Assembly (NCBI GenBank): GCA_020152595.1
Contig: JAIGNY010000170.1
Coordinates: 17,501-81,500, forward strand
Direction: 5' to 3'
Length of the DNA stretch: 64,000 nucleotides
From: Chiridota heheva
Taxonomy: Eukaryota; Echinodermata; Holothuroidea; Apodida; Chiridotidae
A model generated the notes under the pieces. That model was not told the DNA's origin. It made no database searches and worked only from the letters and a program-made list of their open reading frames with translations. Positions 1 through 64,000 of the stretch are shown piece after piece. Position numbers and translations under genes: made by a program. The first letter of the stretch is position 1. Each line of letters opens with the position of its first letter.

Positions 1-340
1 GTGCGATGATATGGGTGACGTATTGTGGCAGCGTCGGTGATGGAGGAGGGGGGCGGGGAGTGGCAACGACTCAAACAGAATTTGCTGCACAACTCCAAGA
101 AAGTATAATTTCATATTGTTGCCTTTTAAGGAGTTTGATAAACGCTGTCAAATTGTCAATGTTTAACCAATTTTGATGAAAGATTTTATCACTCTCATCA
201 AAATACAAATTTGTGATATATTTGTGGAATTTTCTTTTGTAATTTGTTTTTTAATGGGCGTATTTCAATATATATTCACAATACCCACAATCAAGTTTGA
301 GTAAGATTAGTCTTTCCCATCATTTTTGCGACATATTTGT

Positions 341-555
341 CGGGGCACCAGACCAAAAAGTGTGGACGTATTTTATAATGCCCCCTCCATCAAATTGCTT
401 ATCTAGTACGCAACGTAATAACAATTTTCTGCCAATATGAATATTAAGTGAACTAAGCCCTCACGTATGTGGGCTATTTGAGGCATGAAGTTTATCGATC
501 TGTTGTGGAGAATATATCTGTGAAATTTGCATAAACTTTTTGGTTTAATGTTTCT
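341..555. mobile_element. TTAA-flanked MITE, decayed copy
   Basis: The left end (GGGGCACCAGACCAAAAAGTG) and the right end (about 530-555, followed by TTAA at 556-559) match the inverted repeats of the cleaner copies at 5710-5922 and 43968-44198. The left TTAA is mutated. It is about 215 bases long with no coding capacity. The (AAC)n tail of the neighbouring LINE starts a few bases past its right end. Confidence 0.7.
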
Positions 556-562
556 TTAATTA

Positions 563-3500
563 TGTTGTTGTTGTTCAAACTTTATTTTAATCTTTTCAAT
601 ATGTACAATAAATTCAATCAAATAGCACAGATTGTCAGTTATGTTTAAAGAAAGAGGAGAACCTTCAGAAAAACTACTAAAAGCTTGTGATTAAAGGTTC
701 TCTATGTATAACAAGGGACATTAACTTTGAACATATATAATAGGATAGGATTTAAACAAAAGGAAAGAAAAAGAGAAAGTTACCTAACAAATACTAGTGA
801 TAATACCCGCCTTCAAAATACACTTGGCTAACAATACAGATTATCAACAATATAGAAATGGTCTAAGTAGGATGATGGGAAGAATTTGAGATCGATCTGA
901 GGAAATAGTTTTTAAGTTTGGATTTGAAGCAAGTAATGCTGGGACAGCTTTTAACAGACGTTGGTAATGAATTCCAAATTTGTACGCTTGGTTTTTTAAG
1001 TGGTACTGACTTTTAGTGAAGCGTAACAATGGGGGTTTAAGTTGGGTGGCATGTCTTGTATCATAGTTGTGAATTAAAGAGTTACTTATGAAAAAGTTAG
1101 CAAAAAGTAGGCGGCAATAAGTTATTTGAAACTGATACATGAAAACGGCATTTTGAAATGAAAATGTCAAAGAAGGGAAGAATGTTGCTATCTTTAAATA
1201 AGGGGCTGGTGTGAGCGTACCTTGGAGAATTTGTTAGAAACCTGATAACTTTTTTTTATAAAATACTTAATTTATGAAACTTAGTTTGATAATTATTACC
1301 CCTTATTATACAGCAATACATGAGATAAGGTATGATAAGCACACAATATAATCTATATAGAGTATGAACAGGTAAAATATCTTTTAATCTACTGATGATA
1401 CCAACACTCTTCGCTACTTTATTAGTAATTAAATTAATATGAGAGTTCCAAGACAAGCATTCATCAATAGTTACACCAAGAAATGTTGTATTGTTAGAAA
1501 AGGAGACTGGCATTCCATTTATAGAAATGCGTAAGTTTGAGGTGTTTACTCGCCATTGTGTGGGTCTAAATGAAATAACAGTGGATTTTTTTTTAAATTC
1601 AGATGTAGCTTATTTGTTTTAAACCATTCTACAACTTTAGGCATTTCAGTATTACCAGTTTCAATTATATTTTTGACATTAGCATGGGTTCAAATAATGT
1701 TGGTATCATCTGCATACAAAGTAAAATCTAATTTAGAAGTACATCGAGATAAATCATTTACATAAATAGTAAAGGGCCAAGTATTGACCCTTGGGGAACC
1801 CCTGTACTTATAGGAAGAAAATTAGAGCATGCGCGTGGAATTGATACGCATTGTACACGGTTGGAAAGATAATCCACAAACCAATTTAGAGCAATACTTC
1901 GAACACCATATGTACTGAAATTCTGTATGAGAATTGTATGATCTAGCGTGTCAAACGCTTTGGATAAATCAAGGAATATTCCACATGCATATTCCCTATT
2001 TTCAAACGCATTTATAATCCGATCGGTGAAGCTTAAAAGAGCTTGAGATGTTGAGCGGCCGGGTAAGAAACCAAATTGATTTTGAGGAATAAGATTATAT
2101 TTTTTAAAGAAAGCATACAGTCTGTTAAATACTAATTTTTCGAATATTTTGGAGAAACATGAAAGAACAGAAAAAAACATGAAAGAACAGAAATAGGTCT
2201 ATACTTACTTGTGTTTTTTGAATCCCCAGCTTTAAAAACTGGTGTAACACGAGCTATGTTAAGCTCAGATGGCACTAATCCCTCAACAAAAGAGCGATTG
2301 ATAATATGAGACAGAGGTGAAAAAATAAATGAAGCTGCTGATTTAATAGCTTTTGGGTCAATTTCATCAATACCAGGACTGTATGACTTTAAATCCTTAA
2401 TACAATTATACACTTTATATGAATCGGTAGGTGATAAAAAAAAGTTATTCTTATTACCTGCTGGTAGATAATGAGAAAATGACAAATTACTAGTTGTGAT
2501 GTCCTTTGCAAGTTTAGGCCCAATGTTAACAAAAGAAGAATTAAACAAATTTGATACAAATTGTGGATCGTTACTTTACAGTTATCGTAAGAAAGGATTA
2601 TTTCACTTCTATTTGTGGACTTTTTCTTGATAAGTGTATTAATTAATTTCCAGGTGTTTTTTAAATTACTTGTATGAAATTCACGGTTGTAAAAATTATA
2701 CTTGACAATGCGAATAACTTTCGTTAATGTGTCTTAAAACAGACATAGTTTGATTTATTTTCAACAGTTGGACTTTTTCTAAATTTCTTAAACAATTTAT
2801 TTTTAGTTCGGCATGATTCCAAGATTCCAGGTGTACACCAGGATTTCTTGCAACGATTTTTTTTTTCTTTTAGAGTTTTAGGAAAACATTCATTATAAGA
2901 AAAGGAAATGGTTTTGATGAACAAATTATAAGCATCTTGACAGTTGCGGGTCATATCATAGATAAGTTTTCAATCAACTTGGAAGAGACAATGAGATAAT
3001 TTCTGAATATTTTCTGTAGTTATGGGACGAAACGTTTTATCACTATAGTTTTTATTTTTATTTTTATTTCTACACTTATCAATACAATCAACTTTTGGTA
3101 TCATACAGAAAATAGGATAATGGTCAGAAATGTCAGTAACGATAATTTGTAAATATATTATTAATTAAGGATAAAGTAGTAGATGTTATTCTTGTAGTTT
3201 TATCAATTAATGGTCGAAAAAAGTAAGATGAGGACAGATCGATAAAATAACGAGCATCAGTTGAGTTATTCATTTTGTGATGGATAAATCGAAGTTGAAA
3301 TCAACCATTAAATATGAAGATAAATTTACCTTTGAGATATTAGAAAGAAGTTCATCATAAGCATTGAGAAAAGTTGTAGCATTTGTGGAATTTGGCGGAC
3401 GATATATAGCACCCGCTAGAATATGTCCATCATTACAAAAGAGTTAAATGAAAATTGATTCAAAACATTCATCAATAAAAATAGATATATCATCACGAAC

Positions 3501-3965
3501 CTTGTATAAATAATCATTATGGATATATAAACCAACCCTCCTCCACACTTAAATGTACGATTTTTGTAAACTAAGTTATAATTTGGTGAGGTGAATAGGT
3601 AAGGAACTGTTAAGCCAAGTTTCAGTAACTGTAATTACACCAGGTTTGATGGAAAGCATATTTTGAAAAGTAAAAAGAATATCAAAATTACGATTCAAAC
3701 GTCTACAATTTACATGCATCAAGGAAAGAGATGGAGATGAATTAATATTACTGTCTGAAATTTTGTCTAAAGTATAACAAATGCAGCTTGTGTCATTATT
3801 CAAAGAATGGAACAGATTGTCGTCTGGATCAATTTCAGAGAAGTAGTTAACATGAATATTATCTGTATCAGGGTCATTATCAGTATCAGGGTCATTAACA
3901 TAAATTGTCCAGCATGTTGAAGGCAAATTAATGGATGTATCACCACCTCTATGTGGCGATATCAT
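563..3965 (-). mobile_element. Non-LTR retrotransposon, Jockey/CR1-like, copy 1 (inactivated)
   Basis: Read on the minus strand, an open frame starts at 3965 and enters an AP-endonuclease-like region (HVNCRRLNRNF then VTETWLN near 3600-3730; a GDFNFDLS-type motif lies near 3300). Reverse transcriptase follows: YRPISVLSCF (about 2190), FLDLSKAFDTLDH (about 1950), GVPQGSILGPLLF (about 1790) and LYADDTNI (about 1700). The C-terminal region (NYDTRHATQLKPP) lies at 850-1080. The 3' end is an AATAAAG-containing tail with (AAC)n at 563-575. A 20-base direct duplication at 2158-2197 shifts the frame between RT blocks, and further indels separate the domains, so the element is dead. Family signatures support a Jockey/CR1-type LINE; the exact clade is uncertain. 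Confidence 0.88.
2158..2197 (-). repeat. 20-bp direct duplication that breaks the RT frame
   Basis: The 20 bases from 2158 (CATGAAAGAACAG followed by an A run) are repeated immediately. The insertion is not a multiple of three and splits the RT reading frame. The same duplication is present in copy 2 at 7538-7577, so it predates the segmental duplication. Confidence 0.85.
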
Positions 3966-4139
3966 TTAAGGAAAATATAAAGAATATAAATATGAAATCA
4001 AATAATGAAAATATAAATAACACAAAAATGTGAAACGATGAAATAGAAATACCTTTGAAATGCCTTTGAATTATTCAGAAATAAATTGTTCAGTGTTCGT
4101 GGTAATTCAAGATAGTGAAAGTTTTTAATATTTTTTATA

Positions 4140-5395
4140 AGTTTCTGAGGTCATTTGTGCCCCATATTCCCTTGGTATGTTCCTTTCCATTTTTGTTTAT
4201 GAGTGCAATGATGCGACCACCTTGGAACCATGCTGATTTTAGATAGAAAATATCGGATAGAGGATGGGATTGGTTAAAAGAGAAAGGGTGGGATATCATG
4301 TGGAACATGAGGTGGGTTGGCATAAGAGACGTAGGGTGGTATAAACGGGATAGTGCGCGTACGACATGGATGGCATATGGTACATAAGTTGAAATGACAC
4401 ATGGAGCATGTGGGTCGTATGCTGCGATGGAAAATATTGGATAAAGAAGATGAAATTGAAAATACGACATAGGGTGGGATATCATATGGGACATATAGGG
4501 TAGAATGCCATATGGGACAAAGGGTGAAATGTCACTTTGGACACAGGGTGGATTGGCACATGGAGCAGGGTGACATGTACATGATACTGGGTTTGACGTA
4601 CACGTATGCGACATAGCGTGGGTTGTCATGTGGGACATGGTTTGGGATGGGACATATGGTGAAATGGCATATGGGACATAGGGTGTGTTGTCATACGGGA
4701 CATATGGTGGTTTGTCATTAGGGGCATAGGGTTGGATGACATGAAAGACAAAGGGTGGAATGGAACATACTGGATAAAAGTTGGAAATGCGTATAAGCAA
4801 AGAATTAGATTCCATGTGGTACATTGGGTGGGTTTGGATGTGGGGTGGCATGCGTATAGAGGGTACGATGACATACAAATAAAGGATGGGTTGCGTGGGA
4901 GCATAACATTGGATAGTATATGGGCATAACATGAGATAAAGAGTTGAAATGACATATGGGGCATAGGGTGCGATGAAATGCTAGACGTAGGGGTGGCATA
5001 GTATTTGAACATATGGGTAAAAGGTATTGCATAAGGGTGAGATTGCGTATACGAAATAGCTTGAAATATCATATGGGAATTGGTCGGCATATGGAATAAG
5101 GTGATATGCATGGGATAGTGGGCTTGGCATTCACGTATGCGACATAGCGTGGGATGTCATACGTGACATAGTTGGGGATGGGACATACATGGGATGACAT
5201 GTAGGACATAGGGTGGGATGGCACGTGGAACATAGGGGACAAAGTGGGATGACGTGTTGTATGGTGGATATGATTGCGTACATGTATAATACAGAGGGTG
5301 GGTTGTAATATGAGTCATGGGTGAAATGGCAAATGAGATTTGGATAGGAGGGTATATGAGGCATAATATTGTATGGTATATGGAACATATACCAC
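4140..5395 (-). repeat. Degenerate 24-bp minisatellite
   Basis: This is a long run of diverged units of the type ACATAGGGTGGGATGGCATA. It is the reverse complement of the 24-bp unit at 17403-18395. Units vary in length and sequence, so overlapping spurious frames rich in Met, Pro, His and Ser open on the minus strand. Those frames have no domain and differ between phases, so I do not call them genes. The array separates the two units of the segmental duplication. Confidence 0.8.
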
Positions 5396-5709
5396 CGACA
5401 GCGTCGGTGGTGAGGAAGAGGGAGGGGGAGTGGCAACGACTTAAACAGAATTTGCTGCACAACCCAAGAAAGTATAATTTCATATTGTTGCCTTTTAAGG
5501 AGTTTGAAAAACGCTGTCAAATTGTCAATGTTTAACCAATTTTGATGAAAGATTTTGTCACTTTCATCAAAATACAAATTTGTGATGTATTTGTGGAATT
5601 TTCTTTTGTAAATGTTTCTTGAATGGGCGTATTTCAATATATATTCACTATACCTACAATCAAGTTTGAGCAAGATTAGTCTTTCCCATCATTTTCGCGA
5701 CATATTTAA

Positions 5710-5922
5710 AGGGGCACTAGACCAAAAAGTGTGGACGTATTTTATAATGCCCCTCATCAAATGCTTATCTAGTACGCAACGCAATAACAATTTTCTGCTT
5801 AATATAAATATTCAAGTGAACTTAGCCCTCACGTATGTGGGCTATTGAGGCATGAAGTTTATCGATTTGTTGTGGAGAATTTATCTGTGAAATTTGCATA
5901 AACCTTTTGGTTTGGTGTTCCC
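5710..5922. mobile_element. TTAA-flanked MITE, 213 bp
   Basis: TTAA at 5706-5709 and 5923-5926 bracket ends AGGGGCACTAGACC (left) and, in reverse complement, GGGAACACCAAACC (right). The interior is colinear with 43968-44198, including the shared phrase GTTTATCGATYTGTTGTGG. There is no transposase. TTAA flanks suggest a piggyBac-type mover, but a TA duplication is equally compatible because TTAA contains TA. Confidence 0.8.
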
Positions 5923-5929
5923 TTAATTA

Positions 5930-8900
5930 TGTTGTTGTTGTTCAAACTTTATTTCAATCTTTTCGTAATATGTACAATAAATTCAATTAAATAGCACAGA
6001 TTGTCAGTTATGTTTAAAAGAAAAAGGAGAACCTTCAGAAAACTACTAAAAGTTTGTGATTAAAGGTTCCCCATGTATCACAAGGGACATTAACTTTGAA
6101 CATATATAATAGGATAAAATTTAAACAAAAGGAAAGAAAAAGAGAAAGTTACCTAACAAATACTGAAATACTAGTGACAATACCCGCCTTCAAAATACAC
6201 TTGGCTAACAATACAGATTATCAACAATATAGAAATAGTCTAAGTAGGATGATGGGAAGAATTCGAGATCGATCTAAGGAAATAGTTTTTAAGTTTGGAT
6301 TTGAAGCAAGTAATGCTGGGACAGCTTATAACAGACGTTGGTAGTGAATTCCAAATTTGTACGCTTGGTTTTTTTAAGTGGTTCTGACTTTTAGTGAAGC
6401 GTAACAATGGGGGGTTTAAGTTGGGTGGCATGTCTTGTATCATAGTTGTGAATTAAAGAGTTACTTATGAAAAAGTTAGCAAAAGTAGGCGGCAATAAGT
6501 TATTGTGAAACTGATACATGAAAACGGCATTTTGAAAATGAATAATGTCAAAGAAGGGAAAGAATGTTGCTATCTTTAGATAAGGGGCTGGTGTGAGCGT
6601 ACCTTGGAGAGTTTGTTAGAAACCTGATAATTCTTTTTTGTAAAAAACATAGTTTATGAAACTAAGTTTTATAATTATTACCCCATATTATACAGCAATA
6701 CATGAGATAAGGTATGATAAGCACATAATATAAGCTATATAGAATATGAACAGGTAAAATATCTTTTAATCTACTGATGATACCAACACTCTTTGCTACT
6801 TTATTAGTAATTAAATCAATATGAGAGTTCCAAGACAAGCATTCATCAATAGTTACACCAAGAAATGTTATATTGTTAGAAAAGGAGACTGGCATTCCAT
6901 TTATAGAAATGCGTAAGTTTGAGGTGTCTACTCGCCATTGTGTGGGTCTAAATAAAATAACAGTGGATTTTTTTGAATTCAGATGTAGCTTATTTGTTTT
7001 AAACCATTCTACAACTTTAGGCATTTCAGTATTACCAGTTTCAATTATATTTTTGACATTAGCATGGGTGCAAATAATGTTGGTATCATCTGCATACAAA
7101 GTAAAAACTAATTTAGAAGTACACCGAGATAAATCATTTACATAAATAGTAAAGGGCCAAGTATTGACCCTTGGGGAACCCCTGTACTTCTAGGAAGGAA
7201 ATTAGAGCATGCGCGTGGAATTGATACGCATTGTACACGGTTGGAAAGATAATCTACAAACCAATTTAAAGCAATACCTCGAACACCATATGTACTGAAT
7301 TTCTGTATGAGAATTGTATGATCTAGCGTGTCAAACGCTTTGGGTAAATCAAGGAATATTCCACATGCATATTCCCTATTTTCAAACGCATTTATAATCC
7401 GATCGGTGAAGCTTAAAAGAGCTTGAGATGTTGAGCGGCCGGGTAAGAAACTAAATTGATTTTGAGAAATAAGATTATATTTTTTAAAGAAAGCATACAG
7501 TCTGTTAAATACTAATTTTTCGAATATTTTGGAGAAACATGAAAGAACAGAAAAAAACATGAAAGAACAGAAATAGGTCTATACTTACTTTTGTTTTTTG
7601 AATCCCCAGCTTCAAAAACTGGTGTAACACGAGCTATTTTAAGCTCAAATGGCACTAATCACTCAACAAAAGAGCGATTGATAATATGAGACAGAGGTGA
7701 AAAAATAAATGGAGCTGCTGATTTAATAGCTTTTGAGTCAATTTCATCAATACCAGGACTGCATGACTTTAAATTCTTAATACAATTATACACTTTATGT
7801 GAATCGGTAGGTGATAGAAAAAAGTTATTCTTATTACCTGCTGGTAGATAATGAGAAAATGACAAATTACTAGTTGTGATGTCCTTTGCAAGTTTGGGCC
7901 CAATGTTAACAAATTAAGAATTAAACAAATTTGATACAAATTGTGGATCGTTACTTTAAAGTTATCGTGAGAAAGGATTATTTCACTTCTATTTGTGGAC
8001 TTTTTTTTGATAAGTGTATTAATTAATTTCCAGGTGTTTTTTAAATTACTAGTATGAAATTCACGGTTGTAAAAATTATACTTGGCAATGCGAATAACTT
8101 TCGTTAGTGTGTCTTAAAACGGACAGAGTTTGATTTATTTTCAATAGTTGGACTTTTTCTCAATTTCTTAAACAATTTATTTTTAGTTCGGCATGATTCC
8201 AAGATTCCAGGTGTACACCTTTTTTTTTTTTAGAGTTTTAGGAAAACATTCATTATAAGAAAAGGAAATGGTTTTGATGAACAAATTATAAGCATCTTGA
8301 CAGTTGGTCATATCATAGGTAAGTTTCCAATCAACTTGGGAGAAACAATGAGAGAATTTCTGAATATTTTCTGTAGTGATGGGATGAAACGTTTTATCAC
8401 TATAGTTTTTATTTTTATTTTTATTTCTACACTTATGGTTATGGTTATGGTAAGAAAACTTATATAGCGCACATTACTGCAAAACGATGCACTCAATGGC
8501 GCTTTACAAAAATAACTATAATATAAATAAACAACTTAAGTGCTACAAAGAATCATAAATAAACATAAAAAGATATGTGAACTACGAGTAAAAATATAAT
8601 TACGAAAAATACTGAGTAAATAAATGGGTTTTCAAAGCCTTCTTAAACATTGGGAGGGTGGCGGTATTTCTAACATTAATAGGGAGGCCATTCCAGAGTG
8701 TGGGTCCAGCAATACTAAACGAGCGGTCAGCAAACAATTTCTTTTGGGTAAAGGGAACATTAATAATGAGGGCGGCAGAAGACCTTATCAATACAATCAA
8801 CTTTTGGTATTACACAGAAAATAGGATAATGGTCAGAAATGTCAGTAACAATAATTTGTAAATATATTATCAATCAAGGATGAAGTAGTAGATGTTATTC

Positions 8901-9451
8901 TCGTAGATTTATCAATTAATGGTCGAAAAAAGTAAGATGAGGACAGATCAATAAAATAACGAGCATCAGTTGAGCTATTCATTCCTGTGATGGATAAATC
9001 GAAGTTGAAATCACCCATTAAATATGAAGATAAATTTACCTTTGAGATATTAGAAAGAAGTTCATCATAAGCATTAAGAAAAGTTGTAGCATTTGTGGAA
9101 TTTGGCGGACAATATATAGCACCCGCTAGAATATCTCCATCATTACAAAAGAGTTAAATGAAAATTGATTCAAAACATATATCAATAAAAATAGATATAT
9201 CATCACGAACCTTGTATAAATAATCATTATGGATATAATAAACCAACTCTCCTCCACGCTTAAATGTACGATTTTTGTAAACTAAGTTATAATTTGGTGA
9301 GGTGAATAGGTGAAGAACTGAAGAGCCAAGTTTCAGTAACTGCAATTACACCAGGTTTGATGGAAAGCATATTTTGAAAAGTAAAAAGATTATCAAAATT
9401 ACGATTCAAACGTCTACAATTTACATGCATTAAGGAAAGAGATGAGGATGA
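5930..9451 (-). mobile_element. Non-LTR retrotransposon, Jockey/CR1-like, copy 2 (nested insertion, truncated)
   Basis: Colinear with the LINE at 563-3965. RT blocks are visible on the minus strand: FLDLPKAFDTLDH (about 7340; Pro replaces Ser of the other copy), GVPQGSILGPLLF (about 7170), YADDTNII (about 7090) and the thumb FLGVTIDECLSW (about 6850). Endonuclease remnants lie at 9000-9400 (GELVYYIHNDYLYKVRDDIS). It shares the 20-bp disabling duplication at 7538-7577. The (AAC)n tail is at 5931-5942, directly beside the MITE. The element is interrupted at 8437-8783 and ends at 9451 where another LINE begins. It is not functional. Confidence 0.87.
8437..8783 (-). mobile_element. 5'-truncated L2/CR1-like LINE inserted in LINE copy 2
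   Basis: These 347 bases are absent from the equivalent site in copy 1 (around 3075-3079). On the minus strand they encode the typical C-terminus of CR1/L2-type RT proteins (FADRSFSIAGPTLWNGLP, then FKKALKTHLF). A 3' UTR follows with GCGCTATATAAG and an (ACCATA)n tail at 8437-8453. The 5-base sequence CTTAT flanks both sides (8432-8436 and 8784-8788) and occurs once at the empty site, so it is a target-site duplication. The empty site within the same window makes this call unusually secure. Confidence 0.9.
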
Positions 9452-10940
9452 ATTATCTGAATCTGAATCGGTTAAGTCGGCAAAAATCCTTCAAGAGGAC
9501 ATAAACGCCAACCGAGCGTAAAAAGTATAAGTAAAAAATAATAATAATAAAAAATAAACTAGTTAGCAATACAAGTGTTAGTAAGTTTAGCTTTGAAACA
9601 GTTGAGACTTAGTGCATGTACAATGTCTGACGGTAAAGCTTTCCAATCCTTTAGTGTGTGAGGGAAGAAAGAGTGTTTATATACATTCTTTTTAGCATAG
9701 GGAACCTGGAAATTAAGGTCATGATTATTTCTTGTTTTAGTTCTGACGGTGGGGATAAGTTCATCTTTATTGATGGCGACAAGATTGTTCTTGATTTTAT
9801 ATAGCATATGTAGCCGGGTGTTGTATCTTCTTAATTTAAGCAGGGGCCAATCTAATTTATAAAGCATGTTTTTTACACTAGATTTATAAGAGTAGTCTGC
9901 CATACAGAACCTGGCTGCTCTTCTTTGAATAGATTCAAGTTTATCCACATCGCACTGGTGATGGGGGTCCCAGACTGCAGATGCGTACTCAAGTACTGGC
10001 CTGACTAGAGCTTTATAAGCAGTGGATTTAACGTCGGTGGGACAGTTTGAGAGGTTACGTTTTAATAGGCCAAGTAGAGAGTTAGCTTTCTTGGTTATGT
10101 TATGTATATGTTTATCCCATCTAAGTTTATTATCAATTTCAACACCTAGGTATGGGTGGGAGTTGACATGTTTTAGTGGCTGGTTGCATAAGGTATAAAC
10201 AGGTGATTTAAAGTATTTCTTAGAGGAAATTGACAAGATGTAGCATTTAGAGGGGTTGAAATTCATTTGCCATTTGTTTTGCCATTGTTCAAGTTTGTTA
10301 AGATCATCTTGGAGGATTTGTTGGTCAGAGGGGTTATCAATTGTTCTGTACACAAGGCAGTCATCAGCAAACAGTCTGACTGTGCTGTTTATATTATCAG
10401 GATGTCATTTACATATAAGAGGAAAAGTAATGGACCCAAGACAGTACCTTGTGGTACAACGGATAAAACCTGTTCAGAATCAGAGCTTTCACCATCGCAA
10501 AAAACAACACGCTGGATGCGGTTGTTGAGAATGCTGCAAACCAGGCCAGAAGATTTCCATCAATGCCATAGGGTGGAAAGTTTGATAACAGGCGCTGGTG
10601 GGGACTTTATCAAAGGCTTTTTGAGAAGTCAAGAATAGCCATAGAGACGTTACTGTTTTGGTCAATTTGTTTAGAGATATCATTTATTGTTAAGAGGAGT
10701 TGTGTTTCAGTCTATCTTTTTGCACGGAAGCCATGTTGTAAATCAGTTAAGATATTAAGCTCATCAAGGAATTTCATCACATGCGAGTGGATTATATGCT
10801 CAAGGATTTTACTACAAACGCAGGTGAGGGAAATAGGTCTATAATTAGCTGGGTTTTGTTTATCACCTTTTTTAAAAACGCTACATACGTTTGCTTCTTT
10901 CCACTTGTTAGGGATAGTACCATTATCGACAGAGGTTTGA
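9452..10940 (-). mobile_element. Jockey/CR1-like LINE, different family, 5' end lost
   Basis: Minus-strand RT blocks in order: NKWKEANVCSVFKKGD and NYRPISLTCVCSKILEH (10850-10920), DLQHGFRAKR (about 10715), FDKVPHQ-type palm A region (about 10620), VPQGTVLGPLLFLLYVND (10400-10460), LFADDCLVYR (about 10350). An intact thumb/C-terminal frame at 9559-10353 contains YLGVEIDNKLRWDKHI, RPVLEYASAVWDPH and LESIQRRAARF. Frameshifts and stops separate the upstream blocks. The 3' end carries repeats of GATTCA (plus strand ATCTGAATCTGAATC from 9452) and abuts the broken LINE copy 2, so this element inserted there. Its 5' side stops at an A-run next to the GC-rich satellite. I saw no endonuclease region. 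Confidence 0.87.
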
Positions 10941-10949
10941 AAAAAAAAA

Positions 10950-13900
10950 AAATCCGGCGCAGACTCCGGCTCGAAATCCGGCGGAAGTCGGCGCGAACTC
11001 CGACGGACTCCGGCAAGGATTCTGGCGCAAACTCCGGCGCGGACTCCGGCACGGACTCTGCCGCGGACTCCGCTGGAATCCGCCACGGAATCCGCCGGAA
11101 TCCGCTGCAAACTTCGGCGGTCGCCACAGACTCCGGCGCAGACTCCGGCGGAATCCGACGCGGATTTCGGCGAACTCGGGCGGACTCCGGCGAGGATTCC
11201 GGCGCAAACTCCGACGCGGACTCCGGCGCAGACTCTGCCGCGGACTCCGCTGGAATCCGCCACGGAATCCGCCGCGGAATCCGCCGCGGACTCCGGCGGA
11301 ATCCATCTCGGACTCCGCTGGAATCCGTTGCGGAATCCGCCGGAATCCGCCGCGGACTCCGGCGGTTGCCGCGAACTCCGGCGGAATCTGGAGTGGACTT
11401 TGGCGGACTCTGGTGGAATCTGGCGCGGACTCTGGCTGTATCCAACGCGAACTCCGGCGGAATCCGGAGCAGACTCCGGCTCGGAATCCAGCGGAAGTCA
11501 GCGCGGACTCCGGCCCAAACTCTGCCGCGGACTCCGCCAAGATCAGCCGCGGACTCCGCCAAGATCAGCCGCGGAATCCGCCGGAATCCGCCACGGACTT
11601 CGGTGGTCGCCGCGAGTTTCGCCACGAACTCTGACTCTGGCGGTCGCTGCGGACTCTGGCAGTCGGCACGGACTCCGGAGGTCGTCGCGGACTTCGGCAG
11701 AATCCGGTGCGGACTCCGGCGCGGATTCCGGCGCAAACTCTGGCGCGGACTCCGGGGCGGACTCCGGCGCGGAATTCAGCGGAATCTGGCGCAGACTTCG
11801 GCAGAATCTGGCTCGGACTCCAACGGAATCCGCCGCAGACTCCGACGAAATCCAGCGCGGACTCCGGCGGTCGCCGCGGACTCCGACCGTCGCCGCGAAC
11901 TCCGGCGGAATCCGGAGCGGACTTTGGCGGAATCCGGCCAGACTCCGGCGGAATCCGGCACGGACTTCGCCGTTCGCCGCGGACTCCGGCGGATTTCGGT
12001 GCGGACTTCGGCGGATTTCGGTGTGGACTCCGCTGAATTTCGGGGTGGACTTCGCCGGAAGTCTGCGCAGACTCCGGCGGAATCCAACGCGGATTCCGGC
12101 GCGGACTCCGGTGCGGATTTTGGCGCAAACTCTGGCTCGGACTCCAGGGCGGACTCCGGCGTGGAACCGGCGGAATCCGGCGCGGACTTCGGCGGAATCT
12201 GGCTCGGACTCCAACGGAATCGAGGGCGGATTCCGGCGCGGACTCTGGCGAAATCCGCCGCGATTTTGCCGCAGACTCCGCCGAAATCCGCCGCAGACTT
12301 CGGCGATCACCGCGAACTCCGGCAGAATCCGGCGCGGACTCTGGCGGGCGCTGCGGACTCTGGTGGAATCCGGCGCGGACTCCGGCTGTATCCAACGAGG
12401 ACTCCGGCGAAATCCGGCGCAGACTCCGACTCGAAAACCAGCGGAATCTGGCTCGGACTCCGGCGGACTCCGGCGCGGACTCTGGCGAAATCCGCCGCGA
12501 CTCTGCCGCGGACTCCGCCGAGGATTCCGGCGCAAACTCCGGCACGGACTCCGGCGGACGCCGCGGACTCTGGCGGAATCAGGCGCGGACTCCGAATGTA
12601 TCCAACGCGGACTCCAGTGGACTCCAGCGGAATCCGGCGCGGACTCCGGCTCGGAATCCGGCGGTCGGCGCAGACTCCGTCAGTCGCCGCGGACTCCGTC
12701 GGTCGCCGCGGACTCCGGCGGTCGCCGCGGACTCCGGCGGTCGCAGCGGACTCCGGCGGAATCCGGTGCGGACTCTGGTGCGGACTCCGGCACAGATTCC
12801 GGCGCAAACTCCGGCGCGGACTCTGTCTGGCGCGGAATCCGCCCAGACTCTGGCGGAATCTGCCGGAATCCGCCGCGGACTTCGGCGGTCGTCGCAGACT
12901 CCGGCGGAATCCGGCGCGGACTCTGGCGGTCGCCGCGGACTCCGGCGCGGACTCTGGCTGTATCCAACGCGGACTCCGGCAGAATCCGGAGCAGACTCCG
13001 GCTCCAAATCCAGCGGAAGTCAGCGCGGACTCCGGCCCAAACTCTGCCGCAGACTCCGCCAAGATCAGCCGCGGAATCCCCTGGAATCCGCCACGGACTT
13101 CGGTGGTCGCCGCGAACTCCACCGCGAACTCTGACTCTGGCGGTCGCCGCGGACTCTGGCGGTCGGCGCGGACTCCGTCAGTCGCAGCAGACTCCGGTGG
13201 TCGCCGCGGACTCCGTCGGTCGCCGCGGACTCCGGCGGTCGCCGCGGACTCCGGGGACCGGTGCGGACTCGGCGCGGACTCGGCGCGACTCGGCGCGACT
13301 CGCGCGCGACTCGGGGCGGAATCCGGCGGAATCTGGCGCAGATTTCTGCGGAATCTGGCTCGGACTCCAACGGAATCCGCCGCGGACTCCGACGAAATCC
13401 AGCGCGGACTCCGGCAGTCGCCGCGGACTCCGGCGGTTGCAGCAGACTCCGACGAAATCCAGCGCGGACTCCGGCAGTCGCCGCGGACTCCGGCGGTTGC
13501 AGCAGACTCCGGCAGAATCCGGCGCGGACTCTGGCGGGCGCTGCGGACTCTGGTGGAATCCGGCGCGGACTCCGGCTGTATCCAACGCGGACTCCGGCGA
13601 AATCCGGCGCAGACTCCGACTCGAAAACCAGCGGAATCTGGCTCGGACTCCGGCGGACTCCGGCGCGGACTCTGGCGAAATCCGCCGCGACTCTGCCGCG
13701 GACTCGCCGAGATTCCGGCGCAAACTCCGCACGGACTCCGGCGGACGCGCCGGACTCTAGCGGAATCAGCGCCGACTCGGAATCGTATCAACGCGACTCG
13801 GTGGACTCCAGCGAATCGGGCGCGACTCGGCTCCGAATCCGGCGATGGCGCGACTCCGTCGGGTCGCCGCGACTCGTCGGTCGCCGCGACTCCGGCGGTC

Positions 13901-16128
13901 GCCGCGACTCCGGCGGTCGCAGCGGACTCCGGCGGTCGCAGCGGACTCCGGCGGAATCCGGTGCGGACTCTGGTGCGGACTCCGGCACAGATTCCGGCGC
14001 AAACTCCGGCGCGGACTCTGTCTGGCGCGAAATCCGCCCAGACTCTGGCGGAATCTGCCGGAATCCGCCGCGGACTTCGGCGGTCGTCGCAGACTCCGGC
14101 GGAATCGGTGCGGACTCTGGCGTCGCAGCGACTCCAGCGCGACTCGGCTGTATCCAACGCGACTCTGGCGGAATCCGGAGCAGACCCCGCTCGGAATCCA
14201 GCGGAAGTCAGCGCGACTCGGCCCAAACTCTGCCGTGGACTCGCCAAGATCAGCCGCGAATCCGCCGGAATCCGCGACGTGGACCGGGCGGTCGCGCGAG
14301 ACTCCGCCGAATCCGGCGCGACTCTGGCGGTCGCAGCGGACTCGGCGCGGACTCCGGCTGTATCCAACGCGGACTCTGGCGGAATCCGGAGCAGACCCTG
14401 GCTCGGAATCCAGCGGAAGTCAGCGCGGACTCCGGCCCAAACTCTGCCGCGGACTCCGCCAAGATCAGCCGCGGAATCCGCCGGAATCCGCCACGGACTT
14501 CGGTGGTCACCGCGAACTCCGCCGCGAACTCTGACTCTGGCGGTCGCCGTGGACTCTGGCGGTCAACGCGGACTCCGTCGGTCGCCGCGGACTCTGGCGG
14601 TCGCCGCGGACTCCGGCGGAATTCGGTGCGGACTCCGGCGCGGACTCCGGCGCAAATTCGGCGCGACTCGCTGGGCGGAATCCGGGCGCGAATTGGCGGA
14701 ATCTGGCGCAGACTTTGGCGGAATCTGGCTCGGACTCCAACGGAATCCGCCGCGGACTCCGACAAAATCCAGCACAAACTCCGGCGGTCGCCGCGGACTC
14801 TGGCGGTCGCCGCGAACTCCGGCGGAATCTGAAGCGGACTCCGGGCGGACTCTGTCTGGCGTGGAATCCGCCCAGACTCTGGCGGAATCTGCCGGAATCC
14901 AGCGCGGACTCTGGCGGTCGCCGCGAACTCCGGCGGAATCTGAAGCGGACTTTATCAGAATCCGGCGCGGACTCTGGCGGAATCCAGCGTGGACTCCGGC
15001 GGTCGGAGCGGACTCCGGCGGAATCCGGTGTGGACTCTGGTGCAGACTCCGGCACAGATTCCAGCGCAAACTCCGGCGCGGACTCCGAGCGGACTCTGTC
15101 TGGCGCGGAATCCGCCGCGGACTTCGGCGGTCGTCGCAGACTCCGGCGGAATCCGGCGCGGACTCTGGCGGTCGCCGCGGACTCTGGCGGTCGCCGCGGA
15201 CTCTGGCGGTCGCCGCGGACTCTGGCGGAATCGGCGCGACTCTGGCTGTATCCAACGCGACTCGGCAGAACCGGAGCAGACTCGCTCAAAATCCAGCGAA
15301 GTCAGCGCGACTACGCCCAAACTCTGCCGGACTCCGCCAAGATCAGCCGCGAATCCCCTGGAATCCGCCACGGACTTCGGTGGTCGCCGCGAACTCCACC
15401 GCGAACTCTGACTCTGGCGGTCGCCGCGACTCTGGCGGTCGTGCGGACTCCGCCAGTCGCAGCAGACTCCGGTGGTCGCCGCGACTCGTCGGTCGCCGCG
15501 ACTCGGCAGGTCGCCGCGACTCGCGGAGTCGTGCGGACTCGGCGCGGACTCCGGCGCGCGACTCGGGCGAATCGGCGGAATCTGGCGCAGATTTCTGCGG
15601 AATCTGGCTCGGACTCCAACGGAATCCGCCGTGGACTCCGACGAAATCCAGCGCGGACTCCGGCAGTCGCCGCGGACTCCGGCGGTTGCAGCAGACTCCG
15701 GCGGAATCCGGTGCGGATTCCGGCGCGGACTCCGGCGCAGATTTCGGCGCAAACTCCGGCCTGACTCTGGCGCGGAATCCGGCGGAATCCAGCACGGACA
15801 TCGGCGGAATCTGGCTCGGACTCCGACGGAATCCGGCGCGGACTCCGGCGCTGACTTCAGCGGTCGGCGCGGACTCCGTCTGTCGGCGCGGAATCCGGCG
15901 GTCGGTGCGGACTCCGGCGGAATCCGGTGCGGACTCCGGCGCAAACTCCGGCGCGGAATTCGGCAGAATCTGGAGCGAACTTCGGCGGAATCTGGCTCGG
16001 ACTCCCGCTGAATCCGCCGCGGACTCCGACAAAATCCAGCACAGACTCCGGCGGTCGCCGCGGACTCTGGCGGTCGCCGCGAACTCCGGCGGAATCTGAA
16101 GCGGACTTTATCAGAATCCGGCGCGGAT
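10950..16128. repeat. GC/CpG-rich satellite, 12-15 bp subunits with higher-order repeats
   Basis: The block is built from variants of GCGGACTCCGGC and GGAATCCGGCG. Most steps are close to 12 or 15 bases, so a triplet rhythm gives long frames in several phases on both strands, including one of 1772 codons and one of 686 codons. These frames are rich in Arg, Ser, Ala, Gly, Asp and Pro; the longest starts inside LINE remnant DNA. I treat them as non-coding because the subunit simply lacks stops in most phases. Higher-order structure is visible: the phrase GCCACGGACTTCGGTGG recurs near 11590, 13090, 14490 and 15368. Base composition is far from the AT-rich surroundings. The left edge is an A run (about 10940-10952); the right edge is an I-clade LINE tail. 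Confidence 0.9.
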
Positions 16129-16325
16129 GTTGAATAGGATGTTGTTGCGGAGGAAGTTGATGATGTTTGAGGAAGAATTGTTTTCGAATCGGTCCAAAAT
16201 TGAGGAGAGCGAGGAGAGAAGAGATCTGGAGTTCTGGTAGAGGGGACAGGTTAAGAATATATGCTTGATGGAGAGATCAATGTTGCAAGTGGGGCAGAGA
16301 GGAGCAGGGGAGCCTGATAAGATAA
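16128..16325 (-). mobile_element. I-clade LINE 3' fragment (C-terminal coding)
   Basis: On the minus strand this matches the C-terminal coding region of the LINE family at 57186-57755: the CPTC-type cysteine pair, a leucine-rich stretch, and a run equivalent to the TCCTCAAACATCATCAACTT block seen in the other copies. It is short and has no full frame. It forms the right border of the GC-rich satellite. Confidence 0.75.
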
Positions 16326-16638
16326 CTTATTATAATAAGGCCTGAAAATTCAAACTGCAGCAGTAAAATGGTCGCTTTTTTAACCGAATATATCACTTTT
16401 TTTTGTCATTTTCATGGTTGATGTGTTGTTATATGACACCTGCCCATAGATCTTTGATCAATACTTGTTTTTTTTTTGTGGGCAGGTAGAGGCAGAGAAA
16501 CAGTCAGGGAGTAATTCAAAGGGCTCACTTCTTTAAAATTAAAGATTTAAATTTAAATTCATTTAATTTGATGCATGTTCTCATAATGCACTCTACTTCA
16601 CATATACTTTTACTGCGTGTATACAGACCGGACTTTAA

Positions 16639-17310
16639 AGGATTAGTTCAGTGATCAAGCAAGTTTATTTTACATGAAAGAAGAATTAAAGAGAAACAAA
16701 ATGGTGAAGAAACTACTTCAATATCTTATTCGGTTAAGGAGATATTCAAGTTGAAGTCTCTGTTGTATCTATGTAGAAATGACGGGTGTTGTAAGTGTAC
16801 TATAGGGGGTTTGTCCGTGCTCGTTCCTCGTTCATTTGTGATTGTATCTCTTTGTTGTGAATTTGTAGCACGGCCTGCAGCTGTGGAGCCCAGTCATTAA
16901 ACTAAAAGTTTCGTTTAATAGAAGGTTGGGGTCCTTATCCTCACATTATCAACAATTGTTAATGTGTTTTAAAGAAAATTGATTGAAAGTTTTTACTATT
17001 TTAATTATTTTAATTATTTTTCCTCGAACTTTGTTCAGGTGTTAAATTATAATTACCCTTTCAAGATTCTGTTTTACTACTTTCCTTACATATACAATGG
17101 TTTTTAAGCCACAAAATCGCATGGCAAAATATGATAGAATACATAAAGACTTTGAGGAATCTGAGGCTGTGATGTCACAGCAAGTCTGATTTCAGTCGTT
17201 TCTAAATGATACCAAACTTTTAATTAACAAATTTCCTTAACAGAATAAGATTTTTGAATGCTTTCTTCACCATATTTTCTTCAAAGTCCTCTTTCATAAA
17301 ATAAAAAAAA
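16639..17310. mobile_element. Foldback MITE, copy with decayed right end
   Basis: It begins AGGATTAGTTCAGTGATCAA after TTAA (16635-16638) and matches the left arm of the complete element at 61974-62526. The right arm (17130-17300) includes CATAAAGACTTTGAGGAATC and CAAAGTCCTCTTTCATA, then dissolves into an A-rich run. A central stretch around 16760-16900 is absent from the other copies and probably represents an insertion. There is no coding capacity. Confidence 0.75.
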
Positions 17311-17402
17311 ATAAAAAAATAAAACGGTAAATACCGTCATGGTTCGCATGCCCATGCAAATTGACACCCATATCATAAGATCCGGCCAATTATAAAAATG
17401 GC

Positions 17403-18395
17403 ATCTCACACTTAAGTCCCACATGGCATCCTATGTCCCGCATGGCATCCCACCCCATGTCCCACATAGCATCGTACCTCATGTCCCAAATGGCATCCCA
17501 CCCCATGTCCCACATGGCATCCCACCCCATGTCCCACATGGCATCCCACTCCATGTCCCACATGCCATCCCACCCCATGTCCCACATGGCATTCCATCAT
17601 ATGTCCCACAGGGCATCCCATCCTATGACCCACATGGCATCCCACCCAATGTCCCACATGGCATCCCACCCCATGTCTCACATGGCATCCTACCCCATGT
17701 CCCACACGACATCCCATCCCATGTCCCACATGGCATTCCACCATATCTCCCACATTGCATCCCACTCCATGTCCCACATGGCATCTTACCCCATGTCCCA
17801 CACGACATCCCAACCCATGTCCCACATGGCATTCCACCATATCTCCCATGGCATCCCACCCCATGTCCCACATGGCATCCCACCCCATGTCCCACATGGC
17901 ATCCCACTCCATGTCCCACATGGCATCCCACCCCATGTCCCACATGGCATCCAACTCCATGTCCCACATGGCATCCTACCCCATGTCCCACACGACATCC
18001 CATCACATGTCCCACATGGCATTCCATCATATGTCCCACAGGGCATCCCATCCTATGACCCACATGGCATCCCACCCCATGTCCCACATGGCATCCCACC
18101 CTATGTCCCACATGACATCCCATGTCCCACATGGCATTTCATCATATGTCCCACAGGGAATTCCACCATATCTCCCACACAGCATTCCACCAGACAGTGT
18201 CTCACATGGCATATTCCACCATATGTCCCACATGGCATCTCATGCTATGACCCACATGAATCCCATTCTACATGTGTGTCCCACATTAATCCAACCATAT
18301 GTACCACATCCCTCCCTATGTCCCATATGGCATCCCACTCCATGTCCCACATGGCATCCCACCCCATGTCCCACAGGACATCCCATAGGCTCCAT
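17403..18395 (+). repeat. 24-bp minisatellite, main array (about 41 units)
   Basis: The unit can be read as CCCACATGGCATCCCACCCC plus ATGT (24 bp), with variants such as TTCCATCATATGT and GACATCCCAT. Because 24 is a multiple of three, all three plus frames and the minus frames stay open for 200-330 codons (SHMASHPM-type repeats). None resembles a known protein. Blocks of several units repeat together, for example the CACGACATCC variant near 17707, 17800 and 17992, showing higher-order copying. It is the same family as 4140-5395 in opposite orientation. Confidence 0.9.
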
Positions 18396-18495
18396 AAGAA
18401 GTCTCATCCTAGCTATCACAGTCACTGATTGAGCATACTATGTATGAAAGTGTCAGTTTATATAATATCTTATAGGCAAATGACTTGTTGAAATG
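18388..18495 (+). repeat. Array spacer, copy 1
   Basis: About 105 bases starting at CTCCATAAGAAGTCTCATCC follow the 24-bp array. They recur at 18741-18845 after a second, shorter array block, and in diverged form at about 18985-19075. The spacer contains a near-octamer GGCAAATGA. The composite array+spacer unit therefore has three copies. Confidence 0.8.
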
Positions 18496-18499
18496 GGGT

Positions 18500-18845
18500 G
18501 GGACGCCATGTCCCACATGACATCCCATATCATCCCATGTCCCACATGACATTCCATCCCATGTCAATCCACCCTATGTCCTGCATGGCATTTCACCACA
18601 TATCCTACGTGGCATTCCACCCTGTTCCACATGGCATCCCACCCCATGTCCCATATGGTATCCCACCCCATGTCCCACATGGCATCCCACATGGCATCCC
18701 ACATGTCATCCCACCCTATGTCTCACATGACGTCTCATAAGCTCCATAAGAAGTCTCATCCTAGCTATCACAGTCCCTGAATAAGCATACTATGTATTAA
18801 AGTGTCAGTTCATATAATAACTTATATGCAAATGAGTTGTTGAAT
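18500..18845 (+). repeat. 24-bp minisatellite block 2 plus spacer copy 2
   Basis: A short, diverged run of 24-bp units (18500-18735) is followed by the second spacer copy (18741-18845), which holds TATGCAAATGAGTTGTTGAA. The order mirrors 17403-18495. A third, weaker round is seen at 18905-19075. Confidence 0.8.
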
Positions 18846-18904
18846 AAGAAAAAAAGGTGGAGTCAAATAAATTTGCCTGATATAGCCCTTGGTGTATACA
18901 ACAT

Positions 18905-19075
18905 GGTAAATATTATATCATATGTCCCTCATGGCCCCCATCCATGTCCCACATGGCATCCCTCCCTATGTTTAAATGCAATCACATCCTGTCACACTCC
19001 CTGATCCGGCATGCTAAATAAAAAAGTCTGGTCAGGTCATGAACTGTAGTAACTTTATGCAAATGAGCACAATAA
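18905..19075 (+). repeat. 24-bp minisatellite block 3 plus spacer copy 3 (diverged)
   Basis: A few units (GTCCCACATGGCATCCCTCC) precede a diverged spacer that still carries CACACTCCCTGAT, GCATGCTAAATAAAAAAGT and TATGCAAATGAGCAC. It is the weakest of the three composite units. Confidence 0.6.
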
Positions 19076-19252
19076 TAAAGGTGGAGTTTAACAAATTATG
19101 AAGTGCTATCAGAGAGACTTGAGGATCTCTGAAGAATATTGGAAAATTATATCATTTTACAGTTATCCTCTAAGAAAATATCAAATGTATTGTAGACTTT
19201 TTAAGGAACTAGTCTTTAATCCTATGTTAAGTACCTCTGAAAAATATTTACC

Positions 19253-20062
19253 TACTGTGGTGTAGCGGTTATCATACCTGTCTACAGACCACGAGGCCCG
19301 GGCTCAATCCTGGGGTGGGTAGACACGCCAGTGCACCACAACTGCTTATCAAAGGCCGTGGACATTGACTTGGTTGTCGATGTTATGTCTGTCCGTACGT
19401 CGTACCTGTGTTCTCGTCCGGGTCGTATTAAGCGTTTCGTGATAGCATTTTATCTATCATAACCGAATACCAGTCGACGACCCCGTCATTGTAATTGTGT
19501 GTTCAACTCTCTCTCTCTCACCTCTGAAAAACTGTAGCGGTTATCTTACCTGTCTACAGATCACGAAGCCCCAGGATCAATCCTGGGGTGGGTAGACACG
19601 CCAGTGCACCACAACTGCTTATCAAAGGCCGTGGACATTGACTTGGTTGTCGATGTTATGTCTGTCCCGTACGTCGTACCTGTGTTCTCGTCCGGGTCGT
19701 ATTAAGCGTTTCGTGATAGCATTTGTACTATCATAACTGAATACGCAGTCGACGACCCCGTCATTGTAATTGTGTGTTCAACTCTCTCTCTCACCTCTGA
19801 AAAACTGTAGCGGTTATCATACCTGTCTACAGACCACGAAGCCCCAGGTTCAATCCTGGGGTGGGTAGACACGCCAGTGCACCACAACTGCTTATCAAAG
19901 GCCGTGGACATTGACTTGGTTGTCGATGTTATGTCTGTCCGTACGTCGTACCTGTGTTCTCATCTGGGCCGTATTAAGCGTTTCGTGATAGCATTTGTAC
20001 TATCATAACCGAATACGCAGGCGACGACCCCGTTATTGTAATTGTGTGTTCAACTCTCTCTC
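19253..20062 (+). mobile_element. tRNA-derived SINE, tandem trimer
   Basis: Three consecutive copies start near 19262, 19534 and 19807 (period 272-273 bases). Each has an A-box-like region (GTAGCGGTTATC), a B-box-like region (GGCTCAATCC, GGATCAATCC, GGTTCAATCC, near 19311, 19574 and 19847) and a CT-rich end. The head most resembles tRNA-Val (TGGTGTAGCGGTTATCA); this is from memory of tRNA sequences and is tentative. The phrase ACCTCTGAAAA precedes copy 1 (about 19234) and also lies at each internal junction, so the tandem copies carried the left flank with them. Only copy 1 keeps the fuller TGGTGTAGCGG A box; copies 2 and 3 begin AACTGTAGCGG. Frames inside are spurious. Confidence 0.82.
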
Positions 20063-20174
20063 TTTTAACATTACATAAGGAAATTCTGAGGAATTCTCAA
20101 AAAACTTTAACATTTCTGAGGAAATCTCAGGACAAATCTGTGGACGGCCGGACGGACGTAATCGCCATTACTTA

Positions 20175-20205
20175 GGTTCGCATAAATGCTTTGCATGCGA
20201 ACCAA
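20175..20205. other. Inverted repeat (hairpin)
   Basis: GGTTCGCAT and ATGCGAACC form a 9-base stem around an 11-base loop. It follows a GGACGGCCGGACGGACG stretch. A related GGTTCGCATGCCC lies at 17341, so the hairpin is probably the edge of an interspersed element. Confidence 0.5.
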
Positions 20206-20743
20206 AAACTAGAACTGTCGGAAAGACAGTATAGTATGCTTTACTATTCAAAGCTCGTGTAGAGAATGGGTCTGTAGGGGGAAGTTTATACAGAAACAGG
20301 GTAGCAGGGGCAGATGATTTCAAATTACTTGAGCTTTGAAAGATGCACTTACGTTTTCATTTGCACTACAAGCTTCAAAATATTCCAAGATATTTTAAGA
20401 CAAAAAAGTAACTCAGAAAACATGTAAAACCTCTTTTAGCCCTATCAATTGAATAACAAAGAAAGGAGAAGCCCTGACTTGTCAATGTCAATGAAAGAAT
20501 GCCATCCAAACCCCTTTCCAACCTGTACCCTCCACAAGCCCCTACACATTACTAGAACTACATTTTGGATTGTAATACAACTTCCAATTTAGGAAAATAT
20601 GTGCGTCAAGCAAAGTCAAGCAGCATAAAAAATGTGCAATAACATTAAAACAAAATTATGCAAAACAATATTGCTTAAGGTATGACAAACTAGACATTGG
20701 AAACGATACAAATCCCCTCACCGCTAATAATGCATATTCCAGA

Positions 20744-21122
20744 CTGTCCCACATTTCATCCCTACCTGTCCCAAATGTCATCCCACGTCTACACTCCATG
20801 CAATCACACCTGAAAACCAGATACTGTATGTCATTCCGCCACTTGCATGACCCACATGCCATCACAACTAAAATCCAGATAACATCCCACCACATGTCAT
20901 TCCGCCCTGTCCCACATGCCGACCCACCCTGTTCCACATGCCAACCTATCCTGCTCCACATGCCAACCCATCCTGTTCCACATGCCAACCCATCCTGTTC
21001 CACATGCCAACCCACCCTGTTCTACATGCCAATCCACCATATCTAACATGCCAACACATCCTGACCAACATCCCACCGCACCCTGCCATAACATACAATT
21101 ACACCCTGTCCCACATGACCTC
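20744..21122 (+). repeat. 22-bp minisatellite related to the 24-bp family
   Basis: Units of the type CACATGCCAACCCATCCTGT plus TC repeat with a period of 22 in the central part (20925-21030) and with more variation at the edges. The shared CCCACATG and CCCACCC elements suggest common origin with the 24-bp family. Open frames on both strands (HVEQGGLACGTG-type) are repeat translations. Confidence 0.8.
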
Positions 21123-21374
21123 ATTCTAATTCCTTCAGCTACTTTATCATCATGTCATCTTTTACCCCACATTCTGCTATCTGTTTATATTTCCCAAACC
21201 CCTAATTTAACATTCTTTAGAAGCGAGGACACTTTTATTTGCTTCTTTATTCATGACAAGACAAACATTTGATTGCTATTCATGTCAGGAATGTCAATAT
21301 CATAACAAAACTAGAAATGTGAAGTTAGTAAGTTATAAGCCATATATTTTTGATCTCCGGTCAAACATATTGCA

Positions 21375-22990
21375 GCAAATGCACACTATACCTCACCAAT
21401 AAGTGTAAACAATGCTCTTCACATATACTGTATGATCATTTGTTTGAGCAAATTCATCATACCCACTTTAATTTAAGAGATACAACATATACAAATATTT
21501 TCATTGCTATGCAAATAGGCTAATTATTATGCACACACAATTCCCCAATTATGCTCAAATGAACATTACCAATGACCTCTACCACTGAACCAAATAGCAA
21601 GTTATTATCTCAGGTTAAATATTTTGTACCCAAGTTTATTATTATGCAAATAACCTAATTGATATGCACACTATACCTCACCATTGAGTGTAGACAATGC
21701 TCTTCACATATATGATCATTTGTGTAAAACTTTCTCTACTCCCACTTTAATTTAAGAGATATCATAGATACAAATATTTGTATTGTTATGCAAATAAGTC
21801 AATTAGTATACCCACGCAACCCTCAATCATGCTTATTTGAATAGTACCCATGTCCTCTACCCATGTGCCACGTTACATGAATGTACACCATTCATAACTT
21901 AAGTTATGCGCTCATAAATTTCGAATATTTTGTACGAAAGTCTATTGTTATGCAAGAGACCTAATTAATACGCACACTTCACCTCAACATTAAGTGTAGA
22001 CAATGCTCTTCACATGTATGATCATTTGTGCAAACAAAATCCCCACATCCACTTAAATTTAAGAGATATCACAGAAACAAATATGTTCATTGTTATGCAA
22101 ATAAGCTAATTAGTATGCACACACAACACCAAATCATGTTCATTTGAACAGTTCCCATGTTCTCTATCCCTGTAACAAGTACCAAGTTATCATCTCAGGT
22201 TAAACATTTTGTGCGAAAGTCTATTCTTATGCAAATAACCTAATTAACATGCACATTACATCTTACCTTTAAGTGTAGACAATGCTTTTCACATATATGA
22301 TCATTTGTGCAAACAAAATCCCCACTCCAACTTTAATTTAAGATATATCATAGATACAAATATTTTCATTCTTATGCAGATAAGCCAATTAGTATGCACA
22401 CCCCCCTATATCATGCTTATTTGAACAGTACCCATGTCATCTACCTCTGTGATAAGTTACATGAATGTACACCATTCATAACTTAAGATATGCGCTCATG
22501 AATGTGAAACATTTTGTACGAGTCTATTGTTATGCAAATAACTTAATTAATATGCACACTTCACCTCATCATTAAGTGTAGACAATACTCTTTAGATATA
22601 TGATCATTTGTGCAAACAAAATCCCCACATCCACTTTAATTTAAAAATATCATAGATACACATATTTGCATTGTTATGCAAATAAGTTCATTAGTATGCA
22701 CACACAACCCCTCAATCATGCTTATTTGAACAGTACCCATGTCCTATAACCTATGCCTAGTCACATGAATGTACACCATTCATAAGTTATGAAAACTTTA
22801 ACAAAAAACTTATAACCAAAAACTTTAACAAAAAATTGAAAAATAATTAATTGTTATGCAAATAAGCTAATTAGTATACACACACAACCCTCCAATTATG
22901 CTCATTTAATCAGTACCCATGTCGTCAACCCATATGCCAAGTCACATGAATGTACACCATTCATAACTAAAGTTATGAAACTTTAACCAA
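21375..22990. repeat. Approximately 290-bp tandem repeat, five to six units, octamer-rich
   Basis: The phrase GCACACTNNACCTCA recurs near 21382, 21667, 21969, 22250 and 22550, giving periods of about 280-300 bases. Each unit has two TTATGCAAATAANCTAATTA-like blocks. Exact ATGCAAAT occurs near 21510, 21655, 21787, 22094, 22229, 22533, 22675 and 22854. The array is AT-rich and has no long frame. Its right edge (22995-23065) has CGCCGACGCCGACGC followed by an imperfect TAGTAGAATAGCTCTACTA palindrome. Confidence 0.8.
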
Positions 22991-23099
22991 AGTTTAACCA
23001 AAACTCGCCGACGCCGACGCAGGGGGTAGTAGAATAGCTCTACTATTCTTTGAATAGTCAAGCTAAAAATGACTGGTGTAATAAGTGAACTGTATAATG

Positions 23100-23285
23100 T
23101 TGGCCATCTCTTCCTCACATTGTCAACAATTGTTAATGTATTTTAAAGAAAATTTATTTTTGCTCAAACTTTCTTCAGGTGATAAATTATAGTACTAGAT
23201 TCTGTATACTTTTCTAACATATCCAATGGTTTTAGAAAAAAACAACACTTAAGCCTAAATATTTTTCATTTTGTTTTATAAAACC
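23100..23285. mobile_element. Foldback MITE fragment (internal part)
   Basis: CACATTGTCAACAATTGTTA through the region of ATATCCAATGGTTTTAG matches 16940-17105 and 62165-62300. Both termini are missing, and the (TA)n tract follows at 23335. Confidence 0.6.
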
Positions 23286-23332
23286 ATTGATAAACATAAT
23301 AAATCATTATTTCTTAGATCATGCTATTATAT

Positions 23333-23760
<428 letters not shown>

Positions 23761-23784
23761 AAAAAAAAAAGAAGAAGGCATTAC

Positions 23785-24055
23785 CTTTTCAAAAGAGGTT
23801 GATTATCCCAGCCTGGTTGCCCTGCAGACTGTCTCCGAAGAACCATGATCATCCAAAATGAAAAAAGAATATTCAAAATTTCTCGCGTCCTTTGCTGTAT
23901 AAAATTCATTTCCTGCATGTATTGACATTGCCACAGCCTGACTGCATGCAGATAAGCTGTCTCCGATCGTGCCATGAACAAATCCGGAATAACAAATGAT
24001 CCAAATTTCGCTGCATCCATTGACATTGTCTCGCCTAACTGACGGTAAAACGTCT
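23785..24055 (-). other. Exon-like segment with splice-site-like borders (function unknown)
   Basis: On the minus strand a pyrimidine-rich tract ending TTTTTTCAG lies immediately upstream (24056-24070) and GAAAAG|GTAATG lies at the downstream edge (23783-23785). The 271-base interval is open in one frame (FYRQLGETMSMDAAKFGSF and onward). However, it contains two diverged copies of one sequence, and a third copy at 24427-24570 also ends GGAAAAG|GTAAAT. It could be a pair of non-coding or coding exons made from a repeat, or a repeat that mimics splice sites. I do not recognise the protein. Confidence 0.3.
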
Positions 24056-24426
24056 CTGAAAAAATGGAAAAGGGTAAAATCAGTGTTAAATCGCTAGATG
24101 GAGAATATGGGTAATTTAAGGTTAAAATCAGTGTAAAATAGCTTGATGGAGAATATGGGTAATTTAGGGAAACAGTTAGGTAAAACAAAAGCTCTGCAAC
24201 CGAGGGGAATCAAAGGCTCAGCTGTATCAGTACAATCAAAGATATTTGTCAATAAACGTGAATTAGGCCTAATACCCAGAATTATGATAACAAAAAATAT
24301 TTCACTTGTATTTCACTTTTTTAGGCATATTCCAGGGAAAGCACATGTAAGTCACAATGAATAAATATGGTAGCTCATTCTTTCTTAGATTATAATATAA
24401 TAACAAATTATTTAAGCATTATTTAC

Positions 24427-24570
24427 CTTTTCCGAAGAGGTTGATTTTCCCGCCTAATAGACAGCAAGCTTCAGACGTCTTCGAAGTGCATTGATTAAAT
24501 CCAGAATAACAAATATTCAAAATTTCCCCGCGTCTTTCCTGCATGCATTGACATTTGACATCTGCATCGT
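24427..24570 (-). repeat. Second copy of the exon-like repeat
   Basis: The minus strand shares ATGTCAATGCATGCAGGAAA, GAAATTTTGAATATT and AATCAACCTCTTCGGAAAAG with the segment at 23785-24055 and is followed by GTAAAT. It has an in-frame stop in the equivalent phase, which argues against conserved coding. Confidence 0.5.
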
Positions 24571-24601
24571 GACCTCATATAATCTCGTTTAATTATATTA
24601 A

Positions 24602-24833
24602 AGGGGCATTACACCGAAAAGTGATGACATAATTTTCCAGAGACTTACAAATGTTTTTCGATCCTTTTAGCTGTTTAGAGAGCCTCAGAACTTTTCTAAC
24701 ACAAATATTTATACGAAGTAAAGTTTTCGGAGATTCATAAACATTACAATTTTTTACTTAGGGAGGTAGAACAGGTAAATGGAGATTTGAAAATTCACCA
24801 AAAGACACCCTGAAATATAGGTCCAGTTCACCT
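24602..24833. mobile_element. TTAA-flanked MITE, diverged subfamily, 232 bp
   Basis: TTAA at 24598-24601 and 24834-24837 bracket AGGGGCATTACACCGAAAAG on the left and, in reverse complement, AGGTGAACTGGACC on the right. The interior resembles the interrupted element at 57032-57834 (AGAGACTT, CTAACACAAATATT, AGATTCATAAACA). Its length matches the 231-bp copy at 43968. Confidence 0.65.
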
Positions 24834-24839
24834 TTAACC

Positions 24840-27000
24840 GTTCTTTCTTTCCCACTTTTTCAAATCTTTTGTCTAAAAGCCCATTTTAAGGATTAAACCA
24901 ATCGGTCCGCTGCCCACGTTCATTACATCGCTTTTTGCCAGATATTATACGGTAGCCTGGAAAGTTGGTAGCAGCAATATATCCCCATATACTTTAGTGT
25001 AAGTGCACACACGCTTACAAGAATAAGTTACCGTGTATGCACCTTACAATCTTCCGTGATTAATGCTAAATTAATTTGTTGATAGCATATAATCTCAGAA
25101 ATTCCCCTTAATTACTGACCCAATAGTCGGAAAATGGCGATTTTTGCAATCCCATGTACGGAGGAATGTGGTCCCATTGGAAAGGTGCATTTTTCTTAAA
25201 ATAAAGTGCCATTCCAGGCCACTTTATTGTCTACAAACAGAGGCGGACTTTTGCATATGACTTGAAAAGCAACCCCCCCCACACACTCACACACACACTT
25301 TTCAAAAGCCTCCTACAACTCTGACATTTAGCAATACCTTGAGCTTTAATTGGAAGAAAATATGCAGTAGAACGTTCCATCAAGATGGATTAACAATTGA
25401 CCATTTTACAGCATTTAGCATAGCATGGCAAGGTTTAATGTCCCACGGCCTTTAATAACCAGTTGTGAACTCACTGGTTGCAGACCGAGCCACCATTTAA
25501 AAAAAAAATTAATGCCTTACTTTAATTATTTATGCATATATTTCCCCCAACAGTCAGACAGAGTTCACAGTGTTCACCAACACTGTTTTTTCTTCAAAAC
25601 CTATTATGTTAAATACCCCCAGAATTTATGACCCTGGAATGGGGCAAATACAGTTGGTTGGGACATGGACGCCATCCAATAGTGCCACGGACGAAACTCA
25701 AGGCAGGGTATTTTGATTACGCCCTGTGAGTCATCTACACTATAGCAAGTTGAGATAAAATGAAATAAAAATACTATGCACATTGGCTATATTGGCTATA
25801 CGCATTGGTTATATACGCATTGGCTATACGCATTGGCCTGTTGGCTATACACTTCGGCTATCCGGCTATACGCATTGGCATATGCAGGTGTAAATGGGTC
25901 AGGCTGTCAACAGGTCAATCCGTTGAGGAAAACTGAAGAGCGATGACACTTCGACTGTGACGAAATATTCATTTGAGAAACACTAATTGGATTATCAAAA
26001 CCAGGACCTTATTTCATGTGAGCAGGTAAGCCCCCTTCCCTTACACACACACACAATTTTCGACATAATTCAAATTTTAATTAAAACACACAACTTAATG
26101 TCTTGAAACACACCGCCTACAGGAAGATTCTGGAACGACACTTGGTACAAAATTACAGATTTTTGCGGATCCCAAATTGTAGGTTTTGGTCCAAACTTTA
26201 ATATAGTTGACCCTCAATTGTAACTTTTGGTCGAAGAATTAAAGATTTGTAGTCCAAAAGTGAAGATTTTTGACTTAAAATTTGAGATTTTTGATCACAT
26301 TCCAAGATCTGTTCTTTAGTCAACGGGACTTGCCACTTAGAGACCACCCAAGGTCATTCCTTTACAAAATGGCGGCATGTGTAACGTTATGTAATCATAA
26401 CTCCCATTAGGATCTCTGTCATTTAAATGTGGGACCATGTTTACGACATGTACAAAGGCCGGTCAGCTGGCTAGTGTGTCACCTTCTCCTTCATACTATG
26501 GTATAAGTAAAAACAGGAATGGAGTTGTGGCAAAAGCTTGAAGGGGCAGATCTTGAAATGCAAAATTGAACGATTTTTGAATTGGAGAATTGGAGAATTT
26601 TGGTCCATAATTGTAGGTTGTTCAATCCAAAACTGAGGATTTTTGATATAGAATTAACAATAATTCAGTCGACACGAATGAAAAATGCCAACATCTATAA
26701 TTTCTGTTTCATTTGATATTTCACTAAATCATATTTATGGTTTTGATTAAACAAAAGTATATAAAAAAACAATGGGAAGGGGACTACGGAATTTACTATG
26801 CCACAATAGCCCCCCTTCCCTTATCCCCCTTATATAGATACGCTATTGCCGTTTATAAACAGGCATGAGCCTGGGAATTTTCCCTGAAGAAGGAGACAAT
26901 TAGGGGGAAATTGTGGGGTTCATGGGTGAAGCTCTGGTCTGAAGATTTCTTGTTTTTGATACCTCAAACTGGCTTAAAATCAATACAAATGTATACTTGA
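24840..27000. other. AT-rich intergenic DNA, no gene seen
   Basis: No frame shows a recognisable domain. A local cluster of TTGGCTATACGCA-like units sits at 25785-25880 (about 12-13 bp period, five to six units). Short (CA)n runs lie at 25275-25300 and 26043-26055. Repeated TTTTTGA/AAATTG phrases between 26150 and 26650 look like low-complexity decay. Confidence 0.6.
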
Positions 27001-30000
27001 TGAGAAGAAGACAATTTTAAATTCTCATGTTAAAATCTACTCGTATATTAGGGTTATCACTACTAAGTAGGCAGAGCAGCAGAGTAGAAATACATTTCTT
27101 ATACAAATTGAGAAAAATCGGGTGAAATTGTGGAGTCCATGGGCGAAGCCCTGGTAGGCAGGGATGGCGGAAGATATGTGAATCTGTTGAGGGAGGAGGG
27201 GGGAATACACAGAATATTAGGGACACTTTTCGATTGACGTATTTCAAAAGCATGTACAACAACATTATAGCTTTAGGGGCAATCTCCCCACACCCCACCC
27301 CTTCCCCCCGAAAATTTCAAACTTTTATCGGTCTGAAAATTTCTAGTGACCCTTATATTTTTACTGCCACAAAACTCTTAAATCAAGATATTTAGAACCA
27401 AAATTTGAAAGAATACATTAATCAGTTTATCATGAATCCGAAACTTCAATGAGACAGTCCTAAATAATGTGATAAGCAAATAAGGGGTCCTTAGAATGGT
27501 TTTGGGGTTTTTCATCATTTTCTTGCTGAAAATATATTAAACTTGATATATTGGTCATGACATTCACACTCGGTCTTCAGCTGTCATTGATCAGCACTGT
27601 CACTAAGGGTTTAAGGGTATAATTTTTCCCTCGACCACATATTAATGGTGCTCCACCATCAAAATTTGGGAAGCTTTCACAGCTTCATCATGTTTATGTC
27701 ACTTTGAAAGAATAATGTACCTCTTTAAGTGTGCGCTTTTTGAACTTTACCAAGAAAGTGTGTGTGTGTTTGTCTGGGTGGGTGGGTTTGTGTCACACAA
27801 CATACCGTACTGTACATTACAGAATATCCCAATCTTTCGTGTTCTGGTTGGAAAAGTATCCCAAACTGGTCGCTTGTACCGTAAGCTTTAATGGAGCAGA
27901 TGATTAGTTATATGCTACCTTGATTGCCTGCTATCTTGATTGCCTTGTACGAACTTTTAAAGTTTTAGAGAAAATCAAGCCACAGATTGAGACACCGTTA
28001 CGGGATTACAACGGAGGGGGAGGGGAGGGGGGTTAGAGGGGGAGGGTAAAGGGCTAATCAGAGGGTTGTTAAGATGATGAAAAGTTTGATAAAGATCACA
28101 TAACTTCGATTAGATAGTTGTGGTCCATTTTTGTGGCTTTAAAGTGGGTATTCCAGTATCATTCTGAGCTTCGCTCGTTGGGCGGGCATGTTGGCTTGTT
28201 TGTAGTAAGTCTGTGTAGGCCTAATAGTACAACAGTGCTGTTTGCGTGAATATTAATTCACAGAGCGAAGTGTCAGAAATAAGGGTTTGTTCACGCCAGA
28301 CCAAATGTTGTGCATGCGCCTCATTACGGGGATATGCGATTGGAACTGTTATTGCCCGTCCATTGGAGGGGTGGGGCGACATAATGGGATGAGGACCGCG
28401 CCTACCCGCGTGGAGCATGATTGCAGGCAATTGGTGTGTTGCTGAAAGTTGTAGGGCGGAGAATATGGGAGATAGAGGGGGTGACGGGGGATCTTTTTTT
28501 TTCTAATACTAAATGGTTGGGCGGGAAATGCAAAGTATGGGCAGAAAGAGGATTGAAAACTATAGAGATCACGCCATGTCCAAGAATCACAGGATGCGGG
28601 AACGATTACTTGAATTTTCTGTCGAAAAAAAGTTACGTGGGCTTAGCGAATGATGTTGCGATAAAATGTCATAGTTTCAGATTTATGTACTTGAAATATT
28701 AAAAATCATTGTGTTAAAAAACATTTGAATTTTCAAAATGGCCGTTTCGCGCCGAAAAGCCCAGCTTTATTGTCTTTTTTATCTAATATTTTGAAAACGG
28801 CGTAGTGAACATATCAAATGGGAGGTGGAAAAGTTGTAGCCATGACAGTAATGATGGTATTTTCACAAGTTTTAATTTTCCCCTAGCAAAGATATTTTTC
28901 CCAGACGTTTTCCAAATTTGAAAAATGTAATATTGCATAAGGCTTTAACGTTACCATAGCAAAGGATAATGTGAAATATCATAAAATGGCGGCTTCCATG
29001 TAGCAAAATCTTCCCATTAATAGGAACATTATGTTCCCATTAATAGTCATGCTACCAGACTAATTAAGCCAAATTCTTGTAAGCAAAGCGGACTGTCTAA
29101 GTGTCTGTGTGTGCATGTTGGTGTGTGTGAAGGGGGAGGGGGGGGGGGGGATCACCGGGAATTACGGCCATGATCCGCATTAAACACTTTTACCGCCTAT
29201 TCGTGCACTTTCACACGGTTCTCCTTTCTTTAGTTCTTTAATGTGGCCAAATGATCTGCAGGCCGGGGAGGGTATACCAACGACAGTGTTGACCGGACGT
29301 ATTTGAAGTTTGGACTAGAACAAAAAGTGTGAATGACATTTTGATGTACATGATAACTGGATAACGGGGCAAGGGTTACACCGAACCAAATGATCTGCGT
29401 GTATTGATACTGACCGCAAGGGATCGTCGGGATTTCCCGACTACTGGGGACGGGAAAGGGTGGGGGGGGGGGAGCTTACAACTTTTAAATTCGACAACAT
29501 ATTCCTCTTACATCTATGACAGATTGATCGGCTTCATAAGTTGAGATTTTTAAATTGGATTGAAGAATTATCGGAATTAAGTAACTTTCGTGCCCGGTCC
29601 ATATTCTACAAAAACTACATGCTGCTCTTATATAGGCCTCAGCAGTGTGTAAATCCCATGTTAGGTATGGTTTCTCCTGTCCATGGCTATTTCTAAAAAC
29701 TCATTTTCACTGGTGGGCCAATAATACCAGCACAAATGTATAGCATTGCAATATACAGTAAATTCTTATAAAGCTGAAGCGGTGCCACGAGTGGAGGTTG
29801 GCCCGGTTGGGAGAGATATACCTTCACTTTAAATACAGATTGGATAAAAGTACCCCTTGAAACAAAATTGTTCCCTCCAGCTATATGAAAATGATTGAAA
29901 ATGAACTTACTTATTTTGAAAGAATGTGGCAGTATAGTATGCGATGTCTGATAGTTCGCCATTCCCACGCTAACCAATATTTATGAAAATTGATAGGTCC

Positions 30001-31100
30001 GGAAATTGATGGTGGCCTTTTTCTTTTCTATTCTTTTTATTTCACAATTACAGCCACGAAAGTTGGAAAATCGTAAAACTTGGAACTTTTCTGAAAATTT
30101 AGGACCAAAATTCTGAAAATGCAATGTCAAATGTTAATTCTACGCTGATGATTATCAGCTGCAGCGCTGATCAGTCAGTCAGTCTATGTTGCTACATAAT
30201 GTCCAAAATTAAGAAGGGTCTCAGACAGGGCCGTAATTCCAGAGGAGGGAGGGGGCAGGTAGATATAACCCCAATTTTCCGTAGAATTATAAAAGTTCAG
30301 TACACTTTAGAGAAGATCTTATTCTTGTTCCCCCACTTTTTGGATAAGAGGCCATGTCCTCCCCCCTCCCACTTTGTGTTTTTTGCTGAAATGTTATTTT
30401 CTTTAGGAACAATATAGTTTGATAGTGGAAAGCTGAACAAAAACGAAAACAATTGAGACATGAATAAAATTGCGCGTATCGTATTCGATGAAACAATTGG
30501 CAGTCCTATTAAGAATTGATGAGTACCAGGGGAGGAAATTCAAATGACTAAAGAAATAAAACTACAAATAATTATCGGAAATTTACTGCAGCTGTAGAAT
30601 CGTGTGGAACAGGTGCACAGCACTGAAGCGTTGGAATTTTTCAGTGCATATGGAATTGTGAACACTGAATGAAAAGGAAACATAATTACATAAAATTTAA
30701 TTTTATGCAATTTTGTAACAAGTTTGTTACGAATTTTTTTGTCTGGATTGCACCTTTTAGAATTGTTGTTTTCTTCAAATACCAAAATTTGAGTGACAGA
30801 ACAAAATCACGAAAAGATACAAAAAGTCACCGTAGGCCTACAGAAGATTTAAATGCGCAAAACAGTGCGAACTCCCTTCCCCCTTTTCCCGTCTATGGTA
30901 TCCCGCCCATGGTGAGATTTAGTTATTATACACAACCGATGCCTCCGTACGGTGACATTGGGATTGCCATATACGGCCAGCCATTATGGCAGATTATCAG
31001 TAAAAGCCAGCAATCACTAACACGGTTAACACAGTTGGCATCAGTACGACGATCCTGCAGGCATGTCAGGGCCCGGGTCAGGGACAGGGGTGCCGGAAGC
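27000..31100. other. Intergenic DNA, no gene seen
   Basis: Frames here are short and domain-free. Features noted: a repeat phrase TTCATGGGTGAAGCTCTGG (26920) and TCCATGGGCGAAGCCCTGG (27132) that belongs to an interspersed family also seen at 43948 and 46205; G-rich runs at 28013-28048, 29131-29150 and 29460-29472; and a CpG-containing stretch at 28290-28470 with ATTGG motifs and GGGGTGGGGCGA. A remnant of the TTAA MITE end (CTAGAACAAAAAGTGTGAA) lies near 29318. Confidence 0.5.
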
Positions 31101-31113
31101 TTTCGACCTATTG

Positions 31114-31238
31114 TGGGGAGGGGGAGGGGAAGGGGAGAGGGTGGAAGGGGAGGGGAGAGGGTGGAAGGGGAAGGGGAGAGGGTGGAAGGGGGGGGAGGGG
31201 GGGAGGAGGAGGAGGGGAGGGGAGGGGGGAGGGCGGGC
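31114..31238. repeat. Polypurine G/A minisatellite
   Basis: Four to five diverged units of GGGGAGAGGGTGGAAGGGG-type sequence lie on the plus strand and merge into GGAGGAGGAGGGGAGGGG. Many G-runs of four or more make it a strong candidate for G-quadruplex or triplex structure. Gly/Glu/Arg and Pro/Ser frames are artefacts of the repeat. Confidence 0.85.
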
Positions 31239-31776
31239 ATTTCCCAAGTCATATACATAATGTCCTCTATAATCTGTAGATAGAATTAGTGAGTCCAGAA
31301 CAATAAAGTAAAAGAGGGGCTTCAATTTTTTTAATTTTTTTAAGTGCTGCGGATATGCCACCAGTTCATGCAAAAAGGAGCATTTTTGCATGAAATTTTT
31401 CATTTTCCGAAAAAAATAGTTAGGGGGTTTCATGTCCCCGGTCACCTATAGGTAGGGAGTATATGTGGGTTCCTTTAAAGTAAAACTTGGTGGAGTGGTG
31501 TGGTGTGATGTAAACTATGTCCCGCACAAGGTGGATTGTGTACCTTAAAGTTCAAAGGTCAGACGTCAAATGATTTATCAATATTAGTCAATTTTGTGAT
31601 GCATTTCCTGGGAAAACCGTAAGTGATATTGGATTGATACGTGGTGAGTTGGTGGAAGGTATTGTAAAGTTGTGCCTAGTACGGAATGGGTCATGTCACT
31701 TAAAGGTCAATGGTCAGAGGTCAAATAATTGATTTAAAATGCTAAATTTTGCTTGGTGGGTTGATGAAGGATGATG

Positions 31777-31918
31777 TAAAAGGTGTCTCACAGAAGATGT
31801 AATATGTTGCTTAAATATAATTTTTCAAATATATGCCTCAGAGGCGATAAAAGGTGTCTCACAGAAGATGTAATATGTTGCTTAAATATAATTTTTCAAA
31901 TATATGCCTCAGAGGCGA
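31777..31918 (+). repeat. Perfect 71-bp tandem duplication
   Basis: Two adjacent 71-base units starting TAAAAGGTGTCTCACAGAAG appear identical base for base by eye. This implies a very recent duplication or an assembly join. A C-run follows at 31927. Confidence 0.9.
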
Positions 31919-32140
31919 TAAGGTCACCCCCCCCCTCCCCTGCCCTTCCTCAACAAACCCCGGAACAAACCTTCCCAACGATTCAGTGAATCAGCCCACC
32001 AATAAAAATAAACAGATGTTAATAAGGGTCTCAGGCATGCTTAGCAAAGGAGCTGTCCTGGTGCAAATGGTGAGGGAAGTCTCACTTTGACAAATCCCCT
32101 GTCAGAAAATCCGGGTAGTTCACATATGCATAACGTATTA

Positions 32141-32351
32141 AGTATAAATATTCATATCGGCTTAACTGCGCAAAATTTATCTCCCATCTGCGCGCAACAT
32201 CTGCGCATACATCCTTGTAGTACTGTAGTAGTATTACTCACAAACTGCGATTCACTAGGCAACGTATTCCGCGAAGAAAATTGCTATCTAAATTTCACGT
32301 AAAATTCTGCATTACATATCCCCTGATCCAGTCTGAAAGTCGGAGGTAAGT
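32141..32351 (+). promoter_or_regulatory. Possible TATA-like box with non-coding first exon and donor
   Basis: TATAAATATTC at about 32143 is followed by roughly 170 bases without a long frame, ending GTCGGAG|GTAAGT (donor GT at 32346). A GTAAGT donor is close to consensus. No acceptor or downstream exon could be tied to it, so this is only a candidate. Confidence 0.2.
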
Positions 32352-32504
32352 GTCTCCAAATTTTTAACATATTGTTTTGTCGATGTTGAGTGTTACTGTA
32401 AGGCCTATTTTTTTTATATTTTTTTTGAAGTAGCCTAAGCTAGCCTAGGCCCAAACGTTAGGCTTAACGACTAAGAATTATTTCACTGACGTTAGTAATA
32501 ACTA

Positions 32505-33265
32505 ATAATAATAATTATAATTATACATTTTTAAATCGCCAATCTATCTATGCGAACATGATCCGAGGCGCTGAAAAGGAACATAGCGAATAAATTGCAT
32601 AGAACATATGAAATAATATACATATGACAAACACCAGGAATGTAAACAAAGTCAATCATAAGCAATGGTGAACAAGTATGTTTTGAAATTGTTCTGAAAA
32701 AGATGTTGAAGGAAGTACAACAATGAATGTTTAAAGGAATAGAGTTCCATAGCTTAGGTGTAGCTATGGAAAAGGCCTTGTCACCAGCAGCTGTGGAAGT
32801 TCTTGGAATAGCTAGAAGACCTTTATCTGCAGACCTTAGGTTGCGACATGATGAATATGGTGTGAGGAGTTCCTTGAGTTTTGAGGTACATTGGTAATTT
32901 CCCATTAAGGGCTCTCCATGTGAGTAGTTGATACGATGACGGATTGGAAGCCAGTGGAGCCGTTTTAAGATGGGTGTGATGTGATCATATTTTCTGGTTT
33001 TTGATCAAATATGAGCCGCTGCATTCTGCACGTCTTGAATCTTTTCAATCAACTTGTCTGAGATGCCGTACAACAGGGAATTACCATTATCCAGCCTGGA
33101 TGTTACAAGGGCATGGACAATTGTGGCGGCTGATTCATCAGATAAAATTCTCCGAATACTGTTGATGTTTCTGATATGAAAGAAGGCAGATTGGCAGAGC
33201 TTCATTACATGATATTCCATGGACATGGTGTTGTAGAAGTTTATACCAAGATTGCGAGCAGCAGT
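32505..33265 (-). mobile_element. L2/CR1-like LINE 3' fragment
   Basis: On the minus strand the RT thumb appears as HIRNINSIRRILSDESAATIVHALVTSRLD...GNSLLYGI with IEKIQDVQNAAA (33005-33226). A stop interrupts it. Then LKRLHWLPI (about 32950) and the C-terminus LRSADKGLLAIPRTST...GDKAFSIATPKLWNSIP (32690-32850) follow. The 3' end is an (ATT)n-type tail near 32505-32530. The catalytic palm is missing. The order and motifs are standard for L2/CR1 LINEs truncated at the 5' end. Confidence 0.85.
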
Positions 33266-33269
33266 TACT

Positions 33270-34790
33270 TAGCATAGCACTTAGGCTTAGCATATGAAGG
33301 TTTAACGTCCCGAAAGCATCCAGTGCTGGACATTATATCAAGACGGCCACGGCCTTTGATAACTTAGGTTGGTTACTTTGGTGATACTTAGGCCTACACT
33401 GTCAAGAAGTCTACAGTTCAACTTAACAAGTTCAGGGCACTTTGTTAAAGCACAGTCTGACATAGGCGTAGGCCTACACGTCCACATACCCAAATACTAG
33501 GCTAGAGTAGATCTCCAAATCTACCGATTTGTGTATGTGCCTAAATGATAGGACTAGTACAGTATTAGTTATACCCCACGATACACTTTTTAACATACTA
33601 GTGGCGTGTACAGTGGGTTATTACACTTTCCATACATAAAATGTCAATCGAGCAAAATTTGCTCTAAACTTGCTATCTTGCCATATTTATGTACCTTTCT
33701 TGCTTTAATTCCTATACATAGTTATTTGTAGTTGTTTTAGTGCTCAAAAAAGACAAAATAAGAAGACCCTTTATGCTTGTTTTGGCAAAAACGTTTTCCC
33801 CAGTCGGACCTTCGAAGTTTATGTCACTTGTAATTGTTTATGTTGACGTTATATTACATCTATGGTTGAGAGTGCAGCTCATGAACATTTAAATAGATTC
33901 AACTAACAAGTAAACATTTTTATTGAACTTTGACCTCATGAATAATCAACAAACTTTAGAGTTCTGCTCTTAAAGTAATGGCCGAATAGTAGACCTACAG
34001 AAAATAGATCAATCCTACCATTTCCAAGTAAGTTGCATACAGGATTATTTTGTGGATAAACAATAAATTTGTTGTGAACGTAGTGATAACAGATTTTTAA
34101 TATTTTAGTGAAGAATATTTTAGGGAAGTTGTGTAAAGTTAAGACGTAAGTCCCCAAAATGTTTGTCTTTCATCGCCAATGGCGTGCATAGGAAAAAAAC
34201 GTAACCTTCATGAGGCCGCAGATCAGTAAACAACAGCAATCACACAATGTCATCATAGAGAAATGGGTTAAAGTGAAAGAAATTATGGCCAATTAATGGT
34301 AAATGATTCCATAACTAGTATGTGCCCATGTCCATTGAAAAAGTTGCGCCACACACTAATCAAAAGTCAATGGGATTTAAGAAGTTTCCAGATTTTCTGG
34401 GGGGCCTTTATTCGAGTATTCGGGATGACGTCACAAGAATGTGCATAAATCTGAACAACCAGTTTGTCGGTGAAAACAAAAGCAGTTTACTTTTACAGCC
34501 AGTGTGAAATCGGTCACCTTTAGAGGCCTAAATCTCTATGTTTACTTTGGTAATTTTGCAGAAAATTATTGCAAATGTGGAGGAAATATCGTAGAAAAGA
34601 TCATTTGAAGTTTGAAATATATGTATTGTGCGTACATAGAATAAAGCATGCTGTTACTTGTGTACAAATTGCACGTTTTCACTGACAAAGTTAATATCGA
34701 AGAGAAACAATATGATCAAAATTTGAAGGAAAGGAGAAAGAAAACAAATTATCAGGTTTTTTTTTTAAATCGTGAAACGCTCTGATACAT
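33270..34790. other. AT-rich intergenic DNA, no gene seen
   Basis: Apart from a short phrase shared with 25410-25520 (AGCATATGAAGGTTTAACGT here, CATGGCAAGGTTTAATGTCC there; both with ACGGCCTTTRATAAC), nothing is recognisable. The few frames above 60 codons have no domain. Confidence 0.6.
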
Positions 34791-34794
34791 GTAA

Positions 34795-36228
34795 TGCCGG
34801 TGCATGTACTCTCCCACTCTCTTTAAGCTGAACATTAATGACATCGTGGACAACCTTGGCCCCAACATCAAACGTACCCTCTACGTGGACGACTTCACCA
34901 TCTTCTACCTCCCCTAGCTTTCCCCTTATCGAAAATAGACTCCAATTCAGCCTCAACCAGCTGTAAGTCTGGTGCAACAATAACGCTTTTAAATTCTCCA
35001 AAGACAAGACAGTTTATTTCAACAACCTCCACCCCAACCCGAACCTCGTGCTCAATGGCAATCGCATCCTTAAAGTTGAACACACGAAGTTCCTGGGTTT
35101 AACTCTAGACCCCAAGCTTTCCTACAAGCAACACATCACCAACCTGAAACTAAAGTGCAACAGCTCTCTCAACATTCTCCGCCTCCTCTCCAACATTCTC
35201 CGCCTCCTCTCCAACATCACTTGGGGTGCGAACCGCCATGCTCTTTTCTCAAAATCTTCAGGCTCACCATTCGTGCCAAGCTTGACTAAGGCAATATTGT
35301 CTACTGTGCTGCTCACAACTCATACCTCAACCACATCAACAAAGACAAACTCTTAAACTACACCTCCATCTATACTGATGGCTCCAAGAAAGGCAACAAG
35401 ACAGCTGCTGCTGCCGTCATTGAAGACATCACTCTCAGTAGCAGACTTCCCTACTACTCGTCCATCTTTTCAGCCGAGGCAAAGGCCATTCTCCTCGTCC
35501 TCAACTTTATTGAGTACTCTCTGCTCAGCCACTTTGCCATTTTCTCCGACTCAAAGGCTGTTCCCACTTCTGTACTCAATCTTAAATGGGATAACTTCAC
35601 ATCCCACCTCCTCCGGAGGAAACTCCTTTCGCCCACCCTCTGCAGGAAAAGTATTCTTTTCTTCTGGATACCCAGCCATGTTGGCATCCTTGGCAATGAC
35701 AGGGCGGATACAGCTGCTAAGCTTGCCCTCAACCTCCCCCTACCCCTTTTCTCAAAACCCTTTCTGACATCAAACCGCTTATCGCTTCCCTTGCTCATGA
35801 CCGCTGGCAAACCTCATGGAACTCCCAAATTTATAACAAACTCCACCACATCCAGCCCACCATTCGATCAAACAGACCATCAACAACCTCTCGTTTCGAC
35901 AACATTCATATTACCCGTTGAGGAGAGGTCACACTCACCTCACTCACTCCCACCTCCTTATTGGCTCCCTCCAACCTCTCTGCAAGAATTGCCATAGCAC
36001 CCTTACAGTTCATCACGTTCTCCTTGCTTGTCCCTGTACAACCTTCCCAGAGCTTCCCTCTTTAATTTTCCTCTTCTTCCCCCTCTCTCTACTTTGTTTT
36101 TGTTCTTGTATTTTTCTCATTCTCCCTCTTGTTTCCTTTCATTCCTACCTCTAGAATGATCTGACCTCTCAGGCACAATTTGACCCTCATTGTTGTGGTG
36201 CCATTAAGCCTTCATCAAACAAACATGT
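34795..36228 (+). mobile_element. I-clade LINE, RT end + RNase H + zinc-knuckle, degraded
   Basis: The plus strand gives LFKLNINDIVDNLG and LYVDDFTIFY (RT catalytic box, about 34880), then a thumb FLGLTLDPKLSYKQHI (about 35090). After a gap comes a clear RNase H: YTDGSKKGN (about 35370), SAEAKAILLVLNFIE (about 35470), FSDSKAV (about 35550), WIPSHVGILGNDRADTAA (about 35670). A C-terminal cysteine/histidine block follows (LCKNCHSTLTVHHVLLACP, about 35980). RNase H beside this RT type is characteristic of the I group. Frameshifts and an in-frame deletion between thumb and RNase H make it non-functional. The 3' end is GACCCTCATTGTTGTGGTGC plus CATTAAGCC, then CAAACAAAC. Confidence 0.88.
35358..35745 (+). 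pseudogene. RNase H domain of the I-clade LINE
   Basis: This is the best preserved part of the element. It contains the first Asp in YTDGSK, the Glu in SAEAKAI, the second Asp in FSDSKAV, and the final Asp in GNDRAD, so the four acidic catalytic residues expected for RNase H are all visible. Frameshifts disrupt the frame around 35390-35760, so no intact protein is made from this copy. Confidence 0.8.
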
Positions 36229-36727
36229 GCATGCCCAAATAAAATGTATTACACTACTATATTAGCGTGCACAATATTTTGAATATCTTAGCCTTGTGGC
36301 GTGTATGTATGCATATGGCGTTATAAATTTCTACTACTAGACAAGTGAGATAAAGACCTCACTCAGTAGGCACTACTTGCAAGGCAATACTTGCATACTG
36401 AGTGAAACAACACACAATATACTCGTAACATTGAAAACCACTCAGACAACAACAAATAACATAATCATGAAATAAAAACCCTTCTCAAAACTGACCAAAG
36501 TACTTATGAGCTATGATTTTGATTTTATTAGCATCTTGAAGCTTTAAAGTATCTTTCAAACTAAGTTACAAATGAAATGATGATCATTTTGTACTTTAAA
36601 AACATCTAAATTATGGAATAAATGACATTCCGATTACTTCCCAAATCCCCCGGTTTTGGAAATGCGTACATAATTAGTGCGCTTATTGCACTTGTCAGTT
36701 GTATGACTCTTCCCTACTACCCCCGGC

Positions 36728-36930
36728 AATGTCAGTCAAAGGTGAGTCATTGACATATGTAATAGTGACTCACGTGTGCATCATTGTACCAAATTGTCAG
36801 TCACAGTGACTCTGGGATGGGTCAATTTACTTAGGATCCATTGACTTTGTACATAGGTGATCGATTTGGGGTAAGTCATTTCACAAAAAAATGTCAGTCA
36901 CCAAAGTGACTGAGGGGTGCATCAATCAGG
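36728..36930. repeat. Short degenerate tandem repeat with TGACTCA-like cores
   Basis: Four loosely similar blocks carry GTCAGTCA followed by AGTGACT and GGGTGCATCA- or GGGTCAATTT-type ends, spaced 40-60 bases apart. GTGAGTCATTGAC and GTGACTCACG resemble AP-1-like sites, but the pattern may be an accident of the repeat. Confidence 0.4.
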
Positions 36931-37199
36931 GTTCTAGCTATGGTGGGAGGCGCCAGGCGGGCCAGCCCAGGACTCTCAATTCCCGCCCGGCACTCAGCTC
37001 TAAAATTCACTCTTCCACCTTGGCACTCAAAGTTCAATTCGATTAATTAAGTGTTTAAACAGATCTCCTTTTAATCTTACTCTATTTACAACTTTTCACA
37101 GCTTGCTTTATTCAACTCACGCACAAAACGTAAGTGAACGTCTGAATATGGTATCATTGCATATATCTATTTATTTTGTATTACTTAAAAGTGATCCAC

Positions 37200-38145
37200 C
37201 GGGCAATGCAATCTCTTATTGCTAAAATAAGGTCTTGGATGGTCAAGAATAATTTCATGATTAATGACCCCAAGACTGAATTTCTTCTCTAATGGGCACT
37301 TGTCAGCAATTAGCTAAAGCTAGAATCCAATCTATCAAAGTTGGTGATGCTAAAATAAAACCATCTGTTAGTGTAACAAATTTGGGTGTTTATTTGGACA
37401 ATCACATGTCTATGAATATTAATATTAGGAAAGTTTGTTCCAAAGCTTATCATGGTCTTTATAACATTCGTCAAATTGCCAAATATCTAAATGTGGATTC
37501 CATGAAAACCCTTATTAATGCTTTTGTTATAAATCACATTGATTATTGTAATTCACTTCTTGTTGGACTACCTGATTATCAACTTTACAGAATTCAAAGA
37601 ATACTTAATGGTGCTGCTCGGTTGATTTTCAGACTACCAAAATTGTCAAACATTAATGTTGTTTTGAAGTCCCTTAACTGGTTACCAGTCAAACAAAGAA
37701 CTGATTATAAAATTATTTCACAAGTTTTTAAGTGCATTAAAGACCTTGCTCCAAATTATTTATGTGAAATGGTAGTTGAAAAATCATCCCGCTATGACTT
37801 TTGTTTCAAGTCCATATTTGTTTCCTGTATTAAGCATAAAACTCTTGGCGAAAGGGCCTTTGCTTATAAGGGTCCCTGGTTATGGAATTCACTCCCAACT
37901 GAACTCAAATGTATTGATAATGTATCCCTGACCTCCTTCAAAACTAAGCTTAAAACTTTTTTGTTTAAAAAGACATTAATCTAATGTGCAGCTTAATCCA
38001 TTGTATTTCTATTTATGCTGTCATTTCTGTATTCTTATTTTTGTTTTCGTATCTTATTTCCTAGTATGCAAAGTGCTTTTAAATGTTTTTACAAAATTAG
38101 CGCTTTATAAATTTATGTATTATTATTATTATTATCCATGACGAT
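37200..38145 (+). mobile_element. L2-like LINE 3' fragment with 230-codon intact frame
   Basis: Coding similarity begins near 37205 (AKIRSWMVKNNFMINDPKTEFLL, part of the RT domain after the catalytic box). A stop follows, and a frame then stays open from 37292 to 37984: LGVYLDNHMSMNINI, VINHIDYCNSLLVGLP, IQRILNGAARLIFRL, LKSLNWLPVKQRTDYKI, and the typical C-terminus GERAFAYKGPWLWNSLP with FKTKLKTFLF. The 3' UTR ends GCGCTTTATAAATTTATGTA and an (ATT)n tail, as in L2 elements. The catalytic YADD region is absent, so the copy is 5' truncated. Confidence 0.9.
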
Positions 38146-41005
38146 AAAAGGCATTGTCAAAAGTTGACCTGAGAGTGTCATTGAAAGGCCTAGTTATTCT
38201 AGCGTGTTGTCGAAATTCATCTACACTTCTATAAGCCAATGCAGCAGTTTCAACGTTACGAAGTATGTAGCGTTGTCTGACAGTATCCTTGTAGTGCCTA
38301 TAGCGTATACTACAGTCAGAATGTTATTTGACTAGCATTATATACGTTGGAATTGCAATGCTTAAACAGTGCAATCCAATTCCTGTGCTTTATACAGTAC
38401 ATGCCCGAAAAAACTCCCTTGAAATTTTCTCGACCGTGCGCTCTTTCTCTAAGTTATGTATACTAACGTAAGTATAACATGTGCTAAGCGTAGAAAATTC
38501 AGTCCTACACAGGAATTTCACTGTAAAGGACCACTGGAGCCAAAACCTCAAGAAAATGATGATTTTTTGTACATTTTTAACAATAAGTTTTACTCCGTGA
38601 TATCACCATTTGATTTGGGATCGTCAACTTAATTTGTAGGACCAAGTTTTCGTGTTTACAAGGTGTTAAATGGAATGAAGTCGGTAGCCATCGGAAGTAA
38701 AAGTTTGTTGCTTTGGTGATGTTGCGCAATATTCCACATCATTGTATTAACATGGTGGCTCACAAAGTCTTGACATTGACAGTTTAACTAGTGGTACAAG
38801 TGCAGAATGCAACGCAATTTTCCAAGTATCAGTAAGACTCCAAGCAATATCGACTCCAGACTGGGAAGAGAATATATAGGCCTGGGCCCGAGGGCCTACA
38901 ACAACATAATGTGTCATTCTTAAATTAAAGGCATAATGACTATGACTCTACACAGGCCAAAAAAAAAAGGAGTCAGTATGACTAATGTTAGGAGAATAAA
39001 ATATATAGGCCTAATTACCCAGACTGTAAAGTTTTTTTCTTGCGGGAATGCAAAACGATTGTTCAAAATGGTGCAGATTATCTAGGGGTACGCAAAGTTG
39101 AACAGTGAATAGACACGGAAATTTTCATGCTACGAAAAGATGTGTGCCAAAATTTTCAGAAGAATAACAATAAATTTACATAAATTTGACCTGTTAGGTT
39201 TCTGATGGTCGAACTAGACATCAAGCTTCATCATCCATCATGTTGTGACATCTGAATATGTTGTATTAAACGAATGAATGACACAGTTCCAGTAGAGATG
39301 GTGTTGTCCTTTGAAAACTTATACTTCTCCTTTAATTGCTGACCAGAATTGGTGAATGGTTGTTGGAAGACTGATAACTGAAGTTGTAACTGGATTGTTT
39401 GTAAATTTATAGAAGTTACGTATTACGTATGCTGCAGTGGCGTTACGTATACTGCAGTGCAGTGATGTGACGTACGTTACTGCAGTGCAGTCTGTATTCG
39501 AATCCAGTATCATAAGGAATTCTGAATACGGAATATATGGGTTGTGATTGATAAGCTTGTAATGTGAAGTGAAGTATAGCCAAGTAGACAAGGTTGTCTT
39601 GCAGATAAAGAGAGGTACTATTTTGCGTGGGGAATGTCATGTTAATGGCCAAATTTTATGTGCGGATTTGGAGACGACTAGGAAATTGTGCAGATGGAAA
39701 ATAACCCATTTTTTGGGGTACAGTCTGGCTAACTGCGATTAGGACTTCAACCAAGAAACTTAAAAAACAATGTGTCGTTCTTAAAAAATGCACAAACATT
39801 TGACTACTTCCATGTAAAAAAATCACGGCCTCTCCACTACGACTACAGAATATGAAAGAATTAAGAAGTATAGTTCCAAAATTACATTGGATTCTGCAAT
39901 TATTCCAGCCTAATACCTTCATCAGTTTCACTCCGCAAAGTTTGCTGAATTAGAAAATTGCTGGTTGAAAAATGAAAAGGTGTGCTGAAACAAAACTCAA
40001 TGGGATTTAATAAGTGATCTGGTTTTTTTTTTTCACTGTCAGTAACCTCAGTACAGTAGGCCTATCCTTCACAATAACTGATAGGCCCACTGAAATTTCA
40101 GTATCATACTAAGCACTAACATACATGAAAATGCAAACACTTTTACTTCAATATGTTTTCTACAATTTCCCGTCATTTTCGAAATATGATTTGCTTGAGA
40201 TCATGCCGAAAATTGGTAAAGAAAATAAAATTCCGACCCACTTTGTTTCTGCGTATTTTGAAAATGGTAACACGCAGTGCCACGCACAGAAATGCATCTT
40301 CACGAAATTGTGCTATTGTTTTGGTGACGCTCAGCCTCACTGTCCATTGGAAGTATTTGGAAGAAGAAAATAAGATTGAACTAAACTCTTGTGTTGAAGG
40401 CATTCGACTCAATCATACTGTATGTGTGAAAAAAATTAAATGTATAAAAATCTTACAGTTAAACAGTTTCTTTCTTTCACATTGACAGTAGAGACACTAT
40501 AATGACCCTTCCAGGTATGCTGTACTGTGTCCCTATCTATACGGTGTAACTAAGTTTTAAGAATGAGTGTGTACAGTACCTTTTCAATTTCTACTGTACA
40601 GTCTGTGGGCAATCTTGGGTTAATGTACCAGGAAGTGAATGGGCCACGTTCATAGTTATTGACTTTTCATATTTTTTAGAAATGAGTGAAACCCACAGGC
40701 ACAGCTGTGCATTTTTTTAGAAACTGAATGATGGGCCAATTTACTTATCATACTCAAAATTAATAGCTACATTATGGAAAACATGTTTGGGTATTTGGGG
40801 ATTATTGAAAAGAGGAAGTACATGTAATCTAATCTTCCTTCAATGAAATTCTTGATAAACAAAGCAGAAACAGCTGTAAAATAATCAGAATGTTTTCATG
40901 TGGGATGTTCAACATTTCCTTCCCCTTCTCTGCTGCTCCGTCTAAGGTCAAACTTAGATCTGCTGTATTTGCCATGAAGGGTTCTGAAATTAGTGAATAC
41001 ATGGA
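38146..41005. other. Intergenic DNA, no gene seen
   Basis: Open frames are short and unrecognised. A cluster of TTACGTATRCTGCAGTG-like units lies at 39418-39495 (three to four copies). Several AGGCCTA and TAGGCCT words are scattered around 38870-39015. Nothing else stands out. Confidence 0.6.
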
Positions 41006-41007
41006 GA

Positions 41008-41440
41008 TAGGTGCTTATTCAGTTGAGCGTACGACTGACTTGCAGGAGGTCCCAGGTTCCAGTCCAACAACAATTTAACCTGAGATATTTCCACAAATAT
41101 GCAGAACGATATGCTGACATCACAGTGCAGAGGTTGACTGCATCCCATATCCTCCCATACATCGAGCCTTTGAGAAAAAGTTGCTATTGGCAGGGTGACG
41201 TTCACCGTCCATCGGATGAGAACGTTAAATGGCGGTCCCGATGGTAGGGTTCCTCACCTGCTTACCGTAGGGCTCTTCACCCCCTACTGTAGGGTTCCTC
41301 ACCCCTACCGTAGGGTTCCTCACCCCCTACCTGGTTCTCTGATCACTTCTTGAATAGAGCAAGGTGAAAACCAAATGTTTAACCACTGGCATTGCCAGCT
41401 TGGCGTCATTGGCCTAATATGAGGTTGTTGCTGAGTTCCC
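41008..41440 (+). mobile_element. tRNA-derived SINE with internal 26-bp expansion
   Basis: A degenerate A-box region (TTCAGTTGAGCGTACGACTG) and a B box GGTTCCAGTCC (41055-41065) head the element. The body shares GATGAGAACGTTAAATGGCG and GGTTCTCTGATCAC with the SINE at 53975-54425 (GATGAGGACGTTAAATGGCA, GGTTCTCTGAACAC). Between these shared blocks, 41240-41335 holds about four copies of a 26-base TAGGGTTCCTCACCCCCTAC unit that the other copy has only once in diverged form. Confidence 0.78.
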
Positions 41441-41973
41441 AATTAGGGGAGGATCATTACAAACAAGAAAGAGTGTCAAGAAAGAGTGTGTACTTATCTG
41501 CTGCACATTCAAAGGTCACTCAAGGGAAGCTGTTTTTCAGAAACTAAATAATGGGGCAATTTATAATTAGTAACCATACATAATATACTTATTGTAAAAT
41601 AAGACAGTGTTCACATTTGTGAGGGATAGAGGGATCTCCCCCCCCCCTCCTTTTTTATTAGAGTTCTCCCTAAACAGTGCAATAAGACATGATTGGGATT
41701 CGAGATCTTCCATCCCTTTTGCCTAAAGCTCAACTGCTTCTCTTAGGTATGTTTCATATCTATAAATTACAGACCAAGTCATTTAGGGACTGTTCCAAAG
41801 ACTTTTGGGAGTAAGCAAGAGCTAATTTCTAGCTGTTTCTAATCACTATGAACACTTTAATGGTAGTGAATTTGTCACAAATCTGTTAAACTTTTCTGCA
41901 AAATTCAGGAATTGCGAAAAAATCTGTCCTTTTTCCCCTTCTATTTCATCTGAAATTCACTGCTATTAAATCA

Positions 41974-42213
41974 GGGACCTGCTATTTAGATAGCAGGTCT
42001 GTGGTTAAATTCTCTCCAAACACCCAGAGGAATGGGACCTGCTATTTAGATAGCAGGTCTGTGGTTAAATTCTCTCCAAACACCCAGAGGAATGGGACTT
42101 GCTATTTAGATAGCAGGTCTGTGGTTAAATTCTCTCCAAACACCCAGAGGAATGGGACCTGCTATTTAGATAGCAGGTCTGTGGTTAAATTCTCTCCAGA
42201 CACCCAGAGGAAT
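41974..42213 (+). repeat. 60-bp minisatellite, four units, each with a hairpin
   Basis: Four 60-base units start at 41974, 42034, 42094 and 42154. Each includes ACCTGCTAT TTAG ATAGCAGGT, a 9-base inverted repeat with a 4-base loop; unit 3 has one change (ACTTGCTAT). Unit 4 has one AGACACC change. A plus-strand frame reads through because 60 is a multiple of three, but it has no domain. Confidence 0.92.
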
Positions 42214-42219
42214 ACTAAA

Positions 42220-43290
42220 TGTGTTCTTGAGCTGTCACTCCTCTTGGGTTGGAAAGGGCAATATGGGTTGGAAAGGTCAATCTGTGTTATTGTTTTTGGT
42301 TTTGATTTTGATGTGAATTAGGAAAATCTCCAAATGATTCAGAGCTGTGCCTGAAAAAGCACATGGAGCTCTAAATCTGTCACACAATAACTACTTTCTG
42401 TGGATGCTTCTGTAGCCTTCACTGCAAGACACACATTTATGACCACTTTACTAAATGGAAGATTTGAATGACTGTAGTTTGAAGGTCCCTTCCACAGTGT
42501 TAGTAAATACTGCAGCTGTGAATTCTGTGGTTGCAAGAACAGCTGTACTTTTTTAGTTTTAACAGATTTTTCCATTGAATTTTTTTAAGAGTGGTGAAAA
42601 TTAACAGATTTTCAGAACGAAAATATGTTAGTGTTCATAATGAATTTGCAATAGATGTCAGTAACACCTTCACTCCAGTTTCCCTGCAGTTCTAATCTTC
42701 CATAGTGTGTAACGTAGCAATCATTAACTAAGCTAGGTGTGGCTATTATTTGAGCAGTGGATTCTTGTTTATTTATCAAGGGAGGCTGCCTTCCCTACCA
42801 GTTCCAGACATTATACATGAAATATTTAGAAAACTATTACAATGAGCCGATAATACAATTTAATTTAACTCCATATAAATGGTTTTTAACTCTCTCCTCA
42901 AAATAAATGCAACTGTAGTGTGCCATTGTCTTAAGTTGCTTTCATGTACTGTACAATATAAGACATATTTGATACTGTAGATAATTAGGAGATTATATTG
43001 AGATGGAAAGAAGCAAGTGAGATCATTCTCTGATAAACTTAATACTATTTGATAGTTCCCTCTGTCCCGCTGTTCTGAGAACACTGACTTTCATGCAGAA
43101 AAAGTGAATTTTCAAACACCACTGTTCCGGTGGAACTGGTTTTTTCACAAGTATGTGACATCAATAATCAACTTGAATTCTACTCAATGCATGTTGTCAA
43201 AGAAGATTATCATCAAAATAATTTACTCCAGTAAGCAAAAGCTTTTCCCACATGACCCTTCCTGCAATTATCAGCAAAATTAATTATGAA
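42220..43290. other. Intergenic DNA, no gene seen
   Basis: No recognisable frame, repeat or RNA. Confidence 0.6.
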
Positions 43291-43293
43291 TAA

Positions 43294-43362
43294 GCATACA
43301 GTACCGATGCAAACAGTTTGACACCAGCGCTGGTGTCAAACTGATGCATCAGTACTGTATGC
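43294..43362. other. 69-bp near-perfect palindrome
   Basis: The left arm (43294-43328) and right arm (43329-43362) are inverted copies with no spacer, meeting at CACCAGC|GCTGGTG. Outer arms pair GCATACAGTAC with GTACTGTATGC. They differ only by a few bases around GATGCAAACAG / CTGATGCATC. It could form a cruciform. It is unlike a microRNA precursor, which needs a loop. Confidence 0.88.
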
Positions 43363-43967
43363 ATGACTTCTTGCAGGGAGTGCTTCTTGCATGTGTATGA
43401 CTGTACACAACCAACCTACTGTACATATTTCTGAGTCCACATAGTAACCAATAAAGAAGTTGTAAATTGAGCCCAAATTGAAGAAGTTAGAACAATGAAA
43501 ACTGATCTGGAACAGTATTACTGAATTGAAAACCACTGTTCCATGGACCAGTGGCAAAAAAAGTAAATTTCAACCTCTGTTTAAAGCAAAACAGAATACA
43601 AAATTTTGTAACCCTTTCTGAAAATCAGTCAAACATATCCTTCTAATTTATCATGGTCCTCTAAGTAATCCTAGAATCCTTCACAATTTATTTATATTGA
43701 TCTCAGAACTATTCCATCAAATTTGTATTTTTCATATCAACTACTGTGCAAAAATATCATCTCATACCTTCCTACCAGTGACATTGCCAGAGTTTTTCTT
43801 GGTGGTGAAGGGAGGGGAGGATATGTGAAGAGAGGGGAGGCAAGGGGAGCACAGCAGTTGTAAAAAAACCAAGGGACACGGTAATAATCTAAAAAATGTA
43901 TGTGTCGCCAAAGGTCAAAAGGTAGGATCACACAGTTAATTGTTGTGGGGTTCAGGGGCCTGCTTAA

Positions 43968-44198
43968 AGGAGCACTAGACTAAAAAGTGAAGGCATATTT
44001 TCAGGGTCCTCAATGAATCAAATGCTTAAATAGTACGCAACAGTGTAGCAATTTTCTGGTTAATATGAATATTCAAGTGACATTTGCCATCATGTCGCCT
44101 GTGGGCTATGGAGGCATTAAGTTTATCGATCTGTTGTGGTTGATATATCTGTGAAATTTGCAAAAATGAGCATCCTCACTTTTCGGTCTAGTGCTCCT
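43968..44198. mobile_element. TTAA-flanked MITE, best copy (231 bp)
   Basis: TTAA at 43964-43967 and 44199-44202 flank inverted ends AGGAGCACTAGACTAAAAAG and AGGAGCACTAGACCGAAAAG (two mismatches over 23 bases). There is no coding capacity. It lies inside another repeat: GTTCAGGGGCCTGC on the left and AGCCCTGGATGGGTCTGAAG on the right rejoin into a phrase resembling 26920 and 27132. Confidence 0.88.
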
Positions 44199-44451
44199 TT
44201 AAAGCCCTGGATGGGTCTGAAGCTTGTGAAGATTCTTTGTTTTGATGTCTGAAAATGGTGCAAAAGTTTACATGAAGGTTACAAGGAGACACATGTAATT
44301 TCAACAGGTAAATTGATGAAATTTTGGGGTTCTAAACAGGCAGTAAAGGAATTTCTTCCATCAGGCCAACACTGAAAAAATTATGATCTCACATTAGTGT
44401 GAGTACTAATAACATGAGAAACTATAATATGAGTACTCCGTAGAGCAAATA

Positions 44452-45262
44452 CCTCCGCCGCCATTGCAATTCCAAGATGCCTAGATTAATTGTAGAGTTC
44501 ATTTGATCCCCATACTCAATATTATCTACCTCAGAAATCGTAGGCCCACCAAGATTCATCCCCAAGTTTTGATCTGTTATGATCAGTTGCATTCTGAACA
44601 TTGAAGATAATCTTCCGACTGGATTTCTTCCAAGGCCATACCATTGTTTTCAGTTTTATTCAGGCGAAGCTTTGTTTGAGTTCCTTTCATTTAAGATTCA
44701 TATTTTATCATTTTCCATTCATGACAGAAACCAATCATGTTTCATTTTCTTTGATTCCAGAGACCACTTAATGTAAGTATCTTTGAGTCTAGAAAATTGA
44801 TAGTTGGATTTCTTTTCATGGTATGATTTCATTGTTCACCATATTCCATTGGAAAGTTTCAACTGTCTTGACAGACCTTACCCTAAACATCCCCACCCCA
44901 TCATTTCTGCCCTACCCTTGTACCAATGCTTCCCAAATTTCAATCAATTGTTCTGTTAGCAATAATACAACCACACATCAAATTGAATCCAAATCCAATC
45001 ATCTGTTTTTGAAATGTTTTAATGACTGACAAACTCACCTTAAAATGTCCCCAACCCTCCATTTGCACCCTTCCCCTGTTCCAATATGTCCCAAATTTTA
45101 ATCACTTTTTCCTTAAGCAGTAATAAAACCACACCCAATTTGATCCAAATCCAGTCGTCAGTTCTTGAGATATCTTGATGACAAACAAACAAACAGACAG
45201 ACAAATGGAGGCGGAAACATAACCTCAGTCCAACTTTGTTGGCCCACGTAACTATTTAGTTG
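44452..45262 (+). repeat. Interspersed repeat ending in AAACAAACAGACAGAC
   Basis: It starts ACCTCCGCCGCCATTGC and ends ATGGAGGCGGAAACATAACC after a run of ACAAACAAACAGACAGAC. The end matches the reverse complement of 50243-50365 (GACAGAGGTTGTGTTTTTGT, GTTTGTTTGTCG). Two internal segments (44870-44990 and 45040-45160) resemble each other (CCCAAATTT..AATCA, ACCACAC..AATTGATCCAAATCCA). The class is not identified. Confidence 0.55.
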
Positions 45263-48200
45263 TTGTAAGGTTTTGATTTTGGATACTCATGTCTGAGAGA
45301 TCAGCATTGTGTGTGTAGAAGTATTTGTGTCTTTAGGGACCACAGACTCTGGTGTTCGATCCTTTAAATACTCCTCACAGAAGGGCACAAAATAAGGTTA
45401 ACTTTATTTCAAGGACTAATAGGTTTACGATGTTGCAATTGAAGATGTTCCAAATGTTGTACATTTCTCTAAAAGTTTTGTTGCTCAAATCAAGGCATTT
45501 ATGGTGTAAAAATTGGATTTCTCAGCATATTTTATTATACATAAGCATATATCCTGAGGGGGAGGGGAGGGGGGAGGTATATATGCCCTCCACTTTTTTT
45601 GAGAGGGGGGATAGTAATACATTTAATTTCCCCACTTTTTGCCCTAGCAATATTCCCAAAGCATCTTCAGTCTGTCAGTAAAAATATCAGTTACTGTATA
45701 ATCACGGGATAGTCTTTAACACCATGGTTTAAATACCTATCTTTATTCTCTGTAAAGAGGTACTATATGAACTTTGCAAAGAAGGTGGGGGAGGACACAT
45801 CAATCTATGCCAAGGACCTGGGTCCACATTATTAGTTTTGCCCTGTATCCCATTTCAAAGACTCTTTTAAAAAGTATTTTCACAAATTATTAGCAGAGAA
45901 AACAAAAATATAGACATATGTGATTGCTTTTTCAGCAGAAAAAAGTTCAATACAGATGTACAGTAGGGCTGTTTGACTGAAGGATTGTCTATAGGAAAAT
46001 TTAGAAGTAGATTATATGCATGCAATGCGTGCACAATTTTAGGCTCTTTCATTGTGATATTTTGTTTTACTTCACTGAAATGATCAGATATACAGCAACA
46101 GCAGTTGGAAAGTAATATTGGGAAAGGGGGTGTGTTTAGTGGGGGCACTAAACAGGCGTAAATCTATTAAAATAATTTGTCCGTTAAGGTGACACTGAAG
46201 TCGCTTTTTGGCGTGAGGTCCAGGGGCTCGCTTAAGGGTAGGGGTCCAGGGGTGAAGCCCCCAGAAACTCTCGCAAAATTGACATTTGAAGGGAAAAAAA
46301 GTACGTTACAACGCATCTGAAGAAAGTATTATACAAGTAAAAATTCATGTCAAATGTATATGATATACAAAAAACAAAACGCATAATGAAACGCATAATG
46401 TGGAAATAAAATATTTTATTGCTCACGTTTTTGTTCATGGTTAAAGGTCTATGGTCACTCTTTGAAAAATATGTGTAATATAAAAAAAGAAAATGTTTGA
46501 TAAGCTTCCAATGATTTACTATGAACATGTGTAAATTTTGTCAAACTTTTAAAACGAACCTGTTCTAATATCCCGCCACCTTTATCTCTCGTTGTCTTAG
46601 TTCATGTATTAAATACAATTTCCCACACAAAGTGTTAATATATTACTAATAGGTTATTTTACAGTTTTCAAACTTTGCTCTGAAGAACGCCCTTTTTTAA
46701 AGAAAGTGCCCTTTTAAAATCTAAATACATAATAAGCACTTGAATTTTCAAAGCTTGTTGAAGTACCAGAACGGTTCTCTCGGGGGAAAAAAAGCTGATA
46801 AAGAACATTGCGTTCTCATTAAAATATTTTCCGAGGTACAGGAATGAAGTGCCCTTTTATACGAAAAACCAACCCTGGCTACAGGGTCTGCATAATTTTT
46901 TTTTATCTGGACTCAAAATATTCTCCAAAAAGTCTGCTGTTTAATGTAGGCTATTTGAAAACAAAATGTTACTGCAAAATTAACAGAATGAAACGGGCAG
47001 CTTTTAATTGATAAAAAACAGTTGGTGGTCTTAATGCAATTATGATTTTACCCATGTTGTATGATGCAAGTGAGCAACCTAACTTTCCAAAATGTTAGAA
47101 AATAAATATATATATTTTCCATTCTAGTCCATTACAGAAAATGTTTTTGTTTTGTATAATTGAAGAATATTGTAATTGTGGACTGTATGGTCTAGGCTAT
47201 CATACAAAGAGAACATATGAATTAAATCTTGGGGTGATTAAGAATATACCAAAACTATGAAAATTGCAAATGATTATTTGGGGTCCTGGCCCCATTGAAA
47301 TTAATTGGAGGCCTAGGGCCTGTTCCCCTCCCCCTCCCTCCCCATCCACTTCCGCTGCCTATGATATATAATTTAAAGTAGGAACTTTTTCAATGTTTGA
47401 AAAGGCACATTAATTCTCTGGAAAATGGCACTTGCTCTTTCTGAAAAAGACACTTTTAAACTTTTGAGAAAAGTTGGGGGGAGGGGGAAGGGGGGGGGGT
47501 TATATCATCTCTGGAGATACCCTCCAATAATCAAAAAATGTTGGTCTAAGCACATAAAAAGTTGGTCCAAAATTTGGACAGAAAGCAAAAAGAAAAATTC
47601 TTTTACTGCATAGATTAACTTTAGTCTCCTTTTTCCAAATAATATAATTTTGAATTTTGCTAATCATCAGTTTAATTTTCTGATTTTCATGGCAAATTTT
47701 AAAAACCCTGCAAAAGCTTACCAAGCTTAGGAAACAAGATGATACTAAGTAACTAAAACGAATCAAACATCACGCTGGCTTAAGAATCAGAAATGAAAAG
47801 GCTGAGAATTTTCATCATGTAAGGGGCCACTTTAAGATTTCAAAAATCATCATTTGCAGCACAGATTTTATCATCAAATACCTTAAAAACTTTGAAATTG
47901 CAGATCTTTTGGGAGCTTTGCCCCTTGGACTCTATCAGGCCTTTACCCCACCAAGGGCCCTTAGGCGTGTCGCTGGACCCCATGCCACAAAGCTCGCGCT
48001 TTATGCTTGTATTGAGGCTGAACGTGCCAATAAATAATTCTTTCCACAACCTTCATTTCTCCCCCTCCCCTCACTTTTTAAAATGGATCTATTGTACATC
48101 ACGGATTCTATACATGTGTATGAAAGTAGTATAAAAGATCTATGACAGTTATTATCATTAAACGTTATTATTATTACATATAGTTTTTATTTTTAAACAT

Positions 48201-48440
48201 CATGATAAGCATAGTTATTATTACTAAATATTATTATTAATCATAATTAATTAATTAATTAATTAATTACTATTATTTTTACATGTATATTATACTGTTT
48301 CATATTATACCTCAATTCAACTATGTTCTGGTACTGTATACATTTGTATTTTTGTGTTTTACTGGAGAGCTGTTTATCTAATGTTCATCATGTCTTTTCA
48401 CATTTTTTTGATTTAATTAGGTCTGAAATTTGAAATCTGT
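45262..48440. other. Intergenic DNA, no gene seen
   Basis: Frames are short and unrecognised. A repeat phrase with GGTCCAGGGGTGAAGCCCCC occurs at 46205-46262. G-rich runs lie at 45557-45573 and 47475-47500. A TTAATTAATTAATT run and TTATTATTA tracts are at 48155-48275. Confidence 0.6.
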
Positions 48441-48447
48441 AATTGGT

Positions 48448-48835
48448 TCATTGCCCCACTTGCAACACTGATCTCTTGATAAAGCATATCCTCTTAACCT
48501 GTCCCTTTATACCTGAACTCCAGACTACTCCTATCCTCCTCCACCTTCATTTCTGATCTCTTCAAGAACAATCCCCCTCCAACATCATAACCTTCCTCCG
48601 CAATAGCAACTTATTCCACCTGATCTAATCATTACCCACACTTCCCCCTTTACTATCCTACCATCCTATCCTTCCTTCCTTTTTATTACCTTTATTTGCT
48701 CTTTAATCATTTATTCTATTTTTTCTCTACTTCCTTTCCCCTTTCCCTCCCCCTTTCCTCTCTGTCCTAACTCTTGCACCTTAGATTTTTAACATCCTTA
48801 TGTTATTTTTAAACATCAACAAACCAAACCATCAT
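48448..48835 (+). mobile_element. I-clade LINE 3' end, copy A1
   Basis: It begins GCCCCACTTGCAACACTGAT (coding CPTC-type pair) and ends AAACATCAACAAACCAAACC, matching the 3' end of the element at 57186-57755 with several small deletions. Confidence 0.78.
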
Positions 48836-49371
48836 TTTAAATAAATTTTGTTGAAATTTCTGTACGACTTTCTTGACTTGAAATGCAGATTTTTTTTTTA
48901 TTAATCTAGCAAAATGTTGCATCTAGGAGTCTAGACCTCTGTAATATTTCTTTGTGATCAAATAAAGAATACAAATAATGTTCACTTCTGTCAAGTACAA
49001 TTTATAAGTAGTTGTTAAAATTGTAAGCTTTATCCTGGATTATACAGAAAGAGAGCAATCTGGCCCCCAAGAGAAGTTTAATAATTGAATTACAGATGTC
49101 GGAAATTGAATTTGTACCAGTAAATTAAAATTAAAACCAGACAAAAACACTTTTTTTTTGGCATCGTTAAGATCGCTGTTAATTCTAAGAAATGCTCCCA
49201 GTCCTAGTAGATAATTTAATAGGATATCGACACAGTTTTGGGTTAGGCTTTAATAACTGTTTATGGACAGTCTGGGTAATTGATAAATTAGTTATTGATA
49301 ATCATAAGGAAAATGAGGTCGTCTCAGTTATTTATTTGCCCCACAAATGTAATCTGTACCATTTGATTTAC

Positions 49372-49680
49372 TGGCTAAGCATGTTCATTGTATCTGACAG
49401 CCTAGGGAATAAGAATGAAAGAAAACGGTGGAAATGTGCTCAAGAATTTGATAAAGATCTTAGTGGTGCAGTTTTGAAATTTTGTAAGGCAGTACATTCT
49501 GCCTAACTTTGTGTATGATGTAGCTCTAGTTCCATGTATATTGTCAGCAGTGTAGGAAGATATTTCTCATTGGAAGCCATATTTGATTTTTGTCCCAACA
49601 AACCTATAAAATGTATACGAGTCTTTTTATATCCAAAAACTATTTGTAAAAGGAGGTGATAGGAAGACAATTTTTCAAAA
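49372..49680 (+). repeat. Local direct repeat A, copy 1
   Basis: Matches 51900-52205 over about 310 bases (CTGGCTAAGCATGTTCATTG, GTGGTGCAGTTTTGAAATTT, TTTGATTTTTGTCCCAACAA). A 104-codon frame covering 49192-49506 ends inside it, but copy 2 has disrupting indels, so I do not call it a gene. Confidence 0.8.
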
Positions 49681-49984
49681 TTGAAGAACATTTTTCATCA
49701 GACCTTCATTATTGGGGTAGGGGGAGGGGGCGCTAATGGTTCTTGGCCCCAAATAAAATCATTGAGGGCCTTAAAACCCCTGTTCCCCTGGTTCCTACGC
49801 CACTGATCTTGATAGAATGTCATTGTCTAATTGAACCCTTTTGCCACAATCCTGACCATGAAGACTAAACTTGCAATATATAATTTTCCTGCAAAATGTC
49901 ATTGAAGTAATCTGTAATGCAAAATCCTTGACGGAAAGACTTAACCCTTTCTGTGAAAAAAACAAAAACGATTGAATTAAACTT

Positions 49985-50240
49985 GTTCAGCCTCTTTTGA
50001 TTCCGAAGAAACATTGAAAGGAATGGTGCTTCTAGCAAGAGCAAAGTATGGTGTATGAGAAATTGATTTCTTAATAAGTATTGAAGTTTCTCTCCTGCAC
50101 ATTTTGTTCAATAAATGGCGGATGGTGCATCCCAATCAGTTTTCTTTAGTAACTTGAGATTTTGAAACCTTTTAAAAGGTTTAAGTGTCAAACTTCTGTG
50201 CATTTTTTGTCAGTGAATTTGCTGGATCTCAGTATTGTTA
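49985..50240 (+). repeat. Local direct repeat B, copy 1
   Basis: Matches 50568-50830 (ATGAGAAATTGATTTCTTAA-like, CCCAATCAGTTTTCTTTAGT, GTGTCAAACTTCTGTGCAT). Non-coding. Confidence 0.8.
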
Positions 50241-50242
50241 CC

Positions 50243-50470
50243 TCCGTGAAGGTAGTTGGACAGAGGTTGTGTTTTTGTCTGCGTTTGTCTGCTTGTTTGT
50301 TTGTTTGTCGTCAACATATCTAAAGAACTGATGATTGAATCATGATTAAGTTTGGTGTGTGGTTTTGTTACAGGTGAAGAAAGAGGTGATTATATTTTGG
50401 GACATACTGGAAGAGGAGAAGGGCAGAAATGGAGCAGTGGTATGTTTTAGGGTGAGGTATGTGAAGACTT
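50243..50470 (-). repeat. Interspersed repeat, reverse copy of the 45.2-kb family
   Basis: The reverse complement shows AAACAAACAAGCAGACAAAC preceded by a TCAGTTCTTTAGATAT-like block, as at 45150-45230. It separates the two B repeats. Confidence 0.55.
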
Positions 50471-50567
50471 AGTTGAAACGTTGAGTTGGAATGTGCTGAT
50501 TGAACAATGATTTCATGCCCGGAAACGAAATCCAAACAAAAGATTTTTATTGAATTATTAAACTTAT

Positions 50568-50830
50568 TTAGCCTCATTTAAATCAGAAGAAACAATAAAA
50601 GAAATGATGCTTCTGCACTTAAAAACTTCTAACAAAAACAAATTATGGTGCATGAGAAATTATTGATTTCTTAATACATATTGAAGTTTTCTCCACCACA
50701 TTTTGGTCAATAAATGTAGCGTGGATGGTTCACCCCAATCAGTTTTCTTTAGTAACTTGAGATTTCGATAGGTATCATCTTTAAATGTCAAACTTCTGTG
50801 CATATTGCGTCAGTTATTTTGCAGGATCTG
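50568..50830 (+). repeat. Local direct repeat B, copy 2
   Basis: Counterpart of 49985-50240 with scattered substitutions and small indels; a plus-strand ATG-initiated frame at 50785 is unrelated to any domain. Confidence 0.8.
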
Positions 50831-50989
50831 CCAATGATTTATTTTTCTTCAAATTAATAAATGCCATCAACCAAGTATCATTTTATCATGTGTTAATGAA
50901 TGAAACAAGGAGCTCAAGAATATTCAGCAATGACTGCGGAATTATTTTCCTCTATTTCCTGATAATGTTATTTGAGAGATGAAATACTT

Positions 50990-51345
50990 GTAACACTGAT
51001 CTCTCCATCAAGCATATTTTCTTAACCTGTCCCGTCTACCTGAACTCCAGATCTCTTCTCTCCTCACTCTCCTCAATCTCAGACCTATTCGAAAACAATT
51101 CTTCCTCAAACATCATAGCAACAACAACCTCTTCCACCACATATAATCTCCTCCCCACCTAACCTTACACCCCGCTTTCTTTTCTTTTCACCTAACTGTT
51201 TCTCCCACATTCAGCTTTTCCCCTTTATCTCCTTACAAACCTTCCTCCTCCTCACTATCCTTACTCTTACACCATTATTTACTAACACCCTCTGAGCACA
51301 TTTGATTGCCGTTAAACATCAACAAATCAAACCAAACCAAACCAT
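50990..51345 (+). mobile_element. I-clade LINE 3' end, copy A2
   Basis: It begins TTGTAACACTGATCTCTCCA, continues with the CCTCAAACATCAT and CAACCTCTTCCACCACATAT blocks, and ends with a CGTTAAACATCAACAAA-type tail plus (CAAAC)n-like repeats. Confidence 0.78.
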
Positions 51346-51899
51346 GAAGTACTTCGTACATTCGTTATCTGAAGTTTTTCCATATCTTACCACTGTAGCA
51401 TTTCAAAGTTGCTTTGGTATTTTTCATAAAACATGCACATGCACTAAACTTTAATAATCATGTGGCCCTTTCAAATTCAAATATCTATGAACAGTTATCA
51501 CACTTTTTGTAATTATTCTATAGCATTGCCTGAAGGATAGCTGCTGTTGACAAAAATTAGCATCGTAAGTGAGAGATTTTTTTTACATCTATTTCGTCAT
51601 CAAGAGATGGCAAAATAGCCTGAGGAAGGAATGCTAACAGCAAAATGATTTGTCATTTAATTCATTTGGAATAGTGTTTATTTCTCTTGAAGGTATCTTC
51701 TCATGAATCTTCATGCGCATTCATATGCTAGAGGACTAATAACGAAACAAAATGGGTAAAGAAGCCATAAGTTTTTACCAATTGCTGCACCAAGCTGCGC
51801 CGACCATACTTAGGGTTATGTCCTCTGGAATCGAAGAATTACAAGAATTATGAAAGACAATTAAAAATAAACTGATTTTTACCAAGTATTAAAAAGATT

Positions 51900-52205
51900 T
51901 ACTGGCTAAGCATGTTCATTGTGTCTGACAGCCTAGGGGAGAAGATTGGAAAGAAAATGGTGTAAAAGAGCTCAAGAATCTTATTGAAATCTTGGTGGTG
52001 CAGTTTTGAAATTTTGTAAGGCAATATATTCTGCCGAGTGCCAAACATTGTGTATGATGTACTATAACTCTGGTTAGATGTATATTGTCAGTGGTTTAGG
52101 AAGATATTTCACATTGGGGGCCAGATTTGATTTTTGTCCCAACAAACCAATGAAAATGTATACCGGTCTTATATCCAAAAATTATTTGTAACAGGAAGTG
52201 GTGGG
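51900..52205 (+). repeat. Local direct repeat A, copy 2
   Basis: Counterpart of 49372-49680; it lies directly before the 34-bp satellite. Confidence 0.8.
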
Positions 52206-52346
52206 AAGAAATTGTTGTAAAATTATTTTTTTTACTGATATGCACTGAGCTGCGGCAAGCTATACTGAAAGAAAAGGATTTACAAAAATGTTAAAATACC
52301 GGTTGCCCTAGTGATTCATCACAAACAACAGAATCATCTAAATATA

Positions 52347-54003
52347 GAGGATAGGTAGCTCAGTTGGTAGAGCACACGATTGAGATGGGTAGCTCAGTTG
52401 GTAGAGCACACGACTGAGATGGGTAGCTCAGTTGGTAGAGCACACGACTGAGATGGGTAGCTCAGTTGGTAGATCACACCACTGAGATGGGTAGCTCAGT
52501 TGGTAGATCACACCACTGAGATGGGTAGCTCAGTTGGTAGAGCACACGACTGAGATGGGTAGCTCAGTTGGTAGAGCACACGACTGAGATGGGTAGCTCA
52601 GTTGGTAGAGCACACAACTGCGATGGGTAGCTCACTTGGTAGAGCACACGACTGAGATGGGTAGCTCAGTTGGTAGAGCACACGACTGAGATGGGTAGCT
52701 CAGTTGGTAGAGCACACGACTGAGATGGGTTGCTCAGTTGGTAGAGCACACAACTGAGATGGGTAGCTCAGTTGGTAGAGCACACGACTGAGATGGGTAG
52801 CTCAGTTGGTAGAGCACACGACTGAGATGGGTAGCTCAGTTGGTAGAGCACACAACTGAGATGAGTAGCTCAGTTGGTAGAGCACACGACTGAGATGGGT
52901 AGCTCAGTTGGTAGAGCACACGACTGAGATGGGTAGCTCAGTTGGTAGAGCACACGACAGATGGATAGCTTAGTTGGTAGAGCACACAACTGAGATGGGT
53001 AGCTCACTTGGTAGAGCACACGACTGAGATGGGTAGCTCAGTTGGTAGAGCACACGACTGAGATGGGTAGCTCAGTTGGTAGAGCACACGACTGAGATGG
53101 GTTGCTCAGTTGGTAGAGCACACAACTGAGATGGGTAGCTCAGTTGGTAGAGCACACGACTGAGATGGGTAGCTCAGTTGGTAGAGCACACGACTGAGAT
53201 GGGTAGCTCAGTTGGTAGAGCACACAACTGAGATGGGTAGCTCAGTTGGTAGAGCACACGACTGAGATGGGTAGCTCAGTTGGTAGAGCACACGACTGAG
53301 ATGGGTAGCTCAGTTGGTAGAGCACACGACTGAGATGGGTAGCTCAGTTGGTAGAGCACACGACAGAGATGGGTAGCTTAGTTGGTAGAGCACACAACTG
53401 AGATGGGTAGCTCAGTTGGTAGAGCACACGACTGAGATGGATAGCTCACTTGGTAGAGCACACAACTGAGATGGGTAGCTCAGTTGGTAGAGCACACGAC
53501 TGAGATGGGTAGCTCAGTTGGTAGAGCACAACTGAGATGGGTAGCTCAGTTGGTAGAGCACACAACTGAGATGGGTAGCTCAGTTGTAGAGCACACGACT
53601 GAGATGGGTAGCTTAGTTGGTAGATCACACCACTGAGATGGGTAGCTCAGTTGGTAGAGCACACCACTGAGATGGGTAGCTCAGTTGGTAGAGCACACGA
53701 CTGAGATGGGTAGCTCAGTTGGTAGAGCACACGACTGAGATGGGTAGCTCAGTTGGTAAAGCACACAACTGCGATGGGTAGCTCAGTTGGTAGAGCACAC
53801 GACTGAGATGGGTAGCTCAGTTGGTAGAGCACACAACTGAGATGGGTAGCTCAGTTGGTAGAGCACACGACTGAGATGGGTAGCTCAGTTGGTAGAGCAC
53901 ACGACAGATGGGTAGCTCAGTTGGTAGAGCACACAACAGATGGGTAGCTCAGTTGGTAGAGCACACGACTGAGATGGGTAGCTCAGTTGGTAGAGCACAC
54001 GAC
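52347..54003 (+). repeat. 34-bp satellite derived from the 5' end of a tRNA-like SINE (about 49 units)
   Basis: Each monomer carries TAGCTCAGTTGGTAGAGCA, the D-arm/A-box region of a tRNA, followed by CACGACTGAGATGGG. The A-box core TAGCTCAGTTGG fits the consensus TRGCNNAGYNGG in most units. Variants (CTCACTT, GGTTGCTCAG, CACAACTG, CACCACTG, and deletions giving CGACAGATGG) form higher-order patterns: marker variants at 52631 and 52726 recur 372-373 bases later (about 11 monomers). The last monomer runs straight into the rest of the SINE, so that element or a relative is the source. The minus-strand frame at 53446-53628 is an artefact. Confidence 0.93.
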
Positions 54004-54425
54004 TGAGATGCTTGAGGTTTCAGATTCGAGTATCACGAGATACAACTAGGAGAATTTTTCCACAGCTGTGCAGACAGATATGCCAAGCATCAAAGACAGC
54101 AGTATGTTGTCTGCGGCAGCTACCCCTCATCTGGCCATTGAAAGAAGTGGACCAATGGTTGGATGGCGCTTATCAGATGAGGACGTTAAATGGCAGTCCT
54201 GACGGCAGTAGAGTCACCCCTGCTTGGTTCTCTGAACACTATTTGAAAAGAGAAGTGTGAAAACGTAGTGTACATTTCACTTCCTGTCCTGTTCCAGTCA
54301 AGTTAAGGGCATTGATCTTGAGCTGCTGCCGAGAGGATTTGACAGGAGTACAACATGTACAGAGCTTCTGACATCTATGAAGTTAGTTAGAATTAGTGCC
54401 TTATAAATGTTAGGAACTATTATGC
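53975..54425 (+). mobile_element. tRNA-derived SINE (source element at the right end of the satellite)
   Basis: A final A-box monomer is followed by a B-box-like GATTCGAGTAT (54023-54033) at normal tRNA spacing. The head resembles tRNA-Lys-type sequences (tentative). The body holds GATGAGGACGTTAAATGGCA and GGTTCTCTGAACAC, shared with the SINE at 41008. The 3' region ends AGTGCCTTATAAATGTTAGG and an ATTAT-type tail, similar to L2-like LINE tails at 38095-38140, so it may borrow an L2-type machinery (inference). Confidence 0.82.
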
Positions 54426-54997
54426 GTATTGTTGCCTCAAAATCTGAAAAACTCAATTTTTTTAGAGTTTGATGAAATCATTTGCTACTTTAATGGTCTT
54501 TGGTAGATTTGAGCAATTTCCTAATATCATGGAGATATCCCGCCAATAGCATCTAACATGAGCTATTCCAGTAAGTTTCAAAAAACAGTAACAGTGCTTG
54601 AAATCATATGGAGCTCGCCATAGGGGCAATTAAGGGAGTGCATATTTGCTAATTAGTGTGGTTATTGTAATAAAGAATACAACCATACCAGAATTATGCG
54701 TGGATTTTTTGCCCTCCCCCAATCATGTTTTTCCTTTGCAATTAAAATTTTGTACAGCCGCCTATGCTTGAACTTGATTCTGTAAGTGTATACTGACAAC
54801 CAGTGAAGTTCAAAAAAACAAAATCTTCACAGAAGTGTCATATAGGAGATGATTTTTTTCCATAAGTCTAGCTGCATTGTTTAGAACTTTATGAAGACTT
54901 TGAATTAGAAAACATGATTTTTTTTGGAAGAAAAAGGCTAGATGAAATTACTTGATAATTGCTTGATGGAATTACTTGATAATTGCCACATTATTTC

Positions 54998-55325
54998 AAG
55001 CTGTCTGGCTCTCCTCACTTTCCTCAATCTCGGACCTGTTTGAAAACAATTCCTCCTCAAACATCATCAACTTCCTCCGCAACAACAACCTCTTCCACCA
55101 CATATAATCTTCTCCCCTCCTCCTCTTCTACACCTAACCTTACACACCCCTTTCTTTTCACCTAAATTTTTCTCCCACATTCAGCTTTTCCCCTTTATCT
55201 CCCTTTACAAACCTTCCATTTCCTTACTATCCTTACTCTTACACCAATATTTATTAACACCCTCTTGGCACATTTGACTCTGACTGTCGCGGTGCCGTTA
55301 AACATCAACAAACCAAACCAAACCT
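54998..55325 (+). mobile_element. I-clade LINE 3' end, copy A3
   Basis: It starts within the CTCCTCACTTTCCTCAATCT block and ends GACTGTCGCGGTGCCGTTAA plus ACATCAACAAACC. Strongly 5' truncated. Confidence 0.8.
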
Positions 55326-55329
55326 CATT

Positions 55330-56530
55330 TCAAAGGGAAATCTTTTCTGCTAATAGGTTAGGTCAGTATTTGCACTTTAATTCAGTTTGCTTTGGGTACA
55401 TTATGTGTATTTGTCCTAATGCATATTACGTTTCATTTGAATCTCGAAATGCTCACATTCTCCGAGGAACGTGTTTACAATAACGCTGAAATTAAATACA
55501 GATTAGCTTCAATGACTATATTTTTAGATCGCCATTTGCAAAAAGTTCACCATGTGAGTTCATTTCTTCATCCGTATGAGATGAACCTGTATTATCATGA
55601 AGGTTCGGTTGATTAATTTATTCACTGGAAAATGTAATCCTAGTGGAAAATGTGATATTGGCTAATGCATTATTTAATGGAAATTACCACAAAATGTGAT
55701 TTTAATGCCCCCTATGGATATGTCACTGTGAGCTACGGTTGTTAATGGTTAAGTGATTTTCTTTATACTTAGCTTTAGATGTAAATTTACAGTATTGCAT
55801 CTTGGTGCTGGACATTACACATGTACTGTATAGAGACATACTGTAGAGTAGGATGTGGGGTGCAGGAAGTTGGGGCAATACCCCATAGTATATTTTCGGA
55901 CCTCCAAGCAAATTTCATGCAAAGCTTTGCTTTGGGTAGTGTCAGTAACATTTCATTTTCCTATCAAATTTAGGCTCCTACGCCTCTTATTGCATGTTCG
56001 CAAAGAAGGAATGCTTGCAAGTTGTCTGTTGGTGGCATCATTAGACGGGAGCCCCTTAGCGCCGAGGAAGTGGAAGAAAAAGAGTATTTTACAGTAAAAA
56101 AAAAATGTAACCTTCCTATACATTCAGCACACAAAACCATACTGTATCTCTGATTACTTGATCAAACGCATTGCTTTGAAATTTTTTCTTTTGTCTATTT
56201 TGTACATAACGCTTCAACTTTGTTGTAGATTCTAACATCGATTGCAAGCTTTTTTTCTGAGTGAATCATTCCCTCTTACAAGCCCCATTTACCACTCAAT
56301 CTAATGAAACTTACATTGGATGGATACATCAATAATTCACTCACTGTAATGGAAATTATTGAATAAAGTTGTTAAATCATCAAAATAAATGGCCATGACC
56401 AGTGGTAAGTTAATTGATCAGTACACTCACATCTGATATTATGGCTTGCAAAATGCAATATAAATTGCATTAGTTTTGTACCTTTCTGCTGTTGCGTACC
56501 TGTAGAGCCAGACGTTGACATATTGGATGT
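55330..56530. other. AT-rich intergenic DNA, no gene seen
   Basis: Three frames of 62-80 codons occur (two on the plus strand, one on the minus strand), none with a recognisable domain. No repeat family was identified. Confidence 0.6.
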
Positions 56531-56543
56531 GAAGTGGTTTTAA

Positions 56544-56945
56544 AGGATTAGTTTAGTGGTCAAGCATGTTTATCTTATATCAAAGAGCACTTCGAAAGAA
56601 ACAAAATGGTGAAGAAACCAAGAAAAAATCTTATTCTCTTAAGGAGATATTTAAGTTTAAAGTTTGGTATCATTTGTGTAAAAACGACTGAAATCAGACT
56701 ACTTGTGATGTCATATCCTCAGATTCCTCAAAGTCTTTATGTATTCTATCATATGTTCTGCGATTTTGTGGCTTAAAAACCATGAGATATGTCAAAAAAG
56801 TAGTAAAACTGATTCTAGGAAGGGTATTTATAATATACCACCTGAAGAAAGTGAGGAAAAATAATTTAAATAGTGAAAAAAAAAAAAACTTTCTTTAAAA
56901 TACATAAAGACTTTGAGGAATCTGAGGCTGTGACGTCATGTGAAC
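56544..56945. mobile_element. Foldback MITE, right-truncated copy
   Basis: TTAA (56540-56543) precedes AGGATTAGTTTAGTGGTCAA. The left arm and centre match 61974-62360, ending at GAATCTGAGGCTGTGACGTC. The outer right arm is missing. Confidence 0.8.
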
Positions 56946-57031
56946 AGGGGTGGGATTTCAGTTGTGACAGAGGGTGGAAGCATGTTGCCAGCAGGCGATG
57001 GGATTTGTATCATTTACGATGTCTGGCTTAA

Positions 57032-57834
57032 ATAGGCGCTAGAACAAAAAGTGAGGGCACATTTGTTTAGAGACTTTCAAATAATCAACAAAGCTTTTAG
57101 GGGAGAGCTACAAGAATTCTCTAGCACAAATATTAATATCAAGTAGTTTACTGAGAGTCATAAACAATAAGATATTATCATTTTAACCTGGCAAAACTCC
57201 TGGAATTACGAAACCAGTAATAAACTTTACACCATCAAACCCAAAGTTGGGACCAACATCCCTCTGCATAGTCGCAACCGCAGGGAAGACATCATTGTCA
57301 CCCGCATCCGCCTCAGCCATTCCTTTCTCACTCGCTCCCATCTCTTATCTGGCTTTCCTGCCCCTCTCTGCCCCACTTGCAACATCAATCTCTCCCATCA
57401 AGCATATTTTCTAAACCTGTCCCCTATACCAGAACTCCAGGTCTCTTCTCTCCTCACTCTCCTCAATCTCAGACCTATTTGAAAACAATTCTTCCTCAAA
57501 CATCATCAACTTCCTCTGCAACAACAACCTCTTCCACCACATATAATCTCCTCCCCTCCTCCCTTTCTACACCTAACCTTACACACCCCTTTCTTTTCAC
57601 CTAAATTTTTCTCCCACATTCAGCTTTTCCCCTTTATCTCCCCTACAAACCTTCCATCTCCTCACTATCCTAACTCTTACACCATTATTTATTAACACCC
57701 TCTTGGCACATTTGATTCTGACTGTCGCGGCGCCATTAAACGTCAACAAACCAAACATTTTATCACTGTAGGTGACAAAGCAGGTCATTTAATGTGCAAA
57801 ATTCATCAAAAAGACTTATGGGTGAAGTTCTCCT
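57032..57834. mobile_element. TTAA-flanked MITE interrupted by an I-clade LINE
   Basis: TTAA lies at 57028-57031 and 57835-57838. The left end is ATAGGCGCTAGAACAAAAAG and the right end in reverse complement is AGGAGAACTTCACCC. Removing the LINE (57186-57755) and one copy of its 7-base duplication leaves about 226 bases, close to the 231-232 bp of the other copies. Confidence 0.75.
57186..57755 (+). mobile_element. I-clade LINE 3' end, copy A4, with target-site duplication
   Basis: The coding part reads NKLYTIKPKVGTNIPLHSRN, then REDIIVTRIRLSHSFLTRSH and LSGFPAPLCPTCN (the C-terminal Cys pair). A UTR follows, ending GACTGTCGCGGCGCCATTAA and CAACAAACCAAA. CATTTTA flanks both sides (57179-57185 and 57756-57762), a 7-base target-site duplication. 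The element is a standard 5'-truncated insertion inside a MITE. Confidence 0.87.
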
Positions 57835-57871
57835 TTAATTGGTAGATTGGCAGTCTACCTAATGTAAGAAG

Positions 57872-58325
57872 AATTTTCTTCACTCACTTCCACCTCCTTA
57901 TTGGTTCCCCTCAACCCCTTTGTAACAATTGCCACTGTACCTTCACAATCCATCACGTTCTCCTTGCTTGCCCCCTGTACAACCTTCCCAGAGCTTCCCT
58001 CGCTCCCCACAACTCAATTGCTGAGTTCTTCCAGAAAAATCTTCCGTATAAAATTATCTCCTTCCTTCATCATGCTTCCCTCTACAACCATATTTAGTTC
58101 TCCTCTTCCACCTCCTCTCTACTTTGTCTTTGTTTCACCCATGCACCTCCTCTCTCGATCACAGCTTTCTGACTTTTGTTCTTGATTTTCTCTCATTCTC
58201 CCCCTGTTTCCTTTCCTTCCTACCTCTAGAATGATCTGACCTCTCAGGCACAATTTGACCCTCGTTGTCGTGGTGCCGTTAAGACCTCGTCAAACAAACA
58301 AACAAACACACAAACAAACAAACAT
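57872..58325 (+). mobile_element. I-clade LINE 3' end, family B
   Basis: The coding stretch (LTHFHLLIGSPQPLCNNCHCTF then HHVLLACP, then an IAEFFQKNLPYKIISFLHH-like C-terminus) matches the element at 34795-36228 and differs from the family-A tails. The UTR ends GACCCTCGTTGTCGTGGTGC plus CGTTAAGACC, followed by (CAAA)n to 58325. Confidence 0.85.
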
Positions 58326-59340
58326 CAAAAACTACACAACGTTAAAGAAAACACTTTAATGCGCATGGATCCTGAGCGTCCTTGTGGCTCACAGCACACT
58401 TAAATAATCAATAATTAGTGTCACAGTGACAAAGTATCTAGTTTTTTTTCCATTAGTTAATTTATTTTTATTAGTTAATTTATCTTTATTAGTTTATTTA
58501 TCTTTATTAGTTGATTTATCATAAAAAAGAGAAGAAAAAGTGATAAGAGTTTCACAAAATTGTCCTGAGCAACTGCAAAATCCCAGTGCAATTTAGATTT
58601 TTTATATTGAAAAAGAAATTTGCTATTTAGAATGAAAGCTAATGAGGGAAAGCGAATAAGTGTGTGCTACTTTTTGTAAGGTTTGAAAAAGCTACTTAGA
58701 TGGAGCATTTTCAATAGTTGATTTTCTGGTTGAGTGGCGTATGGCATTATTTCTTCTGCCATTTTGACTCATTAGCGCATCAGCTCATTTCCCCATTGAA
58801 TTTGCTTGCTCTTCATTTTAAAGGAGACAAAAAGTCTGATACAATCATTATATTATATGATAGAGGATAACAATCTTAACCAACATCCTCCTATCTCAAG
58901 TTATTCTTGTTTGAAATTGATGCATGGAGGCTGGCATTTTGTTCAATTCTGTATTGTAATATTGTGCATGATGACATAATTTCCCCAATAGGGACCTAAG
59001 GATTATAGTGTATATGTGAATACAGTTTTTATTCCAAAATGATGTGACACAAAGTTTTAACAGCATGTTTTGATAATTTCATGTGTACATTAAAATGTCC
59101 TCACAAAAGAAAAGAAATTTTTCATCAGCTATAAAACTTGAGGTAGATTTGAAAGGAATACAGAGCATTCCAACATCCTGCTGGGCTGATGACATCATAA
59201 TCTGCTTGTTTTGAAATCAAAATGGCAGCTCCCATGGTACTATTTAGTCGTAGCATTTAAGTTTTTAATAATTACAAAAAATGTGTTAGATTGCTTGGGG
59301 AGTTATGGAACTTGGTGAAAAAGTTTTTATTTCTAATTCG
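58326..59340. other. AT-rich intergenic DNA, no gene seen
   Basis: A four-unit TTTATTAGTTAATTTATCT-like repeat (about 18-19 bp) lies at 58450-58520. Nothing else is recognisable. Confidence 0.6.
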
Positions 59341-59351
59341 ATTATATGAAA

Positions 59352-60002
59352 TGGTGCTGTCATGACATGTCGATTATCGCGATATCGCTATTCCCACGAC
59401 ATGAAATAGGTCTCTCGCGACATATCGCGATACCAAAAACTAATACTCAACCAAGAAATTTTCACGCAATTAGGCTTAGGCTAAGCTACTTCGTACGTTA
59501 CAATTCTAATGTTATGGTAATAAATCTAAAAGTCAAGTTTAGGCCATTAAAAATGTGCAAAATAATCGTGAAACATATAAACTACTATTTAAAAATTGTG
59601 CTCCTTCACCACACACTGACACGCGCCGATGTAAGTTGGCAAAAAGAACAAAAATTGGTCCAAAATGTGCCACTCAGGCTCTCACTTAAATGTTTTGTGG
59701 TCATGTTGGCTGAATTACCAAACGTGATGCGTGATGAACGTAATAGTCACGCGTGATCATATCGTCTGCTAGATCTGCAAATCATTTTTTCTTGCATTCA
59801 TCATATTATGGAGTAAATTGTAACTCCATGATCATATAAAGTTATTGATATTAACAATTTGTGTCTTGAGTCAGTTTTCTTGAAAAGTATCGCGATATAC
59901 CAATATATTGCGATACTACGATATATCGCGATATACCAATATATCGCGATATTTTTCTCCACGATAATCAATATGTAATAGAGCCATGTCGTGACAGCAC
60001 TA
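59352..60002. mobile_element. Non-autonomous hAT-type DNA transposon, 651 bp
   Basis: The ends are TGGTGCTGTCATGACATG (left) and, in reverse complement, TAGTGCTGTCACGACATG (right): 16 of 18 bases match. The 8-base ATATGAAA flanks both sides (59344-59351 and 60003-60010). An 8-bp duplication with TRG-type ends is the hallmark of hAT elements. The subterminal regions carry many TATCGCGATA palindromes (59377-59430 and 59890-59955), possibly transposase-binding repeats. The 136-codon frame inside has no transposase motif. Confidence 0.9.
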
Positions 60003-60319
60003 ATATGAAATAAGGATTATGTCAGACTGTATGTCTCCTAATAAGATGATTATATGTAATTAGTTGGTAGCATATATAGTGCTGTATTTACAGTTAAGCA
60101 GCTGAAATAACATCTGCAAGTCTCTCAAATATTAGGTTTGTGAGATGCTTGTTCTACGACTCCTTGCTTGTCTGATTTTGTATTCAAATTTAAGTTCCTT
60201 CTCCAGGTGGAAAACACAAATCTGACCAAGAAAGAATCTGAATCTACTTTTTAACATTGCCGTATGATTTTCTACTAATTGTTGCCTGTCTCACGTTTAC
60301 TGTACTTTCCTCTATTCAC

Positions 60320-60480
60320 AGAGGTGCTGTTGCTCAAACGGTTAAGGAGTCATGCTTATGTGCGAAAGGTACCTGGTTTGGTACCTGTCTCACAAGTGCT
60401 GCCTTTTCTCTTTTAGCAAAATGCTTTACTCATATTTGCTTCAGTCCACTCAGCTGTAAATGAGTGCAGGCACTGGTGGA
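60320..60480 (+). mobile_element. SINE-like element with tRNA-like head (partial)
   Basis: GTTGCTCAAACGGTTAAGGA resembles the A-box region of tRNA-Leu/Ser-type heads. A degenerate GGTACCTGGTTTGGTACC palindrome sits where the B box would be. CAGTCCACTCAGCTGTAAAT then GAGTGCAGG resembles conserved SINE body sequence I recall from invertebrates, which I cannot verify. It leads directly into the 33-bp minisatellite. Confidence 0.55.
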
Positions 60481-61135
60481 AAGTTGACCTGTGAGTGACC
60501 AGGCACTGGTGGAAGTTACTCTGTGAGTGACCAGGCACTGGTGGTTAACCTGTGAGTGGCCAGGCACTGGTGGTTAACCTGTGAGTTACCAGGCACTGGT
60601 GAGAAGTTAACCTGTGAGTGACCAGGCACTGGTGGAAGTTAACCTGCGAGTGACCAGGCACTGGTGGTTAACCTGTGAGTGGCCAGGCACTGGTGGTGAA
60701 CCTGTAAGTTACCAGGCACTGGTGAGAAGTTAACCTGTGAGTGACCAGGCACTGTTGGGAAGTTAACCTGTAAGTGACCAGGCACTGCTGGGAAGTTAAT
60801 CTGTGAGTGACCAGGCACTGCTGGGAAGTTAACCTGTGAGTGACCAGGCACTGCTGGGAAGTTAAGCTGTGAGTGAATAGGCACTGCTGGAAAGTTAACC
60901 TGTGAGTGACCAGGCACTGCTGCGAAGTTAATCTGTGAGTGACCAGGCACTGCTGGGACGCTAACCTGTGAGTGACCAGGCACTGGTGGAAAGTTGACCT
61001 GTGAGTGACCAGGCACTGGTGGGAAGTTAACCTGTGAGTGACCAGGCACTGGTGGAAAGTTTACCTGTGAGTGACCAGGCACCTGTGGGAAGTTTACCTG
61101 TGAGTGACCAGGCACTACTGGGGCGTTAACTCTGT
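60455..61135. repeat. 33-bp minisatellite continuing from the SINE body (about 20 units)
   Basis: Units carry GTGAGTGACCAGGCACTGGT followed by GGAAGTTAACCT, mostly 33 bases with some shorter. On the minus strand the repeat reads VPGHSQVNFPA over and over in a 180-codon frame. That frame owes its length to the 33-base period, has no signal or domain, and shortened units at the left side break it. The first unit (about 60455) overlaps the SINE phrase GTAAATGAGTGCAGGCACTG, indicating origin from it. Confidence 0.88.
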
Positions 61136-61189
61136 GAGTGACTGGTGTCGTTTCTAGGGGGAACCTTGTGCTGTCATCCACTTTACATC

Positions 61190-61970
61190 AAAGAAACCAG
61201 TAATAAGCACCGGCTTGATGGGTCATCATGACCTGAGTATGGATTAGATTAAAGATTAATGTTAAGGCAGAGTGTTTTTATGTGTATTTAATGCACAAGA
61301 CAAAGGATTTTGACACAAGTGGAATGGCCCGACTCTAAGAGGGTCATTTATGAGTGCAGAGTCCTTTGAACCATGCATTAAATACGCATTATAAACATGA
61401 AGCTAAAACATTCATCTTTGTATAAATTTTCATGTCAGATTTTTTCAAATGCTAAAAAACATCTAAAAAGAATGAAAAACGAGAAAAGTTTACATATGTT
61501 TTACCGCTTTAGTTATTTTTTTACCTGTTTTGAACATCAGCTTCACACGCTAGAGGTTCAATTTCAGGTGGGTCTCCATTAACTATGGTTTGCAAGTGGT
61601 TTACCAAACGGCTGTGGATCGACATCTATAAATAACCTTAATTGTTGAAAAAATGATGTAAAATACCTGAGCTACATGTACCTGCCTACATAAATAGCAC
61701 AAAAAAAAATCTTGAATGTTTAAAAGCAGGCCCCTCTTAACTAGAACTCTTTCTCATTTTGCTCTCTGAAGTTTTTTCTTAAAAATTGAATGTAAACAAA
61801 ATTATTGAAATGAAACACTCAATGACAGACACAATTCTGTAGTGTAATAAATTTGAAATGAGAATCATTACTGTGCAAAGTTAGACATTCATCGTCATTT
61901 TTGAAATTGTCATGGGATGTTTTCATGTTTTAGCTGTTGTGTGTCTCCTATCACAAAGGAACTTTTGTAT
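61190..61970. other. AT-rich intergenic DNA, no gene seen
   Basis: Only short frames; no repeat was identified. Confidence 0.6.
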
Positions 61971-61973
61971 TAA

Positions 61974-62526
61974 AGGATTAGTTCAGTGGTCAAGCATGTC
62001 CATCTTATATGAAAGAGGACTTCAAAATAAACAAAATGGTGAAGAAAGTATTGCAAAATCTTATTCCGTTAAGGAGATATTAAAGTTTAAAGTTTGGTAT
62101 CATTTCTGTAGAAATGACTGAAATCAGACTAGTGGTGATGTCACAGCCTCAGATTCCTCAAAATCTTTATGTATTTTAAAGAAAGTTTATTTAATTTTTT
62201 CACTATTTAAATCATTTTCTCTCAAACTTTCAGGTGGTATATTATAAATACCATTTCTAGATTCAGTTTTACTACTCTTTTAACATATCCCATGGTTTTT
62301 AAGCCACAAAATCGATAGAATACATAAAGACTTTGAGGAATCTCAGGCAATGACATCACAACTACAGTAGTCTGATTTCAGTCGTTTCTACACAAAAGAT
62401 ACCAAACTTTAAACCTAAATATCTTCCCTAACGGAATAAGATTACTGAATGCTTTCTTCACCATTTTGTTTCTTTTGAAGTCCTCTTTCATATAAGATAA
62501 ACATGCCTGACCACCGAACTAAACCT
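61974..62526. mobile_element. Complete foldback MITE, 553 bp
   Basis: TTAA at 61970-61973 and 62527-62530 flank the element. The left arm AGGATTAGTTCAGTGGTCAA and the right arm, in reverse complement, AGGTTTAGTTCGGTGGTCAG begin a long inverted repeat extending roughly 180-200 bases inward (shared GAAAGAGGACTTC, ATTCCGTTAAGG, TGACTGAAATCAGACT, CCTCAGATTCCTCAAA). The centre is AT-rich. There is no transposase. It shares TTAA flanks and AGG starts with the short MITE family. Confidence 0.9.
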
Positions 62527-62582
62527 TTAAATGATATTTATGTCATAGAATCATTCATATTAGACACAAGTTAGACACAAGA

Positions 62583-64000
62583 GCGATGATGAGAGGGGCT
62601 GACATTTCAAGTGATCACCACTTGATACCGACCAGGATCCGATTGAAACAGAAAGGAAAACCAATAACAAAGACATGTCGACCCAAGTATGATACCATCA
62701 ACTTACAGCAACCAGCAATCAGAGAAGAGTTTTCGGTTGAACTACGAAATATATGTGAAGTTTTACAAGACTGCTGTGGTGAGACTGAAGTACCTAATAA
62801 CATTAAAGAAGTTGAGAGTAAGTGGCAGACATTTGAGGAGGTATACAATGGGGCTGCTAAAAAGGTCCTTGGGTACAAAAAGAAGGGCTAAAAGCCATGG
62901 ATTAGCAAAGAAAGTTGGAAATGCGTTGAGGAGAGAAAACAGCTGAAGGTTAAGATTGAGAATGCCAAGTCAATTAGAATTGAAGATATTATGAGAGCTA
63001 AGTATGCTGAAAAAGACAAAGATGTGAAGAAAAGCTTAAGAAGAGATAAAAGAAAGTGGGTTGACGACCTTGCTACATCTGCAGAGGAAGCATCTACAGT
63101 AGTAATGGCAGAATGAGAGAGCTTTACAAGATAACCAAAACAAATTGCAATAAAAGGACCAAGGTTGGGAGTGCTATAAGAGACAAGGACGGGAATCTAT
63201 TAACAGATAAAAAAGAAAAAAGAGAGAGGTACAAAGAGCATTTCGAGGAGATGCTGAATAGACCAGATCATATTTTTCCAGTTCCTAACATAACATGTGA
63301 CCCTGAAATAGATGAAATCAGTACCAGTTATATTACAAGAAGTGAAGTAAAAAAGAGGCATCAATGAAGCTAAAGAATAACAAAGCTGCAGGCAAGGATA
63401 ATATAACTGCAGAGTTGTTAAAAGCTGATATATGCACATCAGTGTTATAACTTGAAGGGCTGTTCAGAATTGTATGGAAAAGGAAGTTATACTAAAATCA
63501 TGGAAGCAAAGACTGATAACAAAAATACCTAAGAAAGGCAAAACTACTGTATGCGATAACTGGCGCAGAATAACCTTAACATCCATACCAAGCAAAGTAT
63601 TTGGAAGAGTTTTAATCGACAGAATTAGAAACGGTGTTGACAGTAAGATGAGAGATGAACAGGCTGGATTTAGAAGAGGAAGGAATACCACCGAGCAAAT
63701 TTTCATCCTGTGCAACATTCTAGAACAGGCGGCTGAATGGCAGTCAACCAAACCTTTGTTGACTTGGAGAAGACGTTTGACTCAGTGCACAGAGAAAGCC
63801 TCTGGAAAATAATGGCAACCTATGGTATTCCAGAAAAGATAATATGTTTGATTAAAGTGTTATATGAAGACAGTGAATGTGCAGTTATAGATGATGGTGT
63901 GGAATCTGAATGGTTTCAAGTCAAAAGTGGTGTAAAGCAAGGTGATGTAATGTCAGGGTTCCTTTTTCTGATGGTGGTAGACTGGGCGATGAGGAAAATG
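62583..64000 (+). mobile_element. RTE-like LINE, endonuclease end plus RT, decayed, runs off the window
   Basis: The plus strand gives the end of the endonuclease (RGADISSDHHLIPTRIRLK at 62589-62650), a linker, then RT: NKAAGKDNITAELLK (about 63380), ITKIPKKGKTTVCDNWRRIT (about 63520), then IPSKVFGRVLIDRI, DEQAGFRRGRNTTEQIF (about 63660), VDLEKTFDSVHRESLWKIM (about 63755-63810), and VKSGVKQGDVMSGFLFLMVV (about 63915-63980). At least three frame changes and internal stops occur (62890, 63115, 63365-63450, 63750). The catalytic box would lie beyond 64000. KTFDSVHR has Thr where most relatives have Ala. Confidence 0.87.

Follow-up and report, generated by a model that had tools for sequence, protein, structure and literature searches.

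The tandem array of 34-bp units that we analysed is very probably a minisatellite that grew in place inside a single SINE copy, with the RNA polymerase III (pol III) A box carried along in the repeated stretch and not maintained by selection. The array lies in a 64,000-nucleotide stretch of Chiridota heheva DNA (contig JAIGNY010000170.1, positions 17,501 to 81,500), the whole of which is referred to here as the window. A preliminary description, made from the letters of the window, had recognised about 49 A boxes in tandem at 52347-54003, and Tandem Repeats Finder (TRF) agreed with it closely, reporting 49.1 copies of a period of 34 at 52350-54010 with 95% matches and a score of 3007. The array is bordered on its left by the 5' edge of the SINE and on its right by what remains of that SINE (Table 1), confirming the suggestion that the array was derived from a SINE whose remainder stands directly beyond the last monomer. 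The majority 34-bp unit is identical to the consensus of the SINE head at 34/34 bases. When the array was split at the A box, its 49 monomers fell into 20 kinds, the commonest of which was represented 23 times, and the leading monomer (monomer G) showed two differences from the majority unit. A block of seven monomers was seen again at a distance of 11 monomers, which points to block duplication inside the array.

In the history that we infer, a SINE of the older subfamily would have inserted at the locus, after which the 34-bp stretch running from the SINE 5' edge through the A box would have been duplicated, and more copies would have been added and partly homogenised as units slipped or were exchanged unequally. 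Against this history, a crude comparison of array edges as placed by TRF revealed no clear microhomology. The A box would have been repeated as a neutral passenger of the duplicated stretch, not through selection. The monomers diverge from their majority by 2.2%, whereas the SINE body diverges from its subfamily consensus by 10.6%, indicating that the units turned over after insertion; this gap fits later turnover rather than selection. A coding reading of the array was considered and rejected, since by inspection stop triplets recurring at the 34-bp period close every frame, and no frame of at least 110 codons was listed as spanning the array.

Table 1. Positions in the window of the tandem array, its host SINE and related features.
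Feature	Position	Strand	Evidence or remark
Tandem array, 34-bp unit, about 49 copies	52350..54010	+	TRF, box and T-run scan, monomer classes
Host SINE 5' edge (GAGGATAGGTAGCTC...) and leading monomer (52353-52386)	52347..52386	+	Similar edge in single-copy SINEs L030, L035 and L036
Remainder of host SINE	54011..54294	+	BLAST match 53971-54294
Degenerate B-box-like site (GATTCGAGTAT), 3 mismatches	54023..54033	+	In SINE sequence past the array
Run of five T	54055..54059	+	44 bases beyond the array, common to the SINE family; candidate pol III stop
Second SINE copy of the same family	41003..41372	+	TRF and BLAST

The same SINE occurs as single copies elsewhere in the genome. All 17 single-match loci fetched from the genome search contained the dispersed element, and since two of them (L044 and L045) have common 5' flanks, they represent about 16 separate sites. 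The SINE consensus starts near GGAGTTAGGTAGCTCAGTTGGTAGAGCACACGACTGAGATGCTGGAGG and has a B-box-like GGTTCAAGCC whose start lies 44 bp beyond that of the A box, followed by a run of five T; the body is some 250-350 bp long, with variation among the single copies, and in some of these (L030, L034) the B box is damaged. Two subfamilies could be distinguished, with bodies about 20% apart and heads nearly alike, a likeness of heads that is ascertained because the copies were picked by their heads. The body of the window's SINE was 89.4% identical over 218 sites to the consensus of three older-subfamily copies, which places the array, by this comparison, in a member of the older subfamily. A tRNA or other RNA family identity for the SINE heads was also tried: ARAGORN found no tRNA genes in the window or in six loci, and Infernal gave no Rfam match in the window at gathering scores. 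Rfam searches of L039, L044, L030 and L023 returned five weak matches to miRNA models, all at one inverted repeat of L039 outside the SINE. Since neither program called a tRNA in the heads tried, the tRNA origin of the SINE head is read solely from its box sequences. Measured from the start of the B box, the internal five-T run of the SINE consensus comes about 30 bases further on (54055-54059 in the window), and pol III would be expected to stop there ahead of the body, an odd arrangement where transcription of the full element is needed. In the second SINE copy of the window the body has itself undergone a small expansion, a 22-bp unit repeated four times at 41244-41331.

To place the array among others of its kind, the genome (1.1 Gb in 3744 contigs) was searched with the initial 254 bases of the array region as the query, giving at least 122 matches, with 40 of 631 candidates scored. 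Twenty array-like or partial-array places on other contigs were fetched and analysed with TRF at a score of at least 100. An array confined to this one locus, which the preliminary description would have counted against its reading, is not what the search showed: the window's array is not unique, since tandem arrays of head-like units were found in 18/20 of these loci (L025 with only 2 copies), but unit lengths and breakpoints differ among them. In the remaining two fetched loci, L024 and L027, TRF found no array of head-like units. After the array the remainder of the same SINE runs on in 17 of the 19 arrays (the window's and those of the 18 loci), the exceptions being L018 and L026; the match to the SINE tail is diverged in L013, and that in L019, a short one, was partly judged by eye. 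The periods in these 17 SINE-tailed arrays were 20, 22, 25, 29, 34, 36, 39, 43, 44, 46, 55, 57, 58 (three arrays) and 66 (two arrays) bp.

The breakpoints of the arrays differ among loci at both ends. The units of L009, L014, L019 and L020 take in bases upstream of the GGTAGCTC core, the 22-bp unit of L017 ends just past the A box, and the units of L021, L023 and L025 include the B-box region, while the 20-bp unit of L028 is without the A-box core (0 matches allowing up to one mismatch). The outer flanks, compared over up to 600 bases per side, matched in two pairs of loci only, and in neither pair on both sides; we therefore take the arrays at different loci to be probably separate events, as judged from these flanks. 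In one pair, L013 and L023, stretches of 99 and 74 bases of the 5' flanks matched at 83-86%. In the other, L015 and L018, 517 bases beyond the arrays were common at 87% on the 3' side only; this common flank is perhaps a dispersed repeat and is not explained by the minisatellite reading. Tandem arrays of another A-box unit (GGTTAGTTCAATTGGTAGAGCACC type), without the tail of this SINE, were located at L018:3114-4522 and L026:2618-2877, and these units may perhaps come from another tRNA-like element. At L021:2780-4822, two separate arrays of the same 58-bp head unit flank a SINE body.

We consider it highly improbable that the array is a functional device in which the A boxes compete for the start of pol III transcription with one downstream B box, or which acts as a TFIIIC boundary. 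Such a reading draws on the 43 exact matches to TRGYNNARNNGG, which we took to be the A-box consensus, all in one orientation within the array (49 matches when up to one mismatch was allowed), compared to 3 exact matches elsewhere on the + strand of the window. The array also has no run of four T, and the five-T run follows 44 bases beyond it; with this single orientation, lack of T runs and T run beyond, a transcript from the array would be conceivable. However, the single B box that the preliminary description had placed just past the array proved degenerate. When scored against GGTTCRANNCC, the assumed B-box consensus, the best form after the array, GATTCGAGTAT, had 3 mismatches, on par with nearby chance sites, as a scan of 132 bases spanning the array's 3' end gave three places with at most 3 mismatches. 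Among the features of a type 2 pol III promoter, the A box is thus present in the window's array and a B box at usable distance is absent, and there was no match at the array to what is presumably the usual B-box signature of a TFIIIC-only (ETC-like) boundary. At other loci the picture is more favourable to function, since B-box matches with at most 2 mismatches were found in the 132 bases that span the array's 3' end in 7/19 loci, the window not included, and that of L017 was within 1 mismatch. Inside the arrays, matches with at most 2 mismatches occurred in 5/19 (in L021 and L025 within 1 mismatch) and exact matches in none, leaving 14/19 arrays without an internal B-box match at this threshold. 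In addition, the region 52200-54500 gave no Rfam match at E values up to 1, and the length of the unit changes from locus to locus. The differing unit lengths and breakpoints argue for repeated local expansion rather than one functional device.

A functional array would also be favoured by constraint on the A box, and the preliminary description had held the A-box core to be conserved above the expectation for a drifting repeat. Equal per-position rates in the A box and in the rest of the unit had been set in advance as an outcome that would speak against this, and in the window's array the rates were indeed equal, with a mean variant frequency per site of 0.0136 in the A box vs 0.0123 elsewhere (CpG sites excluded). 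Fifteen of the 19 arrays were treated in the same manner, omitting L018 and L026 (other unit type), L025 (two copies) and L028 (no A box), and variation in the A box was lower than in the rest of the unit in 11 of them and higher in 4. The mean rank of the A box among all cyclic 12-base windows was 0.42 over 14 arrays (Wilcoxon p = 0.30); L021, in which raw variation was 0.0751 in the A box and 0.0981 in the rest, was left out of the rank test because a SINE body lies between its two array parts. When variant types were pooled, the A box had 49 over 168 sites and the rest of the units 133 over 410 (p = 0.52). There is thus a slight lean towards A-box constraint across arrays, short of significance, and the claim of conservation above expectation was not upheld. 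The alternative that had been offered alongside it, that the array is simply a satellite, fits the in-place expansion of a SINE and the lack of significant A-box constraint. Overall, the array looks like an ordinary minisatellite in which the promoter motif is present by descent, and not like a conserved regulatory array.

A different question is whether the head of this SINE is prone to such expansion. The head might be a hotspot of tandem growth, at which pol III/TFIIIC bound to the A box would stall replication or leave nicks, with the opening 60 bp of the SINE expanding independently in many copies; we regard this as unlikely, and we assign a similarly low probability to the proposal that minisatellites nucleate recurrently at the pol III promoter region of the SINE, where the binding of A-box factors or transcription would provoke duplication. 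Consistent with a hotspot, 17/19 arrays lie in the heads of SINE copies with differing breakpoints, and they comprise 10 to 66 units in 16/17 cases (L025 has 2), whereas the unsought expansions of the body, seen in 3/40 SINE body stretches (window 41244-41331, L016 and L020), have 2 to 4 units each. However, the head arrays, the window's own aside, were fetched with a head query, and every large SINE-internal array was either such a find or the one given at the outset, so that the excess in the head is ascertained. Among the 100 tandem arrays with a TRF score of at least 100 in all sequence examined, 25 matched the SINE, 23 of them in the head (the window's array or head-query loci) and 2, unsought, in the body. 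The expanded unit of L028, moreover, excludes the A box. The SINE head as a strong hairpin was rejected, since the head was no outlier in predicted DNA folding and, in windows of 40 and 60 bases, other parts of the SINE folded equally well or better.

The number of head arrays was also set against the background of tandem repeats. Arbitrarily placed sequence, 40 kb in all and free of copies of this SINE, contained 11 arrays with a TRF score of at least 200 and 4 with a score of at least 800 (at least 5 copies, periods 10-120). The corresponding numbers for the flanks, 117.6 kb in total, were 25 and 11, i.e., one large array per 10.7 kb. This genome is rich in minisatellites. The density of the SINE is about one per 45 kb, as estimated from the few unsought copies (window 41003, L013, L023 and L028, with partial copies in L036 and L043). 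On a rough estimate, some 25,000 SINE copies and one large array per 10 kb would give about 150 chance arrays in 60-bp heads, an order-of-magnitude figure from few copies, to be set against the 17 found, which are a lower bound. Since minisatellite density and SINE copy number together predict more head arrays than were found, no special cause is needed for their number.

The best reading of the array, in-place expansion of a SINE head, makes it another case of the known SINE-derived satellites. In squamate reptiles, SINE-derived satellites (sSats) have units that are parts of tRNA-type SINEs and shorter than the SINE, and they resemble the present arrays in that the terminal sequence runs into the rest of the SINE, the origins are independent, and the loci are long with fairly uniform units (PMC10702118). 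By the criteria given for sSats, the window's array has a partial-SINE unit, a terminal unit continuing into the SINE and at least four middle monomers (49). In contrast, squamate units are about 70-290 nt in size vs 20-66 bp here, and the major squamate variants recur over many loci per taxon, except in python with its few, variable loci, whereas here almost every locus examined has a unit of its own, in head arrays that a head query had retrieved (PMC10702118). Short units, and a change of unit at nearly all loci examined, set the present arrays apart. Tandem repeats derived from human transposable elements (TEs) likewise grew within single TE copies, and some TE regions, including two regions of AluS, were hotspots; that case differs in that the element is Alu and in that most of the repeats without an accepted mechanism have just two units (PMC3389668). 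A SINE sequence has also been made into a tandem repeat in the limpet, where PcH-sat comes from Nin-SINE, but its unit is 179 bp, and it is pericentromeric and forms about 10% of one species' genome (PMC11121367). Amphibian satellites with pol III promoters, namely Xenopus OAX/satellite 1, newt PolIII/TAN, Rana/polIII and Hydromantes Hy/polIII, are similarly tandem repeats with a tRNA-like promoter, and Hy/polIII is said to be without box B; these differ in that their units measure from about 200 bp upwards, and PolIII/TAN is transcribed in vitro (PMC10702118, PMC9659126). A search of open papers for several A boxes in tandem gave unrelated papers only. By itself the window's array is ordinary. 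The conversion of SINEs to minisatellites at many separate loci of one genome offers a useful set on the birth of tandem arrays, and if the head is indeed more given to expansion than the body, pol III factors would be linked to minisatellite birth.

Elsewhere in the window, minus-strand frames at 1758-2548 and 7138-7560 look like what we take to be LINE reverse transcriptase, and the minus-strand frames 1758-2180 and 7138-7560 are nearly identical. Positions 10953-16127 hold more than 5 kb of GC-rich degenerate repeats with CGGACTCCGG-type units of 12, 19, 22 and 44 bp, and on each strand several frames through these repeats stay open, for up to 1772 codons, which is probably a mere effect of composition.
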